DNA of 64,000 bases, from NCBI RefSeq assembly GCF_013284245.2, contig NZ_CP085876.1, positions 3,579,001-3,643,000 of the forward strand, in the 5' to 3' direction. This document shows, in pieces, positions 1 to 64,000 of this stretch. Under the pieces are notes generated by a model. The model was not told the DNA's origin. It searched no databases and saw only the letters and a list, made by a program, of their open reading frames with translations. This stretch comes from Brevibacillus sp. DP1.3A (GTDB taxonomy: Bacteria; Bacillota; Bacilli; Brevibacillales; Brevibacillaceae). Both the position numbers and the translations under genes were made by a program. How positions within the stretch are numbered: the stretch's first letter is position 1; each line of letters starts with the position of its first letter.

Positions 1-401
1 AGCTTGCGGATTGGAAGCTGATGCCATCCATACTCGGACTTTACTTTACTATTTGCATCATTCTCACGCTCTTTACGTTTACCCTGTACAGTCCAATAGC
101 TGCCGTATTGACCATTTTTCTATGGGGCGCTGCTTCTTTCGCTGTATTTCCAGGGCTGCAAGTGCGTGTGATGAATCTCGCACAGAATGCGCCAGCGCTT
201 GCTTCTACCTCCAGTCATTCTGCCGGAAATCTAGGAAATGCAGCTGGTGCTTTCATTGGCGGATGGGTTATTACTCATCTTCATATTACCTCTCTCCCAT
301 GGGTCGGCGCTATGCTCGTAGCACTGGGTCTGATTTTAGGAATCGCATCCTATATGGCTGAACGCAAGCAGCAACAAAGTGAAAAAGGGTACTCAATTTG
401 A
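1..401 (+). CDS. MFS transporter, C-terminal part (5' end outside window)
   Basis: The reading frame is open from the left edge of the window, so the gene starts upstream. The visible 133 residues contain about four hydrophobic helices and the segment PGLQVRVMNLAQNAP, followed by SSHSAGNLGNAAGAFIGG. This resembles the last third of drug/sugar-efflux permeases of the AraJ/NepI type in the major facilitator superfamily. These are proton-driven 12-helix exporters in the cytoplasmic membrane. The tail after the last helix (AERKQQQSEKGYSI) is hydrophilic, as expected for a cytosolic C-terminus. The stop codon lies inside a hairpin terminator shared with the convergent gene. The substrate cannot be told from this fragment. 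Confidence 0.8.
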   Translation, partial: LADWKLMPSILGLYFTICIILTLFTFTLYSPIAAVLTIFLWGAASFAVFPGLQVRVMNLAQNAPALASTSSHSAGNLGNAAGAFIGGWVITHLHITSLPWVGAMLVALGLILGIASYMAERKQQQSEKGYSI

Positions 402-412
402 GCACCCTTTTT
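382..412. terminator. Bidirectional terminator between convergent genes
   Basis: A 15-bp inverted repeat (arms 382-396 and 398-412, one mismatch) has a run of A on the left and T on the right. It can therefore stop transcription of the MFS gene on the plus strand and of the YczE-like gene on the minus strand. It overlaps the stop codon of the MFS gene. Confidence 0.8.
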
Positions 413-424
413 CTTTTGCGCTGT

Positions 425-1057
425 TTAAGCCGTTCCGTACGGTTTTGCCAGGATTCGCTCCCACATCGGAATAAACTGCTTGATCAGCGGTCCGATCGCA
501 AGGGCCGTCACAAAGGTTCCCACAGAAACGGGTCCACCAAGCAACAAGCCCAACACCATGACCGTGCACTCTATACCGATCCTAACTTTACCGATGCCCC
601 ATCCCATTCGCTCATGCAGAGCTAACATAAAACTATCACGTGGACCGGCTCCCAATCGCGGTGAAATATACATACCCGTGCCGACCGTATAGATGAGCAA
701 TCCGACAACGAACAAAATGGCTCGTTCTATAACGGTTTCTCCTGTAGGAATCCAGTTCAGCCACATGAATAAGTCAATAAACAGTCCGAAGAAAAACATG
801 TTTAAAAACATACCCACGTTAGGCCGGATCTTGCCAATGATGTAGGAAGCGAGAATGATCATGGCTCCCACGATTTGCGACCATATGCCGATGGTCAGTC
901 CAAATGTTTTCTGTAATCCGATATGCAATGTATCCCACGGCGCAACACCTAAATGCGCCTCAATCATCATACCAATGCCAAACGCCATAACCGCCAGTCC
1001 GATCATAAACACACTGTATCGAACTGCAAGCGGATGAAGCTGTAACTTCCTCCACAT
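425..1057 (-). CDS. YczE/YyaS/YitT-family integral membrane protein
   Basis: A 210-residue polytopic membrane protein with about five to six hydrophobic segments. It has conserved-looking Gly-rich motifs LGVAPWDTLHIGL and ISPRLGAGPRDSFMLAL, which form an internal repeat typical of the YczE/YitT group. Function in this family is poorly defined. The B. subtilis member YczE sits by sfp and has been linked to polyketide production, which is established only for that species. The start was placed at 1057 (MWRKLQ) because AGAGGGGGAG lies about eight bases upstream; the longer open frame to 1096 lacks a site of that quality. It lies downstream of the PAS kinase on the same strand with a 107-base gap, so co-transcription is possible. 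Confidence 0.75.
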   Translation of the reverse strand: MWRKLQLHPLAVRYSVFMIGLAVMAFGIGMMIEAHLGVAPWDTLHIGLQKTFGLTIGIWSQIVGAMIILASYIIGKIRPNVGMFLNMFFFGLFIDLFMWLNWIPTGETVIERAILFVVGLLIYTVGTGMYISPRLGAGPRDSFMLALHERMGWGIGKVRIGIECTVMVLGLLLGGPVSVGTFVTALAIGPLIKQFIPMWERILAKPYGTA

Positions 1058-1151
1058 GATTTTCTCCCCCTCTAATAATTCTGGCTTTTTCAGCACACGT
1101 AGGTGGGGATTTGGTGAATGTTACCTTATTGCCAACGATTTGAGTATTCAT
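960..1151 (-). other. Possible short upstream ORF overlapping the YczE-like gene
   Basis: A 63-codon frame beginning MNTQIVGNKV starts 13 bases after the kinase stop codon. It is preceded by AGGAAGGTGATCC, an unusually strong complement to the 16S rRNA tail. It runs out of frame into the start of the YczE-like gene and overlaps its ribosome-binding site. The product matches nothing I know, so it is either a leader/coupling ORF or a chance frame behind a strong site. Confidence 0.25.
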
Positions 1152-1164
1152 TAGGATCACCTTC

Positions 1165-2985
1165 CTAATTCGAAATGGGCAACATGATTTCCACGATGGT
1201 ACCCTTGTTAACCTCACTTGAGATGGTGATGGTGCCTTGATGGTCTTTGATTATTTTATTGCTGATAAGTAAACCTAAGCCTGTTCCTTTTTCTTTCGTG
1301 GTATAAAAAGGTTCACCAAGCCTAGGCAGCAGCTCTTGGGAAATACCACAACCATTATCGGTAAAACGAATCAGCACTTGGTTATTATGAAGGCATGTGG
1401 TTTCTATGCTGATTTCGCCATTCGCCGTGATAGCATCCAGGGAATTCTTCAATATATTGATAAAGACTTGTTTTACATGATTTTCTTCTCCTTTAATCGC
1501 TATCGGTATATGGCTGAATATGGTGTTGATCGAAATGTTGTTGAGATTCGCTTCTGATTCGAGAAACTTTACCACACTTTCAATGAGAGGATGTAAAAGA
1601 ATCCGCTTCACATTCAGAGTTTGCGGTTTGGCCAATACAAGCAGCTCACTCACGATAAAGTTGATGCGATCTAGCTCGGACAACATAATGTCTGTAAAAA
1701 TGACGCCCTCCGATAGCGTTGGCCGCAAGTACTGGATAAAGCCTTTCAATGACGTAAGAGGATTCCTTATTTCATGCGCGATACTTGCAGCCAATTCACC
1801 GATTACGGACAGCTTCTCTGTTCTGCGGAGAAGTTCTTCGTTCTGCTTCCTCTCCGTAATATCACGTGTAACGTTGATAAAGTATTGACTTTCGCCATCC
1901 GAGCTGAAAAAAGGCATTCCTTTTGATTCGAGGTAGATCCATTTCTCGTTTTCCACTTTGTATCGATACTCACATGTAATAGGTATATCGAATTGAAGCA
2001 TAGTGGAAAATCGCTCAAAGACGAGTGATGCATCTTCTGGATGAATGTTTTCAATGATAATTTGGTTCGTACCTAATTTCTTCAGATGTGAAGGTGAACC
2101 ATACGATACGTGACCGTTCTTATCAATCACGGATATGAAGTCTGCTGTGTGTTCGGCAATGAATCTATACTGTTCCTCGCTCTTGCGCAAAGCTTCTTCA
2201 GACTGTTTTCGCTCGGTGATACTGCGTGAAACGAATAGAAAGCTATCAACCTCTTTGTTCTCAGACATGATCGGAACACAACGCGACTCCCAGTACACCC
2301 ACGATCCATTTTTATGGCGTATTCTGATCTCCATTTGTACATTTTGGGGATTCGTGGAGAGTAAGGAACGCAGGTCTTTCACGATTTTCACATCATCGGG
2401 GTGAATGAGATCAAAACTATTCGTTTGCAGAAATTCATCCGGTGTGTATCCCAAATGGTGCTCGATAGAAGGAGATACAAAAAGATTATTCATGTGTACA
2501 TCATGTTGACAAATAACATCGCTTGTATTTTCTACGAGGATACGGTACTTTGCCTCGCTTGTCATGAGAGCCTCTTCCGCCATTTTGCGGTCCGTAATAT
2601 CTCTTGCGATGACGGAAGTGCCTATGATCGTTCCTTCTGTATCTCTTATAGGGGAAGCTGTTAGACCAACCTGCACGATCTGGCCATTTTTTCGTTGACG
2701 CACGGTCTCATATCCCGTAATATTTTTCCCTTCATATTTAACCTCGTGGAAAATTTCCTTTGTCTCGTCAATAAGATCTTCAGGTACGAGACAGTACGGG
2801 TCATTCCGGAGGTCTTGATACGTCCAACCATAGATTTTTTCAAAAGCACTATTCACAAAAAGTATTTTACCCTGCATGTCCCTAACTGAAATCGCGTCCG
2901 TAGTCGTTTCAACAAGTGACTGAAGCAGCTCTTTCATGTTGAACTGTTCTTGTCTAAGGTCGATTCTCTGAGCTTCTTTATCCAT
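1165..2985 (-). CDS. Triple-PAS sensor histidine kinase
   Basis: A 606-residue kinase without membrane segments. Three PAS/PAC units are visible at about residues 15-130, 140-260 and 265-380, each ending in a DITDRK/SITERK/DITERK linker. A HisKA domain follows with the phospho-acceptor in HEIRNPL (about residue 400). The HATPase domain has the N box (NILKNSLDAI), G1 (DNGCGI) and G2 (GTGLGL). The soluble PAS-only layout resembles sporulation kinases such as KinA/KinE, which feed the Spo0F phosphorelay. No response regulator is adjacent, so this is an orphan kinase, consistent with that role but not proof of it. AAGGAAGG precedes the start codon. The neighbouring cupin gene upstream has its own terminator, so the kinase probably has its own promoter. 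Confidence 0.9.
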   Translation of the reverse strand: MDKEAQRIDLRQEQFNMKELLQSLVETTTDAISVRDMQGKILFVNSAFEKIYGWTYQDLRNDPYCLVPEDLIDETKEIFHEVKYEGKNITGYETVRQRKNGQIVQVGLTASPIRDTEGTIIGTSVIARDITDRKMAEEALMTSEAKYRILVENTSDVICQHDVHMNNLFVSPSIEHHLGYTPDEFLQTNSFDLIHPDDVKIVKDLRSLLSTNPQNVQMEIRIRHKNGSWVYWESRCVPIMSENKEVDSFLFVSRSITERKQSEEALRKSEEQYRFIAEHTADFISVIDKNGHVSYGSPSHLKKLGTNQIIIENIHPEDASLVFERFSTMLQFDIPITCEYRYKVENEKWIYLESKGMPFFSSDGESQYFINVTRDITERKQNEELLRRTEKLSVIGELAASIAHEIRNPLTSLKGFIQYLRPTLSEGVIFTDIMLSELDRINFIVSELLVLAKPQTLNVKRILLHPLIESVVKFLESEANLNNISINTIFSHIPIAIKGEENHVKQVFINILKNSLDAITANGEISIETTCLHNNQVLIRFTDNGCGISQELLPRLGEPFYTTKEKGTGLGLLISNKIIKDHQGTITISSEVNKGTIVEIMLPISN

Positions 2986-3073
2986 AGGTTTATACCTTCC
3001 TTAAACGAAGATTGTGAATAATGATAATATTCTATGCTTGTTGAAAATATCCTTGGGAAAATATCTATCCCAC

Positions 3074-3105
3074 TAAAAAAATCCCGCCCCTTAAAAAGGA
3101 GCGGC
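3074..3105 (-). terminator. Rho-independent terminator downstream of the cupin gene
   Basis: Read on the minus strand, the stem CCGCTCC / GGGGCGG is followed by a run of seven T. It lies between the cupin gene (ends 3172) and the kinase start (2985). Confidence 0.75.
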
Positions 3106-3171
3106 ATAACTTCCCCTATTTTTTTTAGTCACTCCCTCGATGTCCGGCACCATTTCCTATCAACTCGATTC

Positions 3172-3741
3172 TTATTGAGTGCTTTGCTCAGAAGCCATGG
3201 CACTGGCTTTCGTCTCATGAACGGTGCCAAAAGGATGATGAGGTGGCGCGTAGATGGAATATACTTTAAGCGGCGTATTACCCGTATTGATAACATTGTG
3301 CCATTTGCCCGCAGGGACCATGATGGCATCGTTATCATTTACTCTTTGTTCAAAATCTAAATGATCTTGTCGATCCCCCATCCGAACAAGTCCTTGGCCT
3401 TCTTCCACTCGGATGAATTGATCCGTATCCGGATGATTTTCTAAACCGATGTCGTCTCCAACATTTATACTCATTAGCGTCACCTGCAAGTGCTTCCCTG
3501 TCCATAATGCCGTACGGAATGTGTTGTTTTGCTTTGTGGCTTGCTCAATATTCACGACAAATGGCTTTGGTCCATAATCTCTCAATTCGATGGTATTCTG
3601 ATCACGATTCCAGTATCGATTTCCATTCGCATGGCTCCAGCTGTAATAATGAGGACTCCACCCATAGTGAAAATGGTTGTTATTCCATCCGGCAAGCACA
3701 GGATAATACCATTGATAGTAATGGTAAGAATTGTTGTACAT
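3172..3741 (-). CDS. Cupin-domain protein with Tyr/Trp/His/Asn-rich N-terminus
   Basis: A 189-residue protein with two parts. The first 55 residues are packed with Tyr, Trp, His and Asn (for example HYYQWYYPV and NNNHFHYGW), a composition often seen in spore coat or surface proteins. Residues about 65-170 form a single cupin barrel with metal-binding motif residues ENHPDTDQFIRVEEG and PAGKWHNVINTG. Cupins of this mannose-6-phosphate-isomerase-like type bind a metal through His and Glu; the substrate is unknown. AGGAG sits eight bases before the ATG. The spore-coat idea rests on composition only. Confidence 0.75.
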   Translation of the reverse strand: MYNNSYHYYQWYYPVLAGWNNNHFHYGWSPHYYSWSHANGNRYWNRDQNTIELRDYGPKPFVVNIEQATKQNNTFRTALWTGKHLQVTLMSINVGDDIGLENHPDTDQFIRVEEGQGLVRMGDRQDHLDFEQRVNDNDAIMVPAGKWHNVINTGNTPLKVYSIYAPPHHPFGTVHETKASAMASEQSTQ

Positions 3742-3790
3742 CTCAATCTCCTCTCCAGTGTAAAGGATTTACCCTTTAGCCTATGTGGCT

Positions 3791-3804
3791 ACCTGATGTC
3801 AGGT
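3791..3804. promoter_or_regulatory. 14-bp palindrome upstream of the cupin gene
   Basis: ACCTGA-TG-TCAGGT lies 50 bases upstream of the cupin start codon, in the gap after the MOSC gene. No T-run follows on either strand, so an operator is more likely than a terminator. The regulator is unknown. Confidence 0.3.
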
Positions 3805-3840
3805 AACTATTCTGAAGAGCAAATATTTACATACCTGTAG

Positions 3841-4524
3841 CTATGATTGGTTGCCTGTCAGCCTTTCGCGCGTATCAATTTCTATGCCGGATAATCGTTT
3901 GGTAAAGGTCGCTCGCCAATTGGAGGACAGCTCGTCTACTTCCAACAGCTTTTTCATGCCGTCGATATTCTCTTTTTCTTGATGCATGATTCGGTTTGCA
4001 TAAGAGACCGTTATCGCTTTTGGATGACATGAGAGTCTTATCAATCCATCCGTATAAGATACAAGCCCTTCTTTTAGCACGCGAAAATAAAAGCCAGTAT
4101 AGCCGGTCTCTTGGACCCTAACCAACATTTCGGGCACACCGTAACGCACGGATAATTTATAACAAGGCTGTCTCGGTTGACTGACCTGTACGATCGCTCC
4201 CCCTAGCTGAAAGGTATCGCCGATGCATACGTCCGTCTCAACTAATCCCCGAATCGTCAGATTTTCTCCGAAGGCACCGATTGCCAGCTCTCTCTGTAAT
4301 TCAGCTTCCCAGAATGGGTAGTGTTCATACGGATAGACGCATACGGCCTTCTCCTTGCCCCCATGGTGGACCAGATCTGCCTGTCCATCTCCCTCGAAAT
4401 TCAAAAAGGATAGATATAGAGCTTTTGTTGCAGGGCTTTTGAAAATGCTGGTAGAAACCTCTTTGTTTTGATACTGTACTTGTTTGGGTTTACCTACATT
4501 CAGTGAAATGATTTCGATATCCAC
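3841..4524 (-). CDS. MOSC-domain protein (YiiM-like)
   Basis: A 227-residue MOSC protein. Diagnostic segments are VHHGGKEKAVCVYPYEHY, GAFGENLTIRG and the Cys-containing QPRQPCYKL. In this family the Cys ligates the molybdenum cofactor. The C-terminal about 60 residues match the helical extension seen in the YiiM subgroup, whose E. coli member reduces N-hydroxylated compounds such as 6-hydroxylaminopurine. The start is GTG, with GAGGTGATC eight bases upstream. The gene is divergent from the LysR regulator with 103 bases between, the classic layout for an activator and its target, so regulation by that LysR protein is a reasonable inference. Confidence 0.85.
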   Translation of the reverse strand: MDIEIISLNVGKPKQVQYQNKEVSTSIFKSPATKALYLSFLNFEGDGQADLVHHGGKEKAVCVYPYEHYPFWEAELQRELAIGAFGENLTIRGLVETDVCIGDTFQLGGAIVQVSQPRQPCYKLSVRYGVPEMLVRVQETGYTGFYFRVLKEGLVSYTDGLIRLSCHPKAITVSYANRIMHQEKENIDGMKKLLEVDELSSNWRATFTKRLSGIEIDTRERLTGNQS

Positions 4525-4580
4525 AAGCGATCACCTCATTCTTTTATTCATACAAATCCATAATGGTTTGTTCTATAATG

Positions 4581-4595
4581 ATAGGAAAAACCTAT
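4581..4595. promoter_or_regulatory. LysR-type operator ATAGG-N5-CCTAT
   Basis: A perfect inverted repeat ATAGG-AAAAA-CCTAT lies in the divergent gap between the MOSC and LysR genes. It contains the T-N11-A core typical of LysR-family sites. A second copy of the same arms occurs at 5591-5607. Confidence 0.6.
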
Positions 4596-4627
4596 TGTTC
4601 GATCATAAATCGCCGGAGGGATAGTCG

Positions 4628-5524
4628 TTGGAGCTCAAGCAATTAGAATACTTTATGGCACTGTGCCAAGAGTTGAATTTTACTCGCGCAGCCGAGAAAT
4701 TGGGCATTGCGCAGCCTTCACTCAGTCAGCAAATCCGCCTGCTTGAGCATGAAATCGGTATGCCCTTGTTTGATCGCGTCGGCAAACGAACGGTTATGAC
4801 GGAAGCAGGAAAAACATTGCTTCACCATAGCTATAATGTGTTTCATGAGTTGTCACAGGCACGTGCAGCGATTAGTGAGCTGCAAGGCTTAAGCAGAGGC
4901 GCATTAAAAATTGGCGTACTGCTGACAGTTGTCAATTACTTGCTCCCGCCTACTGTTATCGAGTTTCACCAGCGTTATCCGAAGGTTGAATTGTCTATTT
5001 TTGGGTTGAGAACCGGTGATATTTATGAAGGTCTTCTGAAAAACGAACTCGATCTCGGCATTGTTTTTTTGCCTATGGAGCATGACGATCTAGAAACCAT
5101 TCCGCTCTATACAGAAAATCTGGCCCTAGGCGTACCTGTGGATCATCCGATCGCAAAGGAACCGTTTGTTTCGCTTGCGATTTTGAAAGAAACCCCCTCC
5201 ATTTTATTGCCCAACACGTACTTTTTGCGTCAGTTGATTGATGAAAAGTGTCAGGAGCTGGGCTTCGCGCCACAGCCTGTTTTGGAGATGACCACAATGG
5301 AATCGATTACGAATATGGTCGGGCAAGGTGTTGGTGTCACGGTACTTTCGAAAGGCTACCTCGACTATATCGATGATAAACGGATTCGAACGATTCCGAT
5401 CCAACAGCCCACTATCACGGCGCAAATCGGTATCGTTTACCGGAAAAACAAGTATTTGTGTGCAGCAAGCCGAGTCTTTATGGAGCAGTTAATTGCCACG
5501 GTAAAACACGATGATGTTCGATGA
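4628..5524 (+). CDS. LysR-family transcriptional regulator
   Basis: A 298-residue regulator. Residues 1-60 are the winged helix-turn-helix (MELKQLEYFMALCQELNFTR, AAEKLGIAQPSLSQQIRLLE). Residues about 90-290 are the two-lobed effector-binding domain. LysR proteins bind DNA as tetramers and usually activate a divergent gene in response to a small molecule; here that would be the MOSC gene. The start codon is TTG, supported by GGAGGG seven bases upstream. The effector cannot be predicted. Confidence 0.9.
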   Translation: MELKQLEYFMALCQELNFTRAAEKLGIAQPSLSQQIRLLEHEIGMPLFDRVGKRTVMTEAGKTLLHHSYNVFHELSQARAAISELQGLSRGALKIGVLLTVVNYLLPPTVIEFHQRYPKVELSIFGLRTGDIYEGLLKNELDLGIVFLPMEHDDLETIPLYTENLALGVPVDHPIAKEPFVSLAILKETPSILLPNTYFLRQLIDEKCQELGFAPQPVLEMTTMESITNMVGQGVGVTVLSKGYLDYIDDKRIRTIPIQQPTITAQIGIVYRKNKYLCAASRVFMEQLIATVKHDDVR

Positions 5525-5590
5525 TGCCAGAGTCAAGATCAGTTTATGACGAGGCAAATCATTGTTCAATAGCAGCGTTGTTATCATTTC

Positions 5591-5607
5591 GATAGGTATT
5601 GCCTATC
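5591..5607. promoter_or_regulatory. Second ATAGG-N5-CCTAT operator, orphan
   Basis: GATAGG-TATTG-CCTATC has the same arms and spacing as the site in the MOSC/LysR gap. It lies between the 3' ends of the convergent LysR and MarR genes, where no downstream gene explains it. Confidence 0.45.
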
Positions 5608-5612
5608 ATTAT

Positions 5613-6227
5613 TTAGTTATTCCCAGTGGAAATATGCTCGGGGCATTCTTTCAAGGATGCTTCATGCGTGAGGTACTTTTCAATGAACGCGCAATAATGA
5701 GGTGTATGGGAATCACCTGTATTCGACCGAAAATGAATGCAGCCTAGACAGGGCTCCGCTACAACGAGATGACCACGTCTTTGCATCGCTGTTATCACGG
5801 AGCTGAGCCCGATCTCGAAATCTTCCAGTATGTCATCCGGAATAGAATGAAGGGCTTCCTCCAGTGTGTACCCCCATTTTTCAAGGCTCGATGCTGCTTC
5901 TTTTCCCTTTGCAGTCAATTGAAGCAGCGTCACTCGTCGATCTTCTTTTTTAGGTACTTTCGTCATGTGTCCTTTCGTTACGAGTCCATTGATGATCTTA
6001 ACAGCTGTCACATGCGTCGTTCCGATTGCCTTGGCAAAGTTACCAATGGAAGCCACGTCGCTTCTCGTATACAAAGCGAACAGTAACGCCTGAATTTGTA
6101 CGGGTGACAGTCCCTGTTCATCACTCTCTGCCTGGGTCACCTTTTTAATCGCTTGGGACATTCGAAATAGAGCCATCATGATACGAGCTGAGCGATTTTC
6201 CTTACGTTGTTGGGGATCAAACATCAT
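5613..6227 (-). CDS. MarR-family regulator with C-terminal four-Cys motif
   Basis: A 204-residue protein, about 60 residues longer than a usual MarR. Residues about 15-150 hold the winged helix (AKAIGTTHVTAVKIINGLVT) and wing (KKEDRRVTLLQLT). The extra C-terminus carries Cys160, Cys163, Cys179 and Cys195 in the pattern CLGC...HYC...CPEH, which could bind zinc or an iron-sulfur cluster or sense thiols. The thioredoxin-like gene lies directly upstream but has its own terminator. A short palindrome at 6262-6276 may be its own operator. Ligand and targets are unknown. Confidence 0.85.
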   Translation of the reverse strand: MMFDPQQRKENRSARIMMALFRMSQAIKKVTQAESDEQGLSPVQIQALLFALYTRSDVASIGNFAKAIGTTHVTAVKIINGLVTKGHMTKVPKKEDRRVTLLQLTAKGKEAASSLEKWGYTLEEALHSIPDDILEDFEIGLSSVITAMQRRGHLVVAEPCLGCIHFRSNTGDSHTPHYCAFIEKYLTHEASLKECPEHISTGNN

Positions 6228-6261
6228 GATCGTATCTTACCTTCCCTGTTCCATTCTTCTA

Positions 6262-6276
6262 TCCATTGTAAATGGA
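6262..6276. promoter_or_regulatory. Palindrome upstream of the MarR gene
   Basis: TCCATT-GTA-AATGGA lies 36-50 bases upstream of the MarR start codon. The size and position fit an autoregulatory MarR operator; this is inference. Confidence 0.35.
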
Positions 6277-6300
6277 AACATGGTCGTGTAAAAGCATAGG

Positions 6301-6333
6301 AAAAAGGAGGCGCCTCAAAAGCACCTCCTTTTC
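6301..6333 (-). terminator. Terminator of the thioredoxin-like gene
   Basis: The GGAGG-based stem with flanking A and T runs (arms 6306-6312 and 6321-6328) follows the stop codon of the 79-residue thioredoxin-like gene and precedes the MarR gene. Confidence 0.75.
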
Positions 6334-6337
6334 TCAT

Positions 6338-6577
6338 TTAGCCGTTTTTCACATCTTCCAAGCTTGCACCAAAGTTAATGTGGTAGACGTTCCCGCCAAT
6401 CACGAGAGCAGGAACTGATTGAATACCAGCCTTCTCTGCATCCTCAAGGCGATTCCGCTCTGTACCAAGGTGGACAATTTCAATATCGATTTTTGTTTGA
6501 TCCAGGTAATCAAGGACGACTTGCTCCGCATCTACACATACTGGGCACCCTGCATGATAAAAAATGGCTTTTAACAT
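6338..6577 (-). CDS. Small thioredoxin/glutaredoxin-like protein
   Basis: A 79-residue thioredoxin-fold protein. The redox motif CPVC is at residues 11-14 (YHAGCPVC), and the cis-Pro loop is visible as QSVPALVI. There is no signal peptide, so it acts in the cytosol. The size and motif fit glutaredoxin-like proteins that pass electrons to small acceptors. It is a single-gene unit ending in a clear terminator, with the MarR gene next on the same strand. Confidence 0.85.
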   Translation of the reverse strand: MLKAIFYHAGCPVCVDAEQVVLDYLDQTKIDIEIVHLGTERNRLEDAEKAGIQSVPALVIGGNVYHINFGASLEDVKNG

Positions 6578-6662
6578 TTGAAATCAGCTCCTATCGATTT
6601 TATGTAGCATTGCTACGTATTTGATTATAGGAGTGACCATCTTTTGGAACAATTACAAATTG

Positions 6663-6679
6663 CCTATGATTATCATAGG
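6663..6679. promoter_or_regulatory. Perfect 17-bp palindrome upstream of the thioredoxin-like gene
   Basis: CCTATGAT-T-ATCATAGG lies 86-102 bases upstream of the thioredoxin-like gene and just after the end of the bacteriocin operon. Its left flank (ATTGCCTAT-ATTAT) matches the flank of the orphan LysR-like site at 5591-5607, suggesting a shared regulator. No T-run follows, so it is not an obvious terminator. Confidence 0.45.
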
Positions 6680-6714
6680 GAATCACGATGATTGAACATA
6701 TTAGTGGAATTGTA

Positions 6715-7107
6715 TTATATATCTTTCACTCTTACATTATACGAATACATTGCAGTTGCCCTATCTTCTACAAAAAGTATGGCTTTATAGTAGCCTGCCA
6801 TTGTCATAGTAATGGACAAGTCCGCCCAAGTGTCTACACCTGGTACTTGGTCTTTTTGACGTTGGTTGTACACATGCATCTTTCCAGTATAAGCAACTAG
6901 ATCTTCCTCGTCGTAGACATTAATACCAATGTTGATCATTTCATCCGATTGGATATTTTGTAATTTCACAAAGAATGACAGCTTAGACACAAAAGGCAGA
7001 GTTTCCACAGTGAGTGTATTCAGAACCCTCCCTAATTGTAAGGCTTTTGTTCCATCTTCCATTTGCACCATATGTACGTTATCCAGCATTAATAGTTGTG
7101 CTTCCAT
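6715..7107 (-). CDS. Unknown small protein, last gene of the Cys-rich peptide operon
   Basis: A 130-residue soluble protein without Cys, signal peptide or membrane segment. Predicted beta-strands such as KLSFFVKLQNI and YYKAILFVED suggest a beta-sandwich, loosely like DUF6941 proteins, but I do not firmly recognise it. The start at 7107 (MEAQLLML) is chosen because GGGGAG lies nine bases upstream. It overlaps the preceding gene by 29 bases, which supports membership of the same transcript. An immunity or accessory role is possible by position only. Confidence 0.6.
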   Translation of the reverse strand: MEAQLLMLDNVHMVQMEDGTKALQLGRVLNTLTVETLPFVSKLSFFVKLQNIQSDEMINIGINVYDEEDLVAYTGKMHVYNQRQKDQVPGVDTWADLSITMTMAGYYKAILFVEDRATAMYSYNVRVKDI

Positions 7108-7573
7108 TATCGTGATCTCCCCGTTCATGGAATGTCCATTTTCCTTGTCTCTGAATATTGCCCGTGCAATCCACGTTTATAAAATATGGATACATGCTAA
7201 TCCCTAAATATTTCATGATGGCTTGCTCTTCGTCATAGAGTACTTTAGCCTTATCGCTAACTTTTTTTGAAAGAAGATGCGCTTTCCATTTTGGAGCATG
7301 GTAGATCACATACAAGGGAGTAGCTCCGATTGAAGAACTTACTTGTTCTATATAATCGATATTATTTCGATCGGTAAAAGTTAGAAACAAATACGTCGCT
7401 TCTACATTGAACACTGGTTGCATCTGTATATTCGGCTCGTTTATGAAACCCATTTTCTGCAAATGAAGAACATTCTCTCTTTTTAGTATGAGAAGTTGAC
7501 GAACGATCATAATATTGGAGATGGTTAGCGCTAAAATTACTAACCAAATTATCAGTTCTGTAATTTCAAACAA
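7079..7573 (-). CDS. Membrane-anchored thioredoxin-fold protein lacking CxxC (MauD-like)
   Basis: A 164-residue protein with one N-terminal membrane anchor (about residues 6-28) and an outward thioredoxin-like domain. The segment where TlpA/MauD proteins carry CxxC reads FLTFTDRNNIDYIEQV, without cysteines. The cis-Pro region (GISMYPYFINVD) is still recognisable. The only Cys is in the late NVDCTGN segment. In methylamine-utilisation loci a MauD-type anchored thioredoxin acts next to MauE; here the same pairing is seen, but with a redox-dead copy, so a scaffold or chaperone role is possible. The start is 16 bases from the end of the MauE-like gene. Confidence 0.6.
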   Translation of the reverse strand: MFEITELIIWLVILALTISNIMIVRQLLILKRENVLHLQKMGFINEPNIQMQPVFNVEATYLFLTFTDRNNIDYIEQVSSSIGATPLYVIYHAPKWKAHLLSKKVSDKAKVLYDEEQAIMKYLGISMYPYFINVDCTGNIQRQGKWTFHERGDHDNGSTTINAG

Positions 7574-7589
7574 TTGGCTCCCTCATTTC

Positions 7590-8096
7590 TTACTGGTGCT
7601 TCAGCAAGACGCTCCATTCTTTTGCTAACAAATAAACAAGTGCAGCACTGAAAGTCATGAATAGTTGATGGAGATTACTGTTAATGCTTGGAACCACGTT
7701 CACCCCAGCATAAACGCCAAACAGGGCAATACTCACTAAACATCCATTTCTTATGAGTGCCGCCACTAAATTGGTCTCCCCATTACCTTTGCCAAAACAA
7801 TGGCAAGAGACGTTTTTCTTGGCGAGTTTGACCTTGAGTAAGGCTATTGAAAAGCCAATTAATAATAGGAGGGATAACAAAAAAGTAAACTGGACCCAAA
7901 AGAATAGAGTGAAGAAGATACTGAGTATCAATTCTGTTGCCAGAACAGCAATACCAACTGGTTTAACTAGTTTGTCAGAAATCATTTCAAAACTTCTGAT
8001 CGTCTCAAAATAATCTCGCCGATCCATACACTTAGCACAAAACGAAATGCAGAACAGCAGTCCAAATCCCAATGCCATTCCTTCAATAATTGTCAT
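7590..8096 (-). CDS. MauE/DoxX-like membrane protein with CHC motif
   Basis: A 168-residue membrane protein with four to five helices. Cys98 and Cys100 occur in SCHCFGKG, the motif that marks MauE-like proteins; further cysteines occur near the N-terminus (Cys16, Cys20, Cys23). MauE-family proteins are thought to act as membrane thiol oxidoreductases that help form disulfides in exported proteins. The gene lies four bases after the CVYC thioredoxin-like gene in an operon headed by an eight-Cys peptide, so an oxidase role in folding that peptide is the natural inference. Confidence 0.75.
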   Translation of the reverse strand: MTIIEGMALGFGLLFCISFCAKCMDRRDYFETIRSFEMISDKLVKPVGIAVLATELILSIFFTLFFWVQFTFLLSLLLLIGFSIALLKVKLAKKNVSCHCFGKGNGETNLVAALIRNGCLVSIALFGVYAGVNVVPSINSNLHQLFMTFSAALVYLLAKEWSVLLKHQ

Positions 8097-8100
8097 ATTC

Positions 8101-8514
8101 CTATCCTGCCTTCTTTAAGAGAAAATGGAAGTCTTCCGGCTTGTGCACCACACCAGACTGAACTATTTTGCCTTCGGTTAGAAATAATACAAACGGGAGC
8201 TCATTCATTCCAAAGATGTCGTCCATTTGTTCATACTCCATTAAAACAAGGGGAAATTCCCATCCGAAATACTCCATCATTTCTTTATGGTCATCCGGTT
8301 CTCCATTCGCTAAGACGATAAAATGATAGGCAGATGCTTCCGATAATTCTTTTAAATGTGGCAACAGGTCTACGCAATATACGCAATAAAGCGAGACACA
8401 TACGATTGCACTGTTCGAATGATAGTCCTTCACAGTGATTTCGCTTCCATCGTGATTTTTTAGTATGAGAGAAGACAAGTTCTCCTCGATTTGAGTACTG
8501 ATCATGCTATGCAT
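8101..8514 (-). CDS. TlpA-like thiol-disulfide oxidoreductase (CVYC)
   Basis: A 137-residue thioredoxin-fold protein with CVYC at residues 44-47 after a hydrophobic strand (NSAIVCVSLY), and a cis-Pro loop NELPFVLFL. There is no signal peptide or anchor. The first frame-opening codon is TTG at 8523 but touches the GGAGG site; the ATG at 8514 has GGAGG nine bases upstream and was preferred. The ribosome-binding site overlaps the stop region of the ABC gene, which implies coupling. It probably works with the MauE-like protein on the Cys-rich peptide. Confidence 0.75.
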   Translation of the reverse strand: MHSMISTQIEENLSSLILKNHDGSEITVKDYHSNSAIVCVSLYCVYCVDLLPHLKELSEASAYHFIVLANGEPDDHKEMMEYFGWEFPLVLMEYEQMDDIFGMNELPFVLFLTEGKIVQSGVVHKPEDFHFLLKKAG

Positions 8515-8530
8515 ATGCTTCAACCTCCAT

Positions 8531-10321
8531 TTATACAGTAACTGGAATGTTATACCAGTTTATTTGCTTTTCCCACATGGAATGATACTCTCCTTGTTTG
8601 GCAATCAATTCATGATGGTTACCTGCTTCAATAATCTTTCCTTCCTTCATCAAGTATATCTGGTCGACTTTGCTTGCGATGCCTACACGATGGGAGATAA
8701 TAATAACTGTCTTATCTACTGACATATTGAGGATTTGGTTAAAGATTTCCAGTTCACTGTTAGGATCAAGAGCAGATGTCGGCTCATCTAGCACGAGAAG
8801 GTCAAAGTCTCTCATAAACGCACGGCATAAAGCTAATCGTTGCCATTGACCTCCCGATAAATTAGTGGCATCGTCGTATAAAAAACCCAACTTCGTATCG
8901 ATCCCCTGAGGAAGTTCCGTTAATTTTTCTAATCCAACCCGATTAAGCATGATTCTCATTTTTTCATCGTTGTGCAAATCATGCATATTGGATAAAGCCA
9001 GATTTTCACGAATGCTCATTGAATAATTGATGAAATCCTGAAATACCACACTCGTTTTATTCCATAAGTCCCTCGTTTGCATGTTCCCAAGGTCATTCCC
9101 ATCGAAAAAAATGGTGTCGTGTGGTGCTTTGTACAGCCCAAGCAAATTTTTGATCAAAGTCGATTTACCGGCTGCATTATCACCTAAAATAGCAATCTTC
9201 TGCCCCTTTTGGATTGTCATGTGGATGTTCTCAATCGCTGGCTCTGTTCGATTCGGATAGGTAAATGTTAGATTGTCTACTCGTATTTCTTTTAGGAAGG
9301 AAGCTTGGACATATTCCTCCTCACACTTCTCTTGTTTATTCTTATTATCAACCAATGTCGATCTAATTGACTCGATATATTTATTATTCTCATAGATAGA
9401 TCCTACGCGTTGAATAAAACTGACCATGCTATTCTCAGCGATGCTAAAAGCCATAGTAATGGCAACAAAATCACTGATTGTAAATGTTTTTTGGCTGATC
9501 AAATACGCGATAGTCACAATAATCAGTGTCTTGTTTAGTTGAGAAAGTAGCAGACTCCATGTTGTATGTACATTGGTTTTTTTTTGCATATTCAGTTGTT
9601 TAGCGATCGCTTTTTCCTTCTTTTGAACCCATTGAACTTTGAGGTAATCATAGATTTGCATTAAGGTGATTTCTTTGTGATAACGAAAGTCGGTTAAGAG
9701 TTGAAAAAAGTAATTGTGTTCACGATATGTGTGATTGATCTCATTCGTTACATGAACTCTTTCGTTGGTAATCTTCAATTCGATGTAGCCTCGCAACATG
9801 GAGAAGATAATAACAAAAAAACCAAGCGCAACAAACGAAGCAAACAAAAAGCTAAGACTTAAAATTACGTTTAGAAATACTTGGAATAAGTTTATCGTGT
9901 TGTAGAAAGTTTCTAGATACTTTGAAAGTGCATAATGATGCTGGTGATACTGACCATAAAATTGCGGGTCCTCTTTTTTGACCAAGTCTTCATGATAGAG
10001 ATGATCAAGTAGATCCACCTGGTTATGTATTTCAAATTCCGCTTGAAATTTGTTTTCTACATGCTGCTGATATGCCTTGAGTACAGTTGAAAGGACCTCC
10101 AATCCAGTCATCAATCCGACTAACATGAGTACAATCTTTAACTCAACCGCGGATGTTGTCAGTGCACGTACTAGCTGATCCGTTAGAAATACGTTTAAGT
10201 TAGTCTGTACCGCTAATAACAGAGCAATGATCAAATTTAGAATGATGACAAACTTGTTTATTTTCCAGACTTTGTACATGACATATCTGATGATACTGAT
10301 ATTCTTACGCAAGACAATCAT
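8531..10321 (-). CDS. ABC exporter (membrane + ATPase fusion), no peptidase domain
   Basis: A 596-residue half-transporter. About six membrane helices lie in residues 20-310, then an ATPase with Walker A GDNAAGKST (about 380), signature NLSGGQWQR (about 485) and Walker B LLVLDEPTSALD (about 510). It lacks the N-terminal C39 peptidase found in transporters that cleave double-glycine leaders, which agrees with the apparently leaderless peptide gene upstream. It overlaps the preceding CAAC gene by four bases (ATGA). Export of the Cys-rich peptide, or self-protection by pumping it, are the likely roles. Confidence 0.85.
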   Translation of the reverse strand: MIVLRKNISIIRYVMYKVWKINKFVIILNLIIALLLAVQTNLNVFLTDQLVRALTTSAVELKIVLMLVGLMTGLEVLSTVLKAYQQHVENKFQAEFEIHNQVDLLDHLYHEDLVKKEDPQFYGQYHQHHYALSKYLETFYNTINLFQVFLNVILSLSFLFASFVALGFFVIIFSMLRGYIELKITNERVHVTNEINHTYREHNYFFQLLTDFRYHKEITLMQIYDYLKVQWVQKKEKAIAKQLNMQKKTNVHTTWSLLLSQLNKTLIIVTIAYLISQKTFTISDFVAITMAFSIAENSMVSFIQRVGSIYENNKYIESIRSTLVDNKNKQEKCEEEYVQASFLKEIRVDNLTFTYPNRTEPAIENIHMTIQKGQKIAILGDNAAGKSTLIKNLLGLYKAPHDTIFFDGNDLGNMQTRDLWNKTSVVFQDFINYSMSIRENLALSNMHDLHNDEKMRIMLNRVGLEKLTELPQGIDTKLGFLYDDATNLSGGQWQRLALCRAFMRDFDLLVLDEPTSALDPNSELEIFNQILNMSVDKTVIIISHRVGIASKVDQIYLMKEGKIIEAGNHHELIAKQGEYHSMWEKQINWYNIPVTV

Positions 10322-10803
10322 ACTGACTTCGTCCTTTGATAAAACACGTTAATAAAAGGGCGTGCTTGTCTCTCCATCGATTCAAATTCGCTACATAACC
10401 CGCCTGCAACGATTTGCCCTACTTTGTTAACACCAAACATCCATGGAATTCCGTAAAAGTCTAATTCTTTCTGCACAAATATTGACTCACATTGGACAAT
10501 TGGAACTTCAGGAAATCTGTTTCTTATCGCGTTAAGGTATTCCTCATCGCCTTCAATTAACATGTGATACGTGAACTTTGGATACTTGTTAATGAATGCT
10601 TCCGCTGCATCGTAGTTACAAGCTGCACACCTTTTACTCATCACAAAAATGATTGTTGAATAAGGGACATTTCTAATCCAATCCAATTGTAGGGTTTCCC
10701 CTTGCTTGTTTAATACCAATTCAGAGGGTAAATAATTTCCAATTTGATAAATTGGTACTGGTTGACTTTTTAGAAACCTGCGGTGATTTGTTTCTGGCAT
10801 CAT
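10318..10803 (-). CDS. Thioredoxin-like protein (CAAC) of the Cys-rich peptide operon
   Basis: A 161-residue protein with a redoxin-type fold: an N-terminal strand pair, then TIIFVMSKRCAAC with the CAAC motif at residues 59-62, and a cis-Pro-like loop YGIPWMFGVN. There is no signal peptide or membrane segment. It is the first gene after the peptide gene, separated by 73 bases that contain a hairpin. GAGGAG precedes the start. It probably acts as a thiol-disulfide oxidoreductase on the eight-Cys peptide or protects it before export. Confidence 0.7.
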   Translation of the reverse strand: MMPETNHRRFLKSQPVPIYQIGNYLPSELVLNKQGETLQLDWIRNVPYSTIIFVMSKRCAACNYDAAEAFINKYPKFTYHMLIEGDEEYLNAIRNRFPEVPIVQCESIFVQKELDFYGIPWMFGVNKVGQIVAGGLCSEFESMERQARPFINVFYQRTKSV

Positions 10804-10838
10804 GTCTTATCGGTCTCCTCTTTATGAAATGAATGAAG

Positions 10839-10862
10839 GGAGAGCGGTATTCCCCGCTCCCC
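10839..10862 (-). promoter_or_regulatory. Hairpin between peptide gene and machinery genes
   Basis: Arms 10839-10847 and 10854-10862 form a nine-pair GC-rich stem (one G-U) with a six-base loop. No T-run follows on the minus strand. Such structures often limit read-through or protect the 3' end of an abundant bacteriocin message; that role is inferred. Confidence 0.55.
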
Positions 10863-10876
10863 ATGTAATAGAATCT

Positions 10877-11092
10877 TTAGCAGCAAGAACCCCAAGAGAT
10901 ATTGCAGTATTTATCGGTAAAGGAGTCTCCGGGTACTTTATCGTCAAATTTAATGCAACGCTGGTAGTATTGTTGGTAATTACGTTGCCACGAGCAATCT
11001 TTGTGGCTCATGCAACCTTTTTCGGTATTACTTGCAATTAGTCCGTCTGCAGATGGAGTATAACCACTTGGGCAATCGTATTTGCAAATCAT
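10877..11092 (-). CDS. Eight-cysteine bacteriocin-like peptide (laterosporulin-like), apparently leaderless
   Basis: A 71-residue peptide with Cys at 3, 7, 27, 33, 46, 63, 70 and 71. It starts MICKYDCPSGYT and ends YCNISWGSCC. From memory, the Brevibacillus defensin-like bacteriocin laterosporulin also has an early C..CP motif, a central GC/QC, a Y-rich stretch before a Cys, and a YCxxxWGSSC end, with six Cys. This peptide can be aligned to all six and has two extra (33 and 70), enough for a fourth disulfide. There is no signal peptide or double-glycine leader, and the start codon has a textbook AGGAGG eight bases upstream. Downstream genes encode thiol oxidoreductases and an exporter. Homology was judged by eye, so bacteriocin function is inference. 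Confidence 0.75.
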   Translation of the reverse strand: MICKYDCPSGYTPSADGLIASNTEKGCMSHKDCSWQRNYQQYYQRCIKFDDKVPGDSFTDKYCNISWGSCC

Positions 11093-11143
11093 TCGAAATT
11101 CCTCCTCATACTCTAAAAATATTGTAATTTTGGGATAATCAGA

Positions 11144-11165
11144 AAAATATAGGGCCCGATATTTT
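11144..11165. promoter_or_regulatory. 22-bp palindrome in the peptide leader region
   Basis: An inverted repeat centred on GGGCCC (11152-11157), with AAAATAT/ATATTTT flanks and one mismatched pair. It lies about 13-34 bases after the predicted transcription start. With no loop it looks more like a protein-binding site than an RNA hairpin. Confidence 0.5.
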
Positions 11166-11184
11166 CCAAATAATCCCTTTATTT

Positions 11185-11213
11185 GTTATATCAAATTAAT
11201 AATTTGAAGACAA
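11185..11213 (-). promoter_or_regulatory. Promoter of the peptide operon with palindromic spacer
   Basis: On the minus strand TTGTCT (-35, 11208-11213) and TATAAC (-10, 11185-11190) are 17 bases apart. The spacer (11191-11207) is itself a perfect palindrome, TCAAATTA-T-TAATTTGA, so a regulator bound there would sit between the two promoter boxes. The start of transcription should be near 11178. Confidence 0.6.
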
Positions 11214-11290
11214 CCATTTTTCGGAAAAAATATATTAAATAGTTATTTTTTACCAATTTATTTTTTAGAAATGGAGACTCTTCTGATAAA

Positions 11291-11329
11291 CGCGGAAAAG
11301 GCACCTGCTTACTCACTTCAAGCAGATGC
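11291..11329 (-). terminator. Terminator of the two-component operon
   Basis: A ten-pair stem (arms 11301-11310 and 11320-11329) is followed on the minus strand by CTTTTCC. The T-run is short, so termination may be incomplete and some transcripts could continue into the peptide operon. Confidence 0.55.
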
Positions 11330-11360
11330 ACAATATGATTTTGTCTATTCCCCTTAAACG

Positions 11361-12725
11361 TCAACTCATTCCCGCTTTTTTCAACAAAACATGAACGATC
11401 AAGCCTCTTTCCGCGGAAGGAGCAATGGAGATGCTTCCTTCGTGATCCGCGACAATCGCTTGGGCGATGGCCAGACCGATCCCGCTTCCTCCCCTTTTTC
11501 GTGTACGGGATTTGTCCACACGATAAAATCGCTTAAAAAGGTGGGGAATCTCTTTTGCTTGAATACCGATCCCTGTATCCTCTACCACAATATGCACGGT
11601 CTCTTCATCCCCATATGCTCGTACCTTCACTTGTCCTTCATCTGTGTATTTCCGTGCATTGTCCAAAAGGATGTCCAATAACTGTCGAATCCTCTCTCGA
11701 TCCATCAAAAGGACAAGAGCTTCCTCCCATTCAAAAAGCAGCTTAATTTGTGGAGGAAAAATCGGTACCCACGCTTGCTTTACTTCAAGGAGCAGAGGGG
11801 TTAATGGCTGCACGACTTTCGTTGAGCCTAGTTGAGAGGTATGCTGCAATTTGGCTAGCGCCAACAGGTCATCAATCAGTTTGAAAAGTCGTCTACACTC
11901 CTGTTGAACAGCTGCGAGTGCTTCGTCCCTTACTTCTGGCTTGTGCTGCCCCCATCTTTGCAGAAGACTTACATACCCTTCAATAATCGAGAGTGGTGTT
12001 CGCAACTCGTGAGATGCATCTGTGACGAATCGCTGCTGATAGACCATTGCTTCTTCCATACGATCTAATAACAGATTAAAGGCATGGATCAGCTCGTAGA
12101 TTTCAGTCTCTACATGATGATGGTGAATTCGTTGGGAGAGACGTTGAGGGAAAATCGAATGGATTTGCTGGATAAGATGATCGAGAGGCTTAAGTCCCCA
12201 GTTACTCAACCAATAGCCTCCAATTGCCGAAAGTAGCAAGGTAAAAAAGGAAGAGAGAAAAAGAATCGTCAGCAAGATGGAAAAATACCATTCAAGCGCC
12301 TCTGTCGTAGTAGAAATTTGCACAAACAGAAGTTCGGATGTGAACGGCAGCTGCACAGGTTCTTTAGCGACCAAGGTCCTTTCATAATAGTCTTCTGGCT
12401 CTTTTGTCCAATTGGCTCCCTGTATCGAAGCGATTTCCTTGCCGTTTTGGTCGCTAATGTTTATGAATTGATTGACGTCAGCGTAATTGATTAACAAACG
12501 CGTCAAATAGGTAATCGTCAGCGATGCTTCTTCGGTGATTTCCGTTTTCAAATCGGCTGCGATGGCCGTTGCCTTCTGATTGAGTAATTTTTGCTCATGT
12601 TGATGGACGAGATTAGAGGTGCTGAAAAAAATAAATATGGACAAAAAGAGAAGCAAAACCAGCATGCCAGAGCTAAAGAACAGCGTGAGTCTCCATTTGA
12701 GCGAGTATCTGCGATGTGTAAGCAC
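11361..12725 (-). CDS. Membrane sensor histidine kinase of a two-component system
   Basis: A 454-residue kinase. Two membrane helices (about 13-35 and 150-172) flank an extracytoplasmic sensor loop of about 115 residues. HAMP follows, then HisKA with the acceptor in DASHELRTPLS, then an ATPase domain with N box LLDNARKYTD and G boxes VEDTGIGI and GGSGIGLAI. The layout resembles ArlS/YkoH-type kinases paired with OmpR-family regulators. The start is GTG with AGGAG seven bases upstream. It lies 12 bases after the response regulator gene and just upstream of the Cys-rich peptide promoter; control of that operon is plausible but unproven. Confidence 0.9.
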   Translation of the reverse strand: MLTHRRYSLKWRLTLFFSSGMLVLLLFLSIFIFFSTSNLVHQHEQKLLNQKATAIAADLKTEITEEASLTITYLTRLLINYADVNQFINISDQNGKEIASIQGANWTKEPEDYYERTLVAKEPVQLPFTSELLFVQISTTTEALEWYFSILLTILFLSSFFTLLLSAIGGYWLSNWGLKPLDHLIQQIHSIFPQRLSQRIHHHHVETEIYELIHAFNLLLDRMEEAMVYQQRFVTDASHELRTPLSIIEGYVSLLQRWGQHKPEVRDEALAAVQQECRRLFKLIDDLLALAKLQHTSQLGSTKVVQPLTPLLLEVKQAWVPIFPPQIKLLFEWEEALVLLMDRERIRQLLDILLDNARKYTDEGQVKVRAYGDEETVHIVVEDTGIGIQAKEIPHLFKRFYRVDKSRTRKRGGSGIGLAIAQAIVADHEGSISIAPSAERGLIVHVLLKKAGMS

Positions 12726-12737
12726 TGCGTTCTCCTT

Positions 12738-13424
12738 TTAATCTCGTAGTGTATATCCAATTCCTCGCACGGTATGAATCAGTTTGACGGATGGATCACT
12801 TTCAATTTTGTTCCGCAAATACCGGATATACACATCCACGATGTTGGTATTCCCCATAAAGTCAAAACCCCAAACGGCTGTGAGAATTTGCTCTCGCGAG
12901 ACCGCTTGCTCCTTGTTTTGAACCAGATAATAAAGCAAATCAAATTCGCGTGGTGTCAACATGATTTCCTCCTCATCGAGGAACACTCGCCGCGCGTTGG
13001 GCTGGATACGCAATCGGCCAACCACTATCTCCTGGTTCGCTTTTGATTCCCGCTGACGCAATAAGGCACGAATCCGGGCGAACAACTCCTCGATTGCAAA
13101 CGGCTTCGCCAGATAGTCGTTTGCTCCACTGTCTAATCCCGTCACAATATCCGGAACCTCTCCACGAGCCGTGATCATGATAATGGGGACATCTTTGGTT
13201 TCCCGAATTCGTCGGCATAATTCTATCCCCGATAATTCGGGCAGCATGACATCCAGGAGGATGAGGTCGTACTCAATCGTTAGTGCCTTTTCTAATCCGC
13301 AAAGCCCGTCGTATTCAATATCCGTCGAAAATCCTTCATTCTCCAGCTCCAACTGTAAGTATCTTGCCAAGTTATGCTCATCTTCCACGAGTAGCAAATA
13401 GCCTTTTCCATCTGGTGTAGGCAT
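12738..13424 (-). CDS. OmpR-family response regulator
   Basis: A 228-residue regulator. The receiver domain (about 10-120) has the acidic pair VEDE, the phospho-acceptor in LILLDVMLP, the switch Thr in IIMITARG, and Lys in LAKPF. The C-terminal winged helix (about 130-226) includes LTPREFDLLYYLVQN and the wing RYLRNKIE...HTVRGIGYTL. The start at 13424 was preferred over 13433 because GGAG is nine bases upstream of it. It forms an operon with the kinase and is divergent from the NlpC/P60 gene 147 bases away, a layout that suggests control of cell-wall genes. Targets are not known. Confidence 0.9.
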   Translation of the reverse strand: MPTPDGKGYLLLVEDEHNLARYLQLELENEGFSTDIEYDGLCGLEKALTIEYDLILLDVMLPELSGIELCRRIRETKDVPIIMITARGEVPDIVTGLDSGANDYLAKPFAIEELFARIRALLRQRESKANQEIVVGRLRIQPNARRVFLDEEEIMLTPREFDLLYYLVQNKEQAVSREQILTAVWGFDFMGNTNIVDVYIRYLRNKIESDPSVKLIHTVRGIGYTLRD

Positions 13425-13571
13425 GTATATCATCTCCGTTTGAATATCTTACCAACAGTTTTCTCAGGAAACTCTCATGAAATTCTACCGGGAATCTTAG
13501 TTTTGTTCTGTACGATAAGAGCGTGGATGAGAAACACACATCAAGATCAACCATTCAGAAGGAGGAACATC

Positions 13572-14231
13572 ATGACAAAGCGAAACTGGAAAGGTACAAC
13601 TACTACGGTCGTAGCTATTCTAATGGGGACTTCTCTTCTCATGAACGGACAAGCCTATGCGGCTTCTGAGACAAGTCTCACCTCCACAACTACACTTAAT
13701 CAGGATAAACAGCAGAATCAACAGGCTGAAAATGAGCAATTGGATCAAATGCTGCAAGATGGTACGAATATCGACCTGACAGCCAATGAGGAAAGTACTA
13801 CTGTTAGTAATCAGAATAAACAGTCAGATAGTAGCACTGCTTCCTCTTCCGACATTGCCGATCAGGTCATTTCAGAAGGATTGAAGTATAAAGGCGTACC
13901 TTATAAATTTGGTTCGAGCAAAAAAACAACGCGTACATTTGATTGCTCTTCCTTTACACAGCGAGTGTTTAAAGAGGTCGGAGTGAATCTGCCTCGAGAC
14001 TCACGTCAACAGTCCAAAGTCGGTCAAAAAGTCTCGAAGAATCAGCTGCAAAAAGGAGATCTCGTTTTCTTCCGCAGCTATGGCAGCTCTTCTTCTCGCA
14101 TTACCCATGTTGCCATCTACGCTGGAGACAATAAGCTACTGCATACGTACGGTAAGCCGGGAGTTACGACAACCAAATTCAAAGGGACTTCCTGGGAAAA
14201 ACGTTTTGAGCTTGGAAGACGTGTGATTTAA
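13572..14231 (+). CDS. Secreted NlpC/P60 cell-wall endopeptidase
   Basis: A 219-residue protein with a signal peptide (about 1-31, ending GQAYA). A Gln/Asn/Ser/Thr-rich linker of about 65 residues follows, then an NlpC/P60 domain from about 97 to the end. The catalytic Cys is in FDCSSFTQRVF and the His in RITHVAIYAG, typical of gamma-D-glutamyl-diaminopimelate endopeptidases that cut peptidoglycan stems. The start was moved to 13572 because GGAGGAAC precedes that ATG and the signal peptide then begins properly (MTKRNWKG). It is divergent from the two-component system. Confidence 0.9.
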   Translation: MTKRNWKGTTTTVVAILMGTSLLMNGQAYAASETSLTSTTTLNQDKQQNQQAENEQLDQMLQDGTNIDLTANEESTTVSNQNKQSDSSTASSSDIADQVISEGLKYKGVPYKFGSSKKTTRTFDCSSFTQRVFKEVGVNLPRDSRQQSKVGQKVSKNQLQKGDLVFFRSYGSSSSRITHVAIYAGDNKLLHTYGKPGVTTTKFKGTSWEKRFELGRRVI

Positions 14232-14252
14232 TCATCTTCTTGGGCGCAACAA

Positions 14253-14285
14253 AAAAAGGCTGCTGAGTGCTTCAGCAGCCTTTTT
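14253..14285. terminator. Bidirectional terminator between NlpC/P60 and VanY-like genes
   Basis: A perfect 14-bp stem (arms 14253-14266 and 14272-14285) with A/T ends serves both convergent genes. Confidence 0.9.
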
Positions 14286-14312
14286 CGCACGCTGTGCAAA
14301 AGAATGACCAAA

Positions 14313-15173
14313 CTACAAAAAATCTGTCACAATGACACCACCCTGATTGTCGCCAGAAAGCACATACTTCCCATTGGTAGGCACTTGAATCATGATGCTA
14401 GTCGCCACTGGATAATAATAAATTTTGTAGTCTCCACCATTTATCGTCCCTGACACTGCCTTTTTCTCCCGCAAATAATTCACGTACTCCTCCAAGGATA
14501 ATTGACGCTCTCGCATAATGGCGCTGTGCGGCAAACCTACAAATCGGTAATGCATAGGATTGTAAGGAACGCCAGTGCTTGTGACCTTTTCCCTCGGATA
14601 GCGCAAAATGAACCCGTATTTCCAAGCGTTTTCTTGTAGCCATTTCCCTTCTGGGGATTGGTCGATTTTCATTTGTGTGGATGTAACGTCCACGGCTGTA
14701 CCCAGATGATGTTCGTGAAAACAATCTGGCAATGTATCGTAGGCATGTCCCTTCTCTTCAACCAGTTTTCCCGGTTTTTCCAAGCTTCGATAGCCGCTTT
14801 TGATCATAAAATGCTTTACATTGTCACTGCTTGCTGCATGGACCATCTCGTTGAACGCCTTCGCTGCGTTCTCAGACAATTCAATGGAATTGTCTTGCAA
14901 GCGATAGCCCTCCACTAAATAATTATGCGAAGACAAATGGATCACATCGGATGGCACCGCCTCTGAATGGATCGGATCGTCCTTGTTGACCAGTAACAGA
15001 TCGCCCTGATAAATCTGATCTTGTTCAACGCGAATCTCTTTGTATTTCGGGAAAGCTGTTGCATCCGGCTGTTTTTGCCATACATCCACTACAAGAGGGT
15101 GCAAAAATGGATAACCCAGTAGCAATAAAAGAATACCTAGTAAGAGAAATCGCTTTTTCATTTCCATTTCCAT
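14313..15173 (-). CDS. VanY-like D-Ala-D-Ala carboxypeptidase family protein, catalytic Glu replaced
   Basis: About 286 residues, with one N-terminal membrane anchor and an M15B/VanY domain. Zinc-site and fold motifs are visible: SGYRS, EHHLGTAVDV (His and Asp ligands), the NAWKYGFILRYP segment and PMHYRFVG (third His ligand). The catalytic Glu normally four residues before the WHxR His motif region (YEPWH) is Asn here (YNPMH). The enzyme may therefore be inactive or altered. The 5' end has four in-frame ATG codons in a hexanucleotide repeat; 15173 is chosen because GGAGG is eight bases upstream. About 60 extra residues follow the catalytic domain. Confidence 0.8.
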   Translation of the reverse strand: MEMEMKKRFLLLGILLLLLGYPFLHPLVVDVWQKQPDATAFPKYKEIRVEQDQIYQGDLLLVNKDDPIHSEAVPSDVIHLSSHNYLVEGYRLQDNSIELSENAAKAFNEMVHAASSDNVKHFMIKSGYRSLEKPGKLVEEKGHAYDTLPDCFHEHHLGTAVDVTSTQMKIDQSPEGKWLQENAWKYGFILRYPREKVTSTGVPYNPMHYRFVGLPHSAIMRERQLSLEEYVNYLREKKAVSGTINGGDYKIYYYPVATSIMIQVPTNGKYVLSGDNQGGVIVTDFL

Positions 15174-15188
15174 TTCCATTTCCTCCAT
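15159..15188 (-). repeat. ATGGAA hexanucleotide repeat at a start site
   Basis: Read on the minus strand, ATGGAA is repeated three times and followed by ATGAAA, giving ATG codons at 15179, 15173, 15167 and 15161 plus one at 15188. The GGAGG site lies at 15182-15186. Gain or loss of a unit would not shift the frame but would add or remove start codons. Confidence 0.7.
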
Positions 15189-15299
15189 GGTTCGAACACA
15201 CGTTGTTCTTTTTCAATCTAATGATAATAGGTAATGTTAAATGAAATAGTAATCAAAAGATAAAATTTTCTTTAAATCATTTAATTGTAAACAAATAGA

Positions 15300-15339
15300 A
15301 AAAACAACCGGTCTCACGTGGAGGACCGATTGTTTTTTC
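15300..15339 (-). terminator. Terminator of the nitroreductase/siderophore-binding unit
   Basis: The stem CGGTC/GACCG extended by AAACAA/TTGTTT ends in a T-run on the minus strand, just after the nitroreductase gene. Confidence 0.8.
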
Positions 15340-15361
15340 TATGAAGTATTGGGATAGGCAC

Positions 15362-15937
15362 CTATTCGTGATGGACAGTAAGCAGCTCACGAATCGGTGT
15401 ACGCATCTTCGGTCGCGGAACTTTGTTGTCGTTGAAATAACCGAGATGTAATGTGCCCACAACTCTCTCTCCTTGCTTAACACCAACGGCTTGCAGAAAC
15501 TTCGGATGCCAATTGTAATCGTTCGTCTTCCAGACTACTCCGACCTTTCTCTCCCAAGCTAGCAGCTGCAAATTTTGTATGAACGCTGCTGCTGCCGAGA
15601 AAGCATCTTCGAACTGTTTTTGGCGCGGATCTGCTTCGATGACAATCAAAAGATTCGCTTGCATGAGCTCGCAATATTGATGCATCATCTTTTCGCCCCA
15701 CTTTTCAACCTCTTCCTTGGAGTAAGCCAGCATGACCGCCTCAGCAAACGTTCGGCGCCCTTCTTCCATAAACAAGATAAACCGCCAAGGCTCTTTTGCG
15801 GAGTGAAACGGTGCCCAAGCCGCGTCTTGCAATAATTCGACGACCGATTCTTCCTTCATAGGCTCCCCGTTAAAATCCCGGATCGTCCTGCGATTCCGGA
15901 TCGTTGCTGTCATATCCGATACGGTTTCCTGACTCAT
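15362..15937 (-). CDS. Nitroreductase-family FMN oxidoreductase
   Basis: A 191-residue member of the nitroreductase fold. The N-terminal phosphate-binding motif IRNRRTIRDF and the WAPFHSAKEPWRFI segment (FMN contacts) are typical, as is the C-terminal GTLHLGYF. Proteins of this type reduce nitro groups or quinones with NAD(P)H; some siderophore loci carry one, possibly for iron reduction. The gene starts 34 bases after the siderophore-binding lipoprotein gene and ends at a terminator, so it is likely under the same Fur control. Confidence 0.85.
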   Translation of the reverse strand: MSQETVSDMTATIRNRRTIRDFNGEPMKEESVVELLQDAAWAPFHSAKEPWRFILFMEEGRRTFAEAVMLAYSKEEVEKWGEKMMHQYCELMQANLLIVIEADPRQKQFEDAFSAAAAFIQNLQLLAWERKVGVVWKTNDYNWHPKFLQAVGVKQGERVVGTLHLGYFNDNKVPRPKMRTPIRELLTVHHE

Positions 15938-15971
15938 GAGTCCAACACTCCTCTGCTTGTTTTCAAGCCAC

Positions 15972-16946
15972 TTATTTCACTAGTGCATTCAACACATCGT
16001 CGACCTTGCGATTGTAAGCAATAGGTCCAAACGTCATCCAGTGATCTGGCGCCACATTGTAAACGTGGCCAGAACGAACAGCTGGAAGTGACTTCCAAAT
16101 GCTGGTCGAGAATATCTCCTCAGCAAGCTCTTTCCCACCGTCATCAACTACGACAAACAAATGATCGACATCAAGCTTTGGCAGCACCTCAGCGGAAATG
16201 GTTGCATGCCCAGCATTATCGCCCCAGGCAAGCTCTTTCACCAAAGCTGGAGGCTCGAGCCCAAGATCTTGATAGAGTACCGACCCAGCGTAGCCTTGTG
16301 GGCCACCGTATAATCGAATTTCTTTATTGCTGCGTACGCGGACTAACGCTACGGTTTGTTTCCCGACCGCTTTTTCAAGCTTTTGTTTTCCTTCAGTGAT
16401 TTTTTGTTCATAGTCCGTCAGCACTTTCTCCGCAGTTTCACGCTTGCCGACTAAGTCCCCGACCTTGCGCAACGTATTTCGCCAATCATTGGCTGCCTCT
16501 GCCTCGAATACATAGGTAGGGGCGATCTTGGCGTATTTTGCATAATTGTCATTTTGTGCATAATTGGGAAGACCAAGTAATATCAGATCCGGCTCCATCT
16601 CCAAGATCGCTTCGAAATTCATCGCACTCGTATCAAGCTTCGGAAGATCTCCGATGTTCTCATGCAAATATTTCAAGGTGAAAGCGCCAATTGTGGTCTG
16701 CGCTGCAGGTTTAATCCCCAAGGAGACAAGAAAATCCTCCATATACAACCCGATAATTTGCTTCGGCTCTGCTGGCACTTCGATCTCACCCATCATGTGT
16801 GTGAACTTGCGTACCGTTGATGCGGATTGGTCGCTTGTATCCGATGAGACAGTCGGCTCCGTGGTGGCTATGTTGCCGCAACCAGCAAGTAAAACGGACA
16901 GAACGAAGCCAAAGCTGAACAACCATCTTTTCGATTGGCTCTGCAT
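15972..16946 (-). CDS. Iron-siderophore ABC transporter binding lipoprotein
   Basis: A 324-residue lipoprotein. The signal ends in the lipobox LLAGC with the lipidated Cys at 23, followed by a Ser/Thr-rich linker and a class III (helical-backbone) periplasmic-binding fold of the FeuA/FhuD type. Segments such as EVPAEPKQIIGLYMEDFL, EMEPDLILLGLP and GSVLYQDLGLEPP are typical. It would capture ferric siderophore at the cell surface. No permease or ATPase gene is adjacent, so it must share these with another locus. The start was placed at 16946 because AGGGGG is seven bases upstream; a Fur box lies just beyond. Confidence 0.9.
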   Translation of the reverse strand: MQSQSKRWLFSFGFVLSVLLAGCGNIATTEPTVSSDTSDQSASTVRKFTHMMGEIEVPAEPKQIIGLYMEDFLVSLGIKPAAQTTIGAFTLKYLHENIGDLPKLDTSAMNFEAILEMEPDLILLGLPNYAQNDNYAKYAKIAPTYVFEAEAANDWRNTLRKVGDLVGKRETAEKVLTDYEQKITEGKQKLEKAVGKQTVALVRVRSNKEIRLYGGPQGYAGSVLYQDLGLEPPALVKELAWGDNAGHATISAEVLPKLDVDHLFVVVDDGGKELAEEIFSTSIWKSLPAVRSGHVYNVAPDHWMTFGPIAYNRKVDDVLNALVK

Positions 16947-16964
16947 ATAAATCCCCCTGTTGTT

Positions 16965-16983
16965 GATAGTGATTCTCATTAAC
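16965..16983. promoter_or_regulatory. Fur box upstream of the siderophore-binding lipoprotein
   Basis: GATAGTGATTCTCATTAAC matches 15 of 19 positions of the Fur consensus and lies 19 bases upstream of the start codon. Confidence 0.75.
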
Positions 16984-17040
16984 AAAGAGAATTTTAGCAT
17001 GCCATCAATAGAAGTGACATGCTGAAATGTTCGATGTTTT

Positions 17041-18756
17041 TTACACTTTTGTACGGTATGTTCCCTCACTTGTCAATGCTGCCAGTACGTTATCAATTTT
17101 TGCGCAATGCGCATGCAGGCCGTACGTCATCCATATGTCCGATCTCACTTCATACACGTTTCCTTCGCGTACGGCGGGAACGCTTTTCCACTGTTCACTG
17201 CTCGTCATTTTCCATGCCTCCTGCCTCCCAGCCTCGTCTACAACAATTAGCAAACGTTGTGCATCCAATTCGCTTAGCATGTCAAACGTAATTTTCTTCA
17301 TCCATTCGGAAGAACCCCAGATGAGGTCACGTACAAGCGTCGGTGGGCGTAAACCGAGGTCGCCATAGAGTACAGACCCGGTATAGCCGTTTGGTCCTCC
17401 ATACAGACGAATGTCACCATCTGCGTAGACTCGAACCAATGCGACCGACCGATCTCCAATCGAATGTTTGAGGATACTTCTCGCTACTTCAGCCTTCTGA
17501 TTATATTCATGGATGGCTCGTTCAGCCTCGGATGCTTTGCCTAGTAATTTGCCGACAGTGCGCAGCGTTTGTCGCCAATCATCAACGGGGTTTTCAAACA
17601 GGTATGTAGGAGCAATGTTTGCCAACCGATCGAACCGTCCCTCCTCAGCAAATTGTGGAATCCCCAGCAAAATGATATCCGGTTTCTCCTGTTGAATGGC
17701 TTGAAAATCAGATTCATAGGGATCAAAATGTCGTACCTCACGCAAAAATGATCCCAGATAGCGTTGTTGAAATCCTCCAGAAGCGAATTGGACCAAAGGC
17801 TTGATCCCAAACACTTTCAAGTGATCCTCTACAAAAAGTCCAATCACACGACTCGGCACTGTTTGCGTCATACTAAATGCCTCAGGGTGTGACACTAGCA
17901 GCTTTTTCCCGAGGTTCTGGCTAATAAATTCTCTGGGGGAAATGCCTGTCATCTTCTTGAACTTGTTACTAAAATAAAACTCGCTGGCATATCCAACCCC
18001 CAGAGCGATATCGCGAATCCGCGCATTCGATGTCAACAGCTTGCCCTTTGCTTTCTCGATACGAATCTCAGACAAATATTCCATCGGGCTTTTACCCTTC
18101 ACTTTGCGAAATACAGTCGAATAATGACTTGGGCTCATTCCGGCCTCTTTTGACAGCATTTCACGACTGAGAGGCTTGAAATAGTCTTGTTCCATTAGGC
18201 GGATCGTATGCTCTACCGCTTTCAGATTTTCGTTGCCCCGCCATCTTTCATTTGCTTCCCAGATTCGTTCCACCAAGGATAGTAACTGACAATGGGACGA
18301 AAATCGATCACGATCGCCTGGATTTTCATGCCGTTCACATAAGTTGCGGATCGCTTGTCCTAGTTCGCTCTCATTTAACTCTCCCGAAACGGGCAAGCAA
18401 AAAGGCTCTGTTACCACATGAACATTTTCAACCTCACGAACGGATGTTACTTTGTATCCGCTGAACTCAAGTTCAGAAACGGTCACTATTTCGCCTTCAT
18501 CTGCCACCGTTTGTATGGTCATACCCGGCGGCTTAAGGAAGCATCGTCCAGGGAATAATCGGTATTCTTGTTCTCCTATACAGATAGAACCTTTCCCAGA
18601 TTCGACAAACAAGAGAAGATGTGTATTCGATGTTTGGGTACCAAAATGAAAAGGCAGTGGTCCTTTGTAAGTTGATAGAAGTACGAAAGAAATCGTCACT
18701 GATTGATCTGTTCTCTCTTTGCTAGTACTACATATGCTATCGGGTGCATTGAACAT
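17041..18756 (-). CDS. AraC-family regulator fused to a siderophore-binding domain (Btr-like)
   Basis: A 571-residue fusion. Residues about 1-150 are an AraC-type N-terminal domain. About 185-285 hold the two helix-turn-helix motifs (LSREMLSKEAGMSPSHYSTV, ALGVGYASEFYFSNKF, ending TGISPREF). Residues 300-565 are a class III substrate-binding domain. The same architecture is known from B. subtilis Btr, which binds bacillibactin and activates its uptake genes. The binding domain is strikingly similar to the neighbouring lipoprotein (both have RLYGGP-GY-GSVLY-DLGL). AGAAGGGG precedes the ATG and a strong Fur box lies 17 bases upstream. Confidence 0.9.
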   Translation of the reverse strand: MFNAPDSICSTSKERTDQSVTISFVLLSTYKGPLPFHFGTQTSNTHLLLFVESGKGSICIGEQEYRLFPGRCFLKPPGMTIQTVADEGEIVTVSELEFSGYKVTSVREVENVHVVTEPFCLPVSGELNESELGQAIRNLCERHENPGDRDRFSSHCQLLSLVERIWEANERWRGNENLKAVEHTIRLMEQDYFKPLSREMLSKEAGMSPSHYSTVFRKVKGKSPMEYLSEIRIEKAKGKLLTSNARIRDIALGVGYASEFYFSNKFKKMTGISPREFISQNLGKKLLVSHPEAFSMTQTVPSRVIGLFVEDHLKVFGIKPLVQFASGGFQQRYLGSFLREVRHFDPYESDFQAIQQEKPDIILLGIPQFAEEGRFDRLANIAPTYLFENPVDDWRQTLRTVGKLLGKASEAERAIHEYNQKAEVARSILKHSIGDRSVALVRVYADGDIRLYGGPNGYTGSVLYGDLGLRPPTLVRDLIWGSSEWMKKITFDMLSELDAQRLLIVVDEAGRQEAWKMTSSEQWKSVPAVREGNVYEVRSDIWMTYGLHAHCAKIDNVLAALTSEGTYRTKV

Positions 18757-18772
18757 AAGTAACCCCTTCTTT

Positions 18773-18791
18773 GATAACGATTATCATTATC
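18773..18791. promoter_or_regulatory. Fur box upstream of the AraC-fusion regulator
   Basis: GATAACGATTATCATTATC matches 17 of 19 positions of the Fur consensus, 17 bases upstream of the start codon. Confidence 0.85.
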
Positions 18792-18905
18792 TCAATATTA
18801 TCATAGGATATGATTGCTCAAAAGCAGATAAAAGGAAAGATGAAACGTTGCTAATTATTCTTCGTCAAATGGAGTGAAACTTCAAAAATTGACGAGGTGG
18901 CTACC

Positions 18906-19568
18906 ATGAATGTCAGACAAAATATGATGTCTCTTTCTATCATTGCTTTGTTAACCGTGTCATTCGCCCAACCAAGCTTTGCTGCAACGACTCCTTTTAC
19001 GGACCTTGCCCAATCGGGAGCGAAAGATAAAATTCTTTCCTTACAGCAACAAGGTGTGATAAAAGGCGTAGATGATAGCCAATTTGCACCTACCGAAACG
19101 ATAACGGCAGCTCAAGGCATTCAACTGATTGTAAATGCCTTTGATTTGAGTCTGGCAGCGATCCGTTTTGTAAAGGCTCCACAAGCCACTGACTTTTTTT
19201 CCAAAGCCGATAACAATGCTTGGTATGCAGAGAGTCTGATCATAGCGGCTGCAAACGGATTGGAGTTACCAGCTGATCTCGATCCGAACGCAGAATGGAC
19301 CAAAGAGCAGTTCATTCACCAGCTGATGAGAGTCATGGAGACCAAGGGCAATCTTCCGATGATCAAACTAGTACCAGTAGAAATCCAAGATAATCATGAA
19401 CTCACCGTGGATTACCAAGGCTCCATTCAACGAGCTTTGGCAAGAGATATTATCGAATTGGATAAGGAAAACAAGCTTCATCCGCAAAAGCCCATCACGC
19501 GTGAAGAAGCAGCCGAAATGATATATAATGCCCTTGCGTATTTGAAAAGCCATAAGCCTCTGAACTAA
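18906..19568 (+). CDS. Secreted protein with SLH-like domains
   Basis: A 220-residue exported protein. The signal peptide (about 1-26, ending PSFAA) is followed by up to three S-layer-homology-like repeats: FTDL...ILSLQQQGVIKGVDD, the central NAWYAESLIIAAANGLEL part, and the last RALARDIIELD...PITREEAAEMI unit. SLH domains bind pyruvylated secondary cell-wall polymer, so the protein should sit on the cell surface. It has no further catalytic domain. The ATG at 18906 is preceded by GAGGTGG at seven bases; the in-frame GTG at 18897 is less likely. Confidence 0.8.
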   Translation: MNVRQNMMSLSIIALLTVSFAQPSFAATTPFTDLAQSGAKDKILSLQQQGVIKGVDDSQFAPTETITAAQGIQLIVNAFDLSLAAIRFVKAPQATDFFSKADNNAWYAESLIIAAANGLELPADLDPNAEWTKEQFIHQLMRVMETKGNLPMIKLVPVEIQDNHELTVDYQGSIQRALARDIIELDKENKLHPQKPITREEAAEMIYNALAYLKSHKPLN

Positions 19569-19572
19569 AACG

Positions 19573-19613
19573 AAAAAAATGCAGCGATCCTCGTGATGAG
19601 GAGCTGCATTTTT
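19573..19613. terminator. Bidirectional terminator between SLH gene and dppA
   Basis: Stem AAAAATGCAGC/GCTGCATTTTT (arms 19575-19585 and 19603-19613) with an inner CCTC/GAGG pairing, between convergent genes. Confidence 0.85.
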
Positions 19614-19620
19614 GGTTTAC

Positions 19621-20457
19621 TTAACCTGTAATCATCCGATTTACTTGCCCAGTTATCAACAACATCGCTTGCAGGACGGGCATCATGCTAACAAGATCAG
19701 GCGAATGGAAGCGTACCGTTCGTCCTTCGATGAGTTCAATTCCTGGCATCCAGCTGACTGCTGTGGCAAATTGTGATTTCGTAAACTCGACTTCTATCGT
19801 ATTCTCTACTCTTTGTGCAAGCGGCTTAACTGTACTGCGATGGAGCAATGCCTCTTTTGCTTGCTGACGGATCAGCTCTCTCGCACGAACGGGATGCATC
19901 GCTTGCGACGAGAGGCCCGTTATCCCAGTTTTCACGGCGACCGTAAAGACTCCAGGGATATCTTCTTCGACCTCTTTGGCCGTTTGGGAATCGCCGGTAA
20001 CGAGTACGACAGGAACACCAAAGGCTCCCGCGATTGCTGCATTTAAACCTGCTTCGCCCACCTCTTTGCCATTTAAGATAAGCCGATGGATAGCGAGGCC
20101 AGACAATGTATGATTGAGTACCGCATCTCCTGTTCCCGCTTTTCCATGATAACCGATGAAAAATGCGGCATCGCAGCTACTGTCGATTCCCTGCATCATA
20201 CAGAGAGGCTTGAAAAAGCCACGGATGACATCTGCCTGTGGATGCAATTCTTCCAGAATGATATTGTTCATCGGTCCATGAGACTCATTGACGATAATTT
20301 CGGTAGCTCCTGCTTCCAGTGCACCCTCAATCGCCGCATTTACATCTTGTGTCAGTAGTCTTCTCCCCGCTTCGTAATGTCTTCGACCGGGGATCACATC
20401 CTCCCATTCGCTTAGTCCAGAGATCCCTTCCATGTCCAACGAAATAAACACCTTCAT
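19621..20457 (-). CDS. dppA: D-aminopeptidase DppA (M55 family)
   Basis: A 278-residue M55 zinc peptidase. The N-terminal SLDMEGISG (SxDxEG metal motif), NESHGPMNN, FIGYHGKAG and LNHTLSG segments are diagnostic, with His and Asp ligands for two zinc ions. DppA from B. subtilis forms a decameric ring and releases N-terminal D-residues such as D-Ala from D-Ala-D-Ala, used to recycle wall peptides. GGGAGG precedes the ATG. It is the second gene of an apparent two-gene operon with an S12 serine hydrolase 24 bases upstream. No dipeptide transporter genes are adjacent, unlike the B. subtilis dpp operon. Confidence 0.9.
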   Translation of the reverse strand: MKVFISLDMEGISGLSEWEDVIPGRRHYEAGRRLLTQDVNAAIEGALEAGATEIIVNESHGPMNNIILEELHPQADVIRGFFKPLCMMQGIDSSCDAAFFIGYHGKAGTGDAVLNHTLSGLAIHRLILNGKEVGEAGLNAAIAGAFGVPVVLVTGDSQTAKEVEEDIPGVFTVAVKTGITGLSSQAMHPVRARELIRQQAKEALLHRSTVKPLAQRVENTIEVEFTKSQFATAVSWMPGIELIEGRTVRFHSPDLVSMMPVLQAMLLITGQVNRMITG

Positions 20458-20481
20458 GCGAAACTGCCTCCCTATCTTTGA

Positions 20482-21903
20482 TTAGATTGCTTTGGACAAT
20501 TGACGCGAACCAAACGCCAACCGCTTGATCTCACCGTCTGGATGGCGAACAAAGCGGATGAGTGAATCGATGTTGTGGCGCGTGAACAAAAACGTATCTT
20601 CGCCAACGGAACGCAGCGGGAACACATCACTGCCTAGAACGAGTACGAGCTGTCTCTGTGCTTCATCGAATCTGATCTCTACTACGTCTCCTTCTCCGGA
20701 TTTATATGTACCGGGACATTGCTGCAAGTAAGCAAGCGGCACTTCACAATCGGTAAACGTGGCAAACTGCGTATCGAGCGGGCGACCGAACATGCTGTTT
20801 AACAAACCTAATGTCAGATTGGATATAGGGGCATCATCCATATTGGTCAAAAGAATGCCAGTTACTCCCGTCTCTGGGACGATGAACATTTGCGCGGTCA
20901 TCCCTTTTAAACCGCCGGTATGGGTAAGTAAGGTGTAATCTTCGGAAAATGGAAACACGCCGAGTCCGTAACCATAGCTGCGGCTCAAATCAATCCGGAC
21001 ATGAGGGGCAGTCATTTGTGAGGCGCTATCTCCCGAGACGATTCTCGCTCCATTTGAAAGCCCTAATGTCCGATAAACATCCGCATACCGAAGCATGTCA
21101 CGTGCGGACGATTTGAGGAAGCCTGCTGCACGCATGGAGGGAGCATCCCACCAACCGGGGGCACGTACTACTTCACGAACTCCATCATTCATGCGCGGTG
21201 TGTACAACATGGTCGTATTGTCGTCCTCGCCTAATTCCTCCACATGAAAACCCGTGCGTTCCATGCCAAGTGGCTGTAAAATATGCTCTTGGACATAGGC
21301 TTCGTATGTTTTGCCGCTGACCCGCTCAATAATCGCTCCAAGCAAGCCAAAAGCTTCGTTCGAATAACTGAATTCTGTCCCAGCAGGTCCCAACAATTCA
21401 AAGGGCAGCTTCCCTATATAGGCCATGAGTTCTTCGAAGGTATCGATTGGATGTTTACATTGCGCTTCAAAATGTTGGAGTAATTCTTTTGCTGTCGGAT
21501 CGGCTTGTAAGCTGGGTAGCATTGCAGGAATGAGAGATGGGAGTGGTGGAAATCCGAGGGTATGTGTCATGAAATGATGAATGGTGATGCTTTTCGTTTG
21601 GGATTCGTTCGGTGTGCGAAACTCAGGCAAATAGGTGATAACCGGATCATGCACGGATAGCTTTCCTTCTTCCTGAAGCTGCATGATCGCCATGCATGTA
21701 AACGACTTCGTAATCGATCCGATCCCAAATACCGTATCCAGATCGATGGGAGCTTGCTTTTCGCGGTCCCGATAACCAAATGCTTTTTCATAAGTGAGTT
21801 CTCCGTCTTTGGCTACAGCAATGATCGCACCGGGAACTTGAAAATCATCCATCAGCCTTTGGACGTATGCTTCAAACGACGCTTCCCACTCATTCATCTT
21901 CAT
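20482..21903 (-). CDS. S12-family serine hydrolase (beta-lactamase/D-peptidase fold)
   Basis: A 473-residue serine hydrolase. The SxxK nucleophile motif is SITKSF (about residue 64), the YxN motif is FSYSNEAFGLLG, and a late HTGG (LLTHTGGLKGM) supplies the third active-site element. A C-terminal lipocalin-like extension of about 100 residues follows. The family covers D-aminopeptidases, esterases and penicillin-binding proteins acting on D-amino-acid peptides. There is no signal peptide, so it is cytosolic. AAGGAGG precedes the chosen ATG. Pairing with dppA supports a role in D-peptide turnover. Confidence 0.85.
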   Translation of the reverse strand: MKMNEWEASFEAYVQRLMDDFQVPGAIIAVAKDGELTYEKAFGYRDREKQAPIDLDTVFGIGSITKSFTCMAIMQLQEEGKLSVHDPVITYLPEFRTPNESQTKSITIHHFMTHTLGFPPLPSLIPAMLPSLQADPTAKELLQHFEAQCKHPIDTFEELMAYIGKLPFELLGPAGTEFSYSNEAFGLLGAIIERVSGKTYEAYVQEHILQPLGMERTGFHVEELGEDDNTTMLYTPRMNDGVREVVRAPGWWDAPSMRAAGFLKSSARDMLRYADVYRTLGLSNGARIVSGDSASQMTAPHVRIDLSRSYGYGLGVFPFSEDYTLLTHTGGLKGMTAQMFIVPETGVTGILLTNMDDAPISNLTLGLLNSMFGRPLDTQFATFTDCEVPLAYLQQCPGTYKSGEGDVVEIRFDEAQRQLVLVLGSDVFPLRSVGEDTFLFTRHNIDSLIRFVRHPDGEIKRLAFGSRQLSKAI

Positions 21904-22043
21904 GTCATGCCTCCTTAGGTTCATTACTTCCAAACAGGAAAGCAATTTCAGGTTTCATTTAGAAGTATACACTTCAAAAAAATAAGGATATGAAGTTCGC
22001 ACACTAGTAGAATTATAAGCGGCAGATGAAAAAACAACAATAT

Positions 22044-22058
22044 ATAATTCTGAAAATA
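22044..22058. promoter_or_regulatory. Weak CodY-like site upstream of the S12/dppA operon
   Basis: ATAATTCTGAAAATA matches 11 of 15 positions of the CodY consensus. B. subtilis dpp genes are CodY targets, so nutrient control is possible. The site lies about 140 bases upstream and such AT-rich matches arise by chance. Confidence 0.25.
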
Positions 22059-22088
22059 AAAAATATTGATAACAAAGCGCAGTCAAAT

Positions 22089-22123
22089 AAAAAATGGCCC
22101 TTCGTCTTGTATGACGTCGGGCA
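22089..22123 (-). terminator. Terminator of the acyl-CoA dehydrogenase operon
   Basis: Stem GCCC..CGTC/GACG..GGGC with a two-pair internal mismatch and a T6 run on the minus strand, just after the stop codon. Confidence 0.65.
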
Positions 22124-22138
22124 CGGAAATGTCGCTGG

Positions 22139-23287
22139 TCACGTGTATTCCTTACGTAAACGACCTGCGATGATGTTCTTTTGGATTTCCGAAGTACCTT
22201 CATAAATCTTGGTAATTCTGGCATCCCGGTAATAACGCTCGATCGGGAATTCTTTGATGTATCCGATCCCCCCATGGATTTGTACCGCTTTATCTGCCAC
22301 ACGGTTATAGACTTCGGAGGCAAACAGTTTCACCATCGCGGCTTCTTTGATCACATTTTTGCCTTGGTCGACGAGCGATGCGACATGATACGTAAACGCA
22401 CGCAGTGTTTCGCAGTCCAGTGCTATTTCTGCCAAGTAGTGCTGGATAATTTGTTGTTCAAAAATCGGCTTGTCAAATTGGATGCGCTCCATCGCATATT
22501 TCATGGACATATCCAGTAGCTTTTGGCAAGAACCGAGGTTTCTGGCTGCCAATCCCGCCCGTCCATTCGCCAGGATTTTGAGAGCATTGGTATAGCCCAT
22601 TCCCTCATAGCCAAGGACGTTTTCTACAGGCACTTCGCAATCTTCAAAGAATATCTCAGCCGAGTGGGAGCCCCTTAAGCCCATCTTTTCCTCTATTTTT
22701 CCGATCTGGAAGCCTGGGAAATCTTTCTCGACTAAAAAGGAGGTGATCCCTTTTGCTCCCTTGGAAGGATCGGTGACAGCCATGACCGTGAAAATTCCAG
22801 CGATTGGGGCATTCGTGATGTAATGTTTGGAGCCATTCAGAATGAACTTGTCTGCTTTTCGGACAGCCCTTGTCTTTAAATTAGTCGCATTTGAACCTGC
22901 ACTTGGTTCTGTTAAAGCAAAAGCGCCAATCATTTCTCCGGTAGCCATGCGCGGCAAATATTTTCGTTTTTGCTCCTCCGTGCCCATCTCGACAATCCCT
23001 ACAGAACCGATGCCATTATGGCATCCAATGACGGTCGTAAATCCATTGCTTGTTTTTCCAATCTCTTCAAAAATGGCGCACTTTCCAAGCATATCAATAC
23101 CCAGTCCACCGTATTGTTCGGGGATGCTCAGTCCAAACAATCCCACTTCTTTGCACATATCCATGATTTGATCTGGTATATGATCTTCACGTTCAATTTG
23201 ATCAGCGACTGGTTCGACCTTCTCGCTGATAAAACTCCGTACAGCTTTGCGCAGCTCTTCTATTTCACTGCTGAATGTAACGTTCAT
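22139..23287 (-). CDS. Acyl-CoA dehydrogenase
   Basis: A 382-residue FAD enzyme that oxidises acyl-CoA to enoyl-CoA and passes electrons to ETF. Family signatures are GAFALTEPSAGSNATNLKTRA (FAD/substrate contacts) and, near the C-terminus, QIHGGIGYIKEFPIERYYRD and IYEGTSEIQ, the latter holding the catalytic Glu of the short/medium/branched-chain class. The start is ATG 23287 with GGGGAG eight bases upstream; a GTG three codons earlier overlaps that site. It follows the citryl-CoA-lyase-like gene by 36 bases, so the pair probably works on one acyl-CoA route. The exact substrate is unclear. Confidence 0.9.
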   Translation of the reverse strand: MNVTFSSEIEELRKAVRSFISEKVEPVADQIEREDHIPDQIMDMCKEVGLFGLSIPEQYGGLGIDMLGKCAIFEEIGKTSNGFTTVIGCHNGIGSVGIVEMGTEEQKRKYLPRMATGEMIGAFALTEPSAGSNATNLKTRAVRKADKFILNGSKHYITNAPIAGIFTVMAVTDPSKGAKGITSFLVEKDFPGFQIGKIEEKMGLRGSHSAEIFFEDCEVPVENVLGYEGMGYTNALKILANGRAGLAARNLGSCQKLLDMSMKYAMERIQFDKPIFEQQIIQHYLAEIALDCETLRAFTYHVASLVDQGKNVIKEAAMVKLFASEVYNRVADKAVQIHGGIGYIKEFPIERYYRDARITKIYEGTSEIQKNIIAGRLRKEYT

Positions 23288-23323
23288 GTCATCCACTCCC
23301 CTTCTTACCGTGACGTCGGTTTA

Positions 23324-24115
23324 CTATTTCACTTCGTCTGGTATGCGATTGGTGTAGAGGGTATTCTCCTCCACAAAGTCGTACAGTTTTTGGGCCATGC
23401 AATCTTTCCTGCCGGATTCGATTTCTTCCACAATGTGGGCAATTAGTCCGACTGCCCTCGCCGCGACGGCAAATGATTTCACGACACTGTAGTGCAACCC
23501 TATATCCGACAACACAGCTCCAATCGCGCCTGCCGCATTTAGTGTGATCCGTTTGCCTTTTTTCGTGCTGATTTGCTCGTGAATTTCTTTCATGATAGCC
23601 GTATGGTTTCCGGCAAACCCTAGCTCCTCTGCCAATGCAAACAACTTTTCTGTGCGTGGATCAACAGGTCTATGAATCGGATGTCCGAACCCTGGCATTT
23701 GCAGTCCTTTTTCTTCACGTTCCTCCAGGATTCGTTTGGCGATCTCTTTTCTGTCGCAATCAGCACCGTACTTTTGCAACGCCTCTTGAAGCATTTGAGC
23801 AACGTATTCCATGGCTCCTAGATAGACTGAACCCGCCCCCAACAATCCGGCTGCGACTGCAGCTTGCACAGCCTCCGGAGCTCCCAGATAGGTCAAGCGT
23901 GCGGAAATCGAGCTGGGTGTAAATCCATGTTCACATATGGCAACCATGCACGCATTCAGCATCTTTGATTCATTCTGGGTAGGCTTCCGATGTGCTGCTC
24001 CCAAAAATGCCATATCCGCCAACGTGATCTGTCCCATTAATTCTTCTGTCAAATCATAGCCATGAACATAAATCTTGTCTGATTTTGATACACCGATGTT
24101 TGTCTGAAATTCCAT
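23324..24115 (-). CDS. Citrate synthase-like / citryl-CoA lyase family protein
   Basis: A 263-residue protein of the short citrate-synthase group. Segments matching the citrate synthase core include CEHGFTPSSISAR, GAVQ-like AAGLLGAGSVYLGAM, and MPGFGHPIHRPVDPRT, with the His that binds the oxaloacetate end. At about two-thirds the length of citrate synthase it resembles proteins annotated as citryl-CoA lyase. These condense or cleave an acyl-CoA with a keto acid. It is the first gene of an operon with the acyl-CoA dehydrogenase. GAGGGAAGAG precedes the ATG. Confidence 0.8.
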   Translation of the reverse strand: MEFQTNIGVSKSDKIYVHGYDLTEELMGQITLADMAFLGAAHRKPTQNESKMLNACMVAICEHGFTPSSISARLTYLGAPEAVQAAVAAGLLGAGSVYLGAMEYVAQMLQEALQKYGADCDRKEIAKRILEEREEKGLQMPGFGHPIHRPVDPRTEKLFALAEELGFAGNHTAIMKEIHEQISTKKGKRITLNAAGAIGAVLSDIGLHYSVVKSFAVAARAVGLIAHIVEEIESGRKDCMAQKLYDFVEENTLYTNRIPDEVK

Positions 24116-24209
24116 TCTCTTCCCTCGCTTTCGTATTCATAGAACTGGTTTACCTGCTTGATTTATTTACAAGCAATTACCGTGCCATCTTGCACATTTC
24201 CTCTCCCAA

Positions 24210-24240
24210 CAATAAAACCGCCCTTGCTTGGCGGTTTCGT
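24210..24240 (-). terminator. Terminator of the heterodimeric ABC exporter operon
   Basis: Stem AAACCGCC/GGCGGTTT followed by TATT on the minus strand, 15 bases after the last ABC gene. Confidence 0.75.
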
Positions 24241-24254
24241 GTAAAGCATCATTT

Positions 24255-26129
24255 TTAGCCTGCTGATGTGGCCTCTGCGAACTGACTGTTGTATAAATCC
24301 GCATAAAAACCATCTTGCTCCATCAACTCGTCATGTGTTCCTTGTTCAATGATCGTTCCCTTGTTCATGACGAGGATCAAGTCTGCATTTCTGATCGTAG
24401 ACAGTCGATGTGCGATCACGAAGCTGGTACGCCCCTTCATCAGCTCATTCATCGCTTCCTGGATATGCACCTCGGTACGTGTATCAACGCTGCTTGTTGC
24501 TTCATCCAAAATCAGAATCGTAGGATCTGCCAAAATAGCACGAGCGATGGTCAACAGCTGTTTTTGCCCTTGGGAGATATTGGAGGCTTCTTCATTTAAC
24601 ACCGTCTTGTATCCATCTGGTAGCGTACGAATAAAGTGATCGGCGCGAGCTGCCTTCGCCGCGCGAATGATATCCGTATCAGAAGCGTCAGGATGTGCAT
24701 AGGCCAAATTATCATGGATCGTTCCGTTAAACAGCCATGTATCTTGCAAGACCATGCCGAACAAGGAGCGAAGATCGCTTCGTTTCATGCGTGTAATATC
24801 GACGTCATCGATCAGAATCGCTCCGCCATTGAGCTCATAAAAGCGCATAAGCAAATTAATCATGGTCGTCTTACCTGCACCTGTTGGGCCTACGATCGCA
24901 ATCTTTTGTCCAGGCTCTACTACGAGATTGATATCTTGCATCAGCAAATGCCCTTCTTTATAACCAAACTTGACATGCTTAAATTCCACTTTGCCTTTAG
25001 GCGCTGCGATCGTGACTGGCTCTTTGCTTTCAGGCACTTCCTCTTCTTCATCCAAAACCTCAAAGACCCGCTCCGCTGAAGCGATCGTCGACTGGATCAG
25101 GTTGGCGATGTTCGCCGTCTGCGCAATGGGCATCGTGAACTGACGAGTATATTGGATAAAGGCTTGGATATCCCCAATTTCAATGGAACCGTTCGTAGCG
25201 AGAATCCCGCCGACAATGCAGACAAGCACGTATCCGATATTTCCGATGAAGCTCATTACCGGCATGATAATCCCTGATATAAATTGCGCCCGCCATCCGG
25301 CTTCGTACAGCTTTGCATTGATTTGATCAAATGTCTGCTGTGACTTCTTCTCATATCCAAACGCCTTAACAACCTGATGCCCCGTAAACATTTCTTCTAC
25401 ATGCCCATTCAATTCACCAAGCGAGCTCTGCTGTCCGATGAAATGCTTTTGAGACTTCGAGGCGATTTGTTTCGTAGCAATGGCACTGAGCGGCAACGTC
25501 AAAATCAGAATGAGCGTCAATAATGGGCTAATCGTCAGCATCATAATGATGACACCAGCGATCGTCACGATGGAAGTGATGAGCTGTGTCAGACTTTGCT
25601 GGAGCGTGTTGCTGATATTATCAATGTCGTTCGTGACACGACTCAAAATATCCCCATGCATTTTCGAATCAAAGTATTTCAGCGGCAGGCGAGACAATTT
25701 CTCATTTACCTGCTCACGCATGTCATAGACGATCTTCTGCGATACTCCTGCCATTACATATTGCTGCAAATAGCTGAACAGCGCACTGATGACATACAAG
25801 ACAATCAAAAGGAGCAGGATATTTGCAATATACCCAAAGTCAAATACGATTTCCTTTGGCTGTCCCTGCATGAGACCGATCATGCCTGCGAAAAGACTCG
25901 TTGTCGCCTTCCCCATCAGTTTGGGACTAACAATGGCGAAGATCGTACTCAAAACGGCAGCCAGAAACACGATGATCAGCTGCATACGGTGTGGCCGAAA
26001 GTAGCCGATCAAGCGTTTGAGTGTACCTTTAAAGTCCTTTGCTTTTGCTCCTTGTATCACCATTCCCATCGGTCCACCCATGTGGCCGCCACCCTTTGGA
26101 GCTTGCTTACTTCCTCGCGGCTCACTCAT
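24255..26129 (-). CDS. Heterodimeric multidrug ABC exporter, subunit with complete Walker B
   Basis: A 624-residue half-transporter. After a Gly-rich tail (KGGGHMGGPMG), six helices span about 45-345. The ATPase has Walker A GPTGAGKTT (about 413) and a full Walker B ILILDEATSSVD. The signature is degenerate, NISQGQKQLLTI instead of LSGGQ. The partner has the opposite change, so the two together form one good and one degenerate ATP site, as in BmrCD/TM287-288-type exporters. It overlaps the upstream gene by four bases (ATGA). It likely pumps drugs or lipids outward. Confidence 0.9.
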   Translation of the reverse strand: MSEPRGSKQAPKGGGHMGGPMGMVIQGAKAKDFKGTLKRLIGYFRPHRMQLIIVFLAAVLSTIFAIVSPKLMGKATTSLFAGMIGLMQGQPKEIVFDFGYIANILLLLIVLYVISALFSYLQQYVMAGVSQKIVYDMREQVNEKLSRLPLKYFDSKMHGDILSRVTNDIDNISNTLQQSLTQLITSIVTIAGVIIMMLTISPLLTLILILTLPLSAIATKQIASKSQKHFIGQQSSLGELNGHVEEMFTGHQVVKAFGYEKKSQQTFDQINAKLYEAGWRAQFISGIIMPVMSFIGNIGYVLVCIVGGILATNGSIEIGDIQAFIQYTRQFTMPIAQTANIANLIQSTIASAERVFEVLDEEEEVPESKEPVTIAAPKGKVEFKHVKFGYKEGHLLMQDINLVVEPGQKIAIVGPTGAGKTTMINLLMRFYELNGGAILIDDVDITRMKRSDLRSLFGMVLQDTWLFNGTIHDNLAYAHPDASDTDIIRAAKAARADHFIRTLPDGYKTVLNEEASNISQGQKQLLTIARAILADPTILILDEATSSVDTRTEVHIQEAMNELMKGRTSFVIAHRLSTIRNADLILVMNKGTIIEQGTHDELMEQDGFYADLYNSQFAEATSAG

Positions 26130-27865
26130 GCGATCTCCTCCTCTGTCAGTTGGGATCGTACGATTTCCTGATAGACTTCGCAGTTTTGCATGAGCTCTTG
26201 ATGTGTCCCCATACCCGCAATCGAGCCTTCATCCAACACGATAATCTGGTCTGCGTCCATCACGCTGCTAACCCGCTGAGCCACGATGATTAACGTGGAT
26301 TGGTTCTTCTCGATCTCTTCTTTTAATGCGGCTCTCAATAACGCATCTGTTTTGAAATCCAACGCAGAAAAACTGTCATCAAACATGTAGATGGCCGGCT
26401 GGCGGACAATTGCTCGTGCAATCGATAACCGTTGTTTTTGTCCACCGGACACGTTCGTACCGCCTTGGGAAATGTGTGCCTCGTATTCGCCCTTCATACT
26501 CGCAATAAAATCGCTTGCCTGCGCAATTTTGACGGCATTCTCGATTTCGGTATCTGTCGCGTCTTCTTTACCGAAGCGAATATTGTCAGCGATCGAGCCT
26601 GAAAAGAGCAGCACTTTTTGAGGGACATAGCCAATTTTTGCTCGCAATTGCTCTAGTGGCAGGTCACGTATGTCAAGGTCATCTACTCGAATGGCTCCGG
26701 AAGTCACATCGTAGAATCGCTCAACCAGATTGAGTATCGTCGATTTACCGGAGCCTGTTCCTCCGATAATCGCGGTGGTCTGCCCCGGACGAGCTGTAAA
26801 GGTAATCGAGGTCAATGCGGGATGTTCCGCACCCGGGTAAGAAAATGTGACATCCTGAAACTCCACCGTCCCTGGAGTTGTTGTTTTCGTTTGCGTCACA
26901 GGCTCAGGGCGATCATAAATGGTCGAATGTAAATCCAACACTTCGTTAATTCGGATAGCGGATGCAGAAGCACGCGGAACCATGACGAAGATCATGGACA
27001 GCATAACCAATGAGAACATAATCTGTGTCGCATATTGGATAAACGCCATGAGATCACCGACTTGCAGGTCCATATTGCTGACACGAATGCCCCCAAACCA
27101 AAGAATGGCAACAGCAGACAAGTTAAAAGTCAACATCATAATCGGCATCAAAGCTGCCATGATTCGATTTACGTTAATCGCTGTCTGCGTCAAATCCGTA
27201 TTCGCTTCGTTAAAACGCCTTTTCTCCACATCCATGCGGTTAAATGAGCGGATCACACGAATTCCCGTCAAGCCTTCCCTCACGACTAAATTCAGCTTAT
27301 CCAGCTTCTTTTGCATGACTTTGAAAAGAGGCATCCCCTTGCGTGCGATCAGGAAAATGGCTAAAGCTAGAATGGGAACAACTACTGCAAGAACAAGCGT
27401 CAGCTTGGCATCCTTAGATGAAGCCATGATAATTCCACCAATACACATCATGGGAGCAGCCACCATGATACGCAAAATCATAATCAAAACCTGCTGTACT
27501 TGGTTAATATCGTTCGTTGTTCTCGTAATGAGCGAGGCTGTACCGATTTGGTCGATCTCCTGCATGGAATAGTGTTCTACTTGGTTAAATACCTTAGCAC
27601 GCAGCTCACGACCAAAGCTCATAGCAACCTTGGATGAGAAGTAACTGGCTCCGATGGCACAAAAGCCCCCACCCGCAGCGACGAGCAGCATAAAACCGCC
27701 AACCTTCCAAATAAAGAAGGTATCGCCCTGCACAATCCCGACATCAACGATATCCGCCATTAATGTTGGTAAGTACAGATCGGATAAGGATTGGATGAAT
27801 ACAAGTACCAATATCGCTGCGATCGGCCATTTGTAGGACGTCAAGTATCGAAACAGCCTCATCAT
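26126..27865 (-). CDS. Heterodimeric multidrug ABC exporter, subunit with degenerate Walker B
   Basis: A 579-residue half-transporter with six helices (about 5-310) and an ATPase with Walker A GGTGSGKST (about 368) and intact signature NVSGGQKQRLSI. Walker B reads IYMFDDSFSALD, with Asp in place of the catalytic Glu. That is the known hallmark of the degenerate site in heterodimeric exporters and fits its overlapping partner gene. The start at 27865 (MMRLFRYL) was chosen from GGGAG upstream and agreement with the usual length; a longer frame to 27898 is less well supported. Confidence 0.9.
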   Translation of the reverse strand: MMRLFRYLTSYKWPIAAILVLVFIQSLSDLYLPTLMADIVDVGIVQGDTFFIWKVGGFMLLVAAGGGFCAIGASYFSSKVAMSFGRELRAKVFNQVEHYSMQEIDQIGTASLITRTTNDINQVQQVLIMILRIMVAAPMMCIGGIIMASSKDAKLTLVLAVVVPILALAIFLIARKGMPLFKVMQKKLDKLNLVVREGLTGIRVIRSFNRMDVEKRRFNEANTDLTQTAINVNRIMAALMPIMMLTFNLSAVAILWFGGIRVSNMDLQVGDLMAFIQYATQIMFSLVMLSMIFVMVPRASASAIRINEVLDLHSTIYDRPEPVTQTKTTTPGTVEFQDVTFSYPGAEHPALTSITFTARPGQTTAIIGGTGSGKSTILNLVERFYDVTSGAIRVDDLDIRDLPLEQLRAKIGYVPQKVLLFSGSIADNIRFGKEDATDTEIENAVKIAQASDFIASMKGEYEAHISQGGTNVSGGQKQRLSIARAIVRQPAIYMFDDSFSALDFKTDALLRAALKEEIEKNQSTLIIVAQRVSSVMDADQIIVLDEGSIAGMGTHQELMQNCEVYQEIVRSQLTEEEIA

Positions 27866-27971
27866 ACGGATACACGCTCCCTTTCCTGCCTCTTCCATAC
27901 TACAATTCCAATCGCCTTACGGTTGTATGCATCTATTTACGAACGGTATCCGCAGCCACCCCGTTTTCTAT

Positions 27972-28014
27972 CAAAAAAAAGAGGGCAAGCCCATTATGTA
28001 ACTGGGTCGCCCTA
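27972..28014 (-). terminator. Terminator downstream of the OYE reductase gene
   Basis: Stem GGGCGACCCA / TGGGCTTGCCC with a T8 run on the minus strand, about 125 bases after the reductase stop codon. Nothing else is seen between 27866 and 28136 apart from the ABC promoter region. Confidence 0.75.
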
Positions 28015-28136
28015 TCGTAGTTTGTTCTTATGAATGGAACTACATCGTTCTTTTCAGCCCACTTCCTTTTTTGAGTTCGGAAGGGGAAAAACCAATCGTG
28101 AAGAGAAGCGGGAGCTCAATGAATCTGTTTATGCGA

Positions 28137-29249
28137 TCAGCTCAATGTTGTTAATGCTTCTCGCGTAAATGGTTGAAGTTCTTCGGTATTGCCATTACGA
28201 ATTTTTGATACCCAAGCCGGATCGCTCAGTAGCGCACGTCCAACTGCCACAAGATCAAACTCTTCTTGCTCGATTCGCTCAATCAGATTATCGATGTTAG
28301 CGGGCTGACTACCCTTGCCTTCGGTGAATAGACTCAGGAACTCAGAGTCCAATCCAACAGATCCAACGGTGATGGTTGGTTTTCCCGTCAGTTTACGAGT
28401 CCAGCCTGCCAGGTTTAGATCAGAGCCTTCAAACTCCGGCTCCCAGAAGCGTCGAGTGGAAGCATGGAAGATGTCCACACCGGCTTCAGACAGAGGTGCA
28501 AGGAAAAGCTCCAATTCCTCAGGCGTTTTTGCCAGTTTGGATTGATAATCGCTCGGTTTCCATTGCGAAAATCGGAAAATTATCGGGAAGTCAGGACCGA
28601 CTGCTTCCCGTACAGCCTTAATCACCTCTACAGCAAATTTGGTGCGACCTACGAGATCACCGCCATATTCATCTGTACGCTTGTTGGTGACGTCCCAGAA
28701 GAACTGGTCAATCAGGTAGCCATGTGCTCCGTGAATTTCCACTGCGTCAAAACCAATTTTCTTAGCTTGAGACGCGGCCTGTGCGTAAGCCCGAATGAGA
28801 TCGTTGATTTCTTCGATGCTGAGTGGTTCTGATACCTTTTCACCAGTAAGACTTAGACCAGAAGGACCGATTGGTTCGGCATCTGATTCTGGGAATTTCT
28901 CCTTTTGGCGAGCCATGCCGGTATGCCAAATCTGCGGAGCAATTTTTCCGCCCGCTTCATGTACTTCTCGAACAACGCGTGCCCATCCGTCGAGTGCTTC
29001 CTCTCCATAGAAATGTGGGACATTCTGGTCTGCACCCGCAGCTGGATGCTCGATTAGCGTTCCTTCGGTGATGATTAAGCCCACCTCGTTCTCTGCGCGG
29101 CGACGGTAATAGTCAGCTACATTGGGCCCTGGAATCCCGTTCGGTGAAAAACTGCGGGTCATGGGTGCCATAACAAACCGATTTTCAAGTTTCAGTCCTT
29201 TGTATTCAAACGGGGTGAATAACGCTGTTACAGATTTTGATGAATTCAT
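28137..29249 (-). CDS. Old Yellow Enzyme family NADH:flavin oxidoreductase
   Basis: A 370-residue FMN-dependent ene-reductase. Typical segments are LFTPFEYKGLKLENRFVMAP at the N-terminus, QIWHTGMARQ, VEIHGAHGYLIDQFFWD (substrate His and fold motif), NKRTDEYGGDLVGR and the phosphate-binding VAVGRALLSDP. Family members reduce activated C=C bonds and nitro compounds with NAD(P)H and are often induced by electrophiles. AGAGGGAAG precedes the ATG. The next gene upstream is a MarR regulator on the same strand, and a promoter with an overlapping palindrome lies between them, so the reductase is probably repressed by that MarR protein. Confidence 0.95.
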   Translation of the reverse strand: MNSSKSVTALFTPFEYKGLKLENRFVMAPMTRSFSPNGIPGPNVADYYRRRAENEVGLIITEGTLIEHPAAGADQNVPHFYGEEALDGWARVVREVHEAGGKIAPQIWHTGMARQKEKFPESDAEPIGPSGLSLTGEKVSEPLSIEEINDLIRAYAQAASQAKKIGFDAVEIHGAHGYLIDQFFWDVTNKRTDEYGGDLVGRTKFAVEVIKAVREAVGPDFPIIFRFSQWKPSDYQSKLAKTPEELELFLAPLSEAGVDIFHASTRRFWEPEFEGSDLNLAGWTRKLTGKPTITVGSVGLDSEFLSLFTEGKGSQPANIDNLIERIEQEEFDLVAVGRALLSDPAWVSKIRNGNTEELQPFTREALTTLS

Positions 29250-29454
29250 GTGCTTCCCTCTTTCTTTTCACTATTTTTTCATTCTAATTTTTCCATACCA
29301 CTCTTGAGCAGTAGTTGTAACAATCACATCGTTAATGAGTTACATCATGCATCTGAATACATGCACATAGGATACATCATCATACGATTTTTTAACTCTA
29401 AACCTTTGAAACCCCCACTCCTTTACTGATTTTAGTGAGTAGAGTTTTGTGTTT

Positions 29455-29506
29455 TTAAATGCATGCGCACGCATTTAATTTACCATCATCCTTTTTCACC
29501 TGTCAA
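29455..29506 (-). promoter_or_regulatory. Promoter and palindromic operator of the OYE reductase gene
   Basis: On the minus strand TTGACA (-35, 29501-29506) and TAAATT (-10, 29477-29482) are 18 bases apart. A 24-bp palindrome (29455-29478, TTAAATGC...GCATTTAA, one mismatched pair) overlaps the -10 and the expected start of transcription. The message would have a leader of about 220 bases; no gene is seen in it (29250-29454). Confidence 0.7.
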
Positions 29507-29535
29507 CCGATAAGTGTAACGGCGATCCTGATACG

Positions 29536-29580
29536 AAAAAAAGCCGCTATTCCCGTTGGTTTGGAAATGGTGGCTTTTTG
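29536..29580 (-). terminator. Terminator of the MarR gene
   Basis: Imperfect stem AAAAAGCCACCATTTCC / GGGAATAGCGGCTTTTT, directly after the MarR stop codon, with T-run on the minus strand. Confidence 0.75.
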
Positions 29581-29583
29581 CCA

Positions 29584-30012
29584 TTACTTCTTTTGCACTA
29601 ACAATTGTAATGCTTCATTAAATTTTCCATCTGAAAAAGCAGATTGGAGAATTTCATTCATCGTCACGAGGTATCTCTGGAGTTTTTCTTCACCTAATTC
29701 GGTTAGCTGAGTATAAACGCCTCTACGGTCGTCTTCACATACATTCCTCTGTAAAGCTCTGCAGTTTTTTGCCTCCAGTCTTCCAACCAGCCTTGATATC
29801 GCACTTTGACTTAATCCAACCCGTTCCTGTAATTGTTGTAATCTCAGTGTTTTATTACTTTCTTTCGATAAAAAGTAAAGGACGTAAAACTCTTTTAAAG
29901 AAAGATTGTAATTTTCTCGTAAATCTTTTTCAAGCATATTGGAAATACTTTCAGTAATGTGAGTAAGAGCCAACCAATCGTTTATAAGTTCATGATTAGG
30001 GTCGGTTTTCAT
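29584..30012 (-). CDS. MarR-family regulator next to the OYE reductase
   Basis: A 142-residue MarR protein. The winged helix is visible as RLQQLQERVGLSQSAISRLVG, with the wing NVCEDDRRGVYTQLT. MarR dimers bind short palindromes and let go on binding phenolic or electrophilic ligands or on Cys oxidation; here Cys residues flank the wing (NCRALQRNVCED). The start was moved to 30012 because AGGTGG lies eight bases upstream, and the frame beyond it looks non-coding. The likely target is the downstream reductase, through the palindrome at 29455-29478. Confidence 0.85.
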   Translation of the reverse strand: MKTDPNHELINDWLALTHITESISNMLEKDLRENYNLSLKEFYVLYFLSKESNKTLRLQQLQERVGLSQSAISRLVGRLEAKNCRALQRNVCEDDRRGVYTQLTELGEEKLQRYLVTMNEILQSAFSDGKFNEALQLLVQKK

Positions 30013-30119
30013 AGTAAATTCCACCTGTTCTAGACTATATGTCATGCTAATTCGTTTCATTATAATACAGAAAGCTATCACGCTCCAAACTCTCGTCACG
30101 AATACTTCTTCCGCCAAAA

Positions 30120-30156
30120 CAAAAAAGCCCTCACTTTCCGCGAGGGCTGTAAAAAA
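30120..30156 (-). terminator. Terminator after the secreted hydrolase; probable end of the tyc transcript
   Basis: Stem AGCCCTC/GAGGGCT (arms 30126-30132 and 30142-30148) with T-runs on both strands, 69 bases after the hydrolase stop codon. It is the first canonical terminator downstream of tycF. Confidence 0.85.
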
Positions 30157-30224
30157 ATGAAAGCGAAATCGAGACTCGTTTAACTCGTTCAGGTATCGCC
30201 AATAGCTGAAGATGCTTCTTATTC

Positions 30225-31802
30225 TTATTCGATTTCTCCATCACGATCTGTTACCGCAAAGTTGTAATTAATAGAGCGTGTAAATGGTTCGCCGTCCTCA
30301 TTGATTCCGGTTACGTCAAAGGAGAGATTATAAACGCCTGGCTTAGTCGGCACGGTAAAATTGCCAGTAAGCTCATCTTCTTTTATGGCAAACTTCACTT
30401 CATCAAGGACGCTTGCTTTTTCGCCGTTCAGCGAGCGAGTCAGGTTTGCTTTTTCCAGTAGCGATTGATCAATTTCGTTTTTGCCCAGGTCGACGGAAAT
30501 CTTCGCTTTGTCGCCTTTCTTGAATACCTTTTTGCTCGCCTTTACTTTCGCTTCTTCTCCACCATCCACGGAACCCACCATGAAAAAGGCATCGTCAGAG
30601 CCCTCCACTTCAAGTGTCCATTCGCCTGCTTCCGGCTCCTCTACTTCAATGAAGTGATGAACAGCATCTTGGAATATCTCGGATTCATCCTCCGATTCGC
30701 TTTTTTCACTGCGGTCCGCTTCATACTTTTTGCCAGACGGACTGATCAGGGTCACAGCAGTGTCTTCCGACGAGGTCATCGTATCTAGGTTGAACTGATT
30801 GATTCCGCTCTCCAGGAAAAATGTTTCCGAGACAGTGTCTTCCACTTCGCCCCCACGGAGAATGACGGAGCTCTCTTCCAAAGTGCTTGATTTTGACTTG
30901 TCTTCGCTTACTTTATTTGCACTGCGAACAGAGGCCTTTTGCAATTTCGGTTCGACCAGATTCCATGTATTCGAGGCTTTCACTATTTGACCGTGGGAAA
31001 TGTCTTTGGTAAAGCTCTTAATCCCATAAGGCAAACCGAAGGCAGATTCTACGGAAACAGCGCCATCATCTTCACCTGGAATAGCCGCATGACCAAACCA
31101 GGTAGGACTAAACATGCCATCGTCCCCTGTTCCGGCAGCCATGTATGTCTTGGTTGAACGAATTTCGGTACGGTTGTCAGTCTGGGAACGGAAGTTGGCC
31201 ATGTATGACGTTTGCAGGGAATACACCGCATCGTCTTTTTTGCCAAGAATGTCAGCAAGCCATCCTGCCCAATTGCTGTACGCTAAGTCAGCCAATTCTG
31301 AACCTTTGTTTGGCGTAGCAATCTGGTGAACGACGTTAACATACTGATGTGCGCCGTAGTGGACGAGTGCTGTCTGTGTATCGATGCCACCTTTGGAATG
31401 TGCAATGATATTGATTTTGGAAACACCGTAATAATCTGCAACCTTTTTAATGACTTCGGCTAGCTTGGCACCGTTTGTCCACATGTTTCCGCCAGTACCA
31501 TCCGCGTCCTTCAGTTGCACAAATGCGGTACGATACCCAGCGTTATAGGCTGCATCATAAAATCCGTCTGTTGTATACCAGGTTTTGTAGGTGGAGTGCA
31601 GACCTTGGACAAACAGGATCACAGGCTTGTCTTTGGATGCATTGGGAGGAACCGCACCTGTGTACCAGTCACCAAAATGACCACTTGGATTGTCGTCATG
31701 CAAAGCCGGAGGTGGAGCCGCTGCGCTTGCAGCTTGCGGGTAGACCAGCGCCGTTGATAATGTAACGGCCGCCAGCAAACGAGATAGTGCTTTCTGATTC
31801 AT
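30225..31802 (-). CDS. Secreted alpha/beta-hydrolase (lipase/esterase-like) downstream of tycF
   Basis: A 525-residue exported enzyme. The signal peptide is about residues 1-28 (VYPQAASA). The hydrolase domain (about 30-290) has an oxyanion segment KPVILFVQGLHST and the nucleophile elbow IIAHSKGGIDTQ. The C-terminal about 200 residues look like two beta-sandwich modules and have a Glu/Lys/Ser-rich charged stretch. Its natural substrate is unknown; lipids, esters or a peptide lactone are all possible. The start was placed at 31802, where the signal peptide begins; the longer frame to 31850 is unlikely. Only 51 bases separate it from tycF, with a hairpin but no T-run, so read-through from the tyrocidine operon is likely. 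Confidence 0.85.
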   Translation of the reverse strand: MNQKALSRLLAAVTLSTALVYPQAASAAAPPPALHDDNPSGHFGDWYTGAVPPNASKDKPVILFVQGLHSTYKTWYTTDGFYDAAYNAGYRTAFVQLKDADGTGGNMWTNGAKLAEVIKKVADYYGVSKINIIAHSKGGIDTQTALVHYGAHQYVNVVHQIATPNKGSELADLAYSNWAGWLADILGKKDDAVYSLQTSYMANFRSQTDNRTEIRSTKTYMAAGTGDDGMFSPTWFGHAAIPGEDDGAVSVESAFGLPYGIKSFTKDISHGQIVKASNTWNLVEPKLQKASVRSANKVSEDKSKSSTLEESSVILRGGEVEDTVSETFFLESGINQFNLDTMTSSEDTAVTLISPSGKKYEADRSEKSESEDESEIFQDAVHHFIEVEEPEAGEWTLEVEGSDDAFFMVGSVDGGEEAKVKASKKVFKKGDKAKISVDLGKNEIDQSLLEKANLTRSLNGEKASVLDEVKFAIKEDELTGNFTVPTKPGVYNLSFDVTGINEDGEPFTRSINYNFAVTDRDGEIE

Positions 31803-31840
31803 GAAAAGAACACCAACCTTCACCTTAGGATTTATTGTTG

Positions 31841-31869
31841 CCGTGCACAATCGTTAGAATTGTGCACGG
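31841..31869 (-). promoter_or_regulatory. Intercistronic hairpin at the tycF stop codon
   Basis: A perfect 11-bp stem CCGTGCACAAT/ATTGTGCACGG (arms 31841-31851 and 31859-31869) with a seven-base loop includes the tycF stop codon. No T-run follows on the minus strand. Confidence 0.6.
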
Positions 31870-32582
31870 GTTGCAACTGCCCGTTCTACCTTCAATGTGT
31901 CTTGAATGATCGTTAGGATCGTATTCATTTGCTGATGAATAAAGAAATGCCCACCAAGCATTGGGTAGAATTTGCATTCTCGCCCGCAATAGTCTCGCCA
32001 TGCCACAATATCTTGGATTTCAATAGAATCTTCTTTCCCAAACAAAACCGTCATGTTGACAGGGATTTGCTGAGGAAGCTCGTTATTCATTTCGTAAGTT
32101 TGTACGGCCTGGAAATCAGCGCGAATATTAGGCAAAAATAACTCTAAGAGCTCGTGATTATCCAAAACTTCATTGGGGGTGCCCCCAAGTGTACGTAGCG
32201 ATTCGATGAATTCGTTATGCGGCAGGTTGTATGTTTTCACCAGTTTGTGATACGCATGTGGTACGCGGGATGCAGACAGGAACAAGTGCTGGGGCAGTGG
32301 CTTTCCATTCTGCAACAGCTTTCGCGTCAGTTCAAACGCAATTAATCCGCCCATGCTGTGGCCATAAAAGGCAAAAGGTTCTTCCCCCAGCTCTGGTGTG
32401 ATCCGTTTGTATACATCCTCCAAGACCTCATAAAACGAGGTGGAAAGAACCACGTTATCGCTTTGGAGTGAAGGCCTTACCTCGAATGGATCAATTTCCA
32501 ATAACGCTGGGGACAATACTCGCTTCCAACTGTAATAGATGCTGGGAAGTCCACCTGCGTACGGAAAGCAGAACAATTTCAT
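31854..32582 (-). CDS. tycF: Type II thioesterase TycF
   Basis: A 242-residue external thioesterase of the NRPS/PKS type. The catalytic triad is readable: Ser in YGHSMGGLIAF, Asp in LFGKEDSIEI and His in LGGHFFIHQQ. These enzymes remove wrong or stalled acyl groups from carrier domains, keeping the synthetase productive. Length and motifs match GrsT/TycF/SrfD. It starts 30 bases after the phosphopantetheinyl transferase gene with GGGCGGGG upstream. Position downstream of the tyc exporters supports the gene name. Confidence 0.9.
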   Translation of the reverse strand: MKLFCFPYAGGLPSIYYSWKRVLSPALLEIDPFEVRPSLQSDNVVLSTSFYEVLEDVYKRITPELGEEPFAFYGHSMGGLIAFELTRKLLQNGKPLPQHLFLSASRVPHAYHKLVKTYNLPHNEFIESLRTLGGTPNEVLDNHELLELFLPNIRADFQAVQTYEMNNELPQQIPVNMTVLFGKEDSIEIQDIVAWRDYCGRECKFYPMLGGHFFIHQQMNTILTIIQDTLKVERAVATRAQF

Positions 32583-32612
32583 CTCTTTCCCCGCCCTTTC
32601 TTCATTACGTAA

Positions 32613-33320
32613 TTACCTCGATATCTTTCTATGAAAAATGGCCTGATACAAATCTTGTAAATCCTTCATGACGACTTGAGCAGCAAACTGATCGGTAGTC
32701 GCGCATACTGACAATTTGTAGCCTGGATCGATCCCATACTGATGAAATGCCCAAGCATCGCGCGAATCATTTTGCGATATCGTAATCGATTGGTCTAGGC
32801 TTTTTCTAATGGCGAATGATTGTAGTGGGATAGACAGCCCCATTCCTCTCGCTTTTATATAGCTCTCCTTCAAAGTCCAAAGGTCGAAGAAATACGGAAG
32901 CTGTTCATCCGGATGTTTTGCCAAGAGATCTTCTACTTCGGCTGGTGCAAAATAATGAGTGGCAATATCCAAGTCAATCGGACATATTTGCTCCACATCA
33001 ATCCCCACTTGCGAGTCATGCGTGGCGCAGACCACCCAGTCTCCGGAATGCGAGACGTTAAAGCAGAAGTTGGGAAATGATTTCAAAAAAGGTTTTCCGT
33101 ATGCATTGTAGTCATACTCGATTTCGTCATTGGAAATCTCGTAGGCTTCACAAATGAGAGAGCGTACGAGCACGTCCGCGAGCAACGCCCGATAAGAATC
33201 AGCCGGATTTCTGAAACGGTTGACCCGTTCCCGCTTTTCTTCGGGTAGTGCTTGCAAAAATCGGTTGAACAACTCTTTCTCCATGACAGCAGGACATTTC
33301 AAAGCGTAGATGGCAATCAC
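32613..33320 (-). CDS. Sfp-type 4'-phosphopantetheinyl transferase
   Basis: A 235-residue enzyme that loads phosphopantetheine from CoA onto the carrier domains of the synthetases. The family motifs are present: FNVSHSGDWVVCA, the Mg-binding VGIDVEQI, and FFDLWTLKESYIKARG. It is close in length and motifs to Gsp of the gramicidin S locus and to Sfp. The start is GTG and overlaps the stop of tycE by four bases (GTGA), so it is translated with the exporter. Without this modification TycA-C would be inactive; having it inside the operon makes the unit self-sufficient. A duplicate elsewhere in the genome cannot be excluded. Confidence 0.95.
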   Translation of the reverse strand: MIAIYALKCPAVMEKELFNRFLQALPEEKRERVNRFRNPADSYRALLADVLVRSLICEAYEISNDEIEYDYNAYGKPFLKSFPNFCFNVSHSGDWVVCATHDSQVGIDVEQICPIDLDIATHYFAPAEVEDLLAKHPDEQLPYFFDLWTLKESYIKARGMGLSIPLQSFAIRKSLDQSITISQNDSRDAWAFHQYGIDPGYKLSVCATTDQFAAQVVMKDLQDLYQAIFHRKISR

Positions 33321-35116
33321 GTAGCGCTCACTCTTCTTTCTGTCAATTCAAGACTACTGACTTGTTCTGCTCGATCCTTTCGCTGCTGCACTTCATACAA
33401 TTTGGCATACGTGCCGTTGTGCTCCATTAACTCAACATGGTGACCTTGCTCGATGACTTTTCCTTGATCCATCACGTAAATCACATCGGCATCCTCAACA
33501 GTCGACAAGCGATGAGCGATAACGAGTACCGTTTTATCTTTCATCAGTGCGGTTAATGCTTGCTGCACCCAATATTCCGATTCTGCATCCAAAGCGGAGG
33601 TTGCTTCATCCAGTAGAAGAATCGGCGCATTTTTCAGGATGGCTCTGGCAATGGCAATTCGCTGACGCTGTCCGCCAGATAGCTTGGCACCGCGTTCTCC
33701 TGTTTTTGTCTGGTAGCCATCTGACAGTTCCATAATAAAATCATGCGCATACGCTGCTTTGCTTGCGTTGATGACATCCTCTTCCGAAGCATCCAGGCAT
33801 CCGTAACGAATATTGTCTTCGATGGTTCCTTCGAACAAAAAGGCATCCTGAGGCACGTACGAGATCAAGCTTCTAATTTCTGCTAGAGAATACGCTCCCA
33901 TGGGCTTGCCAAGTAAATAAAGAGCGCCGCTCGCAGGTGGGTAATACCCCAACAGAAGTTTCATGACGGTGCTTTTTCCACTTCCACTCGTTCCGACTAG
34001 CCCAGCCATTTGGCCTTTCTCGACTCGCAACGAAACACCATCCAGCACGTTTGTATCTTCGTTGTATCCGAAAACGACCTGCTCCAACTTCAGCATGCTT
34101 TCGCATAGCTGATGTTTGTCGGAGCTCTTCTGATACTCTTCTGGTTCGAGAGGTTCATTCAGAAAATCGACGACCCGAGAAGCGCCTGCTAGCGAACTTT
34201 GCAACGCTGTGATGACTTGGCCAAGCTGGAGAAATGCCAGTGTCACAAGCATCTGTTGCTGAACCAAAGCGACCAGCACGCCCAACCCGATTATTTGTTT
34301 GGATACCATCATGATTCCAAAAACAAGCATTCCCCCGAAGCTTAAGAATTGGATGAAAAAATTGGTCCCTTCCAATAATCCGTGTTTATGACCTTGCTTG
34401 ATGGCAGACGAAGCTACTTCTTCGTTTGCTTCCGTGTAACGTGCGGTGACAACGTTATGTAAATGAAACATTTTAATGATGGGCAACCCAGACAAAAAAT
34501 CGTTTAATCTTTCTGTCCCAATTCCCATCTGCTGCTGCATTCGGTCTCCAATGCGCCGGACTGACTTGGCAAACAGCGTATTCACATAAAGAGTCAATGC
34601 GCTTACGAGCAACAGGACGACGGCAATTTTCCAATCCATAGCAAACATCCCTATGATCGAACCAATCAGCGACAGCAGGATGATGCTTAATGTTTTCAAT
34701 TGCTCCGCGTACGCGTTTTCCATGAGGACAACATCGTTGCCCAGTCTCGACATCGTATCTCCCGAATGGTGCTGCTCATAGTAATCGAAAGGCAGCTTGC
34801 TCAATCGTTGATAGACTTGAAGCCGAATGTTGGCAATGAGCTCGCGGACGCATCGTCGATAGATGTAGCTAAAAAATGGAGACAAGATACTTAGCAAGAG
34901 GAACATCACAGCCATGGTGGCAATCGCTCTGGTTAATAAAGCAGGGTCTTTTGTGTTCGCAAAATCCGTCAGATCCTTGAACACGAAAGGTAAAGATACC
35001 AATACAGCTGCTTGACCGATTCCGTCACCCACGAGTCCCAAAATATACGCTCGCTTTTTCGATTTCATAAACGACAGCAGTTGAAGTAGTTCCCGCATTA
35101 AATTCTGGATGAACAT
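33317..35116 (-). CDS. tycE: ABC exporter TycE
   Basis: A 599-residue half-transporter of the MdlB type. Six helices occupy about 20-310. The ATPase shows Walker A GTSGSGKST (about 374), signature KLSGGQRQR and Walker B ILLLDEATSALD, all canonical. Together with TycD it probably exports tyrocidine and protects the producer. Its start lies two bases after the tycD stop, with a G7 tract as ribosome-binding site, and its stop overlaps the transferase start. Unlike the 24-28 kb exporter pair, neither Tyc subunit has a degenerate ATP site, so homodimers and heterodimers are both possible. Confidence 0.9.
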   Translation of the reverse strand: MFIQNLMRELLQLLSFMKSKKRAYILGLVGDGIGQAAVLVSLPFVFKDLTDFANTKDPALLTRAIATMAVMFLLLSILSPFFSYIYRRCVRELIANIRLQVYQRLSKLPFDYYEQHHSGDTMSRLGNDVVLMENAYAEQLKTLSIILLSLIGSIIGMFAMDWKIAVVLLLVSALTLYVNTLFAKSVRRIGDRMQQQMGIGTERLNDFLSGLPIIKMFHLHNVVTARYTEANEEVASSAIKQGHKHGLLEGTNFFIQFLSFGGMLVFGIMMVSKQIIGLGVLVALVQQQMLVTLAFLQLGQVITALQSSLAGASRVVDFLNEPLEPEEYQKSSDKHQLCESMLKLEQVVFGYNEDTNVLDGVSLRVEKGQMAGLVGTSGSGKSTVMKLLLGYYPPASGALYLLGKPMGAYSLAEIRSLISYVPQDAFLFEGTIEDNIRYGCLDASEEDVINASKAAYAHDFIMELSDGYQTKTGERGAKLSGGQRQRIAIARAILKNAPILLLDEATSALDAESEYWVQQALTALMKDKTVLVIAHRLSTVEDADVIYVMDQGKVIEQGHHVELMEHNGTYAKLYEVQQRKDRAEQVSSLELTERRVSAT

Positions 35117-35118
35117 GC

Positions 35119-36900
35119 CTATACCCCCCCTGCAGCCAGCGAGCTGTGCATCTCTGTGGCAAACTGTTTTTGATACAATCTGGTGTAAACGCCGCCTTGG
35201 GCAAGCAAATCGTAGTGTGTACCACGTTCAACAATTTGTCCTTGCTCCAAAACAAGCACTTCATCCGCGTCTTTTATCGTAGACAGTCGATGAGCAATGA
35301 CGAGAACCGTCCGATTTTTCATCACATTTTCCAACGCTTCCTGGACCAAAGCTTCCGATTCTGTATCCAAGGCAGACGTTGGTTCATCCAGCAGCAGAAT
35401 CGGGGCATCCTTCAATATCGCTCGGGCAATCGCGATGCGCTGTTTCTGTCCGCCAGATAAACGAGAGCCTCGTTCCCCCACTTTTGTTTGATATCCTTGC
35501 GGCAGCTCCATAATGAAGTCATGCGCATTGGCCGCTTTTGCCGCTGCAATGATCTCGTCTTGCGTCGCTTGAATGCGTCCATACGAGATATTTTCCGCAA
35601 TAGACACAGGGAATAGCGTCGTATCCTGAGAAACCATGGAAAGATAGCTCCGCATGTCCGTCATATTCCAATCAGCCATGGAATGCCCGAAAACATTCAG
35701 TCTTCCGTTGCCCTGCTCCATTGGATAAAACCCGCACAGCAATTTCATGATGGTACTCTTTCCACTCCCACTGGCGCCTACTAACGCAACGGTCTTGTTC
35801 CGATGTAACGTAAAGCTAACGTTATCAAGAATCCTTGCCTGATCGTAGGCAAACGTAACGTTTTCAAACTGTACAGGAATCGCCTCTCGATCGACAGGAA
35901 TCGCAGGCTGATCATTTTGTTCGACTGGCTGTAAAAAAATTTCTTGCAGTCGCTTTGCCGCACCTGATGTCTCTTGTACTTGGGCAAACAACACGGGTGC
36001 GAGTGAAAGTGGTTCGATAATAAAGTGAAGCAAATAGCTGAAGATGACCAAGCTTCCCAGATCCAATTCTCCCGCCTGAATCAAGTACCCACCATAAGCG
36101 ACAAAAAACAGGATGGGGGAAGAAAACAATAAAATCCCTGGTGCTGTCATCCACGCGCGTTTCTTCTCTGCCTGGAACGCATTTTTCAATACCTGCTTCA
36201 TACCCGCATGGTATTTACGATACAAAACGCCTTCCAATTGAAAAGCTTTGACCATGTGAATCCCTGAAAGAGTATCCTGAGCGATAGCGTTCGTTTGACC
36301 CAGATGGTCCTGCATTTGCTCCGAATATTTTTGAAGCGGTCTGCTCATCCACCCTGTGATAACGATGGCGATGGGAAGGATCGCGACGCTGAAGATGATT
36401 AACTTCCAATTGATCGTCAACAACAGTCCAAGAGCTCCCACAAAAACAACTGGCAGATAAAAAAGCTGGAAAAAATGCTTTTGCAAAAAGCTTTGCAAGA
36501 TTTGGGCATCCGTTGTTAAGCGAGAAACGAGATCGCCGGAATGATATTTATCCATGGTGGACATGGGGACTTTTTCGAGATGAGACGCCATGCTGTTTTT
36601 CAAATCTCTCATGGCTCTTGAACTGAATCTAGCTGCCGAATACGTGATGAAATATTTTGAGAGAAAACCGACGATGGTCAGACAAAAAATGATGAGAGCA
36701 ATACTGACCAGCTTGTCGAAGTTGTTCGTATGTTCGACCATGGTTTTGATCAGGATTCCCATCCAAATGTTTGCCACAGCCACAAGAAGCGAGGCAATGA
36801 TACAGATTATGACCCAACCTCGATAAGGCTTTACATATGAGAGTACCCAGCCAAACACGGGCTCTTTCTTTCTGTGCTGAGCTTGCTTGGTAAAAATCAT
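35119..36900 (-). CDS. tycD: ABC exporter TycD
   Basis: A 593-residue half-transporter. Membrane domain about 25-320; ATPase with Walker A GASGSGKST (about 375), signature RLSGGQKQR and Walker B ILLLDEPTSALD. It pairs by position with TycE. The start was placed at 36900 (MIFTKQAQ) because GGAGAGGAG lies six to eight bases upstream; the open frame running up to 37119 would overlap the end of tycC and encodes implausible Arg-rich sequence. A hairpin occupies the 83-base gap from tycC. It likely exports tyrocidine or its relatives. Confidence 0.9.
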   Translation of the reverse strand: MIFTKQAQHRKKEPVFGWVLSYVKPYRGWVIICIIASLLVAVANIWMGILIKTMVEHTNNFDKLVSIALIIFCLTIVGFLSKYFITYSAARFSSRAMRDLKNSMASHLEKVPMSTMDKYHSGDLVSRLTTDAQILQSFLQKHFFQLFYLPVVFVGALGLLLTINWKLIIFSVAILPIAIVITGWMSRPLQKYSEQMQDHLGQTNAIAQDTLSGIHMVKAFQLEGVLYRKYHAGMKQVLKNAFQAEKKRAWMTAPGILLFSSPILFFVAYGGYLIQAGELDLGSLVIFSYLLHFIIEPLSLAPVLFAQVQETSGAAKRLQEIFLQPVEQNDQPAIPVDREAIPVQFENVTFAYDQARILDNVSFTLHRNKTVALVGASGSGKSTIMKLLCGFYPMEQGNGRLNVFGHSMADWNMTDMRSYLSMVSQDTTLFPVSIAENISYGRIQATQDEIIAAAKAANAHDFIMELPQGYQTKVGERGSRLSGGQKQRIAIARAILKDAPILLLDEPTSALDTESEALVQEALENVMKNRTVLVIAHRLSTIKDADEVLVLEQGQIVERGTHYDLLAQGGVYTRLYQKQFATEMHSSLAAGGV

Positions 36901-36934
36901 TTGCTGCTCCTCTCCAAGGATGTAATGGATGATC

Positions 36935-36963
36935 TCCCCTTGGAAAACGTGTTCCCAAGGGGA
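36935..36963 (-). promoter_or_regulatory. Intercistronic hairpin between tycC and tycD
   Basis: A perfect nine-bp stem TCCCCTTGG/CCAAGGGGA (arms 36935-36943 and 36955-36963) with an 11-base loop lies in the 83-base gap. No T-run follows on the minus strand. Confidence 0.55.
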
Positions 36964-36983
36964 ATCATCACAAAGCCGCGATC

Positions 36984-39900
36984 TTATTTCAGAATGAACA
37001 GCTCTTGCAGGATGTCTCGGAGGATGGAGGCATTCATCGACACGTAATTTCCTCCCAACATTCTGGAGTGGATTCCGTACCCTTCGTACGTCATCAGTCG
37101 TTTCGTAGCCTGTGCCCAAGCGGCTTCATTCCATTTGACTGCGACTAGATCTTCCTCGCCCGATTCCAGCTCTGATTGAATGAGATGGATCGCTGCAGTC
37201 GTCGCACCCGTATTGATCAGTTGATTGTGGTGCATGACGTAGCTGACCGTTTTTCGAATGAAGCTCTGCTTGACGAATTCATTGGCAGCGTACAAATTGA
37301 AGTCTTCTTGTGTCATGTTGAACATCTCGATGTTTTCTCCAATTTCGGCAAATAACTGGGCAATGTCACTCTCTGTTTCCACCAGAGTCCTCTCCATCAC
37401 CTTGTCTTTCCAGTACGAATCGAACAAGATGAGGTCGGTCACGACATATCCTTGATTCTCCAGTTCTTTTGCAACATCAAACGCCAGGTTGCCTCCCGAT
37501 GAATATCCCATGAGCGTATAGGGTCCTTTTGGATCAATCGCGACGATGGCTTCGATGTACTGCTCAAGTCGATTGTCTTCTTCGATGAAATCAAAGCTAT
37601 GCAGGGAAACGCCTTTGATTTCATCAGCAAGCTTCTGATAATAGACACTCTGGGCACCAATTGGCGTAAAGCAGAATACCTTTCTCGCCGACTCTTCATT
37701 TAAGAGAATGGCTCTGCCGGAGTTGCCCTCGAAGTTCTTGTTCGTGATGAAATCCGCTACCTTCTCAATGGTTGGATGCTGGAAGATGAGGTTCAACGGC
37801 AGTTCAATCTGCATGTACTCATACACCTTTGCAACCAGCAGCGTTGCTTTCAATGAATGTCCACCCATTTCAAAGAAATGGTCAGTGATACCGATCGGTT
37901 CGATCCCCAAAACTTCCTGCCAAATGGCAGCCAATTGATGCTCGGTCGCAGTTCTTGGTGCCACGAACTCACGTGTGGTCGCATCCGATGGCTGTGGCTT
38001 CGGCAACGCTTTGCGATCCACTTTTCCATTGGCCGAAAGCGGCAGTTGATCCAACTGAACAAAATAGCTTGGAACCATGTAAGCAGGCAGTTCCTTCACC
38101 AGATGCCTTCTCAGCTCGGAAACAGATACTTCTGCTGCTGGGACGAGATAGGCGCATAGGAACTGTCCGGCCGTTAGTTCGTCCTCTTGCACAACTACCA
38201 CTGCTTGATCGATGCCATCGTAAGCGAGTATGGTGCTTTCGATTTCCCCGATCTCGATGCGGTACCCTCGCACCTTCACCTGTTCGTCAGCCCGACCGAT
38301 GTAATCGATCGTGCCATCTGTCCGCCATTTCACCAAGTCACCCGTTTTATACATGAGCTCTCCTGGCACAAACGGATTTGGAACGAACTTTTCTTGTGTG
38401 AGATCTGGTTTGTTCAAATAGCCTCTTGCAAGTCCGGGTCCTCCGATGCATAGCTCTCCCACTACGCCGATCGGTTGCAAATGATGTTGTGTATCTACGA
38501 TGTAAACCTGTACATTGGCTAGCGGTCGCCCAATCGTGATGTCTTGACCTACTTCAATCGAACGAGAGATGGTGGTGACGACGCTGTTTTCGGTTGGACC
38601 GTATTCATTGTTGATCTCGATTGCTGGATGCTTTTCTTTCGTTTTTTGCACAAGTTGCGGAGGTAGTTTCTCGCCTCCCAATGTTACGCAACGCAGAGGA
38701 GAGAAATCTGCAGCAGTCGAGCAATCGAGAATCGCTTGGAATAGACTCGGTACACCGTAATAATGTGTGACTTCCGTTGAGACAATCAGCTTTTTCAGCG
38801 CTACCGGATCTTTGGCTTCTTCCTCTCTCGGCAAGACGCAAGTAGCACCTCCGAGAAGCGGAGCGAACAAGCTGGCTACAAACCCATCGAAGGCAAAAGA
38901 GAATACCTGTAACGCCTTGTCTCCCGATCCGAATCCATACTCATCTCTTCTCCACTGCAAGCAATTGACGATTCCCTGATGGGAAATCATGACGCCCTTC
39001 GGCTTACCGGTCGTACCCGATGTATAGATCACATAGGCGAGATCGGTCGGTTGATTGAGTGATGCGAGATTGGAGCCATCCATCCCGATGTCATGCTCTG
39101 CGTTCAGATCAAGCCAGTCAAGCCCGCTCGACACGCTAGACAATAGTTCTGACAGATGAGATTGGCAGAGAAGCAGTGCTGCGTTGCTGTCCGCAAGCAA
39201 GTACTGAATGCGTTCTTGCGGATACGCCGGGTCGATCGGAACATACGCACCGCCTGCCTTTAAAATACCAAGGATGCCAACGATCATCTCTGGTGAACGC
39301 TCCGCCATGACTGCTACAAGACGATCAGGTCCAATTCCTTTGGTGCGCAGAACTCTTGCCAATCTGTTGGCTCGCTCATTGAGCTCACTGTACGTCAGTG
39401 ACTGACCGTTAAAGAGAATGGCTTCCTGATCTGGCGTCTTCGATACTTGCTCTTCGAATAATTGATGCATCGTTTTGTCTTGTACATAGCTGACAGCTGT
39501 ATCATTGAACTTCTCGAAAATTTGCTGCTTCTCCTCCGTCGCGAGCATGTCGATCTCACGCAATCGGATATGCGGATTTTGCACAACGATTTGTGCAATA
39601 GCCATGAAGTGGTTGCTTAACCGTTCAATCGTTTCTCGCGTAAACAAGCTTGTGCTGTACTCCACGCCAATGCTGATCTCTTCACGCTCTTCTGTGGCAA
39701 TCAGCGTCAAATCAAATTTGGAATGGTTGCCAGCCTGATCAGTCATGAAAGGAGCAAGTGTCAAGCCGATCAGGTCGATGGACTCATTCGTGTTGTTCTG
39801 CACAGTAAACATCGTGTCGAAGAGCGGGTTTCTGCTTAAGTCTCGCGGAATGTCCAGTTTTTCCACCAGTTCCTCAAACGGATAATCCTGATGAACGTAA

Positions 39901-42900
39901 GCGTCCAGTGCATTCTGCTTGACTTCCAGCAACAACTCGGTAAATGTTTTCCCAGCATACGGCTTGTTTCTCATCGCCAATGTGTTTACAAACATACCGA
40001 CGATTGGCTCCAGATCAGCATGGGATCTACCCGTAATCGGTGAGCCGACAATGATGTCCTCTTGCCCGGAATACTTGGAAAGCAGTACGTTGTACGTCGC
40101 GAGAAGCACCATGTACAGTGTCGTTCCCGTTTCTCGAGCCAGCTGGTTCAAGCCTTCCATGAGTTGTTTACCGGTTCCGATGGTATACTGATCCCCTGCG
40201 AAATTTTGAATGCTTGGTCGGGTGAAATCTGTTTGCAGGTTTAGCACTGGAATTTCGTCTGCAAACACTTGAGCCCAGTACTCTTCTTGCTTGTTGAAGG
40301 CATCGGATTGGAAAAGCTCCTGTTGCCATACGGAGAAGTCCTTGTACTGAATTCGTAGATCTGGCAAAACATCCCCTTGGTACAGCTGCACTAAGTCAGA
40401 CAGGAGAATACCAGAAGATACACCGTCGGAAATGCTATGATGCATGTCGGTAAAGAGGACATGACGATCTTCTCCGATATGCAAAAGACGGACGCGAAGC
40501 AACGGCGCTACCCCCAGATCGAATGGTTGAACGAGGGTTGAAAGGACCTCTTGTGCTTGGTCTTCTGTGATCGTTGTATACGAAAGTTCAAAAGAAACTT
40601 CCTCGTGAACCTTTTGAACAGGCTCTCCATTTACAACGGCAAAAGACGTACGAAGACTCTCATGTCGCTCTATCAATTGCTTGAACGCTGTCTCTAATCG
40701 TTCCGGTTCCAGCTTCCCTTCGATCAGCATGGTCGAAGGCATATTGTAGCTGATGCCGACTCCCTCAAATTGATGGAGGATATACATGCGCTTTTGAGCC
40801 GATGAAACAGGATAATACTCTTGCGCAGGTGCTGGTTGAATCGAAATGACATATCCTCTTGCTGTCTCTTCGATGTGTGTAGCCAACTGTTGAATCGTCG
40901 GTTTTTCGAACAAAACACGAAGCGGAATATCGACTTGATATTCGTTATGCATGCTCGAAATCACACTCATCGCACGCAGGGAGTGACCGCCAATTGCAAA
41001 GAAATCATCCAGAATCCCTACTTGCTCCATATTCAGCACTTGCTCCCATACGCGGGCCAGTCGTGCTTCCAATTCCGTTTGAGGTGCTACGTACTCCGTC
41101 GTTCTAAGCATGGATACATCAGGCGCCGGCAAGGAACGTCTATCGATCTTCCCATTTGCGGTAAGCGGCAGCGCTTCAAGAGATACGAAATACGATGGAA
41201 TCATCGCTTGAGGTAATTCTTTTAGCAATTCCTGGCGTAATTGTGCAGTGTCGATCTCATGGTCTGCCACCATGTACGCGCATAAATACTTTTCTTGTCT
41301 GTGATCCTCTCTTGCCATGACGACTGCTTCCAAGATTCCGTCCAGCTTGCGTAGCTGTGTCTCGATTTCGCCCAGCTCGATACGGACACCCCTGATTTTC
41401 ACTTGATGATCGTTACGACCCAGGAATTCCACATTACCATCCGCGCGCCACTTCGCCAGATCACCCGTACGATACAGCAGCTCATCTGGAGCGAATGGAT
41501 TCGGTACGAACTTCTCCAGTGTCAGCTCAGGTCTGTTCAAATAACCGCGAGCGACCCCTGCTCCCCCGATGCACAGCTCACCCACGACTCCAACAGGCTG
41601 AAGATTCAATTGTTGATCCATCACATACATCTGCATATTCGGTAGCGGTTTTCCGATTGGTACCGTTCCCGAGCGAATGGATGAAACATCTGTTTCTTCG
41701 TAATAGCTGGAATCGATGCACGCCTCTGTTACGCCATAACTATTAACGATGCGCAACGTCTGGCTGAATCTCGCGAGCAAGGTCTTGAAGTCTTCTGCTG
41801 GACAACTGTCTGCCCCGAGAATCAGGAGCTTCATCTGACTGATATCGAGCTGGTTTTCGTAAATGTAATGCATCAACGGCATAATCAAAGCTGGTGTCGC
41901 TTCGAAAATCGTAATTTCATACCGCTTGATGATTTCGTACAAGGACGCAGGGTCCATTTTGACCTCATTCGGGCAAATTACCAGCTGCCCTCCTGTGAGC
42001 AATGCTCTGGCAAAATCGCCAGTCGATACGTCGAAGGCGAAGCTCGCCATTTGCAGCAAGCGAACCGGGAAGGTATCCAAGTAATACTCATCCTGCCATG
42101 CAAACGCGACATTCGCATAGCTCCGGTGCTCGATCACGACCCCTTTTGGCTTGCCAGTCGTACCGGAAGTATAAATGATGTAAGCGGCGTGTTCCGGCAG
42201 TGCCACAGGCTCCAGATTGCTCGCTTCTCCTTGGTACAGCCCCTCTGCTTCCAGATAGAGAGTTTCGTGAGGGAATGCAAGCTGCGTATTCAACTTTTGC
42301 AAGGTAAGGAACAGCTTCGCATCGCTATCTTCCAAAATGAATGCTTGACGCTCCAATGGATAGTCTGGATCAATCGGAACGTAGGCGCCGCCGGCTTTCA
42401 AAATACCGAGCGTCCCTACTACCATGTGCAACGAACGGTCTACCATGATGCCGACAGTGCTCTCTGGCTTGACTCCCTTTTGGCGCAAAACACGTGCGAG
42501 CTGGTTTGCTTTTTCATTTAATTCTCGATACGTTAGCTGCTTATCCTCGAAGATGACAGCTACCTGGTTCGGTGTTTTTTCGACCTGCTCTTCGAATAGC
42601 TCCTGGAACGTTTTATTCGTTGGATAAGCGGCTTTTGTTGCATTGAAATCATGCAGCATTTGCCCCATCTCATCTTTTGACAAGACACTGATCTCTGCCA
42701 GCTTGCAATCTGGATTGGCAATGATCGTCTTTAGAAGATTGACGTAATGAGTTGCCAGGCGATCGATCGATTCTTTGGCAAACAACTTCGTGCAATAGCT
42801 GAACTGCACGAGAAGCTCATCCTGTTGTTCCATCGCATCCAGAGCGATATCGAATTTCGCGATCTTGCCATCTACCGGATATGCGGACATGTTGAGTCCT

Positions 42901-45900
42901 GCAATTTCTAAGGCAGATGAGTCCGCAAGCCCCAGACTGAACATTGTATCAAACAGCGGATTTCGGCTTAAATCGCGCCGCACTTGCAGCTTATCTACGA
43001 GATGTTCAAACGGATAATCCTGATGTTCAAACGCATGTAGCGCATTTTGTCTCACGTCACCCAAAAACTCGCGGAAAGTCAGGTTGCCCCCTGCCACATT
43101 TTTCAAGGCAAGCGTGTTGACGAACATGCCGACGATTCGTTCCACATCTGCGTGGGATCGACCTGCAATCGGTGTGCCGACTACGATTTCTTCCTGTCCT
43201 GCATATTTGGACAGCAGTACATTGTAGGCTGCCAAAAGCACCATGAACAGTGTTGAGCCCGTATTTGCAGCGAGTTGCCGCAACTCCGCAAGCATTTGAT
43301 TTCCTGTACCGATCGCTACTGTGTCGCCTTCGAAGCTTTGAACAGTAGGTCTTGGGAAGTCATTTGGCAGATTGAGTAACGGGATCTCCCCTGCGAAGAC
43401 ATTCGTCCAATAATCCTCCTGTTTTTGGAAACGCTCAGACTGGGACAGCTTCGTTTGCCAAGCAGCAAAATCTTTGTACTGGATGCGCATGTCAGGGAGC
43501 TGCTTTTCTTCGTACAAGCTCGCAAACTCCTTGGCGATGACTGCAAGCGATACCCCATCCGAGATAATGTGGTGCATATCCATGAAGAACAAATGTCGTT
43601 CTGCCCCCAGTTTGATCAAGTCAACCCGGAACAGCGGAGCCACTTCCAGATCAAACGGCTGGACCAACTCCTGAATGCGTTGCTCTACTTGGTCTTCTGT
43701 CGCCTCGGAAATACCGATGAGCAGCGTGACATCCTCATGTACTCGTTGCACTGGTTGCCCATTTTTCGAATGGAAGGATGTTCGCAAGGATTCATGTCGT
43801 TTTACCAGCGTTCGGATCGCATATTCAAAGCGTTCGTAATCCAGATGGCCATCTATTATCAGCACATTCGGCACGTTGTAGCTGATCCCGCTTCCTTCAA
43901 ACTCATGCAGGATGTACATTCTTTTTTGAGCAAACGAGACTGGGTAAACGTCTGCTTGCTCTACTGGTTGAATGGTCTCGAACTGTTCAATCTCACTCGA
44001 GCTGATATAGGCAGCGAGTTCATGGATCGTAGGAGATTCAAACAGTGCTTTTAACGGAAGCTCTACCTGAAATGCTTTGTGCACCTGCGTGATCACATTC
44101 ATAGCCTTCAGGGAATGTCCGCCCAGTTCAAAGAAGTTGTCGTGAATACCTATCGCATGAATACCCAGTACCTCTTGCCAAATTTCAGCCAGCTTCGTCT
44201 CAGTCGCGCTTTGTGGGGCGACATATGTGGAGCTTTGAACCCGATTACCAGTTGGTTCAGGCAATGCTCTGCGATCGAGCTTTCCGTTTGCAGTCAAAGG
44301 CAGCTTATCCATTTGGACATAGAAGGATGGCACCATGTAGCTAGGCAATTCTTTGGAAATCGCTTCTCTCAACTCTGCTGCGTCGAGTTCCGTTTCTGGA
44401 ACAAAATAAGCGCAGAGAGCTTTTTGACCGTTCGTATCATCCATTACCGTAACGACAGCTTCTTTTACCTTTTCTAGATTGGTGAGAACGGTCTCGATTT
44501 CCCCAAGCTCGATCCGATAGCCTCTGATCTTTACCTGTTGGTCGATACGTCCCAAATACTCAATCATTCCATCCGCCTTCCATCTCGCCAAATCCCCTGT
44601 GCGGTACATGTTTTCACCAGAAACAAACGGATTCGGAACAAACATCTCGGCAGTCAATTCTGGCTTGTTCAAATAGCCTCTGGCTACCCCGTCTCCACCT
44701 ACGCACAATTCACCCGGCACCCCAATTGGCTGCGGCTGATTGTAGCGATCCACGATATAAGCAGTGGAGTTCGTGATCGGCTTCCCAATCGGAATATTGT
44801 CTTCGAATTCCTTCTCAATCAAATAGCATGTAGAGAAGGTTGTGTTTTCTGTCGGGCCGTATCCGTTCCAAATTTCCAGAGCGGGATGGGCGCTGTTAAC
44901 TTTGTTGATGTGTCTCGGCGACAGTGCTTCGCCACCGACGATTAACGCACGCAAGCCATCAAACATCGCTGGGTTGTCTTGCGAAAGCTGGTTAAACAGT
45001 GGTGAAGTTAACCACATCGTTGTAATCCGATTCTCTCGCAGGAAGCTGCCCAGCCTCTCCGCATCTAACAGAACATCCTTACTAACCAGGAACAAGCTAG
45101 CACCATGCAACAGAGCTCCGAAAATCTCGAACGTCATGGCGTCGAAGCCAATAGCGCCCGTTTGAATCATGCGATCTTCTTCACGTACCTGAACGTAGTT
45201 CGTATGTTTCACCAATCGGGTGACATTACGATGCCCGACCATGACTCCTTTTGGTTTGCCCGTTGAACCTGACGTGTACATCACATAGGCCAAGTCCTTG
45301 GCGTCATTGTGGTTGGTCAGATTGCTGGCATCCTCTTGCTCCAGGCTCTCGTCTTCCAAAACGATTGGAATGAGACCTTCTTCGACGAGATGCAACAGAT
45401 GTCTTTGAACAAGGACAACCTTCACGCCGCCATCTTCGAGCATGTAAGAAATACGCTCGGATGGATGCTCTGGATCAATCCCCAGGTAGGCGCCTCCCGC
45501 TTTGATGATCCCCATAATGCCTGTGATCATCTCGAGAGAACGATCTGCCAACATACCTACAACGCTGTCTCTTCCTACTTCCAATCGGCGAAGAGCACTT
45601 GCGATCTGATTCGCTTTTTGGTTCAGCTCCCGATACGTCAGCATCTGTTCGTTCATCACAACTGCAGTATGCTCGGGCGTTCTTTCCACTTGCTCCTCGA
45701 ACAGCTCCTGAATCGTGCTTTCGCGTGGATACGCGGCAAACGTATTGTTGAATGCAACAGTTACGATGTGTTTTTCTTCCTCACCGAGCAAGTTGATTTC
45801 ACGCAACGCCGCTGTTTGGTCTGCAATGACTCCTCGTAGCACCTGGAGGAAATGCCCTGCCATTCTTTCCATCGTGTCTCTTTGGAACAATTTCGTGGAG

Positions 45901-48900
45901 TAAACGAGACCAAAATGAATTCCTGTCTCATCTTCATGCGCTTCCAGTGTGAGATCGAACTTGGCGTTGCCTTGCTGCCCATCTCCGGAGTAGGCTTCAA
46001 ATTTCAGCCCATCCAGCTCATAAGCTTTTTTGTCCAGGTTTTGCAAAATAAACATGGTGTCAAACAGTGGATTTCTGCTGAGATCCCTCTGAATTTCCAG
46101 TTTTTCGACCAGTGCTTCAAACGGATAATCCTGGTGGGCGTATGCGTGCAGCGTATTCTGTTTGACATCTTCCAAAAATGCCTGGAACGATTTCGTTCCA
46201 TCGGGGTAGTTTCGCAAAGCCAATGTATTGACAAACATCCCCAAGATTTTTTCTACATCCGCATGAGATCTACCAGCAATCGGCGTTCCCACTACGATGT
46301 CTTCTTGGCCGCTGTATTTAGATAGGAGCACATTGTAAGCCGCCAGCAAGACCATAAACAGCGTGGTTTGGTTCTCCTGAGCGAGTTTGTATAAATCGTC
46401 CATCAACGTTTTGTCTGTTTGGAACGAAATGCAATCTCCCTCAAAGCTTTGAACCAGCGGGCGAGAATAATCGGCGGGCAGATTCAGTACCGGAATGTCA
46501 CCCGCGAAGGAATTCAACCAGTAGTTCTCGTGCTTTGTATAAATGTCTGTTTGGAACAGATCCGTTTGCCAGACAGCAAAATCTTTGTATTGAACAGCCA
46601 GCTCTGGCAAATACTCGTTTCGATATAGCTTGGAGAATTCTTCCATGATGATTCCGACAGAGACGCCATCCGAAATGATGTGATGCATATCCATCAGGAA
46701 GAGATGTCGCTTCTCCCCCAAGCTGAAGAGTCCGACTCTCAACAACGGAGCCTTCTCCAGATCAAATGCTTGCACAAATGATTCGATGGTTTGCTCGACT
46801 TGCTCTTCCGTCACAGCCTCATAGCGCACATCCAGTTCGACCACCTCATGTACACGCTGAACAGGCTCGCCATTCACTGTGTGGAAGGATGTCCGCAACG
46901 ATTCGTGTCGCTTGACTAGCCCATGTATCGCGGTTTCAAAGCGTGCATGATCCAGTTCGCCCACGATATACATCACGCTTGGCATGTTATAGACTGTTCC
47001 AGTGCCTTCAAACTGGCGCAGGACAAACATCCTCTTTTGTGCAGAAGAAACGGGATAATACGCTTGCCGCGGCACAGGCTGAATCGGTACATGTGTGTCT
47101 TTTCCACTTGTCTCGATATACTGTGCCAACGCCTGGATGGTAGGCGTCGCAAAGAGTACTCTGAGTGGAATCTCGACTTGATACTCTCGATGGATCTGTG
47201 CGGCGAGCGACATGGCTTTCAAGGAATGCCCACCTAGCTGGAAGAAGTTGTCGAGAACACCGATGTCGTTTACCCCAAGCACACGTTCCCAAATCTCTAC
47301 CAGCCTGTTTTCCACAGGACTTGCTGGCGCCACATATTCTGCTCCCGTTACAGGTCTGCCTTCTGGTTTCGGCAAGGCTTTCCTGTCGATCTTTCCATTA
47401 GGCGTAAGCGGGAGAAGATCGAGCTGGACCAGGTACGCAGGAATCATGTATGACGGCAAGCTTTGCGACAAATACGACCACAGATTCGAGACTTCAAGCT
47501 TTTCTTCCGCCGTGTAATAAGCAGCAAGCGACGATTGGCCCTGTTGGTCCTCATGGATAATCACGACAGCTGCAGTCAGCTTTTCAAAGGAGAGCATAAC
47601 CGACTCAATCTCGCCGATTTCAATCCGATATCCCCTTACTTTTACCTGTTCATCCAAGCGACCGACAAATTCAATCGTTCCGTCAGGGAGCCACTTTCCT
47701 AGATCGCCAGTCTTGTACATGCGCTCGCCTTCCGAATAGGGATGAGAAACAAACTTCTCTGCTGTGAGTTCCGGCTTGTTCCAATATCCACGTGCCAAAC
47801 CGTGGCCACCGATGCAAATTTCCCCGACAACGCCGATTGGCTGTAGCTGATGGAATTTGTCCACGATATAGATGCTGGTGTTGGCAATGGGACGTCCGAT
47901 CGTTATCGCAGAATCCAGTTGCGAAATTCGCTGCCAAGTAGCGACGACACTGCTTTCTGTCGGACCGTATTCATTGACGATGACCAATTGCAGATTCTGC
48001 TGATTGCTCTTCTCAACGAGCTGAGCTGATACTTTTTCGCCCCCAAGTGTGACGGTTTGCAGGGAGCTGATATCCGCAGCAGTGCCGCACTCCAATATCG
48101 CTTGGAACAAACTTGGCACGCATGTCATTTGGGTGCATCTCGCAGCTGCAATGAGGTTTCTGAGAGATACAGGGTCTTTGGCTTCTTCATCCTCCGCCAA
48201 GACGACGGTTGAACCGGAAAGGATCGGAGTAAAGAAGGAAAGAACAAAGGCATCAAACGCAAAGGATAAGGGCACCAGACTTCTATCTTGGACGCTAAAC
48301 TGATACTCCTCTTTCTTCCACAACACGCTGTTGACAATACCACGATGCTCAATCATTACGCCTTTTGGCTTGCCTGTTGTCCCTGATGTGTAGATGACAT
48401 AAGCCAAATCGGAAGCGGTTTGAATCAGCTCGAGATTCGAACGGTTGGGAGAATAGTTCTTCTCCTCCTCCAGATACAGGCATTCCACGCTCATACTAGA
48501 AGCCAGCTTAGCTCCAAGATGTTTTTGGGTAAGCACCAGACGGGCTTCGCAATCCTCCAGCATGTAGGCCACACGATCGCCCGGATATTCGGGATCGATA
48601 GGCACGTAGGCTCCACCTGCTTTCAAAATGGCCATGATTCCCACAACCATTTCTACAGAACGGTTTGCCATGATTCCTACGAATTGGTTAGCCTTTACTC
48701 CCCGTTCACGCAAGGTAACCGCAAGCTGGTTTGCTCGCTCATTCAGTTCGTGATAGGACATCTGCTTATCGCCGATTACAACAGCAGCAACCTGTGGTGT
48801 TTTTTCCACTTGCTCCTCAAATAGCTCATGAAGTGTCGTGTTCTGTGGATATTCCTTATGCGTCTGGTTGAATTCTACTAACAAGCGATGCTTTTCTTCA

Positions 48901-51900
48901 TCGGACAGCATAGTGATTTCCGACAAGGTAATAGCTTGTTGCTCAATAACGGCATGAAGGATTCGGATGAAATGTGCCGCTATTTTTTCAATCGTCTCTC
49001 TTGTAAACAATTTGGTGCAGTAATCAAGGCTAAAGATGATCTCCTCATCTTCTTCGTACGCCTCTAATGACAGATCAAACTTGGCCTGATTCATGTCTGC
49101 CATATAGGGTGTAAACGTCAATTGCTCCATTTCGAACGGCTTCTGATCCATATTTTGCAAGATAAATACGGTGTCAAACAAAGGATTACGGCTCAAATCC
49201 CGTTGAATGTTCAGCTTATCGATCAGCTCATCAAGTGGATAATCCTGATTATCAAAGGCTTTCAGCGTATTGTTTTTCACTTCTGCTAAAAAGCTAAGGA
49301 AGGACTTACCCCCCACAGGCTCGTTTCGCAATGCCAGTGTATTGACAAACATACCGATGATCGAATCCGTTTCTGCATGGGACCTGCCAGCAGTAGGTGC
49401 ACCAACAATAATGTCCTCTTGTCCAGAGTATTTGGAGAGAAGTACATTGTAGGCAGCCAGCAGAACCATGTAGAGCGTAGCTCCTGTACCATGAGCAAGT
49501 CGATTCAATTCTTTTTTCAAAAGGGCACCAGAGCTGAAAACAAATCGCTCACCCTCGAAGCTTTTCACAGAAGGTCTCGGATAATCCGTTGCAAGATTCA
49601 ATACAGGAATTTCTCCCGTAAAGGTATCGATCCAATAGGCTTCCTGAGCAGCAAACGCTTCCGTCTCGAACCATTGATTCTGCCATTGGGCAAAGTCCTT
49701 GTACTGAATGCTCAGTTCTGGCAGCTCTTCCCCGTGATAAAGCTGAGCAAGCTCTTGAACAAGAATGCCAATCGATACACCATCCACCACAATATGGTGC
49801 AAATCCAGCATGAAAAGATGGCGTTCCGGAGCCAGTTTGACCAGTCCAGCGCGAATCAGTGGAGCTTTTTCCAAATCGAACGGTTGAATAAATTGCTCGA
49901 CGATTTGTTTGAGCTCTCCCTCTGTTGACTCCATCAACGAGATTTCCAGCTCGACATCTTCATGTACGCGCTGAACAGTCTCTCCTTTCATGGAGTGGAA
50001 CGAGGTACGCAGAGATTCATGGCGTCTCACCAGACGCTTGAGCGCTTGCTGCAAACGTTCTGTATCTAGCTTGCCATCGATGTACAGGATACCCGGCATG
50101 TTGTAGCTGATGTCTGCACCTTCCATTTGTCGGAGAATAAACATTCTCTTTTGTGCAGAAGACACCGAGTAATACTCCTGCTTTTGGACAGGTTCAATCG
50201 TCGTATACTTGCCTTTGCTCGCAGTAGCGATGTATGCCGACAAGTCAGCGATCGTAGGCGATTCAAACAGTGTTTTCAACGGCACATCTACTTGAAGGGT
50301 GCGATGGATCAAAGAGATGACGTTCATCGCCTTCAAGGAGTGTCCACCCAACTCGAAGAAATGATCGTGGACCCCGATTTGGTTCACGCCAAGTACACTT
50401 TGCCAAATGTCTGCGAGCGTAGCTTCCACTTCATTGCGTGGCGCTACATACACGGTTTCAGATGAGGATGCTCCCTCAGGTTGAGGCAATGCTTTGCGAT
50501 CTACCTTGCCATTTGCCGTGAGCGGCAGCTTCTCCAAATAAACAAAATAAGAAGGAATCATATAAGATGGCAAATGGGAACCCATGTAAGCTCTCAGGTC
50601 GGCTGTCTTGATATCCTGATCGGCAACGATATAGGCGTACAAGTTGTTTTGCCCTTTTTCATCTGGACGGGCAAGGACAATGGCCGTTTTTATCCATTCA
50701 TGCTGCAATAGCCTTGCTTCGATCTCACCCAGTTCGATCCGGTGGCCTCTGATTTTGACCTGATGGTCGATGCGTCCGAGATATTCCACGTTGCCGCAGG
50801 CTAGGTACCTGACCATGTCTCCAGTTCGGTACATCCTACTACCCGGTTCAAACGGATTGTCAATAAAGCTGGCTGTTGTCAGTTCTTCACGATTCCAGTA
50901 GCCGCGGGCCAAACCATCGCCAGCAATGCACAGTTCTCCTGCAACCCCTACAGGCTGGAGCTGGTTGCTCGCATTTACGACGTACAAACGGACGTTATCA
51001 ATCGGTTTGCCAATGGGAATCACGCCATACTCCGGCAAACGAGGGCAAATCCAGTATGTCGCATCAATCGTGGATTCTGTAGGGCCATAGAGGTTAATCA
51101 ACTGTGCCGTTTGCGTCTGGTAAAAGCGTGAAACAAGTGCAGGTGCCAATGCTTCTCCACCGCAGAAAACGCGTTGCAAGCTCGTGCAAGAGCTCCATCC
51201 CGGTTCGGTCATGATCAGGTCCAGCAAGGAAGGAACCATCTGTAAAGTCGTGATCTTCTCTTCTCTGATCATGCGAGTCATGTACTCGATGTCGCGATGT
51301 CCGTCTGGCTTTGCCAGTACCAGGCGTCCTCCCGTGATCAGTGGCAAATAAAATTCCCATACGGAAGCATCGAAGGAAAACGGCGTTTTTTGCAAGACAG
51401 CATCCTCTGTAGTCAGTGGGAAGGCATTCTTCATCCAATGCATGTGATTGCAAATCGCTTGATGCGCGATCATAACCCCTTTGGGATTTCCGGTCGAACC
51501 AGATGTATAGATGACATAAGCCAAGTCATCCTTGCCAGAGATATTGTCAAGATTGGTGTCGTCACCTGTATAAATCGCTTCATCGTCTACGTCGATGATT
51601 TCTCCTGCATACTCTACTGTCTCTTTCAAATGACGCTGTGTCAGTAGAATCGGAGCTTTGCTGTCGCTGAGCATGTATTGGATTCTTTCAGGCGGGTAGG
51701 TAGGATCAATTGGCGTATACGCACCACCTGCTTTTAACACGGCCAACATGCTCACGACCATCCCGATAGAACGGTCTACCATAATTCCGATCATCGTATC
51801 TGGTTGAGTTTCTTTGCTCCGCAGCAAACGAGCTACTTGATTAGCCCGGGCGTTCAACTGGCGATAGGTCAAGGTGTATCCGTCATAGGCTACTGCAACT

Positions 51901-54900
51901 TGATCTGGCGTCAGCAATACTTGCTCTTCAAACAATTGATGCAATATCTGATCAGCGGAACGTTCGACAAAAGTATCGTTGACGTTCAGAATGAGAGCAC
52001 GTTTTTCTGCTTCCGTCATCATGTCGATTTCTGCTAACTTGGCATTCGTTTGTGCACTAATGGTACGCAGAATTTCCAGATAATGATGGGCCATTCTTTG
52101 GATGGTTTCCTTCTTGAACAGCTTCGTTCCAAATGCGAATTGGAATTGAATGTCGGACTGCGATTCACTCGCATTCAAAGCAAGATCGAACTTTGAAATT
52201 TTGTTAAATATCTCATACGGAGCTGCTGTAAGCTGCTCGATTTCCAGCGTCTGCTGATTCGCATTTTCCAAAGAAAACATGGTGTCAAACAATGGATTTC
52301 GGCTAATGTCACGTTGAATCGCCAGCTTTTCCACCAGCTCTTCAAATGGATAATCCTGATTGTCATAGGCCGCCAGCGCATTTTGTTTCACTTCTTGCAA
52401 GAATTGGGTAAAGGTTTTGTCGCTCGTAGGATGATTTCTCATCGCCAACGTATTCACGAAGATCCCCATGATGTTTTCCACATCGGCATGAGAACGGCCA
52501 GCGACAGGCGTACCGACAATGATATCCTCTTGGCCGGAATACTTGGACAGCAGTACATGGTAAGCCGCGAGCAAGACCATATACAGGGTTGTACCAGTAT
52601 CTGCTGCTACCTTGCGCAAACGCTCGACCAATTCTTTTCCTGTGTCAAAAAGAACAAGATCCCCTTCAAAGCTTTGAATGGTTGGACGCGAATAATCAGT
52701 CGGCAGATTCAGCAAAGGTATTTCATCAGCAAACGTATTTAACCAGTGGAGCTCCTGCTTCTTGTACACGTCCGTCTGGAACAGCTCATTTTGCCAAGCA
52801 GCGAAATCCTTGTATTGGAGAGAAAGAGGCTGCAAGGCTTCCCCTTGGTACAACTTGGCAAATTCACTCAGTAAAATTTGGGACGAAACACCGTCCGAGA
52901 TGATATGGTGCATGTCTAGCAGGAACAAATGACGGTCTTTGCCTAACTTGACCAAGCCTGTTCGAATCAACGGAGCGATTCCGAGGTCAAATGGACGGAC
53001 AAAATCGCGCATGATCTGCTCCGCCTTGTCTTCCGTAGACTTCAGCATCAGGATTGGTACTTCTACCTCATCATCCACTTTCTGTACAGGCTCACCATCG
53101 ATACGGTGGAAGGAGGTGCGCAAGGCTTCGTGCCGCTCCGCCAGTCGTTGGACCGTGCTAGCAAAACGATTGTAATCCAGCTTTCCTTCCAGCAACATTG
53201 CTCCCGAAATGTTATAACTGATGCCACTTCCTTCAAATTGCTGAAGGATGTACATTCTTTTTTGAGCAGAAGATACGGGATAAAATTCTTTTCCCTCAAC
53301 CGGTTGAATGGCTGTGTACTTGCTTTTCCCCGATTTCGAGATAAAAGCAGCGAGCTGGGATACGGTCGGATTCTCGAACAGTGCCTTTACTGGCAAATCC
53401 ACTTCCAACGCTTTAGAGACTTGAAAGATGACTGTCATAGCCTTCAGTGAATGTCCGCCCAAATCAAAGAAATGATCGTGAACGCCTACACGGCTAACTC
53501 CCAGTACCTGCTGCCAAATCTCAGCCAATTTTGTTTCCGTTTCATTCTGAGGAGCGACGAACGCTGTTCCCGTTACAACTGCACCGTCAGGCTTCGGCAA
53601 TTTCTTCCGCTCTACTTTTCCATTGGCTGTCAGCGGAATTTCCTCCAAACGGACAAAGAAGGACGGGATCATGTAGGAAGGAAGTGTACTTCCCAGATGC
53701 TCTCTCAATTCCGACACGGTCAACTCCTGCTCGGAAACGATGTAGGCATAGAGCACATTTTGACCACTGTCATCCTTTTCAGCGATGACGACGGCTTCCT
53801 TGATCCATTCATGCTGCGTCAAACGCGTCTCAATTTCGCCCATCTCAATCCGATGCCCACGAATTTTGACTTGATGGTCGATTCTTCCCAAATATTCCAT
53901 ATTGCCATCTGGGAGCCATTTCGCCAGATCGCCTGTTCGATACATTTTGGTCCCCGGGCGGAACGGATTTTCGATGAACTTTTCCTGGGTCAGCTCTGGT
54001 CTATTGAAATATCCCTTGGCTACGCCATCTCCGGATATATACATCTCGCCAATGGAGCCAACGGGTATCGGCTGCATAGAGGAATCGAGTAAATAAAGCT
54101 GGACGTTGTCTGCAGGGACTCCGATTGGTACCGATTCTTGGATCGGTTTTTTCGGGTCATACAAATAAATCATGCAGCCCACAACCGTTTCGGTAGGTCC
54201 ATACTCATTGAAAATCTTGACATTCTGTCCGAAGTTCTCATAGATTCTCTTCGCCAATTGGGTTGGCAAGTTTTCACCACCGACAATAAACCGTCGGATG
54301 CTGCTGTTTGTTCCATCTATTTCTTCAATCAGCTTCAAATGTGTTGGCGTCAGCTTGATGATGCCCACTTGATTATCTTGGATGATGTCTAAAATGACCT
54401 GTACCTTATCTGTTCCTCTGTAGACATAGATCGTATTGCCTGATAGAAGCGGCGTGAAGATCGAGGTGACAGTCAAATCAAACGAAATGGAAGAGTACAG
54501 CGGAAAGTCTACAGCTTCCCCTTGGACATACTCCTTGTTCGCCCACCAAATGTAATTGACTAGACCTCGGTGGGTAATCATCGCGCCTTTTGGATTCCCC
54601 GTGGACCCGGAAGTATAGATCATGTACGCCAAATCGTCCGGAGTGCATGCTGTGTCAAGATCTGTACTATCTCCTTCAAACAAGGAAGGATTGTCTAGGT
54701 AGAGAATGTCGCCTTCAAACTCGACTTTTTCCTGAAGATGAGACTGAGTCAAGAGTATCGTGGTCTGACTGTCATCCAGTAAATACTGAATTCTCTCTAT
54801 CGGATACTCGGGATCAATCGGCAAATAGGCACCGCCTGATTTTAGAACTGCCATAATAGCCACGATCAGCTCGAGTGAATGCTCTGCCATAATGGAGACG

Positions 54901-56447
54901 AAACTGCCTTGGGTAATTCCTTTCCCACGCAGAGCTCTGGCCAACTGGTTGGAACGCTCCTGAAGCTCCTGGTAAGTAAGGCGATCTTCCCCGCAAACAA
55001 CCGCAACTTTCGAAGGTGTCTGTCTTGCTTGCTCCGCGATCAGCTCGAAAATCATTTTATCGCGTGGATAATCGGCGGTCGTGTCGTTATACGCTACCAG
55101 CAATTGCTGTTTTTCTTCATCCGTGATGATTCCGATATCTTCAAGCAGTACATTCGGATTGTGAATGACCTGCTCAATGATCGTTTTCAAGTGCCCTTCT
55201 ACTCGGTTCATGAATGATTCCTCATAAACCGATGCATTATAGCTCAACTTCACATACATCTCATTCGAAGGTGCGACTGCTACCACAACGTTAAAATCAT
55301 AGGAAGTCTGTTCTTCCCCATTTTCCACATTGAATTGAAAGCCTAAGGAATCCTTCCGATCATTCGAAGCTTGATCCGGGTAGTTTTCATACGTCACCAA
55401 ATGATCGATTAACTCCTGTTTCAGTACCGTCTTGCTCTGAATTTCGTACAGCGGAGCGAAATCATAAGAAGCAGAAGCCAAGGCTTGCTTCTGAACAGTT
55501 TTTAGCAGCCCACTGAAGGTTTGTTTTCTGTTCGTTTGCACGCGGGTTGGGATCGTGTTAATGAACAATCCAACCATGCTCTCAATCCCCTGGATCCCTG
55601 GCGGACGACCTGACACAACAGAACCGAATACCACATCATCCGAATTTTTGTACTTGCTCGCCAAAATTCCCCAAAGAGATTGAAACACACTGCTCATCGT
55701 AGCCTGATTCTGATTGGCAATCTGCATCAGCTGCTGAGTCTTCTCAGGTGCGACCGTGAAAAGATTCTCCACATGTACATAATTGCCATCTTCCGCTACA
55801 TTCTTCTTTTTAGGGAAATCAGACTGATGGTCATAGCCTTCCAGGTAGTTCTGCCAATAAGTAAGTGCTTCTTCTTTGTTTTGCTTATCCAGCCATTTGA
55901 TATATTCGCTGTATGGTTTGGTTGCTTCCCGCGGAACCGCCTCGCCCTTACGAATGGCGGCATAGTACGCGAGCAGCTTATGAAGCAATACGCCCAACGA
56001 CCAACCGTCGACGATGATATGGTGGAATGCCCAAACGAATTGATACTGGTTCTCCCCCGTTTGGAAAATGGCTCCTTTCATCAAGACGTCTTTCGTCAGC
56101 TCAAACGTATGATGCTGGTTGGTATACGCTTTTATGTAATCGTTCTGATCATCTATAGGTAAATGAGCAATGTTTTCGAAATGAACGGTAGCTTTTCTCT
56201 CTTTAAAAACAACCTGTCGAGGTCGCTGCAGGTTTTGATATACAAACACAGTTCGCAAAACCTCATAGTTCTCTACGAGCTTGTTCATGCTCTCTTCAAA
56301 AATAGGCAGGTGAAAATCACCTTGGAGCTTTGCGGACATCTGGAGGCAGTAGGCGCTGCTGTCTGTATCTTTGACAGCATGAAACAACATACCCTCTTGC
56401 AATGGGGTTAACGGATAAATTTTCGCAATATTTTCCTGCTTATTCAT
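36984..56447 (-). CDS. tycC: Tyrocidine synthetase TycC, six modules plus thioesterase
   Basis: 6,487 residues, each module about 1,040 (C-A-PCP). Carrier Ser motifs (GGHSLKA) lie near residues 1000, 2035, 3070, 4110, 5155 and 6195; the thioesterase runs from about 6240 with GYSSGG, LFDSYW and GYGIHSRML. Specificity residues read from the sequence are DLTKIGEVG (Asn), DAWQFGLID (Gln), DALTTGEVV (Tyr or other aromatic), DAFWIGGTF (Val), DVGEIGSID (Orn) and DGAYTGEVV (Leu). The first C domain (HHIIVDGWS) differs from the other five (MHHIISDGVS), as expected for one that accepts a D-residue from TycB. No epimerase is present. The thioesterase should cyclise the decapeptide. The start is ATG 56447 (MNKQENIAK) with GAGGTG five bases upstream; a GTG/ATG four codons earlier has no such site. 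Confidence 0.97.
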   Translation of the reverse strand: MNKQENIAKIYPLTPLQEGMLFHAVKDTDSSAYCLQMSAKLQGDFHLPIFEESMNKLVENYEVLRTVFVYQNLQRPRQVVFKERKATVHFENIAHLPIDDQNDYIKAYTNQHHTFELTKDVLMKGAIFQTGENQYQFVWAFHHIIVDGWSLGVLLHKLLAYYAAIRKGEAVPREATKPYSEYIKWLDKQNKEEALTYWQNYLEGYDHQSDFPKKKNVAEDGNYVHVENLFTVAPEKTQQLMQIANQNQATMSSVFQSLWGILASKYKNSDDVVFGSVVSGRPPGIQGIESMVGLFINTIPTRVQTNRKQTFSGLLKTVQKQALASASYDFAPLYEIQSKTVLKQELIDHLVTYENYPDQASNDRKDSLGFQFNVENGEEQTSYDFNVVVAVAPSNEMYVKLSYNASVYEESFMNRVEGHLKTIIEQVIHNPNVLLEDIGIITDEEKQQLLVAYNDTTADYPRDKMIFELIAEQARQTPSKVAVVCGEDRLTYQELQERSNQLARALRGKGITQGSFVSIMAEHSLELIVAIMAVLKSGGAYLPIDPEYPIERIQYLLDDSQTTILLTQSHLQEKVEFEGDILYLDNPSLFEGDSTDLDTACTPDDLAYMIYTSGSTGNPKGAMITHRGLVNYIWWANKEYVQGEAVDFPLYSSISFDLTVTSIFTPLLSGNTIYVYRGTDKVQVILDIIQDNQVGIIKLTPTHLKLIEEIDGTNSSIRRFIVGGENLPTQLAKRIYENFGQNVKIFNEYGPTETVVGCMIYLYDPKKPIQESVPIGVPADNVQLYLLDSSMQPIPVGSIGEMYISGDGVAKGYFNRPELTQEKFIENPFRPGTKMYRTGDLAKWLPDGNMEYLGRIDHQVKIRGHRIEMGEIETRLTQHEWIKEAVVIAEKDDSGQNVLYAYIVSEQELTVSELREHLGSTLPSYMIPSFFVRLEEIPLTANGKVERKKLPKPDGAVVTGTAFVAPQNETETKLAEIWQQVLGVSRVGVHDHFFDLGGHSLKAMTVIFQVSKALEVDLPVKALFENPTVSQLAAFISKSGKSKYTAIQPVEGKEFYPVSSAQKRMYILQQFEGSGISYNISGAMLLEGKLDYNRFASTVQRLAERHEALRTSFHRIDGEPVQKVDDEVEVPILMLKSTEDKAEQIMRDFVRPFDLGIAPLIRTGLVKLGKDRHLFLLDMHHIISDGVSSQILLSEFAKLYQGEALQPLSLQYKDFAAWQNELFQTDVYKKQELHWLNTFADEIPLLNLPTDYSRPTIQSFEGDLVLFDTGKELVERLRKVAADTGTTLYMVLLAAYHVLLSKYSGQEDIIVGTPVAGRSHADVENIMGIFVNTLAMRNHPTSDKTFTQFLQEVKQNALAAYDNQDYPFEELVEKLAIQRDISRNPLFDTMFSLENANQQTLEIEQLTAAPYEIFNKISKFDLALNASESQSDIQFQFAFGTKLFKKETIQRMAHHYLEILRTISAQTNAKLAEIDMMTEAEKRALILNVNDTFVERSADQILHQLFEEQVLLTPDQVAVAYDGYTLTYRQLNARANQVARLLRSKETQPDTMIGIMVDRSIGMVVSMLAVLKAGGAYTPIDPTYPPERIQYMLSDSKAPILLTQRHLKETVEYAGEIIDVDDEAIYTGDDTNLDNISGKDDLAYVIYTSGSTGNPKGVMIAHQAICNHMHWMKNAFPLTTEDAVLQKTPFSFDASVWEFYLPLITGGRLVLAKPDGHRDIEYMTRMIREEKITTLQMVPSLLDLIMTEPGWSSCTSLQRVFCGGEALAPALVSRFYQTQTAQLINLYGPTESTIDATYWICPRLPEYGVIPIGKPIDNVRLYVVNASNQLQPVGVAGELCIAGDGLARGYWNREELTTASFIDNPFEPGSRMYRTGDMVRYLACGNVEYLGRIDHQVKIRGHRIELGEIEARLLQHEWIKTAIVLARPDEKGQNNLYAYIVADQDIKTADLRAYMGSHLPSYMIPSYFVYLEKLPLTANGKVDRKALPQPEGASSSETVYVAPRNEVEATLADIWQSVLGVNQIGVHDHFFELGGHSLKAMNVISLIHRTLQVDVPLKTLFESPTIADLSAYIATASKGKYTTIEPVQKQEYYSVSSAQKRMFILRQMEGADISYNMPGILYIDGKLDTERLQQALKRLVRRHESLRTSFHSMKGETVQRVHEDVELEISLMESTEGELKQIVEQFIQPFDLEKAPLIRAGLVKLAPERHLFMLDLHHIVVDGVSIGILVQELAQLYHGEELPELSIQYKDFAQWQNQWFETEAFAAQEAYWIDTFTGEIPVLNLATDYPRPSVKSFEGERFVFSSGALLKKELNRLAHGTGATLYMVLLAAYNVLLSKYSGQEDIIVGAPTAGRSHAETDSIIGMFVNTLALRNEPVGGKSFLSFLAEVKNNTLKAFDNQDYPLDELIDKLNIQRDLSRNPLFDTVFILQNMDQKPFEMEQLTFTPYMADMNQAKFDLSLEAYEEDEEIIFSLDYCTKLFTRETIEKIAAHFIRILHAVIEQQAITLSEITMLSDEEKHRLLVEFNQTHKEYPQNTTLHELFEEQVEKTPQVAAVVIGDKQMSYHELNERANQLAVTLRERGVKANQFVGIMANRSVEMVVGIMAILKAGGAYVPIDPEYPGDRVAYMLEDCEARLVLTQKHLGAKLASSMSVECLYLEEEKNYSPNRSNLELIQTASDLAYVIYTSGTTGKPKGVMIEHRGIVNSVLWKKEEYQFSVQDRSLVPLSFAFDAFVLSFFTPILSGSTVVLAEDEEAKDPVSLRNLIAAARCTQMTCVPSLFQAILECGTAADISSLQTVTLGGEKVSAQLVEKSNQQNLQLVIVNEYGPTESSVVATWQRISQLDSAITIGRPIANTSIYIVDKFHQLQPIGVVGEICIGGHGLARGYWNKPELTAEKFVSHPYSEGERMYKTGDLGKWLPDGTIEFVGRLDEQVKVRGYRIEIGEIESVMLSFEKLTAAVVIIHEDQQGQSSLAAYYTAEEKLEVSNLWSYLSQSLPSYMIPAYLVQLDLLPLTPNGKIDRKALPKPEGRPVTGAEYVAPASPVENRLVEIWERVLGVNDIGVLDNFFQLGGHSLKAMSLAAQIHREYQVEIPLRVLFATPTIQALAQYIETSGKDTHVPIQPVPRQAYYPVSSAQKRMFVLRQFEGTGTVYNMPSVMYIVGELDHARFETAIHGLVKRHESLRTSFHTVNGEPVQRVHEVVELDVRYEAVTEEQVEQTIESFVQAFDLEKAPLLRVGLFSLGEKRHLFLMDMHHIISDGVSVGIIMEEFSKLYRNEYLPELAVQYKDFAVWQTDLFQTDIYTKHENYWLNSFAGDIPVLNLPADYSRPLVQSFEGDCISFQTDKTLMDDLYKLAQENQTTLFMVLLAAYNVLLSKYSGQEDIVVGTPIAGRSHADVEKILGMFVNTLALRNYPDGTKSFQAFLEDVKQNTLHAYAHQDYPFEALVEKLEIQRDLSRNPLFDTMFILQNLDKKAYELDGLKFEAYSGDGQQGNAKFDLTLEAHEDETGIHFGLVYSTKLFQRDTMERMAGHFLQVLRGVIADQTAALREINLLGEEEKHIVTVAFNNTFAAYPRESTIQELFEEQVERTPEHTAVVMNEQMLTYRELNQKANQIASALRRLEVGRDSVVGMLADRSLEMITGIMGIIKAGGAYLGIDPEHPSERISYMLEDGGVKVVLVQRHLLHLVEEGLIPIVLEDESLEQEDASNLTNHNDAKDLAYVMYTSGSTGKPKGVMVGHRNVTRLVKHTNYVQVREEDRMIQTGAIGFDAMTFEIFGALLHGASLFLVSKDVLLDAERLGSFLRENRITTMWLTSPLFNQLSQDNPAMFDGLRALIVGGEALSPRHINKVNSAHPALEIWNGYGPTENTTFSTCYLIEKEFEDNIPIGKPITNSTAYIVDRYNQPQPIGVPGELCVGGDGVARGYLNKPELTAEMFVPNPFVSGENMYRTGDLARWKADGMIEYLGRIDQQVKIRGYRIELGEIETVLTNLEKVKEAVVTVMDDTNGQKALCAYFVPETELDAAELREAISKELPSYMVPSFYVQMDKLPLTANGKLDRRALPEPTGNRVQSSTYVAPQSATETKLAEIWQEVLGIHAIGIHDNFFELGGHSLKAMNVITQVHKAFQVELPLKALFESPTIHELAAYISSSEIEQFETIQPVEQADVYPVSFAQKRMYILHEFEGSGISYNVPNVLIIDGHLDYERFEYAIRTLVKRHESLRTSFHSKNGQPVQRVHEDVTLLIGISEATEDQVEQRIQELVQPFDLEVAPLFRVDLIKLGAERHLFFMDMHHIISDGVSLAVIAKEFASLYEEKQLPDMRIQYKDFAAWQTKLSQSERFQKQEDYWTNVFAGEIPLLNLPNDFPRPTVQSFEGDTVAIGTGNQMLAELRQLAANTGSTLFMVLLAAYNVLLSKYAGQEEIVVGTPIAGRSHADVERIVGMFVNTLALKNVAGGNLTFREFLGDVRQNALHAFEHQDYPFEHLVDKLQVRRDLSRNPLFDTMFSLGLADSSALEIAGLNMSAYPVDGKIAKFDIALDAMEQQDELLVQFSYCTKLFAKESIDRLATHYVNLLKTIIANPDCKLAEISVLSKDEMGQMLHDFNATKAAYPTNKTFQELFEEQVEKTPNQVAVIFEDKQLTYRELNEKANQLARVLRQKGVKPESTVGIMVDRSLHMVVGTLGILKAGGAYVPIDPDYPLERQAFILEDSDAKLFLTLQKLNTQLAFPHETLYLEAEGLYQGEASNLEPVALPEHAAYIIYTSGTTGKPKGVVIEHRSYANVAFAWQDEYYLDTFPVRLLQMASFAFDVSTGDFARALLTGGQLVICPNEVKMDPASLYEIIKRYEITIFEATPALIMPLMHYIYENQLDISQMKLLILGADSCPAEDFKTLLARFSQTLRIVNSYGVTEACIDSSYYEETDVSSIRSGTVPIGKPLPNMQMYVMDQQLNLQPVGVVGELCIGGAGVARGYLNRPELTLEKFVPNPFAPDELLYRTGDLAKWRADGNVEFLGRNDHQVKIRGVRIELGEIETQLRKLDGILEAVVMAREDHRQEKYLCAYMVADHEIDTAQLRQELLKELPQAMIPSYFVSLEALPLTANGKIDRRSLPAPDVSMLRTTEYVAPQTELEARLARVWEQVLNMEQVGILDDFFAIGGHSLRAMSVISSMHNEYQVDIPLRVLFEKPTIQQLATHIEETARGYVISIQPAPAQEYYPVSSAQKRMYILHQFEGVGISYNMPSTMLIEGKLEPERLETAFKQLIERHESLRTSFAVVNGEPVQKVHEEVSFELSYTTITEDQAQEVLSTLVQPFDLGVAPLLRVRLLHIGEDRHVLFTDMHHSISDGVSSGILLSDLVQLYQGDVLPDLRIQYKDFSVWQQELFQSDAFNKQEEYWAQVFADEIPVLNLQTDFTRPSIQNFAGDQYTIGTGKQLMEGLNQLARETGTTLYMVLLATYNVLLSKYSGQEDIIVGSPITGRSHADLEPIVGMFVNTLAMRNKPYAGKTFTELLLEVKQNALDAYVHQDYPFEELVEKLDIPRDLSRNPLFDTMFTVQNNTNESIDLIGLTLAPFMTDQAGNHSKFDLTLIATEEREEISIGVEYSTSLFTRETIERLSNHFMAIAQIVVQNPHIRLREIDMLATEEKQQIFEKFNDTAVSYVQDKTMHQLFEEQVSKTPDQEAILFNGQSLTYSELNERANRLARVLRTKGIGPDRLVAVMAERSPEMIVGILGILKAGGAYVPIDPAYPQERIQYLLADSNAALLLCQSHLSELLSSVSSGLDWLDLNAEHDIGMDGSNLASLNQPTDLAYVIYTSGTTGKPKGVMISHQGIVNCLQWRRDEYGFGSGDKALQVFSFAFDGFVASLFAPLLGGATCVLPREEEAKDPVALKKLIVSTEVTHYYGVPSLFQAILDCSTAADFSPLRCVTLGGEKLPPQLVQKTKEKHPAIEINNEYGPTENSVVTTISRSIEVGQDITIGRPLANVQVYIVDTQHHLQPIGVVGELCIGGPGLARGYLNKPDLTQEKFVPNPFVPGELMYKTGDLVKWRTDGTIDYIGRADEQVKVRGYRIEIGEIESTILAYDGIDQAVVVVQEDELTAGQFLCAYLVPAAEVSVSELRRHLVKELPAYMVPSYFVQLDQLPLSANGKVDRKALPKPQPSDATTREFVAPRTATEHQLAAIWQEVLGIEPIGITDHFFEMGGHSLKATLLVAKVYEYMQIELPLNLIFQHPTIEKVADFITNKNFEGNSGRAILLNEESARKVFCFTPIGAQSVYYQKLADEIKGVSLHSFDFIEEDNRLEQYIEAIVAIDPKGPYTLMGYSSGGNLAFDVAKELENQGYVVTDLILFDSYWKDKVMERTLVETESDIAQLFAEIGENIEMFNMTQEDFNLYAANEFVKQSFIRKTVSYVMHHNQLINTGATTAAIHLIQSELESGEEDLVAVKWNEAAWAQATKRLMTYEGYGIHSRMLGGNYVSMNASILRDILQELFILK

Positions 56448-56486
56448 TCTGCACCTCAACTCTGTGATTTATCGATTTAAAGAGGG

Positions 56487-56529
56487 TTCCTCCAATAAAA
56501 GCGAAATGTCCCAGCTTTTATTGGAGGAA
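56487..56529 (-). promoter_or_regulatory. Intercistronic hairpin between tycB and tycC
   Basis: A perfect 16-bp inverted repeat (arms 56487-56502 and 56514-56529, 11-base loop) fills much of the 104-base gap. On the minus strand it is followed by CCCTCTTTAAATC rather than a T-run, so it is not a standard terminator. Confidence 0.65.
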
Positions 56530-56551
56530 TAGCATTTCTCATGTCGCCCGA

Positions 56552-59500
56552 TTAGATTAATTCCAGGATGTTCTCCAGTTCTTCCATGGAAAGGTCATCA
56601 TCACCCAGATCACTCGGGGTCAATTCTCCATTTTCTTTTGACATGCAGTGCTCAATAATGCTGAGCAAGTGATTCCGATAGCTGTCTGCCAATTTCGCGA
56701 TGGTTTCTTCCTTATACTGGAGACTGCTGTAGCCAAAACTGATCTGGAGCTTTCCATCCTCGATCATGCCAGAAATATCCAACAAGAATACTCTCTCCGA
56801 TTCTGGACTGAAAAGCTGACCCGTACCCAGTGGCGAGAAAGTAAATCCGCCAGATTTTACATCCGAATCAAATTGCCCGAGGTAGTTAAAGCTGATTTCC
56901 GGTTGCAGGCTAAATTGCAGGGATGGACGCAGTTGATCCGCCGTCATCGTGCGTAAAATCTCGTAGCCAATTCCTTTTTTCGGAATATGGCGCAAGCTTT
57001 CTTTGATTTGCTTGATTTGATATGACAAGTCCTTTGATTTTTCCATATCAAGCACGACAGGGAACTGGGATGTGAACCACCCAATCGTTCTGGTCACATT
57101 CATTTCATTCTGAATATCTTCGCGCCCGTGACCTTCCAGGTTGATGACAGCGTAGTCGGTATTCGCCCACTCTTTCACGGTTAATCCCAACGCAGTCAGC
57201 AACAGGTCATTCATTTCTGTGTGATAGGCATGATGAACGTGACGTAAAAGGTTTTCTGTCTCATGCGCTGTCAACTCGACCTTCGCTGTACGGGTGTGCT
57301 TTTGTTTACGATCTGCTGTAACAAAATCGGTTGGCAACTTTTCTGCCGAGCTCGTGCTCTCGAGGTTGTGCCAGTACGCAGCTTCACGTAAAAGCTCGTC
57401 ACTCTCCGCATAGTTTTGCAATTGAGCTGACCAATCCTTGAATGAATCTGTCTTTTTCGGCAAGACGAGCTCCTGATTATGGAGAGCCTGCGAATAGGCA
57501 GATGAAAAATCTTCAAACAAGATGCGCCATGAGACGCCATCCACGACCAGATGATGAATGGCAATCAGTAAATGGTCCCCTTCAGTAGTGGAGAAGAGTG
57601 CCAAGTGGACGAGTGGTCCCTGTTCCAAGTCGATACTGCTTTGGATGTGATCAGACAACTCCAAAATATGAGCGGCGCTATTTGCATGGTCTTTCAAGTC
57701 ATACGAGTGGAAGCGGAATCGCTCACCAGTTAGCGCTCGATTGATTTGTGTGATTGACTCATTTTCCTGTTTGTATATCATGCGCAACGCATCGTGGTGC
57801 TCGACGATCTTATAGAATGCCTGCTGAACAAGTCCCGGATCAAAGCCATCCTCTCGGAACAGCATGACAGCCTGATTCCAGTGGTGACGGTCTGTGAAAT
57901 TGCACTCGAAGAACCACTTCTGAATGGGCGTCAAGCCAATCTCGCCTTCTACTACTCCCTGATCGCTCTCTCTGTTGTTCGGTATGACATGGGCAGCAAC
58001 TTGTTCAATGGTCGGATATTGGAACAGTTCCTTCATCGCTAGCGTCCAGCCTGATGCGTGCAAACGCGTGGATACCTGAATCGCTTTGATGGAATCTCCG
58101 CCCAATTCAAAGAAGTTGTCTTTCATTCCCACTTGCTGAATTCCCAATACCTCTGCCCAAGTAGTTGCAAGTAAGTGTTCCAGTTCGTTTTGCGGTGCTT
58201 CATATTCTCTGCCCGATTTTTCTTCGTGGCTTGGCTTCGGCAATGCTTTGCGGTCAATTTTGTCATTCGGTGTCAACGGCATCTTATCCAACTGAACAAA
58301 GAAGGAGGGAACCATATAATTTGGCAATTCTTTTCCCATAAATTCTCGCAGTTGTGCCGGACTTGCTTCCCCATCGGCTACATAGTATGCGCACAGGTAA
58401 GGTTGCCCCTGGTCATCCAAATGTGTGATGGCTGCTGCCTCAATAATCGACTCATATCGCAACAGAACACTCTCGACTTCGCCCAGCTCTACCCGATGAC
58501 CGCGTACCTTCACCTGATGATCGATTCTGCCGAGATACTCGATATTTCCGTCCGGAAGCCATTTGGCTAGATCCCCGGTGCGATACATCTTCTCTCCAGG
58601 CACAAACGGATTGTCGACAAATTTTTCTGCCGTCAATTCAGGTCGATTCCAATATCCTCTAGCTAGCGCCACCCCGCTGATGCATAATTCACCTATTTGA
58701 CCAACTGTCTTCAATTGCATTTGTTCATCCACGATGAACAGCTTCGTATTCTGAATCGGTTTGCCAATCGTAATGGTCTGACCAACTGGTTCATGCGGCA
58801 CAGCTTTCCAGAGTGTCGCGCAAATCGTACTCTCTGTGGGGCCGTATCCATTGATATAGGTCACTTTCTCTTTCCATTGCTCTACCAACGCGGTAGATGC
58901 TGCCGATCCAGCAGTAATCAGGATACGCAATGACGGCATACGGTCAGGCTCAAGATAAATGGCATACGTCGGCGGCAACGTGAGAATAGTAATTCCGTTT
59001 TTGTGGACGTATTCCTCAAATTTGCGGAAATCGTTGATCGTATCACGCGAGATAATATACAAGGTCGCCCCTGTCAATAGAGCCATAAACATATCCCACA
59101 CCGATGCATCAAAAGAGATACTCGCAAAATGTCCTGGCCGATCTTGTGGGGTTACGCCGAATTGATTCTTGAAAACCGCCTGTAGATTGGCTGCCCCTTT
59201 GTGCTCCAGCATGACTCCTTTTGGATTGCCAGTGGTACCGGACGTGTAAATGATATAGGCAAGATCAGACGGCTTGTTGATGCAAAGCAAATTGTCTGAA
59301 TGCGACGAATAGCTCCCTGCGTCGTCCAAATCGATAATTTCTGCCTGACTGGACACCTTGTGGATCAAATGAGAATGGGTAAGCACGAGCTTCGACTGAC
59401 TGTCCTCGATCATATAGCGAACTCTTTCTTCGGGATAATCAGGATCGACAGGCAAAAAGGCTCCGCCAGCTTTTAAAATGGCGAGTGTTGCAATGACCAT

Positions 59501-62500
59501 TTCCAAGGAACGCTCTACCATCATGACGACGATTTTAGAAGGACCTACCCCTTTTTCCCGCAAAACCGCGGCTAGCTGGTTCGCTCTTTCATTGAGCTCT
59601 TGGTATGACATGCTCTTCTCTTCAAATACAATAGCCGTTTGATCAGGCGTGTTCGCTGCCAGTTCCTCAAAGAGCTGTTGTATGGTCTGGTCTTCCGTGA
59701 ACTCTCTGTCTGTATGATTGAACTCCACTAGTAACAACTGCTTTTCTTCTGCCGTCAGCATCTCAATCGCTTGAAGCGGCATGTCAGGTTCTACCGTAAC
59801 GTTGCGTAGAATTTGCATGAAATGACGCGACATTCTGTCTACGGTGTCTCTTCTAAACAGCTTGGTGCTGTACTCCAGTCGCAGCAACAGGTCTGTTTCC
59901 CGTTCAGTCAGGTGAAAAGACAGGTCGAACTTTGAAATGGCAAGTGCGCTCGTCGATTCATAGGGATGATAAGTCAGTTGACCCATTGTTTTTTGGTACA
60001 GTTCGTCGGTTTGCAGAATGAACATGGTATCAAAAAGTGGATTGCGTCCCGGATCACGTTGAATGCCAAGCTTTTCAACCAGACTTTCCAGCGGATAATC
60101 CTGATGATCATAGGCATCCAGGGCATTCTGCTTGACTTCCATCAGAAACTCCTTGAAGGTCTTCTCTGCTGTCGGTTTGTTTCTGATTGCTAGCGTATTG
60201 ACGAACATACCGACAATCGGTTCGAGCTCAGCGCGCGTCTTGCCGGAGATTGGTGTTCCGACAACGATATCCTCCTGCCCTGTATACTTCGAGAGCAGCA
60301 AATTGTAGGCGGCAAGCAAGACCATAAACAAGGTCGTTTTCGTTTCTGCAGCCAGCGCGTGTAAAGCTTCCAGCAGAGGTCTATCGGTAGCGAGTACGAT
60401 TTGATCACCCTCAAAGCTTTTCACAGCTGGGCGTGGATAATCTGTCGGGATCTCCAAGACAGTGTTATGTCCCTCAAACGCGTAGCGCCAATACTCTTCC
60501 TGCTTCTTAAAGTTATCTGACTCGTTAAAGCGTTTTTGCCAGACAGAAAAATCTTTGTATTGGATACGCAGCTCTGGCAATTGTCTGCCTTGGTACAATT
60601 CCGCTAGTTCATTGAAGATAATCGTGACGGACGAGGCATCCGAAGCAATGTGATGCATGTCATACAAGAGAAGATGACGTTCATCCGAGATTTGCACGAG
60701 ACCCATGCGCAGCAGTGATGGAACAGCCAGATCAAATGGACGGACAAACGCATGGAAAATTTCATCGATCTGGTGTTCTTCTGCACTCCGATAGTCCATT
60801 TCCACTTCCACGTGGTCATGAATTTTTTGGACCAACTGATCTCCTACCATCTCAAAGGAGGTTCTCCAGATTTCGTGACGATCTACCAATGCTTGCAGCG
60901 CTTGCACCAATTGATCGCGATCCAGTTGACCCTCTAGCATGATCATCCCAGGCGTATTGTAGCTGATACCCGCGCCTTCCAACTGATGGAGCACGTACAT
61001 CCGCTGCTGGGCAGATGATACCGGGTAGTAATCTTGTGGTTCTGCTGGTTGAATCGATTCATCTGGTGCATTCTCACTGTTTGCTATCAGCCTGAACAAG
61101 GCTCGAACGGTAGGCTGTTCAAAGAAATGCTTCAAAGGAAGATCGGTTTGAAACTCCCGATGCACATGCGCCACTACCGTCATAGCTTTCAAGGAATGTC
61201 CGCCCAGCTCAAAAAAGTTATCCATCACTCCGATGCCGGAGATGCCAAGGACGTTTTCCCAAATCTTTGCTAGTGTTGCCTCTACTTCATTGGCAGGGGC
61301 GACATACTCCACACCTGTTGTAGGCTTTCCTTCAGGCTTCGGCAGCGCTTTGCGATTGATCTTGCCATTTGGCGTGAGCGGGAAAGCATCCAGTTGAATC
61401 AGATAGGGCGGTACCATATACGCTGGCAGTTCTTGAGATAGATGGGTTCGAAGCGCCGCTTCCGAGATGTTGTCTTTCCCGGTGAAATAGGCGGTCAGAT
61501 ACGCGTCCCCGCTTCCATCCTGATAAGCTACGACAATCGCTTCATTTGTCGTTTCATAGCTGAGAAGAACCGATTCTATCTCCCCGATCTCAATCCGGTA
61601 TCCTCTCACTTTTACTTGTTCATCCAGGCGTCCTGCGAATTCAATCGTACCGTCAGGGAGCCATCTGCCAAGGTCGCCCGTCTTGTACATGCGTTCACCT
61701 GGCTCAAATGGATTGGAAACAAACTTCTCCTCGGTAAGCTCTGGTTTGTTCCAATATCCACGTGCCAAACCGAGTCCGCCTATGCATATCTCTCCCACTA
61801 CCCCGATTGGTAGCAGCTGGTGCGAATGGTCCACGATGTATATGCTTGTGTTTGCTATTGGCCGTCCAATGGTGATCGGAGAATCCGGGAGCGTATCGCA
61901 CAGATAGGTGGCGATAACACTGCTTTCTGTCGGACCGTACGCATTGACAGCAATCATCTGCGGGTTCATCTCTTTGCACATCTCAACTAACTTCGGCGAT
62001 AGCTTTTCTCCCCCGAGCACAGCCATTTTCATCGGACTGATCTCGTCGGTGGTGCTGCATTCCAAAATCGCCTGGAACAAACTCGGCACGCACAACGTGT
62101 AGCTGCAACTCCATGTTGAGATCAGGTTTTTGAGCGCGATCGGATCTTTGGCTTCTTCATCCTTCGTTAAGACAACAGTTGAACCGGATAGAATCAATGC
62201 AAAGAAGGTAAGGACAAAACCATCAAAAGCAAAGGATAGAGCCAACAAGCCTCTGTCATGGACAGATAAGGCAAACTCTTCTTTGTTCCACGTCACACTG
62301 TTGACAATACCTCGGTGCTCCACCATGACCCCTTTTGGCTTGCCTGTCGTACCCGATGTGTAAATGATATAAGCCAGATTGGTAGCCGTATGAATCGGGT
62401 CAAGGTTTGTCGTGATACGAGAATAGTTACTCTTATCCTCCAGATACAGGCATTCCACTCCAACAGCAACCTTTGCTCCAAGATGCTCGTGAGTAAGCAC

Positions 62501-64000
62501 CAGACGGGCTTCGCAGTCTTCCAGCATATAGGCAATGCGATCATTCGGATATTCTGGATCGATAGGCACGTATGCTCCGCCAGCCTTGTGAATGGCAAGG
62601 ATTCCAATCACCATCTCCAAGGAACGATTTGCCATAATCCCAACTCGTTGGTCAGCCTTTACTCCTTTTTTCCGTAATGTACGAGCAAGCTGATTGGCTT
62701 TCTTATTGAGCTCCTGATATGTCAACTTTTTGTCCCCGCAAACCAGCGCGATTTGATCAGGGGTTTTCCCTACTTGTTCTTCAAATAGCTGTGGAAGTGT
62801 GCTTTCCAATTGAACAGGCTTGAATGTGTCATTGAACTGGACCAGCAATTCCTGCTTTTCTTGCTCGGTGAGCATCTCCATCTGATAGAGAGCCAAGTCC
62901 GCGTTCCGAATGACTTCTTGCAAGATTTGGATGTAATGACGCGACATGCGTTCGATGGTCTCCTGCTTGAACAGCTTGGTGCAAAATTCGAAGCAGAACA
63001 TGAGACCCGCGTGGTCTTGGGTTGCTTCGAGCGACAAATCGAATTTCGCCATTTTGCCTTCTGGCACGTAAGGCGTCACTGTCATGCCTTCGATCTTGAT
63101 CGGATCGGCATCCATGTTTTGCAAAATGAACAATGTGTCAAACAATGGATTACGGCTTCGATTTCGATTGACCGCCAGCTTTTCGACGAGTTCCTCAAAC
63201 GGGTACTCCCCATGCTCAAATGCAGAGAGTGTATTGTCCTTCACTTCTCGTAAAAATTGCTTGAAGCTTTTCGTTGCCACTGGCTGATTTCTCATTGCCA
63301 GTGTGTTGACGAACATACCCGTGATGCTTTCTGTGTCAGGGTGCGTTCTTCCAGCTGTCACGGTTCCGACCACCATGTCTTCTTGCCCGGAGTATTTTGC
63401 GAGCAAAACATGATAGGCAGCCATGAGCACCATGTAGAGCGTAGTACCAGTATCGACCGCCACTCGTTGCAAGCCATCCAGCAGCTGTTTTTCAGAGCGG
63501 AATAGATAACGTTCACCCTCAAAGCTTTGAACAGACGGTCGAGTGTAGTCCAAAGGCAGGTTCAAGACAGGAACTTCACCAGCGAATCGCTCGGTCCAAT
63601 ACGCTTCCTGTTTTCTGTATTCGTCTGTCTGTGCCAGACCTTTTTCCCAAACCGCGAAGTCTTTATATTGAATGCGTTGCTCTGGCAAGGATTTATCTTG
63701 ATAGAGCTGAGCAAGATCATTCAGGATGATTTGCGATGACACTCCATCCGAGATGATATGGTGCATATCGATGATCATGACATGGCGCCGCTCTCCCAGT
63801 TTGACCAGTCCAACCCGACTTAATGGCGCTTTTTCCAAATCAAACGGACGCATGAAATCCGTGATGACTTGATTCAAAGCATCTTCTGTCGTTTCCATGT
63901 AGGCGATTGGTAGTTTGCAGTCCTGATGGATGCGTTGAACCAGCTCACCGTTGATGGTATGGAAGGAGGTTCGCAGCGATTCATGACGACTCACCAGATT
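56552..64000 (-). CDS. tycB: Tyrocidine synthetase TycB, C-terminal 2,482 codons (5' end outside window)
   Basis: The frame is open at the right edge; the real start lies beyond the window. Visible order: most of C2 (SRHESLRTSF, MHHIISDGVS), A2, PCP2 (GGHSLKA near residue 935), C3, A3, PCP3 (GGDSIKA near 1970), then an epimerase (HHLVVDGVSW, NYLGQFD) to the end. A3 reads DAWTIAGIC, the Phe type seen in TycA, and with the epimerase gives D-Phe at position 4. A2 reads DGLLVGAVI, not a code I can assign from memory; by position it should load Phe or Trp. The acidic tail DDDLSMEELENILELI is a communication (COM) donor helix that should dock with the TycC N-terminus. Confidence 0.95.
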   Translation of the reverse strand, partial: NLVSRHESLRTSFHTINGELVQRIHQDCKLPIAYMETTEDALNQVITDFMRPFDLEKAPLSRVGLVKLGERRHVMIIDMHHIISDGVSSQIILNDLAQLYQDKSLPEQRIQYKDFAVWEKGLAQTDEYRKQEAYWTERFAGEVPVLNLPLDYTRPSVQSFEGERYLFRSEKQLLDGLQRVAVDTGTTLYMVLMAAYHVLLAKYSGQEDMVVGTVTAGRTHPDTESITGMFVNTLAMRNQPVATKSFKQFLREVKDNTLSAFEHGEYPFEELVEKLAVNRNRSRNPLFDTLFILQNMDADPIKIEGMTVTPYVPEGKMAKFDLSLEATQDHAGLMFCFEFCTKLFKQETIERMSRHYIQILQEVIRNADLALYQMEMLTEQEKQELLVQFNDTFKPVQLESTLPQLFEEQVGKTPDQIALVCGDKKLTYQELNKKANQLARTLRKKGVKADQRVGIMANRSLEMVIGILAIHKAGGAYVPIDPEYPNDRIAYMLEDCEARLVLTHEHLGAKVAVGVECLYLEDKSNYSRITTNLDPIHTATNLAYIIYTSGTTGKPKGVMVEHRGIVNSVTWNKEEFALSVHDRGLLALSFAFDGFVLTFFALILSGSTVVLTKDEEAKDPIALKNLISTWSCSYTLCVPSLFQAILECSTTDEISPMKMAVLGGEKLSPKLVEMCKEMNPQMIAVNAYGPTESSVIATYLCDTLPDSPITIGRPIANTSIYIVDHSHQLLPIGVVGEICIGGLGLARGYWNKPELTEEKFVSNPFEPGERMYKTGDLGRWLPDGTIEFAGRLDEQVKVRGYRIEIGEIESVLLSYETTNEAIVVAYQDGSGDAYLTAYFTGKDNISEAALRTHLSQELPAYMVPPYLIQLDAFPLTPNGKINRKALPKPEGKPTTGVEYVAPANEVEATLAKIWENVLGISGIGVMDNFFELGGHSLKAMTVVAHVHREFQTDLPLKHFFEQPTVRALFRLIANSENAPDESIQPAEPQDYYPVSSAQQRMYVLHQLEGAGISYNTPGMIMLEGQLDRDQLVQALQALVDRHEIWRTSFEMVGDQLVQKIHDHVEVEMDYRSAEEHQIDEIFHAFVRPFDLAVPSLLRMGLVQISDERHLLLYDMHHIASDASSVTIIFNELAELYQGRQLPELRIQYKDFSVWQKRFNESDNFKKQEEYWRYAFEGHNTVLEIPTDYPRPAVKSFEGDQIVLATDRPLLEALHALAAETKTTLFMVLLAAYNLLLSKYTGQEDIVVGTPISGKTRAELEPIVGMFVNTLAIRNKPTAEKTFKEFLMEVKQNALDAYDHQDYPLESLVEKLGIQRDPGRNPLFDTMFILQTDELYQKTMGQLTYHPYESTSALAISKFDLSFHLTERETDLLLRLEYSTKLFRRDTVDRMSRHFMQILRNVTVEPDMPLQAIEMLTAEEKQLLLVEFNHTDREFTEDQTIQQLFEELAANTPDQTAIVFEEKSMSYQELNERANQLAAVLREKGVGPSKIVVMMVERSLEMVIATLAILKAGGAFLPVDPDYPEERVRYMIEDSQSKLVLTHSHLIHKVSSQAEIIDLDDAGSYSSHSDNLLCINKPSDLAYIIYTSGTTGNPKGVMLEHKGAANLQAVFKNQFGVTPQDRPGHFASISFDASVWDMFMALLTGATLYIISRDTINDFRKFEEYVHKNGITILTLPPTYAIYLEPDRMPSLRILITAGSAASTALVEQWKEKVTYINGYGPTESTICATLWKAVPHEPVGQTITIGKPIQNTKLFIVDEQMQLKTVGQIGELCISGVALARGYWNRPELTAEKFVDNPFVPGEKMYRTGDLAKWLPDGNIEYLGRIDHQVKVRGHRVELGEVESVLLRYESIIEAAAITHLDDQGQPYLCAYYVADGEASPAQLREFMGKELPNYMVPSFFVQLDKMPLTPNDKIDRKALPKPSHEEKSGREYEAPQNELEHLLATTWAEVLGIQQVGMKDNFFELGGDSIKAIQVSTRLHASGWTLAMKELFQYPTIEQVAAHVIPNNRESDQGVVEGEIGLTPIQKWFFECNFTDRHHWNQAVMLFREDGFDPGLVQQAFYKIVEHHDALRMIYKQENESITQINRALTGERFRFHSYDLKDHANSAAHILELSDHIQSSIDLEQGPLVHLALFSTTEGDHLLIAIHHLVVDGVSWRILFEDFSSAYSQALHNQELVLPKKTDSFKDWSAQLQNYAESDELLREAAYWHNLESTSSAEKLPTDFVTADRKQKHTRTAKVELTAHETENLLRHVHHAYHTEMNDLLLTALGLTVKEWANTDYAVINLEGHGREDIQNEMNVTRTIGWFTSQFPVVLDMEKSKDLSYQIKQIKESLRHIPKKGIGYEILRTMTADQLRPSLQFSLQPEISFNYLGQFDSDVKSGGFTFSPLGTGQLFSPESERVFLLDISGMIEDGKLQISFGYSSLQYKEETIAKLADSYRNHLLSIIEHCMSKENGELTPSDLGDDDLSMEELENILELI

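Follow-up and report, generated by a model that had tools for sequence, protein, structure and literature searches.

The window analysed here, a 64,000-nt stretch of the Brevibacillus sp. DP1.3A chromosome, contains a laterosporulin-type operon, a class that we define by the gene order peptide–B–ABC exporter–D–MauE–F–G; what is directly observed comprises the gene order, the families of the encoded proteins, the homologous operons elsewhere, the even numbers of Cys and the limits of the island. The reading that we favor, and consider likely, is that of a bacteriocin operon that was probably gained by horizontal transfer and whose enlarged precursor would be made leaderless, exported and inhibitory with its eight Cys residues paired, oxidation probably taking place at the cytoplasmic face through B, D and E, helped by F. 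Seven co-directional genes occupy positions 11092 to 6715 of the minus strand nearly without gaps (spacing from A to G of +73, −4, +7, +4, +16 and −50 nt); all seven open reading frames were confirmed, in agreement with the first-pass annotation of an eight-Cys peptide heading a seven-gene operon. The features are as follows.

6697–11358, minus strand: island of about 4.66 kb with the whole operon (delimited by blastn comparison of the window with four relatives)
11093–11358, minus strand: AT-rich stretch of the island immediately 5' of A, carrying the Shine-Dalgarno sequence AGGAGG
10877–11092, minus strand: A, putative leaderless precursor of 71 aa with 8 Cys (MIC...WGSCC), ATG after AGGAGG
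10839–10862, minus strand: hairpin directly 3' of A (9-bp stem, −18.4 kcal/mol)
10318–10803, minus strand: B, thioredoxin-like protein with CAAC, no signal peptide
8531–10321, minus strand: C, ABC exporter with permease and ATPase (ABC_tran match)
8101–8523, minus strand: D, ResA/TlpA-like thioredoxin with CVYC that lacks both a membrane anchor and a signal peptide
7590–8096, minus strand: E, MauE-family membrane protein with CHCFG in a K/R-rich loop (PF07291)
7079–7573, minus strand: F, one-TM protein with an N-terminal hydrophobic segment and a globular part without CxxC
6715–7128, minus strand: G, DUF6941-like all-beta protein

The island is absent from four relatives that share both of its flanks (blastn); three carry a spacer of 84, 199 or 600 nt in its place, and the fourth carries 2.5 kb with an unrelated gene. 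Its GC content is 37.6%, against 46.7% in the remainder of the window. The stretch missing in the relatives (about 6697–11358) delimits the unit better than the bounds of 6715–11213 proposed at first. Promoter-like matches in the operon region were not more numerous than expected by chance. Downstream of A, the hairpin possibly uncouples expression of the peptide from that of the machinery; among 56 peptide genes of the related loci described below, 30 gave z < −2 against simple shuffles for the 45 nt past the stop codon.

We compared the operon with that of laterosporulin, which together with laterosporulin10 represents class IId bacteriocins (Pfam PF17861, NCBIfam NF033806; PDB 4OZK, 6LWY, 6LWZ). 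In B. laterosporus, the same seven genes occur in the same order with laterosporulin at the head (loci L031, L046 and L047), and the six non-peptide proteins match those of the window at blastp E values of 4e-136 to 1e-13, with 20–36% identity. In both operons the leading gene encodes a Cys-rich, apparently leaderless peptide, and the Cys framework of laterosporulin can be aligned with that of A, including the C63-x7-C71 spacing and an end of the form W..xC. Nevertheless, laterosporulin chains in the PDB have 49 to 53 residues and 6 Cys, whereas A has 71 residues and eight Cys (positions 3, 7, 27, 33, 46, 63, 70 and 71), of which six are alignable and two are extra, so that it departs from six-Cys laterosporulin spacing. 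The B. laterosporus peptide scored 135.4 and 115.6 bits against PF17861 and NF033806, respectively, whereas A matched neither at E ≤ 10; direct blastp between A and laterosporulin gave a weak match (E 0.005 over 10 residues), and a four-row peptide profile reached laterosporulin no better than at E 0.85 and 1.9. Judged by sequence, the operon is not of an unknown kind, and its peptide is a divergent one that lies outside the laterosporulin models.

Closer relatives of A were found in Paenibacillaceae. With A alone as query against 4529 small ORFs, peptides of three loci (L114, L124 and L117) were recovered at E values of 6e-10 to 5e-8, each heading a B-C-D-E-F-G operon; a further close relative, judged by eye, heads the same operon at L152. 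A has the features of a leaderless bacteriocin, with an ATG supported by a Shine-Dalgarno sequence, its first Cys at residue 3, and an exporter whose 15 Pfam matches include no peptidase family. The 71-aa peptide would thus be made without a leader and may retain Met1, because residue 2 is Ile. Its calculated average mass with Met1 is 8143.1 Da in the reduced and 8135.0 Da in the fully oxidized state, and the oxidized form lacking Met1 would have 8003.8 Da. All eight Cys residues are proposed to pair, with C3, C7, C33, C46, C63 and C71 arranged as in laterosporulin and C27–C70 as an extra pair. The AF2 model of A was poor (pLDDT 61.7), and a structural search with this low-confidence model returned no usable match.

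We then surveyed related loci using G as the marker gene. Homologues of G were found in 40 of 394 Paenibacillaceae genomes, and over 50 loci its partners were D (50), B (48), C (46), E (43) and F (35), with a peptide ORF within 2 kb in 49; E and F, missing from 7 and 15 loci, are either dispensable in some operons or at times escaped detection. The first-pass annotation had tied its proposal to the presence of the downstream genes beside small Cys-rich ORFs in other genomes, and such an ORF, preceded by a Shine-Dalgarno sequence and lying no more than 2 kb away on the strand of the operon, was present at 45 of the 46 Paenibacillaceae loci examined. These homologous operons support its view that the genes are dedicated to the oxidative folding and export of a leaderless peptide, probably of defensin type. 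Chance co-location of a small ORF with an unrelated redox and export operon is highly improbable given this recurrence and given Cys spacing that is identical or nearly so in A and the peptides of L114 and L117. A rule requiring a Shine-Dalgarno sequence, 35–95 aa, at least 6 Cys and one Cys among the last four residues, with which A complies, gave 56 matches on the operon strand of the 320 kb operon neighborhood of the first 45 loci and none on its antisense strand; three such ORFs did occur outside the neighborhoods (387 kb, both strands), which is what chance has in its favor. Each of the 59 distinct survey peptides has 6, 8 or 10 Cys and none has an odd number, although this parity is weaker than it appears because background ORFs with at least 6 Cys are mostly even as well (60 of 79) and the peptides are mutually related. 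All nine non-laterosporulin peptides submitted to NCBIfam matched no model. Laterosporulin is no longer a Brevibacillus speciality; it belongs to a broad family of operons for which this survey counts 59 distinct peptides with 3 to 5 predicted disulfides.

The peptide would inhibit competing bacteria after secretion by exporter C. It might instead be a signal or metal-binding peptide, or act on a non-bacterial target, after export by the same machinery; its near-neutral pI of 6.5 and the capacity of Cys-rich peptides to bind metal are compatible with such a role, which we regard as unlikely, considering that diverse peptides served by conserved machinery would fit competition peptides and that the closest characterized operon makes laterosporulin, described as antibacterial in the available part of its report (PMC3293901).

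Regarding the redox proteins, B is a thioredoxin-like protein by its sequence: CxxC was present in 43 of 43 homologues, and its profile (A5) reached a PDB thioredoxin at E 2.2e-4, while B as a single protein had no Pfam thioredoxin match. D is likewise assigned as a ResA/TlpA-like thioredoxin, with CxxC in 43 of 45 homologues (the remaining two being fragments of split frames), a profile (A6) match to a ResA structure at E 1.8e-9, and a subthreshold score against Pfam AhpC-TSA (19.8 of 26 bits); B and D aligned with each other at E 1.2e-10 (hhalign). E scored 71.7 bits against MauE (PF07291; cut-off 27). For F, the earlier description as an anchored, CxxC-less thioredoxin fold held for the single TM segment and the lack of CxxC, and for the fold its sequence gave no support: hhalign against B gave E 0.021 (probability 2.3%), and the top hits among PDB profiles, at E 0.02 and 0.036, were unrelated proteins. 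G scored 18.5 of 27 bits against DUF6941 (PF22091), below the cut-off, and its orthologue in the laterosporulin operon 37.0 bits; as a predicted beta-sandwich, it may hold the substrate or confer immunity.

B, D and E, helped by F, are proposed to make the disulfides or to proofread them, and E would hand the electrons on to the quinone pool of the membrane, a chemistry that belongs to related membrane proteins. Neither the 43 B proteins nor the 42 D proteins have an N-terminal hydrophobic segment. F is predicted to be N-out/C-in, with more positive charge following the TM segment than preceding it in 31 of 33 proteins and equal charge in 2, and the MauE CxC loop contains 2–7 K+R (median 5; 39 proteins); a ResA-like control showed the opposite charge sign in 16 of 18 proteins and equality in 2. 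By this charge rule, the CxC loop and the globular part of F are predicted to lie on the cytoplasmic side. Together with the lack of export signals in B and D, we infer that the leaderless peptide is probably oxidized at the cytoplasmic face, before or during export. Alternatively, the same operon may serve a peptide that folds oxidatively outside the membrane, B and D keeping it reduced and exportable inside or repairing it and E and F feeding that process. Described bacteriocin thiol-disulfide helpers act mostly outside the cytoplasm, and cytoplasmic thioredoxins are often reductants. The thioredoxin partner of bactofencin is thought to help disulfide formation, according to the available part of PMC7616364. 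The operon itself encodes no secreted or outward-facing thioredoxin, and its MauE and F charge patterns run inward, the reverse of the control, so that we give outside folding a real but lesser chance. More broadly, and only tentatively, we propose a bacteriocin class in which a membrane MauE electron sink and two soluble thioredoxins introduce the disulfides on the cytoplasmic side, the pre-folded leaderless peptide (3 to 5 disulfides) is exported, and one machinery serves many divergent peptides. If true, cytoplasmic-side oxidation would be an unusual bacterial route to disulfide-rich peptides and a possible production tool.

Several known systems resemble the operon in part. In methylamine dehydrogenase maturation, MauE belongs to the family of E, and MauD resembles D below the cut-off (21.1 of 188.6 bits); MauD has a membrane anchor, whereas D lacks one, and the proposed substrate of the window operon is a short peptide destined for export. 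Pediocin and sublancin operons encode accessory thiol oxidoreductases as dedicated thiol-disulfide partners; these systems and that of bactofencin A have one or two helpers, a leader-bearing precursor and a peptidase-containing exporter, and are not known to include a MauE. For bactofencin A, too, the operon provides a thiol-disulfide partner of its own (PMC7616364, available part). Actifensin, a defensin-like bacteriocin with three disulfides, differs from the window peptide in having a leader and in the genes that accompany it, and the available text of PMC6989792 makes no use of the word "thioredoxin". In the candidate MauE/MauD families from decRiPPter in Streptomyces, a different phylum, MauE adjoins a predicted precursor with at least eight Cys, as here, a likeness drawn from description; the available part of PMC7794033 describes no set resembling B, C, D, F and G. 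The initial view that no described system has exactly this set was thus too strong, since MauE beside such precursors had already been proposed there and the seven-gene order already surrounds laterosporulin in B. laterosporus.

The complete gene set for testing is now named. Published laterosporulin accounts, in their available parts, make no mention by name of the genes for MauE and the thioredoxins; the published clusters were probably drawn too short. The LMG 15441 operon spans 4378 bp from the peptide to G, longer than the published 4-kb region, which includes a regulator, and at L046 (one of three laterosporulin-type loci checked) the EcoRI fragment nearest in size to the published clones ends within gene D; together, these observations could explain, in a way that can be tested, why expression of laterosporulin has failed.

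On the minus strand of the window, within the 6.66-Mb genome G000, we located seven tightly packed genes (A to G):

A, 11092-10877, minus: Cys-rich peptide, 71 aa, Cys at 3, 7, 27, 33, 46, 63, 70, 71
B, 10803-10318, minus: CAAC motif
C, 10321-8531, minus: ABC exporter
D, 8523-8101, minus: CVYC motif
E, 8096-7590, minus: MauE, 71.7 bits against a cut-off of 27; CHCFG motif
F, 7573-7079, minus: single N-terminal hydrophobic segment, without CxxC
G, 7128-6715, minus: small protein

This gene set is the one given in the first-pass annotation, which also assigned F a thioredoxin fold; that assignment has so far found no support. No peptidase family appeared among the 15 Pfam matches of C, and an absent protease domain was likewise remarked on by the laterosporulin authors (PMC3293901, accessible part).

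Matches to E occurred in 7 of 60 genomes and matches to F in 2, and the sole foreign locus common to both was contig 9 of Brevibacillus laterosporus MSSRFCCT15 (G045), where seven genes stand in an order identical to that of the window operon. The first of these encodes laterosporulin, and its peptide passes both PF17861 and NF033806. Pairwise blastp between the two operons gave 35% identity for B (1e-34), 36% for C (4e-136), 36% for D (8e-32), 28% for E (1e-19), 30% for F (5e-19) and 20% for G (1e-13). Two further genomes of the genus carry the laterosporulin-type operon, at L046 and at L047 (B. laterosporus LMG 15441), the L047 peptide being near-identical to that of G045 and matching PDB 4OZK along all 49 residues. 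The window operon, which is real and probably functional, is a variant of the laterosporulin kind, with A outside the curated laterosporulin peptide family as defined. Upstream of the laterosporulin operon stands a regulator-like gene whose C-terminus is LuxR-type by eye (L031 2486-3163, L046 5083-5769, L047 5173-5850), whereas the window has only a two-component system at that place, present in 14 of 26 genus genomes.

Compared directly by blastp, the window peptide and laterosporulin show little likeness (E 0.005, final ten residues). Cysteine alignment equates window C3, C7, C33, C46, C63 and C71 with laterosporulin's six Cys, and the C63-X7-C71 spacing is exactly as in laterosporulin; C27 and C70 are extra, and may form a fourth disulfide. 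As sole query against 4529 small ORFs, the window peptide retrieved those of loci L114 (6e-10), L124 (1.5e-8) and L117 (5e-8), and five of the next six matches (E 0.12 to 0.81) were again operon peptides. The pattern CX3C...CX5CX12C...CX6CC is common to the window, L114 and L117; L124 differs in one loop (X14), and the L152 peptide has the same pattern by eye. With a profile of four peptides of this subclass, laterosporulin scored no better than E 0.85 and 1.9; the case for a shared origin of the peptides therefore depends chiefly on gene order and Cys pattern. At about 5800-5600, minus strand, of L032 (genome G002) lies an orphan peptide related to that of the window (43% over 37 residues, E 7e-6); it looks degraded, and operon genes were not seen around it.

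With G as marker, homologues were found at 47 places in 40 of 394 Paenibacillaceae genomes (the family of G161); within the order to which the window belongs, 4 of 39 genomes had one. In a sample of 398 genomes from across the phylum, the window's own was the single match, a weak negative since the profile is very divergent; the B profile matched in 5 of 398 Bacilli genomes. Fifty loci were compared, made up of the window, L031, L044, L045 and all but one of those 47 Paenibacillaceae places; D was detected at 50 of them, B at 48, C at 46, E at 43 and F at 35. Because F is divergent, some of its absences may be missed detections: L100, L105 and L110, where F went undetected, have an over-long MauE frame (293, 323 and 298 aa), the L100 extension being F-like by eye only. 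Among other ARRANGEMENTS, Paenibacillus xylanexedens (L043, named via record P0011) has A-B-C-D-G, with E and F not detected, and a second set occurs in two of the three laterosporulin-operon genomes (L044, L045) as B-D-E-F-G, then three 8-Cys peptides, then the exporter.

Peptide ORFs were called by a Shine-Dalgarno sequence, 35-95 aa, at least 6 Cys and a Cys among the four C-terminal residues. Of the first 45 loci, 42 had such an ORF on the operon strand no more than 1.5 kb away; rule-passing ORFs in the 320-kb neighbourhood numbered 56 on that strand vs 0 antisense, and 3 in 387 kb (both strands) outside operon neighbourhoods. Recounted over 50 loci, candidates lay within 1.5 kb in 47 and within 2 kb in 49 (43 and 45 of the 46 Paenibacillaceae loci); those of L105 and L110 were slightly farther than 1.5 kb, and L119, with broken genes, had none by the rule. 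The 59 distinct peptides carry 8 (43), 6 (10) or 10 (6) Cys, never an odd number. This parity supports full pairing in the operon peptides but is not decisive, because background ORFs with at least 6 Cys are also mostly even (60 vs 19 odd). None of nine non-laterosporulin peptides submitted matched an NCBIfam model. Identical peptide genes stand in tandem in L108 (10829-11707, four copies) and L093 (11182-11675, two).

Profile comparisons showed B and D to be thioredoxin-like. An N-terminal hydrophobic segment was absent from 43 B and 42 D proteins, whose highest 15-residue hydropathy was 1.10 and 1.14, respectively, against a minimum of 2.41 (median 3.17) in ResA-like controls (n = 18). In 31 of 33 F proteins positive charge was greater behind the TM segment than ahead of it (equal in 2), so the globular part of F is predicted to be cytoplasmic; of the 18 ResA-like controls, 16 showed the opposite and 2 were equal, and enlarging this control made the topology argument slightly stronger. 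The CxC loop of 39 MauE proteins holds 2 to 7 K+R (median 5), compared with about 0.2 for the N-terminus and below 1 for the TM2-TM3 turn. The simplest reading of these features is an oxidation chain that would face inward, running from peptide thiols to B/D and from B/D to MauE, with the quinone pool as putative last acceptor. The value of the finding lies in the wider operon family and this testable inward-facing redox model. G is modelled confidently as a beta-sandwich of generic type; that it holds the substrate or confers immunity is a guess. Mature laterosporulin begins with Ala, Met having been removed (PMC3293901, accessible part); the window peptide may retain Met1 because position 2 is Ile.

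The operon occupies an island (boundaries at about 6690-6697 and 11358) of 37.6% GC vs 46.7% in the remainder of the window. The island flanks lie 84, 199 and 600 nt apart in relatives G004, G013 and G002, respectively, and 2.5 kb apart in G005, where an unrelated serine-hydrolase-like gene (541 aa, L149 698-2323) lies between them, which makes the site look variable. B (95% identity) and G (97%) also stand on one 6,486,246-base contig of a Brevibacillus brevis record (P0002, P0020), hence the operon is not confined to this strain. A 79-aa CPVC thioredoxin-like gene (window 6577-6338) adjoins a MarR-type regulator; it occurs in genomes without the operon and was ruled out as a member.

According to the accessible text of PMC3293901, the laterosporulin cluster is 4 kb in size and includes a regulator, a hypothetical protein, an ABC transporter and a 'dehydrogenase'. 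The LMG 15441 operon measures 4378 bp from peptide to G, so a 4-kb region including the regulator cannot contain all of it. The part of PMC6510442 available lists a structural gene, a presumed immunity protein, two transporters and a regulator, regards these clusters as complete, and states that heterologous expression from 6738-6750 bp EcoRI fragments failed. In L046, the 6873-bp EcoRI fragment with the peptide (2011-8884), near the size of those clones, stops inside D and leaves out E, F and G; EcoRI cuts L031 and L047 at other places. With the digest covering these three loci, a link between such a fragment and the failed expression is a lead only. A seven-gene cluster resembling that of laterosporulin is mentioned in an excerpt of PMC7017464, where it bears the label circular bacteriocin, and PMC7794033 (partial text) had already proposed MauE next to precursors carrying 8 Cys or more. 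Within the accessible portions of the openly licensed literature, no paper was found to link MauE or thioredoxin genes to laterosporulin, and a search of it for the word DUF6941 found no paper.

A second locus of the window's own genome (L033, C1:4781000-4793000) carries an anchored CxxC thioredoxin-like protein, an ABC exporter and MauE (CGCGG) at 5541-8431; a scan of its operon strand found no SD-preceded Cys-rich small ORF. L034 (genome G011), a related yet distinct system, has a Cys-rich peptide ORF (3413-3622, 69 aa, 6 Cys, CC at the end) directly followed at 3755-7938 by anchored thioredoxin-like proteins, an ABC exporter broken across two frames, MauE and additional ABC genes.
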